Shown in pieces: positions 1 to 13,632 of a stretch of DNA of 13,632 bases. The notes beneath the pieces are model-generated. The model was not told the DNA's origin and ran no database searches. It saw only the letters and a program-made list of their open reading frames with translations. Position 1 is the stretch's first letter. Each line of letters opens with the position of its first letter. The stretch lies in the NCBI GenBank assembly GCA_016930435.1, contig JAFGGQ010000024.1:1-13632 (forward strand), written 5' to 3'. The DNA is from a bacterium (GTDB taxonomy: Bacteria; UBP14; UBA6098; JAFGQG01). A program made the position numbers and the translations under genes.

Positions 1-437
1 GGGATTATCAGAGATACACCCTGTTTATAGAAAAAGAAATCTTTGCAGTTGATCAGGCCCATAACAATGGCTAAAATGGCGATGATCACCCTGATGATCC
101 GGATATAACCCAGCAAAAGGTAAATATTGAGCCATGCGGCCATAAATAGATAATAGAACACAAATACCACGGCCACGAAGCTGAAACCTACTATAAAAAC
201 CCTCGCCCTGTTATGGGCTATGGAGACCAAGACCCCCAGGATAAATGTTAGCATCCAAAGGGTGCAGGGATTCCAGCCATCAACGAAGGAAATCAGGATG
301 GTGAACAGGGGCAAGGGCATGTGAAGCCCAAGATTTTCAAATGTCTCCGTTGAGGCTCTACTGGCAAAAAAGTAAATAAGAATAAGGATAACAACCAGAA
401 TGGTCCCTATAAGGATTTTTTTACCACGTGTAGTCAT
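1..437 (-). CDS. CcdA-like integral membrane thiol-disulfide protein (3' end cut by window edge)
   Basis: An open frame runs from an ATG at 437 to the window edge (145 codons), so the C-terminus is missing. The start is supported by an AAGGAG Shine-Dalgarno 8 nt upstream. The N-terminus has a basic stretch (TTRGKK) and a hydrophobic helix (about residues 8-25). A second membrane region carries FVDGWNPCTLWML (about residues 51-63), and two or more further hydrophobic helices follow. The DG(F/W)NPC motif in a transmembrane helix is typical of CcdA/DsbD-like proteins that carry reducing equivalents across the membrane to extracytoplasmic thioredoxin-like partners. A second cysteine lies in INCKDFF (about residue 131), where these proteins usually carry the partner cysteine. 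The gene begins 14 bp after the thioredoxin-fold lipoprotein gene, its likely partner. Family assignment is fairly sure; the substrate is unknown. Confidence 0.75.
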   Translation of the reverse strand, partial: MTTRGKKILIGTILVVILILIYFFASRASTETFENLGLHMPLPLFTILISFVDGWNPCTLWMLTFILGVLVSIAHNRARVFIVGFSFVAVVFVFYYLFMAAWLNIYLLLGYIRIIRVIIAILAIVMGLINCKDFFFYKQGVSLII

Positions 438-451
438 TAGTGAGGCTCCTT

Positions 452-1177
452 TTACTCTGATTCAAAGTATGGACCCCACTGAAATATCCACCCGCCTATT
501 CGAATTGCATTTCGGTAAGCCAGATTGTGCACCAACTGGTTATTTTCAGGGGAATAACTCTCTGTTTTTATGGTCTTTATATAATCTTCAATGGATTCGG
601 CTGTCATCAGGTTATGCAGAACTTTTGAATCCACCTCTTCCTTGCCGGTTTTCATTAGTAAGCGATCCTTCATCCAGATCTGGGGGTAGCCGGGCAGGGA
701 ATTAATATCCAGCTTGCTAAAGGGAATGCTGCCATCAGGCAACGGGCATTCGTTTCCCTCGGCAACAGCTACCATATCCCTGACCTTTCTTTCCAGCACA
801 TCGCCACCGGCATTTTTGTTGGTACTGTTGAAGATCAGTACCGGGATCATGAAGCCAGCCCTGTATTTGCTATTGTAAACCCCTATCGCTTCGGCGTTCT
901 CGCTGTAGCCCTCTAATTCATAAACCACTAAAACAAGACGAGGATACTGTTCAAAAAGCTCTTTTACCATTATCCCTGCAACACCCTCGCAATTATGACA
1001 GCCAATACTCCCGAAGTAAACTCCACAAGTATATGGGTTATTACCGGCTTCTCCTTTGGCTGTTTTTGCATCCAGATTATCGTTCTCTTTGGATCCGGTT
1101 CCGCAGGCAAAGCTGAACAACAGTATCAGCGTTAAAACAACTATATAAATACTATTGTATTTTTTTATACTGCCCAT
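452..1177 (-). CDS. Thioredoxin-fold lipoprotein with a CHNC motif
   Basis: 241 residues. The N-terminus has lysines at 5-6, a hydrophobic helix (10-24) and Cys25 followed by GTGSKEND, as expected for a lipoprotein signal. The lipobox (FSFAC) is off-consensus, because Leu is missing at -3. The mature part has a thioredoxin-like GCHNC motif (Cys60 and Cys63), an extra Cys51 just before it, and a probable cis-proline in GFMIPVLIF (about residue 115). It should therefore act outside the membrane as a thiol-disulfide reductase or isomerase. The CcdA-like gene 14 bp downstream would keep it reduced. It follows the hydrogenase large-subunit gene after 77 bp with no good promoter or terminator between, so read-through from the hydrogenase operon is possible. 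Substrate and direct link to the hydrogenase are unknown. A GAGGC site lies about 10 nt before the ATG. Confidence 0.7.
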   Translation of the reverse strand: MGSIKKYNSIYIVVLTLILLFSFACGTGSKENDNLDAKTAKGEAGNNPYTCGVYFGSIGCHNCEGVAGIMVKELFEQYPRLVLVVYELEGYSENAEAIGVYNSKYRAGFMIPVLIFNSTNKNAGGDVLERKVRDMVAVAEGNECPLPDGSIPFSKLDINSLPGYPQIWMKDRLLMKTGKEEVDSKVLHNLMTAESIEDYIKTIKTESYSPENNQLVHNLAYRNAIRIGGWIFQWGPYFESE

Positions 1178-1254
1178 TAAAAGTCTGCCTCAGCTAAATA
1201 AATCAGGTTCAGGTTATCTGCCCATCAAATTTTAATGAGCAAATATATGAATTT

Positions 1255-2718
1255 CTAATTCTGACGCAAGATTTTTATAATTTTTCCTTTGGGATCCCGA
1301 AGGGTTACTTCAAGCGGTGTAGAGCCAGGCAGAGAGTGAGTAGCGCAAGCCATGCAGGGATCATAAGCCCTGAAAGCCATTTCCACCATATTCAACAATC
1401 CATCGTTGACCTCACCGTTTTTAATCAGGCCCTGAGCCGCTTTTTTAACTGACATGCAGATGGCTGCTGAATTATTCACGGTAGCCACGATCAGATTTGC
1501 TTTCTCGATAATCCCATTCTCATCGGTTTTGTAATGATGATACAGTGTACCCCGCGGCGCTTCGATCACTCCCACGCCTTCAGTTGGAATCTCTGTTGGG
1601 ATATTGCGGATATGATCGCTTAATATCTCATCATCGAGAGCAAGTTCCAGTAATCTTTCTGCGGCGTACATCTGCTCTACCAGTCGGGCCCAGTGAAAAG
1701 CCAGGGTATTATGGGCGGGTTTGCCACCGAGTACTTCATACATTTTCTCATACTCTGCCTGGGCTAAAGGAGTAGCCATTCCATCGGCGGCATTGGTCCT
1801 TGCCAGCGGAGCAACGCGGTAAATACCACTATCCGGACCATCCACGAAGCCTTTCCAGCCTATGTTCTTGAGGTACGGGAATTTGATATAACTCCATTCT
1901 TCAACGTGTTCATCGATGTGATTGAGGTAGTCCCGGGCATGGAATTTGGCATATTCCTTCCCGCTGGGATCGACCACCCTGACGGTACCGTCATAGAGGT
2001 TCAGCTTGTTGTTTTCATCCACAAGTCCCATATAGTAGGTATTATGCTTATAAATATCGCCAACGATCACATTGACATAATCCTGGTTAGCCAGGACGAT
2101 ATCTGCGAACAATTTAAGGCTGAACTTAGAAAATTCAACGGCATCCCGGGCAGTCTGGATGAACTCTTCGCGCTCATCCGGTTTTACGCCCCGTGAGACC
2201 CCGCCGGGCAAGCCGCATACCGGATGGATCACCCTGCCGCCCAGGGTAGTAATAATGTTCCTGGTTCTCTTGCGGATATCTATCACCTTGCTCGCTGCTT
2301 CCAATCCGACCTTCTGGATTACCCCGAGGATATTTCTCTGGCCGGCGGGTGCAGTAGGGCCTACTACAAAATCAGGGCCGCCCAGAAAGTAAAAATGCAG
2401 GGTATGATCCTCGAACATGAAAGCTGAATAGATAAGCTCCCGAATTTTTTTAGCTGCAGGCGGGGGTTCTACCTTATAAAGATCGTCAAGCGTTTTAGCA
2501 GAGCACATGTGATGAGTTGTGGGGCATACTCCGCAGATCTTGGGAGTGATACGGGGCATTTCCTCGCAGCGGCGGCCCTCCGAAAACTTCTCAAATCCTC
2601 TCAATTCCGGGATCTGTAAATAAGCATTCTCTACATTCCCATCATCATTGAGGAATATCTCGATCTTGCCATGACCTTCCAATCTGGTGATAGGATCAAT
2701 GGTTATTCTCTTTGCCAT
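1255..2718 (-). CDS. mvhA: [NiFe] hydrogenase large subunit, Mvh type (group 3c)
   Basis: 487 residues, full length for the F420-non-reducing (methyl viologen-reducing) hydrogenase alpha subunit. It carries the Ni-Fe active site that splits or makes H2. Nickel ligands are visible in L1 (KICGVCPTTHH, Cys62 and Cys65) and L2 (DPCMACATH, Cys455 and Cys458). The N-terminal TRLEGHGKIEIF and the EAPRGTLYHHY segment (387-397), which holds the conserved arginine over the active site, are intact. L1 has Lys where many families have Arg (R-x-C-G-x-C). After His461 there are 26 more residues, expected to be removed by a maturation endopeptidase once nickel is inserted; no such peptidase is in this window. 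It starts 2 bp after mvhG, and its GGAGGA site lies in the end of mvhG, so the two are translated together. Subgroup 3c is inferred from motifs and neighbours. Confidence 0.95.
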   Translation of the reverse strand: MAKRITIDPITRLEGHGKIEIFLNDDGNVENAYLQIPELRGFEKFSEGRRCEEMPRITPKICGVCPTTHHMCSAKTLDDLYKVEPPPAAKKIRELIYSAFMFEDHTLHFYFLGGPDFVVGPTAPAGQRNILGVIQKVGLEAASKVIDIRKRTRNIITTLGGRVIHPVCGLPGGVSRGVKPDEREEFIQTARDAVEFSKFSLKLFADIVLANQDYVNVIVGDIYKHNTYYMGLVDENNKLNLYDGTVRVVDPSGKEYAKFHARDYLNHIDEHVEEWSYIKFPYLKNIGWKGFVDGPDSGIYRVAPLARTNAADGMATPLAQAEYEKMYEVLGGKPAHNTLAFHWARLVEQMYAAERLLELALDDEILSDHIRNIPTEIPTEGVGVIEAPRGTLYHHYKTDENGIIEKANLIVATVNNSAAICMSVKKAAQGLIKNGEVNDGLLNMVEMAFRAYDPCMACATHSLPGSTPLEVTLRDPKGKIIKILRQN

Positions 2719-2720
2719 TA

Positions 2721-3704
2721 TTATTCCTCCATTTTCTTTCTTCTAAGGATTGAAGTGGGTAAGCTATACATATAGAAGAGGCCGGCCGGGTCGGGAATTT
2801 TATCCATAGTATTTTTCATCTCCTCTTCCGATATATCCTTTTCATTATGCAAGCTGAATATCGAGGCGATACTTGACATTGCATTGAGGCCGAAATCGGT
2901 AACTCCATCTACTGGCCCAAAGCACCCGCGACAGGGCATATTGGCATTGATACAGCGCTCGCCGCAACCACCGCGGGTAGCTACGCCCATACAGATTATA
3001 CCCTGAGCCAAAAAACATTTTTCAGGGTCCACCTCGGTCAGACTGACCCGTTTAAATTCGGTCAATTCCAGCTTCTCGGGCTTGCTGTCATTTCTCTCAC
3101 ACTCGTCGCATAGTGATTTTTTGGATGCCAGTACAGTTCCCTTGGGAGGAAGGGCGCCTGACAGGATCGCATTCACGGCGTCCATAATGAGATTGGCAGG
3201 AGGGGCGCACCCGGGAAGATAATAATCTACATCTATAACCTGATCCAAAGCTCTAACCGTATCCCAAAATTCAGGGAGAGTAAGGGTACCTTCGGGAACT
3301 TCTGTTCTGGTTTTTGGAAATACACGGTTCGGATTTGAGGTGGATTCAGAAGTGATATAAGCCCTTTCGAAAATCCCTGCCCGGTCACTGAAATTAGCCA
3401 AACCAGGGATGCCCCCCAAATGAGCGCAACTACCGAAAGCTACCACCATTCCCGATTTCTTTCTGAGCAATTCTACCATTTCTTCCTGTTCTTCCGTTCT
3501 GACCGCACCATTGATAAAACTCACCGCGATCTCGCCATCTCCCATAGCCTCGACATCTTTCCTCTTGAAATCCAGAGCCACCGGCCAAAAAACTATATCT
3601 ACGGCATCCACTACTTTAAGTATGTCCTCAGCCAGATCAACTACCGCCTCCTCGCAACCTCCACAGGAAGCACACCAGTAAAAGGCTACTTTTGGTTTTG
3701 ACAT
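2721..3704 (-). CDS. mvhG: [NiFe] hydrogenase small subunit, Mvh type (group 3c)
   Basis: 327 residues. This is the electron-transfer subunit that passes electrons between the Ni-Fe site and the Fe-S partner proteins. The proximal [4Fe-4S] cluster is marked by CASCGGCEE (Cys11 and Cys14), GSCAHLGG (Cys93) and LPGCAPP (Cys166). The C-terminal half has a cysteine set (199, 202, 230, 238, 247, 251, 258, 261) enough for two more [4Fe-4S] clusters, as in group 3 small subunits. There is no Tat signal, so the enzyme is cytoplasmic. The start has a near-perfect AAGGAGGT site. The gene follows the ferredoxin-MvhD fusion by 55 bp and runs into mvhA. In methanogen Mvh, this subunit hands electrons to MvhD; here the adjacent fusion protein carries that domain. 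Confidence 0.93.
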   Translation of the reverse strand: MSKPKVAFYWCASCGGCEEAVVDLAEDILKVVDAVDIVFWPVALDFKRKDVEAMGDGEIAVSFINGAVRTEEQEEMVELLRKKSGMVVAFGSCAHLGGIPGLANFSDRAGIFERAYITSESTSNPNRVFPKTRTEVPEGTLTLPEFWDTVRALDQVIDVDYYLPGCAPPANLIMDAVNAILSGALPPKGTVLASKKSLCDECERNDSKPEKLELTEFKRVSLTEVDPEKCFLAQGIICMGVATRGGCGERCINANMPCRGCFGPVDGVTDFGLNAMSSIASIFSLHNEKDISEEEMKNTMDKIPDPAGLFYMYSLPTSILRRKKMEE

Positions 3705-3759
3705 ATCGACCTCCTTATAAACCCTTCAATACCTTTAAACTTATTTATACAATTTCTAA

Positions 3760-4749
3760 TCATACACAACAACCCACCCTGGAATCGGCCTCTTTTCTTA
3801 CGGGGCCAAATTCCTCAACCTTATCCAAAAATGCATCCATCGCCTTTTCCAGCTTGGCTACTTCATTGGTTTTGATCCACTCCACCTTGAGGCGATCAGG
3901 ATTGATATTCATTACCTTGAAGAGGTTCTGCAGCAGGAGTACCCGGCGAAACATCTTATAATTGCCGTCATGTTCGCAATCGCCAAAGGGGCAAGCTGCG
4001 ATCATGACCCCCCAGGCCCCCTCACGAAACGCTTCCAGAAGCATCTGGGATGTTATACGGCCACTGCACATAGTAATAATTACCTTGAAGTTTTCCTCAT
4101 CTACTTCCAGTGGGCTGCTCAGCCTTAATCCAGGCATGATCGACCAGTTACAGCAGAATACAATTACTTTCGGTTTATCATCCGACGATCTGATTTTTCC
4201 AAAATAATTATTGACGGCTTGATTCAATTCCTTTTCAGTTAAACCATAACCTTCCTTAAGGTTTCGGGCACCTGTAGGGCAGGTAGGGATGCATACTCCA
4301 CAACCCTCGCATTTAATCCTGTCCGTGTCAGATAGCTTCTTTCCGCCTTCAGTATCCTTAAGAGTTGCCGCTTCCGGTTTGCACACCGCGACGCAAAGAC
4401 CGCAGCCACTGCATAATTCTTCATCCACAACCGCATTAACTCCATCCACCTCATATCCCTGATCGATCAGATATTCTCTCATGGAATCAAGGATATCGGT
4501 AACCGGGACTTTTGCAGAGCATCCCTTTTCGCACTGTTTACATGAAAAACACTCGAATATTTTTTCGGCGATGTTTTGGGTCGGGTCGATATGGCCGGAC
4601 AATATTCCATAGGTTAAAAGTAACTTTCCTCTGGGGGAATCGGATTCCCAATTAAAGATCTTGTACAGGTGGCAGTTTTCATAACAATAGCCACATCTGA
4701 TGCAATTGTTCAGCTCTTTTTCCCACTTTTGTAATAGATTTTCTGCCAT
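3760..4749 (-). CDS. Three-module Fe-S hub: HdrC/GlcF-like ferredoxin + 2x[4Fe-4S] ferredoxin + MvhD domain
   Basis: 329 residues in three parts. (1) Residues 1-105 are an HdrC/GlcF-type double [4Fe-4S] domain (Cys16, 19, 22, 26 and 67, 70, 73, 77). (2) Residues 108-165 are a bacterial-type 2x[4Fe-4S] ferredoxin (Cys113, 116, 119, 123 and 147, 150, 153, 157). (3) Residues 193-315 are an MvhD-like [2Fe-2S] domain (MCSGR at 227-231, ACPFGDC at 252-258). Up to four [4Fe-4S] and one [2Fe-2S] cluster are predicted. In Mvh-Hdr complexes MvhD bridges hydrogenase and HdrA; placed just before mvhGA, this protein probably wires the hydrogenase to the HdrA and GlcF-like partners. The MvhD entry motif is altered to CCNWS, and the chain ends in Cys-Cys-Val. 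The first module is about half identical to the N-terminus of the GlcF/HdrD-like protein upstream. The ATG follows a GGGGAG site. No single family name fits the whole chain. Confidence 0.88.
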   Translation of the reverse strand: MAENLLQKWEKELNNCIRCGYCYENCHLYKIFNWESDSPRGKLLLTYGILSGHIDPTQNIAEKIFECFSCKQCEKGCSAKVPVTDILDSMREYLIDQGYEVDGVNAVVDEELCSGCGLCVAVCKPEAATLKDTEGGKKLSDTDRIKCEGCGVCIPTCPTGARNLKEGYGLTEKELNQAVNNYFGKIRSSDDKPKVIVFCCNWSIMPGLRLSSPLEVDEENFKVIITMCSGRITSQMLLEAFREGAWGVMIAACPFGDCEHDGNYKMFRRVLLLQNLFKVMNINPDRLKVEWIKTNEVAKLEKAMDAFLDKVEEFGPVRKEADSRVGCCV

Positions 4750-4807
4750 TAAAGCTCCCCGTATTTTTAGGTTCTACAGTTTTACATAAAATTTAAATAC
4801 TTTATCA

Positions 4808-4831
4808 ATATATTGTAATATTACGATATAT
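4808..4831. promoter_or_regulatory. 24-bp AT-rich palindrome, candidate ArsR-type operator
   Basis: Two 12-bp arms (4808-4819 and 4820-4831) are exact inverted repeats except for one pair, centred on GTAATATTAC. The site lies about 10 bp downstream of the -10 element of the candidate promoter for the hub-mvhGA genes, where bound protein would block transcription. Its length and AT-rich symmetry resemble operators of ArsR/SmtB-family repressors, and such a repressor is encoded about 1.2 kb upstream in the same cluster. The pairing of repressor and site is inference. Confidence 0.5.
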
Positions 4832-4840
4832 ATAATTAAA

Positions 4841-4870
4841 ACCATACTATTAACCTATCCTAACTTTCAA
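4841..4870 (-). promoter_or_regulatory. Candidate sigma-A promoter for the hub-mvhG-mvhA genes
   Basis: The -35 is TTGAAA (4865-4870), the spacer is 18 bp and the -10 is TATGGT (4841-4846). It lies in the 128-bp AT-rich gap after the GlcF/HdrD-like gene. The -10 match is weak (4 of 6). A second TTGATA-like -35 overlaps the left end of the palindrome but lacks a good -10. The hub gene could also be reached by read-through from upstream. Confidence 0.35.
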
Positions 4871-4877
4871 ATAATAA

Positions 4878-5936
4878 TTACCTCAAAGCTTCCCAGATCA
4901 GGTCGAGGAGGTTTTTAACCTCGATCTTGTTACCATCTTCCTTGGCCATATTAGCCAGGTTCAGCTCGCAGGTTGGACATAGGGTTACCAGTATTTTAGC
5001 GCCGGTATCGAGAGCTTGACGGTAACGTTTTCGAGCCAGTTTTTCCGATAGTTCCCGATCGGTAACGAGCACACCGCCTCCTCCTCCACAACATTCAGCT
5101 TCTTTGCCGAAAGTTTCCATCTCCACATAATCACAACCGATCATCTTCAGGATTTTTCTGGGCTCCTTTACCATATCCATTCCCCTTCCAACGTTACAAG
5201 GGTCGTGGTAGGTAACCGTTAGACCTAACTGTCTGGGGTTGGCTTCAGGAAGTCTCTTATATATTTCTTCAATAATATAAGTTGGATTGAGATCAGTGTA
5301 AGATTTCCTTATAAAGAACACGCAGGTGGTACACATGCATATAAATTCATTATAAGGGAATCGTTCTCTAAAGAGTGCCTTTTGTTTATTGGTTTTATCC
5401 TTGTAACCGAGAACTCCAGGAGGCATTCCACAACAAACCTCATCTTCTACGGTCATAGGTTCCATGCCGAGTTTGGTCAAAATCTCGACATAACGCTTGG
5501 CATCATCGCTTCTTTCCAGAAAACGGCATCCCAGAAGAACCGGCGTTTTCCCCGGATGTGGGGGAGCCTTAAGTTCTTTTCCGAAAATATTTCCACTGCT
5601 CTCGACCTTGTTCAGCAAATTCACATGAGAGTCATATTTGAATCCAGCTTCAACCAGGTCAGCCCGAGCTGCAGTGAGGATATCAGGAACCGATATATTG
5701 GCAGAACACCTTTGAATACAATCTCTGCAGAATGTACACTCCAGTATTTTTTCAGCAATATAATCGCTGGGTTCCAGTTGACCGGTAAAAAGTCCGTAAG
5801 CGAGAACCACCTTTCCTCGCGGCGTATCACTCTCCCAACCTTTTTCTTTGAACATTGGACAACCCTCGAAACAATACGCGCACCGGATACAGGTGTTCAT
5901 CTCTGTTTCCCAATCTTTTAGGTACTTTACTTCCAT
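4878..5936 (-). CDS. GlcF/HdrD-like iron-sulfur protein with two CCG domains
   Basis: 352 residues. The N-terminal double [4Fe-4S] domain has Cys16, 19, 22, 26 and 67, 70, 73, 77. Two CCG domains follow: Cys137, Cys168-Cys169 and CMCTTC (200-205); then Cys247, Cys282-Cys283 and CPTC (320-323). CCG domains in HdrB bind noncubane [4Fe-4S] clusters that reduce the heterodisulfide; the same layout occurs in HdrD and in the GlcF/LldF-type partner of FAD-linked 2-hydroxy acid dehydrogenases. No separate hdrB or hdrC is present, so this protein probably supplies that arm. Its neighbour two genes upstream is a GlcD-like oxidase, which favours a GlcF-like partner role in a cytoplasmic complex. Both CCG sets are complete, so catalysis as well as electron transfer is possible. 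The ATG is preceded by GGAAGGGG at short spacing. Confidence 0.88.
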   Translation of the reverse strand: MEVKYLKDWETEMNTCIRCAYCFEGCPMFKEKGWESDTPRGKVVLAYGLFTGQLEPSDYIAEKILECTFCRDCIQRCSANISVPDILTAARADLVEAGFKYDSHVNLLNKVESSGNIFGKELKAPPHPGKTPVLLGCRFLERSDDAKRYVEILTKLGMEPMTVEDEVCCGMPPGVLGYKDKTNKQKALFRERFPYNEFICMCTTCVFFIRKSYTDLNPTYIIEEIYKRLPEANPRQLGLTVTYHDPCNVGRGMDMVKEPRKILKMIGCDYVEMETFGKEAECCGGGGGVLVTDRELSEKLARKRYRQALDTGAKILVTLCPTCELNLANMAKEDGNKIEVKNLLDLIWEALR

Positions 5937-5978
5937 AGCCCCTTCCCAATTTGGTTTAATTTATGATTGAAGAATTAA

Positions 5979-5992
5979 CTCACAATTGTAAG
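5979..5992. promoter_or_regulatory. 14-bp palindrome between the ArsR-type and GlcF-like genes
   Basis: On the minus strand the site reads CTTACAATTGTGAG, symmetrical at all but one pair. It lies in the 61-bp gap after the repressor gene stop codon and shares the string TTACAAT with the larger palindrome at 4808-4831. It may be a weak second binding site. Chance is a real alternative in AT-rich spacer DNA. Confidence 0.25.
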
Positions 5993-5997
5993 GACTA

Positions 5998-6270
5998 TTA
6001 TTTTAGAATTTCCATAATTCTCTTTATCCTATCATCTACTATTCTGTAACATGTCTCAACACACCTTCGCTCTCCGCTTATAATTCCGCGGTCCCTCAGT
6101 ATCTGAAGATGTTGTGATACTGTGGATTGAGGAAGACCGAGAATTTTTTGAATAGCTGTAACGCTACAATTATCCTCGGTCAGCCCGGATATGATTTCGA
6201 CGATCTGCATTCGGACTGGATGAGCGAGGGCCTTCAACATTCTGCTTTCAGTTTTATATTTATCTTTCAC
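5998..6270 (-). CDS. ArsR/SmtB-family winged-helix repressor
   Basis: 90 residues, near the usual family size. The pattern LKALAHPVRMQIVEII (12-27), the recognition helix LGLPQSTVSQHLQILRDRG (44-62) and a beta-wing to about residue 76 are typical of ArsR-type repressors that dimerise on AT-rich palindromes and leave DNA on binding metal or on thiol oxidation. The classical CVC metal motif is absent: only Cys35 lies in that region, while Cys70 and Cys74 flank the wing (RRCVETCY). This fits a thiol or sulfur sensor as well as a metal one. It starts at GTG 19 bp after the FAD oxidase gene with no clear Shine-Dalgarno, so it is probably translated by coupling; an in-frame TAA three codons upstream of the GTG bounds the start. 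Likely targets are this cluster's own promoters. Confidence 0.88.
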   Translation of the reverse strand: MKDKYKTESRMLKALAHPVRMQIVEIISGLTEDNCSVTAIQKILGLPQSTVSQHLQILRDRGIISGERRCVETCYRIVDDRIKRIMEILK

Positions 6271-6289
6271 GGTTTAATAGGGCTTAATT

Positions 6290-7714
6290 CTAAAGCATTT
6301 GATAGCGAATTTTAGTAGCGGTAAGCCAATCGTCCGGAGCATCCTGCAATTTGCCGGGATTCAGGATATTATTTGGATCCAGTGCAAATTTTATTTTGGT
6401 CATTACCGGTAACATGTCACCATGTGTTTTTTTCCAGGATGGGGCTTTGGACAAAGCGATACCGTGTTCGCCGGAGGTAATTCCGCCAACCTCATCGACG
6501 AAATCGTAGATTTCATCAACAGCTTTTTTAGCGGCGTCCCAGCTCTCTTTTTTAGAGGGGTCCATCAGGATTTTGGTGTGCATAACCCCTGAGCCGCAGT
6601 GGCCGTAGGCAGTCATAATCAAGCCGTACTTGTCAGCGATCTGGTGGATCTTTCGGGCGGTTGCTGCCATTTGGGTATAAGGAACAGCCATATCGTCTGC
6701 AAGTGAGGTACAAGCCCATCCGTCTTTGTATCTTGAGAGAGCGGCGAAGAGCTTCTTTCTGCCTCCGAAGATCTTTGTTCGCTCTTTAAGATCGTAACTG
6801 GTAGCGGTTACGGTTCCACCGTGCTGTTCAACGATGAGGCGCATACTATTTATTTCGTGATCAACAGCCTCTTTCACTTTGCCATCAGCTTCAAAGAAAA
6901 TCAATGCTTCGACCTCGGGAAGGTCCATATTCAGGGTTTTATTAACCGCTTTTATGGCAATATCATCCATAAGCTCCAGCATTGAAGGCTCGGCTCCGCT
7001 TGCGATAATTGCCCCAATAGTATCGCCGGCCTTTTCCAGCTGGTCAAAAGTAGCTACACTCAGACATCTGTATTTGGGAATTGGTACGCATTTCAGGGTA
7101 GCTTCCACTACTATTCCGAGTGTTCCTTCTGAGCCAACGATCAGCCGGTGAATCTGATATCCTGCGGCTTCTACCCGGGTCTTAGCACCAAGTTTAATGA
7201 TATCCCCGTTAGCCAGGACCAATCTCATTCCCAGAACGTACTCCCGAGTAGCACCGTATTTAACTGACCGTAATCCGCTGGCATTATTTGCAATTTCCCC
7301 TCCGATAGTAGCGATCCTGCTGGAAGCGGGAGAAGGAGGGTAAGTAATACCATAAGGTTTGAGTGCCCGGTTAAGATCATCATCAACCACACCCGCTTCA
7401 ACCCGGCAATACATATCGTCCGGTTTGATCTCCAGAATTCGGTTCATTGCCTTCATATCCAGGATTATCGATTTTGTATCCATGGGGACTGCATGACCGG
7501 ACATCCCGGATCCCGCGCCCCGGGCGATTACCGGGATCTTCTGCGAATTAGCATAGGCCATAATCTGGGAAACTTGTTCTATCGAATGTGGTTTTACCAC
7601 TAAACCGGGTAATCCCTGATGAACAGAAGCATCCGCCCCATAAACATAAAGTTCAGCGACATTATCCCTGACGTTATCCTCACCAACTATACCCCTTAAG
7701 CTGCTTAAATCCAT
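6290..7714 (-). CDS. GlcD-type FAD-linked oxidase (2-hydroxy acid dehydrogenase-like)
   Basis: 474 residues from the ATG at 7714. The FAD-binding (PCMH) domain fills the first half: ARGAGSGMSG (64-73), PPSPASS (126-132), IGGEIANNASG (137-147) and KYGATREY. The FAD-linked oxidase C-terminal domain fills the second half, with YGHCGSGVMH (370-379) and GEHGI (415-419). Members oxidise D-lactate, glycolate or other 2-hydroxy acids and pass electrons to GlcF-like Fe-S proteins; such a protein is encoded two genes downstream. There is no signal or membrane segment. The motif usually written GHxGDGNxH here reads GHCGSGVMH, so the Asp and Asn are replaced although both His remain; the substrate may differ from lactate. 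A GTG at 7720 is also in frame, but the AAGGAG site overlaps it and sits 5 nt from the ATG. Substrate is not identifiable from sequence alone. Confidence 0.87.
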   Translation of the reverse strand: MDLSSLRGIVGEDNVRDNVAELYVYGADASVHQGLPGLVVKPHSIEQVSQIMAYANSQKIPVIARGAGSGMSGHAVPMDTKSIILDMKAMNRILEIKPDDMYCRVEAGVVDDDLNRALKPYGITYPPSPASSRIATIGGEIANNASGLRSVKYGATREYVLGMRLVLANGDIIKLGAKTRVEAAGYQIHRLIVGSEGTLGIVVEATLKCVPIPKYRCLSVATFDQLEKAGDTIGAIIASGAEPSMLELMDDIAIKAVNKTLNMDLPEVEALIFFEADGKVKEAVDHEINSMRLIVEQHGGTVTATSYDLKERTKIFGGRKKLFAALSRYKDGWACTSLADDMAVPYTQMAATARKIHQIADKYGLIMTAYGHCGSGVMHTKILMDPSKKESWDAAKKAVDEIYDFVDEVGGITSGEHGIALSKAPSWKKTHGDMLPVMTKIKFALDPNNILNPGKLQDAPDDWLTATKIRYQML

Positions 7715-7719
7715 GTTCA

Positions 7720-7725
7720 CTCCTT
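7720..7725 (-). promoter_or_regulatory. Shine-Dalgarno that fixes the start of the FAD-linked oxidase
   Basis: AAGGAG lies 5 nt upstream of the ATG at 7712-7714. It overlaps the alternative in-frame GTG at 7718-7720, which makes that GTG an unlikely start. Confidence 0.6.
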
Positions 7726-7783
7726 ATCTTCAGTTAATTTAAATATACTGAAATATTGATTTTATAAGACCTTCTTATTTATT

Positions 7784-7813
7784 ACTACTTTATGCTTCAA
7801 TTAACAAAGTAGT
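7784..7813. repeat. Inverted repeat in the mvhD-glcD-like gap
   Basis: Arms ACTACTTTAT (7784-7793) and ACAAAGTAGT (7804-7813) match at 9 of 10 positions around a 10-nt loop. There is no T-run after it on the minus strand, so it is not a usual terminator. It lies downstream of the candidate promoter and about 70 bp before the FAD-oxidase start, where an operator or leader stem-loop could sit. Confidence 0.35.
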
Positions 7814-7837
7814 CGCCATTAGTTTTTCAGGTGAAAT

Positions 7838-7865
7838 AATGTAAATCGGGGACATAAAAAGTCAA
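7838..7865 (-). promoter_or_regulatory. Candidate sigma-A promoter for the FAD oxidase-ArsR-GlcF-like genes
   Basis: The -35 is TTGACT (7860-7865), the spacer 16 bp and the -10 TACATT (7838-7843). It lies in the 175-bp gap between mvhD and the FAD-oxidase gene. It would give a leader of about 120 nt containing the inverted repeat at 7784-7813. The -10 is only a 4 of 6 match, and no terminator separates it from mvhD, so read-through is also possible. Confidence 0.35.
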
Positions 7866-7889
7866 GTTAAAAATAATAATACCTGATCT

Positions 7890-8303
7890 TCACTCGAATT
7901 TTATCTGTAGTGGCCCCAATTTCTCTATTGTTTCCACCATTTCGTTAGCTACCCTGGCGAATTTTTCTCCTTCAGAGGCAGCTACCCAATCCAGTCTTAT
8001 CCGCTCCGGTTCGATACCTAATTGAGCCAGCATATTGCGGAGCAATTCAATCCGCCGGACAGCTTTATAATTTCCGCTTTTATAGTGGCAATCACCGGGA
8101 TGGCAACCCAGTATAAGCACACCGCTAGCCCCTTCCCTGAAAGCTTTCAGAATAAACTGGGGTTCTACTCTACCGCTGCACATCACTCTTATTGTACGCA
8201 GGTTTCCGGGATATTTCAATTTAGCTGCGCCAGCCCGGTCCGCTCCTTCATAGGAGCACCAGTTGCATAAAAATCCGACTACTTTAGTTTTATAGTTACT
8301 CAC
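7890..8303 (-). CDS. mvhD: MvhD-type [2Fe-2S] electron-transfer subunit
   Basis: 137 residues, the usual size of stand-alone MvhD. In Mvh-Hdr complexes it carries a [2Fe-2S] cluster and links the hydrogenase (or a formate dehydrogenase) to HdrA. All family cysteines are visible: CNWC (13-16), MCSGRV (Cys42) and GCHPGDCHY (Cys67 and Cys72). The GTG start overlaps the hdrA TGA stop (GTGA), with a GGGGG site 7 nt before, so the two are translationally coupled and the product is expected to bind HdrA. It is a second MvhD copy: another, altered, is fused to ferredoxin modules next to mvhGA. It could serve the local hydrogenase or a different electron donor. Confidence 0.93.
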
Positions 8304-10234
8304 TGTACTACCCCCTCGATTTCCTTTAAGATTTGTTCACAAGTATAGTGCCGGGCAATGGCTGCACCCGTTGGGCAAGCGGCGGAACAGGTTCCACAGC
8401 CCCGGCATAGGGTTTCATCAACGACCGAAATGCTCTTTTCAATATCCCTTGAAATGGCTGAGAAAGGACACATCCCGATACATATACGGCAACCACTGCA
8501 GATTTCCTCATTAATATTGGCTACCTTCGTCTCCAGTTCCAGTTTCTCTCCTGGAACCAGTCGGGAAAGAATTCTGCCTGCAGCAGCCCCACCCTGAGCG
8601 ACCGAATCACCTATATCCTTGGGCCCCTGACAGGTTCCCGCGATATAAACCCCCTCAAGGGGAGTTCCAAAAGGTTTCATCAGAAGATGTTCCTGCTCGA
8701 AGAAACCGTAAACATCAAGAGGGATATCGAATAGTTCACTCAGCTTCAAAATATCTCCTGAAGGCACCATTGCCGGGGCTAACACTACCATATCAACGAT
8801 GATCTCTTTTCTCCCAATAGGAGAATCATACGAAACCTTCAATTTGTCTCCGGCCTGGGTAACGGTGGAACTCTGACCCGCACGGATGAACTCAATGCCC
8901 TCCTCTTTGACCTTCTTATAAACCACCTGGCTCTCTTTCTTGGGTAAGCAGAGATCATCATAAAGGCTATAGACCCTGGCCTCAGGTAATTTTTCCTGAA
9001 CATGCCTGGCCAATTTAACCGAATACATGCAACAAATACCAGAGCAATAACCCTTCTCTTTGCGGCCCACACAGTATATGAAAGCCACCGATTCGGGTTT
9101 CTTTCCATTCTTCATAATAATATTACCGCCGGTAGGGCCATTGGAGGCATATAGTCTTTCCAATTCCATCGCACTATAAATATTCTCATAACGGCCATAA
9201 CCATACTGAGGGATAGAACGGGGATCCATCAGATCAGCCCCAGTAGCCAGTACAATAGCGCCTACCTTTTTCTCCACAATCTCATCATGGTCATCGAACC
9301 TGATAGCCCCAAAAGCGCAAGCCTGTTCACAGAGGCGGCATTCCTCGCCATACAATTGCATACAATGTTCGGAATCGATCACCGGAACATTAGGTAAAGC
9401 GCCCATGAAGGGAAGATAGATGGCTTTCCGGTTGGATAATCCCTGATCGTATAAATTGGGGACATCAACGGGACATGGATCAAAACAAGCGTTACAACCG
9501 ATGCAGGCTTCTATATCTACGTAACGGGCCTTCTTACGTATCTTAACGGTGAAATTCCCATAAGAACCAACTACATCTTCCAATTCGCTATGGGTATAGA
9601 CTTCAACATTATCCTTCTGGAGCACCTCCTGTAGCTCCGGAGCAAGCATGCATGGCGCGCATTCCATAGTCTGATATACATCTTCGAGCAGGGCTCCTAC
9701 CCCCCCAATAAATGGAGTTTTTTCTACCAGATATACTTTTCGCCCTTTTTGGGCAAGGGTCAACACCGATTCCAGACCCGCTACTCCCCCTCCCACTACC
9801 AGCACATCAGGAGAAGCATCAATAGCCTTCTTTTCCATTGATTCATGAAGCTTAACACGGCTTACCGCAGCCTTGATAAAACCGAGGGCCTTTTCGGTAG
9901 CCTCCTGCCGATCCGCAGTTACCCAGGCACATTGTTCCCGAATATTTGTCATTTGCATCAGGAAAGGATTGATGCCAGCATCCCTGCAGGCATTCATGAA
10001 AAGCTGCTCATATTGCTTGGGAGTACAGGCCGCAATAACTACCCGATCCAGATTGTTCTTCTTGATCTGTTCGGTCACAAAAGCCTTGCCTTCCTGTGAA
10101 CAAAGCAGGTTGTGATCCGTAACAAATTCAACTTCCTCCATCCTCCCAACCTCTTGCATAACCGCATTTACGTCAATAGAATTTCCAATATTGGGACCGC
10201 ACCTGCAGATAAATACACCGGTTCGTTCTGCCAT
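8300..10234 (-). CDS. hdrA: HdrA-type electron-bifurcating FAD iron-sulfur subunit
   Basis: 644 residues, full length for HdrA, the flavoprotein that splits electron pairs between ferredoxin and a high-potential acceptor. Domains in order: N-terminal cysteine domain (CRCG at 10-13, Cys45, Cys70); thioredoxin reductase-like FAD domain with [10 protein letters not shown] (146-155); an inserted ferredoxin (Cys244, 247, 250, 254) and a second set (Cys291, 299, 302, 306); the YCSGICC motif (396-402); a second nucleotide-fold part ending in [10 protein letters not shown] (531-540); and a C-terminal 2x[4Fe-4S] ferredoxin (Cys579, 582, 585, 589 and 610, 613, 616, 620). There is no membrane segment, so it is cytoplasmic. 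AGGGGG precedes the ATG. It is coupled to mvhD. No separate hdrB or hdrC lies nearby; the GlcF/HdrD-like protein and the Fe-S hub are the likely partners. Confidence 0.95.
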
Positions 10235-10242
10235 TTTTCCCC

Positions 10243-10305
10243 CTATGCATTTTGTTGTTTTAGATTACTCCTAAAAATATCCATATTTAACAAGGACTTT
10301 TCCAT
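10243..10305 (-). CDS. Possible 20-residue leader peptide upstream of hdrA
   Basis: A short frame on the minus strand starts at ATG 10305, 9 nt after GGAG (10315-10318), and ends in TAG. Its stop codon merges with the AGGGGG site of hdrA, which begins 8 nt later. The product would be 20 residues with no recognisable motif and no run of a regulatory amino acid. The position suits a translational leader for hdrA, but a frame this short can arise by chance. Confidence 0.25.
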   Translation of the reverse strand: MEKSLLNMDIFRSNLKQQNA

Positions 10306-10482
10306 TAGTAAAAACTCCAAATGAAAAAACCTGTTTTACCGGCAATTATGTTGGATAGTACACTTATAAATTTATTGTTCATCAATTTATCTATTTATTT
10401 AGTTTAAACGATTTATTGATCCATAATACCATTATTCTTGTAACTAATTCATACATTAACCTGAAATTGAAACCTGAAACCT

Positions 10483-10511
10483 AATTTAATACCTATAATG
10501 AATCTTGTCAA
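10483..10511 (-). promoter_or_regulatory. Candidate sigma-A promoter for hdrA-mvhD
   Basis: A perfect -35 TTGACA (10506-10511), a 17-bp spacer and a -10 TAAATT (10483-10488). It sits just after the T-run of the hypB terminator, as expected for a new transcription unit. The predicted start is about 240 nt before the hdrA ATG, which is long. Confidence 0.45.
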
Positions 10512-10522
10512 ATAAAAATTCC

Positions 10523-10564
10523 AAAAAAAAATTAGGTATAGTTTTAGATTAATAGCTATCTACC
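10523..10564 (-). terminator. Probable rho-independent terminator after hypB
   Basis: On the minus strand GGTA-GA-TAG (10564-10556) can pair with CTATACC (10541-10535), a 7-bp stem with a 2-nt bulge. TAA and nine T (10531-10523) follow. The stem is weak and AT-rich, but the T-run and position about 25 nt after the hypB stop support it. Confidence 0.45.
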
Positions 10565-10589
10565 ATAACCCGATTATAAATTATACTTA

Positions 10590-11255
10590 TTAGTCTCTTA
10601 TAATTTTTAGCTGATTCCTAACCCAATCAATCCAATGAGAGAAGCCTTCCCCAGTTTTAGAGGTCAGTATAAAACGTTCGAGGGCGTCATTAACCGTGGT
10701 CAAGTTCTGGTTTATCACCTCCAGATTGTAATCAAGGATTTCCCGTAGGTCAATCTTATTGATCACTACAGCATGCGAAACCCTGAACATCAGTGGGTAT
10801 TTGAGGGGTTTATCTTCACCTTCGGGGGTTGAGAGAATTACCACATTTTTATGGGCTCCGGTATCGAATTCGGCCGGACAGACCAGATTCCCCACATTTT
10901 CAATAATGATTACATCCAGGTTCTGCAGGTCAAAGGAAAGGGCGGCGTCCTTGATCCAGGTAGCTTCGAGGTGGCAAGCGCCATCGAAGGGTTCAGTATT
11001 TATCTGCACCACCGGGATTCCCAACCTGGACAATCTTTCAGCGTCAATAGTTGAGGTAATGTCGCCTTCAATGACAGCGAAGTTTATTTCGCCCTTCAAT
11101 GCTTCTATAGTTCTGCTAATGAATGTGGTTTTCCCGGCCCCCGGTGAACCCATCAGGTTAATGACCAATATCCCTTTGCTCTTAAAGTATTGGCGTGTCT
11201 GTTCTGCCAGGGCGTCATTCGCCTGAAGTACTTTTTGCAAAATTTTAATCTCCAT
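10590..11255 (-). CDS. hypB: Hydrogenase nickel-insertion GTPase HypB
   Basis: 221 residues. HypB is the cytoplasmic GTPase that, with HypA, delivers nickel to the large subunit of [NiFe] hydrogenases (and sometimes to other Ni enzymes). It has Walker A GSPGAGKTT (36-44), the metal-binding pair Cys94-His95 (ACHLEA), ENVGNLVCP with Cys126, and NKID (166-169). The His-rich stretch and N-terminal CxxCGC motif found in some HypBs are absent, so it is the short form without a nickel store. It starts 2 bp after hypA stops, with GAGGAG in the end of hypA, so the pair is one operon. The nearby mvhA is the obvious client. hypC, D, E, F and a peptidase are not in the window. Confidence 0.95.
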   Translation of the reverse strand: MEIKILQKVLQANDALAEQTRQYFKSKGILVINLMGSPGAGKTTFISRTIEALKGEINFAVIEGDITSTIDAERLSRLGIPVVQINTEPFDGACHLEATWIKDAALSFDLQNLDVIIIENVGNLVCPAEFDTGAHKNVVILSTPEGEDKPLKYPLMFRVSHAVVINKIDLREILDYNLEVINQNLTTVNDALERFILTSKTGEGFSHWIDWVRNQLKIIRD

Positions 11256-11257
11256 AT

Positions 11258-11602
11258 CTATTTCTCCTCGATCTCAATTGAGTTTACCAGCATTTCCCGC
11301 CCCGACAACAGCTTTATCGAGGGCGAATTACAGAAAGGGCACAAGAATGAAACCGTTTCAATTTCGAATTCGCGTTGGCACTCCATACAAAAAGCCCTTG
11401 CCGGGACCTCCTCGATTGCTAATTTGGCACCTTCAAGAGGAGTACCGGGAATCATGTTTTCGAAACAAAACTGGAGGGCTTCCGGAACTACACCGGACAT
11501 TTTTCCCAGGGTAAGCCGCACTATGGTTACCGTATCTCCCTGAGCAGGAATATGTTCCTGCACGATATCCATAATATTCTTCGCTATAGCAAGCTCGTGC
11601 AT
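11258..11602 (-). CDS. hypA: Hydrogenase nickel-delivery protein HypA
   Basis: 114 residues, normal length. HypA binds nickel through the N-terminal Met-His-Glu (His2) and zinc through two CxxC pairs (Cys72 and Cys75; Cys88 and Cys91); all are visible. It works with HypB to load nickel into the hydrogenase large subunit before C-terminal processing. The ATG has GAGGA 6 nt upstream, and a good promoter lies 33 bp before the start. The gene is 97 bp after dprA and coupled to hypB. Confidence 0.95.
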   Translation of the reverse strand: MHELAIAKNIMDIVQEHIPAQGDTVTIVRLTLGKMSGVVPEALQFCFENMIPGTPLEGAKLAIEEVPARAFCMECQREFEIETVSFLCPFCNSPSIKLLSGREMLVNSIEIEEK

Positions 11603-11634
11603 AGAGTTCCTCTTTGTATCCGTCCGGAAATCTG

Positions 11635-11663
11635 AATCTATGTTAGGAGTAAATTTTTGTCAA
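11635..11663 (-). promoter_or_regulatory. Sigma-A-like promoter for hypA-hypB
   Basis: A perfect -35 TTGACA (11658-11663), a 17-bp spacer and a -10 TAGATT (11635-11640), with the hypA start about 30 nt past the predicted transcription start. This is the best-placed promoter in the window and separates hypAB from the obg-dprA unit. Confidence 0.55.
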
Positions 11664-11701
11664 TACAAAAAGCGGGTCAGGTTTTCTTCAATTAAAAAAG
11701 C

Positions 11702-12805
11702 TCAGACACGAACAAACCTTTTGCCGGGGATCTGTTTGATCAAACCTTTCAATTCCAGGGCAAGCAAAATGGAGAGGGCATGAGACATTTCAAAATCCCC
11801 TGCTTTAACAAGAACGTCTATATGCTGTGGATTAAAATCAAGAGCATCATAGATTTTCTTTTCATCTTCAGTGAGAGAACTAACCTGTTGATAAGCCTCT
11901 TCACGTTCTTCTTTGGGCACTATGATAAAGGGGAATTCCTCCAAAATATCTTCAACGCTGGTGACCAGTTTAGCCCCTTTCTGCAGGAGACGATTGGTTC
12001 CTTCACTTTCCGGGGAATTTATGGTTCCCGGCACCGCGAAGACCTCGCGGTTTTGGTGCAGGGCATAGGAGGAGGTAATCAGGGCTCCGCTTTTTAATCC
12101 CGCCTCGATCACCACTGTGCCCAGTGACAGACCGCTGATGATCCGGTTTCGCTGGGGGAAATTAATTGCATCCGGCTTAGTCCCCATTGGAAATTCCGAA
12201 ACCAGTATCCCCTTTTCCTTGATCTCCCGGTAAAGTTTACTGTTAAAATAAGGGTAGATGACCTCCAGACCACATCCGAAAACGGCAATAGTCCTTCCCC
12301 CATGTTTAAGACAACTACGATGTGCAGCCGTATCAACCCCATCTGCAAAACCACTTACCACGGTTATTCCCTTGTTCGCAAATTCTGCGGCAAATTGTTC
12401 AGCCACGCCCTTTCCATAGTAGGAGGGTTTTCGGGTGCCTACCATGGCGATGGCAACTTCATCTGCCTTTTTAAACAAATCCGAGGCGAATATAAAGGGT
12501 GGCGCTGTAGAAATCTGTTTCAAAAGATAAGGATAATGTTCTGAATCGATCGGGATAAAATTAGCCCCATAGGACTCAATGGCTTCCAGTTGTTTCTGGA
12601 CAAAATCATTTTTATCCGGCCTGAAAGCGAGTATCTGATCAACTGCATCAGCTGATAAAAGCTGTTCTAATTTCGCCCTGGATTGTTCAAAAACACCCTT
12701 CGCTGATCCGAAAGTATTCAGAAGGGTTCGGTAGCGGGATGGGCCTATACCCTTGACCGTGCTTAATCCCAGATACCACTGAATTTTATTCAGGTCCTCC
12801 TTCAT
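11702..12805 (-). CDS. dprA: DNA-processing protein DprA (Smf)
   Basis: 367 residues from the ATG at 12805. DprA binds incoming single-stranded DNA during natural transformation and loads RecA. An N-terminal helix-hairpin-helix-like region (KGIGPSRYRTLL, about 18-29) leads into the Rossmann-like core: MVGTRKPSYYG, VSGFADGVDTAAH, FGCGLEVIYP, FPQRNRIISGLS and LKSGALITSSYALHQNREVF. A winged-helix domain fills the last 65 or so residues. A GTG at 12811 is also in frame; the ATG is preferred because AGGTG lies just before it, though the spacing is short. The start overlaps the end of obg by about 20 bp in another frame, so the two are coupled. No other competence gene is present, and dprA occurs in many bacteria not known to be transformable. 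Confidence 0.95.
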   Translation of the reverse strand: MKEDLNKIQWYLGLSTVKGIGPSRYRTLLNTFGSAKGVFEQSRAKLEQLLSADAVDQILAFRPDKNDFVQKQLEAIESYGANFIPIDSEHYPYLLKQISTAPPFIFASDLFKKADEVAIAMVGTRKPSYYGKGVAEQFAAEFANKGITVVSGFADGVDTAAHRSCLKHGGRTIAVFGCGLEVIYPYFNSKLYREIKEKGILVSEFPMGTKPDAINFPQRNRIISGLSLGTVVIEAGLKSGALITSSYALHQNREVFAVPGTINSPESEGTNRLLQKGAKLVTSVEDILEEFPFIIVPKEEREEAYQQVSSLTEDEKKIYDALDFNPQHIDVLVKAGDFEMSHALSILLALELKGLIKQIPGKRFVRV

Positions 12806-13632
12806 TTTCACCTAACTGGGCCAGGATTTCCCAGATTTTTTTGATTAAGGGTTCAATCCCCTCACCGGTAGCAGCAGAGATATAAAAATGATTTATATGG
12901 TCAGTTACCCTGGGTTTCTGCTCAAATTTATCCCGGGCGATATCTATCTTGTTAAACACTATGATTCTCTGTTTGCTGATAAGCGCATCGTCATACAATT
13001 TAATTTCGTTTATCAGTGTATAATAATCTTCGGCAGGGTATTCCCGTGAAAGATCGATGATGAACAGCAATAATTTAGTTCGGGCAATATGTCTAAGAAA
13101 ATCAGTGCCAAGTCCTTTGCCATTATGAGCGCCTTCTATCAAACCTGGTATATCGGCGATAACGAATCTCTTCCCTAAAGAGGTATCCACTATTCCCAGA
13201 TTGGGGTTAAGTGTAGAAAACGGGTAGGAGGCGATTTTGGGGTTAGCCCTGGTCACTTTTGCGAGGAAAGAGGATTTTCCGGCATTCGGAAGGCCGACCA
13301 GGCCAACATCAGCGATCACTTTCAATTCCAAACGCAGTTCCCGCGACTCCCCTTTTCTGCCCTCTTCACAGTAAATAGGAGCGGTATTCCGGGAGGTGGC
13401 GAATTGGGCATTTCCTCTTCCGCCCCGGCCACCCCTAACAATAGTGTATTCACCCTCCTTAAGATCCACCAGCAGTTCACCAGTCTTATCATCAAGGACC
13501 ATGGTCCCCGGGGGGAACCCAATGATCAGGTCCGCTCCGCCTGCCCCTGTTTTCCAATTACCCTTGCCATGCTGGCCCCTTTGGGCTTTGAATATCCTGC
13601 GGTATTTGAAATCCAGAAGGGTCTGCTTCCCC
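12786..13632 (-). CDS. obg: Obg/CgtA ribosome-associated GTPase (5' end cut by window edge)
   Basis: The frame stays open from the stop at 12786 to the window edge, giving 281 visible residues; the first 50 or so are missing. Obg is an essential GTPase in late 50S ribosome assembly and stress signalling. The visible part starts inside the glycine-rich Obg fold (LLDFKYRRIFKA, GFPPGT, GGRGGRGNAQF). The G domain follows with G1 GLPNAGKSS, the PFSTLNPNLG switch region, G3 DIPGLIEGAHNGKGLG, G4 NKID and G5 SAATGEG. The protein ends soon after the G domain, so it lacks the C-terminal OCT extension common in Firmicutes. The internal ATG at 13502 is not the real start, since the Obg fold continues upstream of it. 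It overlaps dprA. Confidence 0.95.
   Translation of the reverse strand, partial: GKQTLLDFKYRRIFKAQRGQHGKGNWKTGAGGADLIIGFPPGTMVLDDKTGELLVDLKEGEYTIVRGGRGGRGNAQFATSRNTAPIYCEEGRKGESRELRLELKVIADVGLVGLPNAGKSSFLAKVTRANPKIASYPFSTLNPNLGIVDTSLGKRFVIADIPGLIEGAHNGKGLGTDFLRHIARTKLLLFIIDLSREYPAEDYYTLINEIKLYDDALISKQRIIVFNKIDIARDKFEQKPRVTDHINHFYISAATGEGIEPLIKKIWEILAQLGENEGGPE

Follow-up and report, generated by a model that had tools for sequence, protein, structure and literature searches.

A gene cluster of GlcD-, Hdr- and Mvh-type modules proposed to couple malate/oxaloacetate to H2 and ferredoxin

Among the closest described systems, MvhADG-HdrABC is the H2:heterodisulfide/ferredoxin oxidoreductase of methanogens (PDB 5odc; PMC5861303), and Acetobacterium woodii has the confurcating lactate dehydrogenase LctBCD (Ldh-EtfAB; 7qh2; PMC9232219). 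Members of the D-2-HGDH/D-malate dehydrogenase family can convert D-malate to oxaloacetate (PMC7801405; D-malate:cytochrome c oxidoreductase, PMC12294151). GlcD-HdrD pairs are known from archaea, e.g. Korarchaeia (PMC10667645), and MetFV-HdrABC-MvhD from Moorella (PMC5861303). Like the last two, the cluster described here, located in a window (the whole stretch of DNA analysed) of 13,632 nucleotides, recombines Hdr-type modules with another flavin enzyme; unlike them, it joins GlcD, GlcF, FusD, HdrA and MvhGA and has a tie to malate genes. A literature search, with most subscription papers outside its scope, found no description of a GlcD-Hdr-hydrogenase malate system, which does not by itself prove novelty. 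Judging from sequence and gene context, we consider it fairly probable that the cluster encodes a cytoplasmic, NAD-independent D-malate/oxaloacetate oxidoreductase coupled via FusD and HdrA to H2, and probably to ferredoxin.

The eight genes hdrA, mvhD, glcD, arsR, glcF, fusD, mvhG and mvhA are all on the minus strand of the window (Table 1), each where the first-pass annotation had placed it in its one-strand cluster. The gaps between them are 2-169 bases long, mvhD and hdrA overlap by 4 bases, and hypA-hypB are located directly upstream on the same strand.

Table 1. Genes of the window, their positions and the basis of their assignment
Gene or product	Position	Strand	Assignment
hypA	11258..11602	-	hydrogenase nickel incorporation; Pfam HypA 1.2e-34
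hypB	10590..11255	-	hydrogenase nickel incorporation; Pfam cobW/HypB/UreG and position beside hypA
hdrA	8300..10234	-	flavin subunit, expected bifurcation site
mvhD	7890..8303	-	stand-alone [2Fe-2S] subunit; Pfam FlpD 5.8e-56
glcD-type FAD oxidoreductase	6290..7720	-	Pfam FAD_binding_4, FAD-oxidase_C
arsR (ArsR-type regulator)	5998..6270	-	NCBIfam NF033788 above cut-off
glcF	4878..5936	-	HdrC-HdrB (HdrD/TfrB)-type fusion; Pfam CCG (2), Fer4_8; NCBIfam TfrB best
fusD	3760..4749	-	HdrC-like 2x[4Fe-4S] + 2x[4Fe-4S] ferredoxin + MvhD; Pfam
mvhG	2721..3704	-	small [NiFe] hydrogenase subunit; VhuG-type 1.5e-59
mvhA	1255..2718	-	large [NiFe] hydrogenase subunit; VhuA 407 bits
lipoprotein-like protein, GCHNC motif	452..1177	-	conserved neighbour; thioredoxin-like by reading only
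membrane protein, cut by window end	3..437	-	conserved neighbour

As in MvhADG-HdrABC, HdrA, MvhD, MvhG and MvhA are present with the expected motifs, and the hydrogenase is of the Mvh/Vhu type. MvhA contains the nickel motifs CGVC and DPCMAC and matched the NiFe hydrogenase 7t2r (4.8e-119) and the MvhA of 5odc (8.7e-118) in the PDB; the G001 copy of MvhG is 83% identical. HdrA shares with the methanogen enzyme the FAD domain, the HdrA-type cluster motif (CX8CX3CC, 388-402) and ferredoxin domains, with three CX2CX2CX3C motifs. The NCBIfam HdrA2 and HdrA models covered its residues 3-644 with 656 and 548 bits, under the whole-protein cut-offs, and copies 68% and 53% identical were found in the related genome G001 and in genome G011, respectively. 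HdrA is expected to be the bifurcation site, and the stand-alone MvhD, which has 5 Cys, is expected to link the hydrogenase to it. HdrC- and HdrB-type Fe-S domains also occur in both systems. The cluster differs from the methanogen system in that GlcF fuses these two domain types, FusD attaches HdrC-like and ferredoxin domains to a second MvhD, and a GlcD-type FAD enzyme is added; CoM/CoB are not expected here. The view that GlcD/GlcF stand in place of HdrBC is correct in so far as the window has no separate hdrB or hdrC gene; GlcF itself, however, is an HdrC-HdrB-type fusion.

GlcF carries two motifs of the [4Fe-4S] type and two CCG motifs, both complete, and scored 67 bits against the glycolate oxidase GlcF model (cut-off 333). 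The CCG motifs, complete as in HdrB, the best match to TfrB, and the conserved CxxC lipoprotein-like and membrane proteins encoded downstream would be compatible with GlcF reducing a disulfide in the manner of HdrD/TfrB, so that H2 or malate would be linked to the thiol/disulfide pool and not to ferredoxin. We regard this as very unlikely, because in Desulfobacula and Dehalococcoidia the glcD-fusD-larA units do not include GlcF, and the C4-acid genes found near fusD (see below) point elsewhere.

FusD had been annotated as a ferredoxin-MvhD fusion. Both parts were confirmed, but an additional N-terminal HdrC/GlcF-type 2x[4Fe-4S] domain had been overlooked, which is 47% identical over 100 residues to the N-terminus of the window's own GlcF (Pfam Fer4_8/Fer4_17). 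The 16 Fe-S Cys of FusD are invariant, and four of the five MvhD Cys are kept. In L045, L049, L051, L053 and L054 the parts of FusD are encoded by two separate genes. Altogether 27 fusD loci were counted, in Thermodesulfobacteriota, Chloroflexota, Caldifarciminota/WOR-3, Cloacimonadota, Fermentibacterota, Thermoplasmatota and unnamed bacteria. Weak matches (L060 and L062-L072, from Methanobrevibacter and others) were judged to be unrelated ferredoxin-type matches and excluded; L058 and L059 were rejected as they match GlcF or HdrA genes in genomes that the count already includes.

When co-occurrence was checked, as the first-pass annotation had suggested, glcD was found 2 kb or less upstream of fusD in 24 of the 27 loci, and mvhG-mvhA beside fusD in seven. 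Apart from the window, five loci (L032, L045, L051, L052 and L054) contain glcD, fusD, mvhG and mvhA together, and one of these, a Cloacimonadota contig (L051), has the full seven-part set. The gene order of the hydrogenase half is kept in one genome of the same family. Given this order, the glcD-fusD proximity and the full set in L051, the grouping of the genes in the window is not due to chance. In Desulfobacula, Dehalococcoidia and WOR-3, glcD-fusD is kept, mostly with larA, and there are no hydrogenase genes nearby. The conserved unit is therefore GlcD-FusD, for which the hydrogenase is one partner and not obligatory. The idea of a single cytoplasmic 2-hydroxy-acid system wired to H2 (and ferredoxin) is plausible in view of the conserved co-occurrence of GlcD, the HdrD-like GlcF, Fe-S/MvhD connectors, HdrA and the Mvh-type hydrogenase, with the amendment that the hydrogenase is optional.

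The same loci bear on the possibility that two enzymes are encoded, an H2:ferredoxin (or disulfide) enzyme made of HdrA-MvhD-FusD-MvhGA and an independent, co-transcribed malate or hydroxyacid dehydrogenase made of GlcD-GlcF. G011 has hdrA-mvhD-fusD-mvhG-mvhA on one contig and glcD-glcF-glcF on another, and in L036 and L049 fusD accompanies the hydrogenase with no adjacent glcD. Since the cluster genes are split over several contigs in both G001 and G011, a single complex is not proved. We nevertheless find the two-enzyme arrangement doubtful: FusD is beside GlcD in most loci, often without hydrogenase genes, and it combines a GlcF-type N-terminal domain with MvhD. For these reasons FusD seems to be a shared connector, and we propose that it connects GlcD to HdrA and the hydrogenase. 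Predicted structures of FusD and GlcD (mean pLDDT 64 and 68, from alignments of 15 and 16 sequences) were too weak to be used.

The 29 fusD-linked GlcDs form a single clade (SH-aLRT 100) with the motif GHCG[SI]G..HTKI; they are 59-76% identical to the window GlcD, which is at most 40% identical to other GlcDs. The residues R321, H374, H381, E418 and H419 correspond to the catalytic and metal-binding residues of human D-2-HGDH (PMC7801405) and are present in 29/29 clade members as well as in 28/28 other GlcD-type enzymes, so that this set is necessary, but not specific, for a D-malate-oxidising FAD dehydrogenase. Lys383 of the pocket, in contrast, is found in all 29 clade members and in none of the 28 others. 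In the alignment it occupies the position of N443 of human D-2-HGDH, a residue that helps to bind the distal carboxylate (PMC7801405). The window GlcD also differs from the human enzyme in lacking its Thr390 and (by alignment) Lys401, which are replaced by Phe325 and Ala341 as in lactate and glycolate enzymes, a point against D-malate as substrate. We propose that GlcD is the D-malate/oxaloacetate site, with low-potential Fe-S partners in place of cytochrome c or O2.

The relationships of GlcD could also be taken to indicate a complex that oxidises lactate (D-lactate type) or glycolate, coupled to H2 via HdrA. The solved relatives of GlcD are glycolate oxidase (9qgz) and LctD (7qh2), the nearest ones, and D-2-HGDH (6lpn); the NCBIfam model matched is glcD, Phe325 and Ala341 are shared with glycolate oxidase/LctD, and bifurcation is known from the lactate enzyme LctBCD (PMC9232219, PMC5861303). 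However, the glcD match was below the cut-off (378 vs 568 bits). GlcD and GlcF homologues are shared with GlcDEF glycolate oxidase, but the cluster has no separate glcE gene, its GlcD belongs to a distinct clade, and HdrA-hydrogenase partners take the place of quinone. With LctBCD the cluster shares a GlcD-type FAD hydroxyacid dehydrogenase, here proposed to be confurcation-driven, but there is no etf gene, HdrA/FusD/hydrogenase would replace EtfAB and NAD, and the pocket has Lys383 where LctBCD has a hydrophobic subsite.

Gene neighbourhoods pointed to C4 acids. In 16 fusD loci larA follows about 150 bases or less downstream, and other neighbours include fumarase, fumarate reductase, PEP carboxykinase (PEPCK), transcarboxylase and citrate synthase, as in MmdA-PYCB-GlcD-FusD-LarA-fumarase-HdrC/B-like-SdhB-TfrA (L034), TfrA-GlcD-PEPCK-FusD-LarA (L053) and LarA-GlcD-PEPCK-GlcF-HdrC-HdrB-HdrA (L113); PEPCK is also a neighbour in L045. 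The larA of the window's own genome (L103:821-2071; G000:C169) adjoins the genes of citrate synthase, aconitase and isocitrate dehydrogenase. The closest PDB relative of LarA is the malate racemase Mar2, and the own-genome protein has the NPN-binding and catalytic residues. It also has a GHK motif and, directly preceding the catalytic Lys, a Gln, two features described for malate racemases (PMC7583248); it scored 389 bits with the LarAH6 model, under the cut-off of 500. LarA occurs in 18 of 19 fusD genomes, and its association with FusD (Fisher, p 1.4e-6 vs relatives and 0.006 within the class) is only indicative, as kinship was ignored and the genome sets were differently chosen. Lactate permease was found in none of the 19 fusD genomes, the window's own included.

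In the own genome, which is 90% complete, a fumarase is present and no malate dehydrogenase of the Ldh_1 or Ldh_2 family (PF02866, PF02615) was detected, and the cluster could stand in for the NAD-dependent enzyme that is apparently lacking. PF02866 was absent from all 17 genomes of the class, fusD-free ones included, which rules out this absence as cluster-specific evidence. LarC had no match in the same genome, and the best LarE match (42 bits) was under the cut-off of 150; LarC, and LarE above cut-off, are absent from about half of the fusD genomes too. This shortage of biosynthesis genes for the nickel cofactor (NPN) of LarA was counted against malate. Overall, the C4/TCA neighbours, the malate-racemase signature of LarA, the invariant pocket Lys and the missing permease and malate dehydrogenase make malate/oxaloacetate a more likely substrate couple than the lactate or glycolate of the first-pass annotation, and we consider oxidation of the latter acids unlikely.

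For the malate/oxaloacetate oxidoreductase the following path can be inferred. D-malate would be converted to oxaloacetate, or the reverse, at the FAD and metal site of GlcD. In a single complex, electrons would leave GlcD by way of GlcF, the HdrC-like domain of FusD, or both, and then reach the FusD ferredoxin clusters, its MvhD domain and HdrA. HdrA, MvhD and MvhGA would exchange electrons with H2, and with ferredoxin by flavin-based bifurcation or confurcation. D-malate and the TCA-cycle intermediate L-malate would be interconverted by the LarA of malate-racemase type, whose gene is at another place in the genome. In sum, the system would catalyse malate + reduced ferredoxin <-> oxaloacetate + 2 H2 (+ oxidised ferredoxin), in a direction that would reverse with H2 pressure. 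More tentatively, we suggest a flavin-based bifurcating malate:H2/ferredoxin oxidoreductase with which these uncultured anaerobes would take the malate step, in the TCA cycle or the methylmalonyl-CoA pathway, via D-malate, by LarA and a GlcD-FusD core, and not by NAD-malate dehydrogenase, the core having exchangeable low-potential partners of which the hydrogenase is the one used here.

If this is true, a central carbon reaction would be wired to H2 and ferredoxin instead of NAD by a detour through the D-isomer, which would explain the C4 branch in anaerobes without a recognisable malate dehydrogenase. Malate would join the short list of hydroxyacids of bifurcating enzymes, and the conserved, unnamed Fe-S connector FusD and the adjacent GHK-type LarA proteins would gain a function. 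The motif GHCGSG..HTKI would offer a testable marker for re-annotating a group of metagenome 'GlcD' proteins.

The cluster is probably controlled by its ArsR-type regulator, in which Cys35 and Cys74 are invariant among three family copies; in both clusters of G001, the ArsR gene is beside glcD. A Pfam search with the two proteins encoded downstream of mvhA gave no match, and in G001 the lipoprotein-like and the membrane protein are encoded in the same place, with 46% and 59% identity, respectively.

The window genes obgE, dprA, hypA, hypB, hdrA, mvhD, glcD, arsR, glcF, fusD, mvhG and mvhA, and two further genes, are all located on the minus strand. The single-strand hydrogenase/Hdr/GlcD cluster described in the first-pass annotation was borne out: from hdrA to mvhA the spacing is 2-169 bases, and hdrA and mvhD share a 4-base overlap. 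MvhA contains the CGVC and DPCMAC motifs, and its matches among solved structures include the large subunit of a NiFe hydrogenase (7t2r, 4.8e-119) as well as MvhA (5odc, 8.7e-118). HdrA carries three motifs of the ferredoxin type in addition to its CX8CX3CC cluster motif. In GlcF, for which TfrB was the top NCBIfam model, two CX2CX2CX3C motifs and two CCG motifs, both complete, combine the patterns of HdrC and HdrB within a single chain. FusD has the architecture HdrC-like + 2x[4Fe-4S] + MvhD; in the alignment of true FusD sequences its 16 Fe-S cysteines are invariant, and four of the five MvhD cysteines are kept, with Ser at the fifth position in almost every sequence. The two genes following mvhA occupy the same position in a same-family genome, G001 (46% and 59% identity for the lipoprotein-like and membrane protein, respectively). 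Neither protein gave a match in a Pfam search; they may be functionally linked.

A FusD scan of genome contigs yielded 41 loci, 27 of which were accepted as true FusD loci. In 24 of the 27, glcD lies within 2 kb upstream of fusD, mostly directly adjacent. The complete seven-part set recurs in a Cloacimonadota locus (L051). In Desulfobacula, Dehalococcoidia and WOR-3 glcD-fusD, mostly also with larA, has no adjoining hydrogenase. GlcD-GlcF-FusD-MvhG-MvhA was found in another Cloacimonadota locus (L045) and in Fermentibacterota (L052), and GlcD-FusD-MvhG-MvhA in Thermoplasmatota (L054). In G001 one contig has the order glcD-arsR-fusD-mvhG-mvhA-thio-memb (the last two being counterparts of the window genes downstream of mvhA), and another hdrA-mvhD-FMN_bind-glcD-glcF-arsR-glcD-glcF. 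A same-class genome (G011) has hdrA-mvhD-fusD at one contig end, fusD-mvhG-mvhA at another, and glcD-glcF-glcF elsewhere. FusD is encoded as two genes in five loci (L045, L049, L051, L053 and L054), thus the fusion is not fixed, yet the partners remain together. Since glcD stands beside fusD in most loci, with or without hydrogenase, GlcD-FusD is the conserved unit, and the hydrogenase is one among its partners.

Coordinates of the window and comparison-locus features
Feature	Location	Positions	Strand
fusD	window	3760-4749	-
Lipoprotein-like protein with GCHNC motif, and membrane protein, after mvhA	window	3-1177	-
HdrC-like, HdrB/SdhE-like, SdhB-like, TfrA-like soluble fumarate reductase/succinate dehydrogenase set adjoining GlcD-FusD	L034	13242-17036	
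Same set	L053	429-6572	
Fused cNMP-binding + acetate kinase + phosphotransacylase (PTAC) protein upstream of glcD-glcF-fusD-mvhGA	L052 (Fermentibacterota)	4964-7285	
Malic enzyme with N-terminal response-regulator receiver domain	L027 (contig C113 of the window's genome, G000)	10810-12567	

The genes neighbouring GlcD-FusD loci act on C4 acids. In 16 loci a gene for LarA of the malate-racemase type lies no more than about 150 bases downstream of fusD. Other neighbours are fumarase, subunits of transcarboxylase/pyruvate carboxylase and a soluble fumarate reductase that includes an HdrB-like subunit (L034), PEP carboxykinase (L053 and L045), LarA and malic enzyme (L052), and succinyl-CoA synthetase and fumarase (L051/L108); L113 has the order LarA-GlcD-PEPCK-GlcF-HdrC-HdrB-HdrA. 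Fumarase of this type was present in 18 of 19 FusD genomes, including G000. The fumarate reductase/succinate dehydrogenase sets beside GlcD-FusD in L034 and L053 suggest that the entire C4 branch may be linked to Hdr-type electron carriers. In the vicinity of the L027 malic enzyme are genes for acetate kinase, MvhD, an FrhB-like protein and an HdrA-like protein of 1541 residues.

PF02866, the family of NAD malate/lactate dehydrogenases, had no match in G000, G001 or G011; it matched 6 of 19 FusD genomes versus 13 of 14 controls, and was missing class-wide (0/17), FusD-negative genomes included. PF02615 was likewise without match in these three genomes, and in 15 of the 19 FusD genomes. No lactate permease was found in any of the 19, and LarA was found in 18. 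Within the class, strong LarA matches were confined to the three FusD genomes, with a weaker one in a FusD-negative genome.

Twenty-nine GlcDs from FusD loci and genomes formed a single clade (SH-aLRT 100) in a quick tree without bootstraps, with one long-branch outsider attached at its base. Clade members are 59-76% identical to the window GlcD, other GlcDs from 60 relatives at most 40%. In the clade GHxGDGNxH is changed to GHCG[SI]G[VCL]xHTKI, and about four extra residues precede DDMAVP. The pocket was mapped by alignment onto human D-2-HGDH, with residue roles taken from PMC7801405. R386, H434, H441, E475 and H476 are all conserved in the clade, Y432 is Tyr, T390 is replaced by Phe and K401 by Ala. 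Lys occupies the N443 position in 29/29 clade GlcDs and in 0/28 others; in D-2-HGDH this part of the pocket holds the distal carboxylate group of its substrates D-2-hydroxyglutarate and D-malate (PMC7801405). In mouse LDHD, which does not use D-malate, the corresponding part of the pocket is hydrophobic (PMC10589216). Judged from the alignment, the invariant lysine of the clade would fit a dicarboxylate substrate.

By textbook values the potential of malate/oxaloacetate is about -170 mV, that of H2 -414 mV and that of ferredoxin -420 mV or lower; malate oxidation with protons as acceptor is strongly uphill. At low H2 the reaction would become reversible through confurcation with reduced ferredoxin or, in the opposite direction, through bifurcation from H2. 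Such coupling operates in MvhADG-HdrABC with heterodisulfide (PMC5861303) and in LctBCD with lactate (PMC9232219), and the flavin-based coupling proposed here for malate would resemble both. GlcD, FusD, HdrA and MvhGA are proposed to form one putative complex, in which electrons would pass from the GlcD FAD through GlcF and/or the HdrC-like domain of FusD to the FusD ferredoxin part, MvhD and HdrA, and beyond HdrA to MvhD/MvhG/MvhA and ferredoxin. We found no description of this GlcD-Hdr-hydrogenase malate system in the literature searched.

The FusD-linked LarAs are closest to the malate racemase Mar2. A Gln precedes the catalytic Lys (not cleanly matched in L046), and the GHK motif, tied to malate racemases (PMC7583248), is present. 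Because they score below the LarAH6 equivalog cut-off (mostly 385-398 bits vs 500), their assignment rests on signature and context, by which they resemble malate racemases. The G000 larA heads a run that continues with the genes for citrate synthase, aconitase and NADP-isocitrate dehydrogenase, and G001 repeats the larA-citrate synthase-aconitase run; second LarA copies in both genomes lack the malate-racemase signature. The residues binding the nickel-pincer nucleotide are intact in FusD-linked LarA. LarC was not found, and LarE gave no match above cut-off, in a consistent set of genomes: G000, G001, G011 and roughly half of those that carry FusD. In these LarC-less genomes either the cofactor comes from another route or LarA works differently. 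In four places (L109 of G064, L108 of G072, contig C13 of G063 and contig C89 of G074) a LarA gene adjoins one or two NAD-malate/lactate dehydrogenase-family genes, an arrangement that differs from the GlcD-FusD loci.
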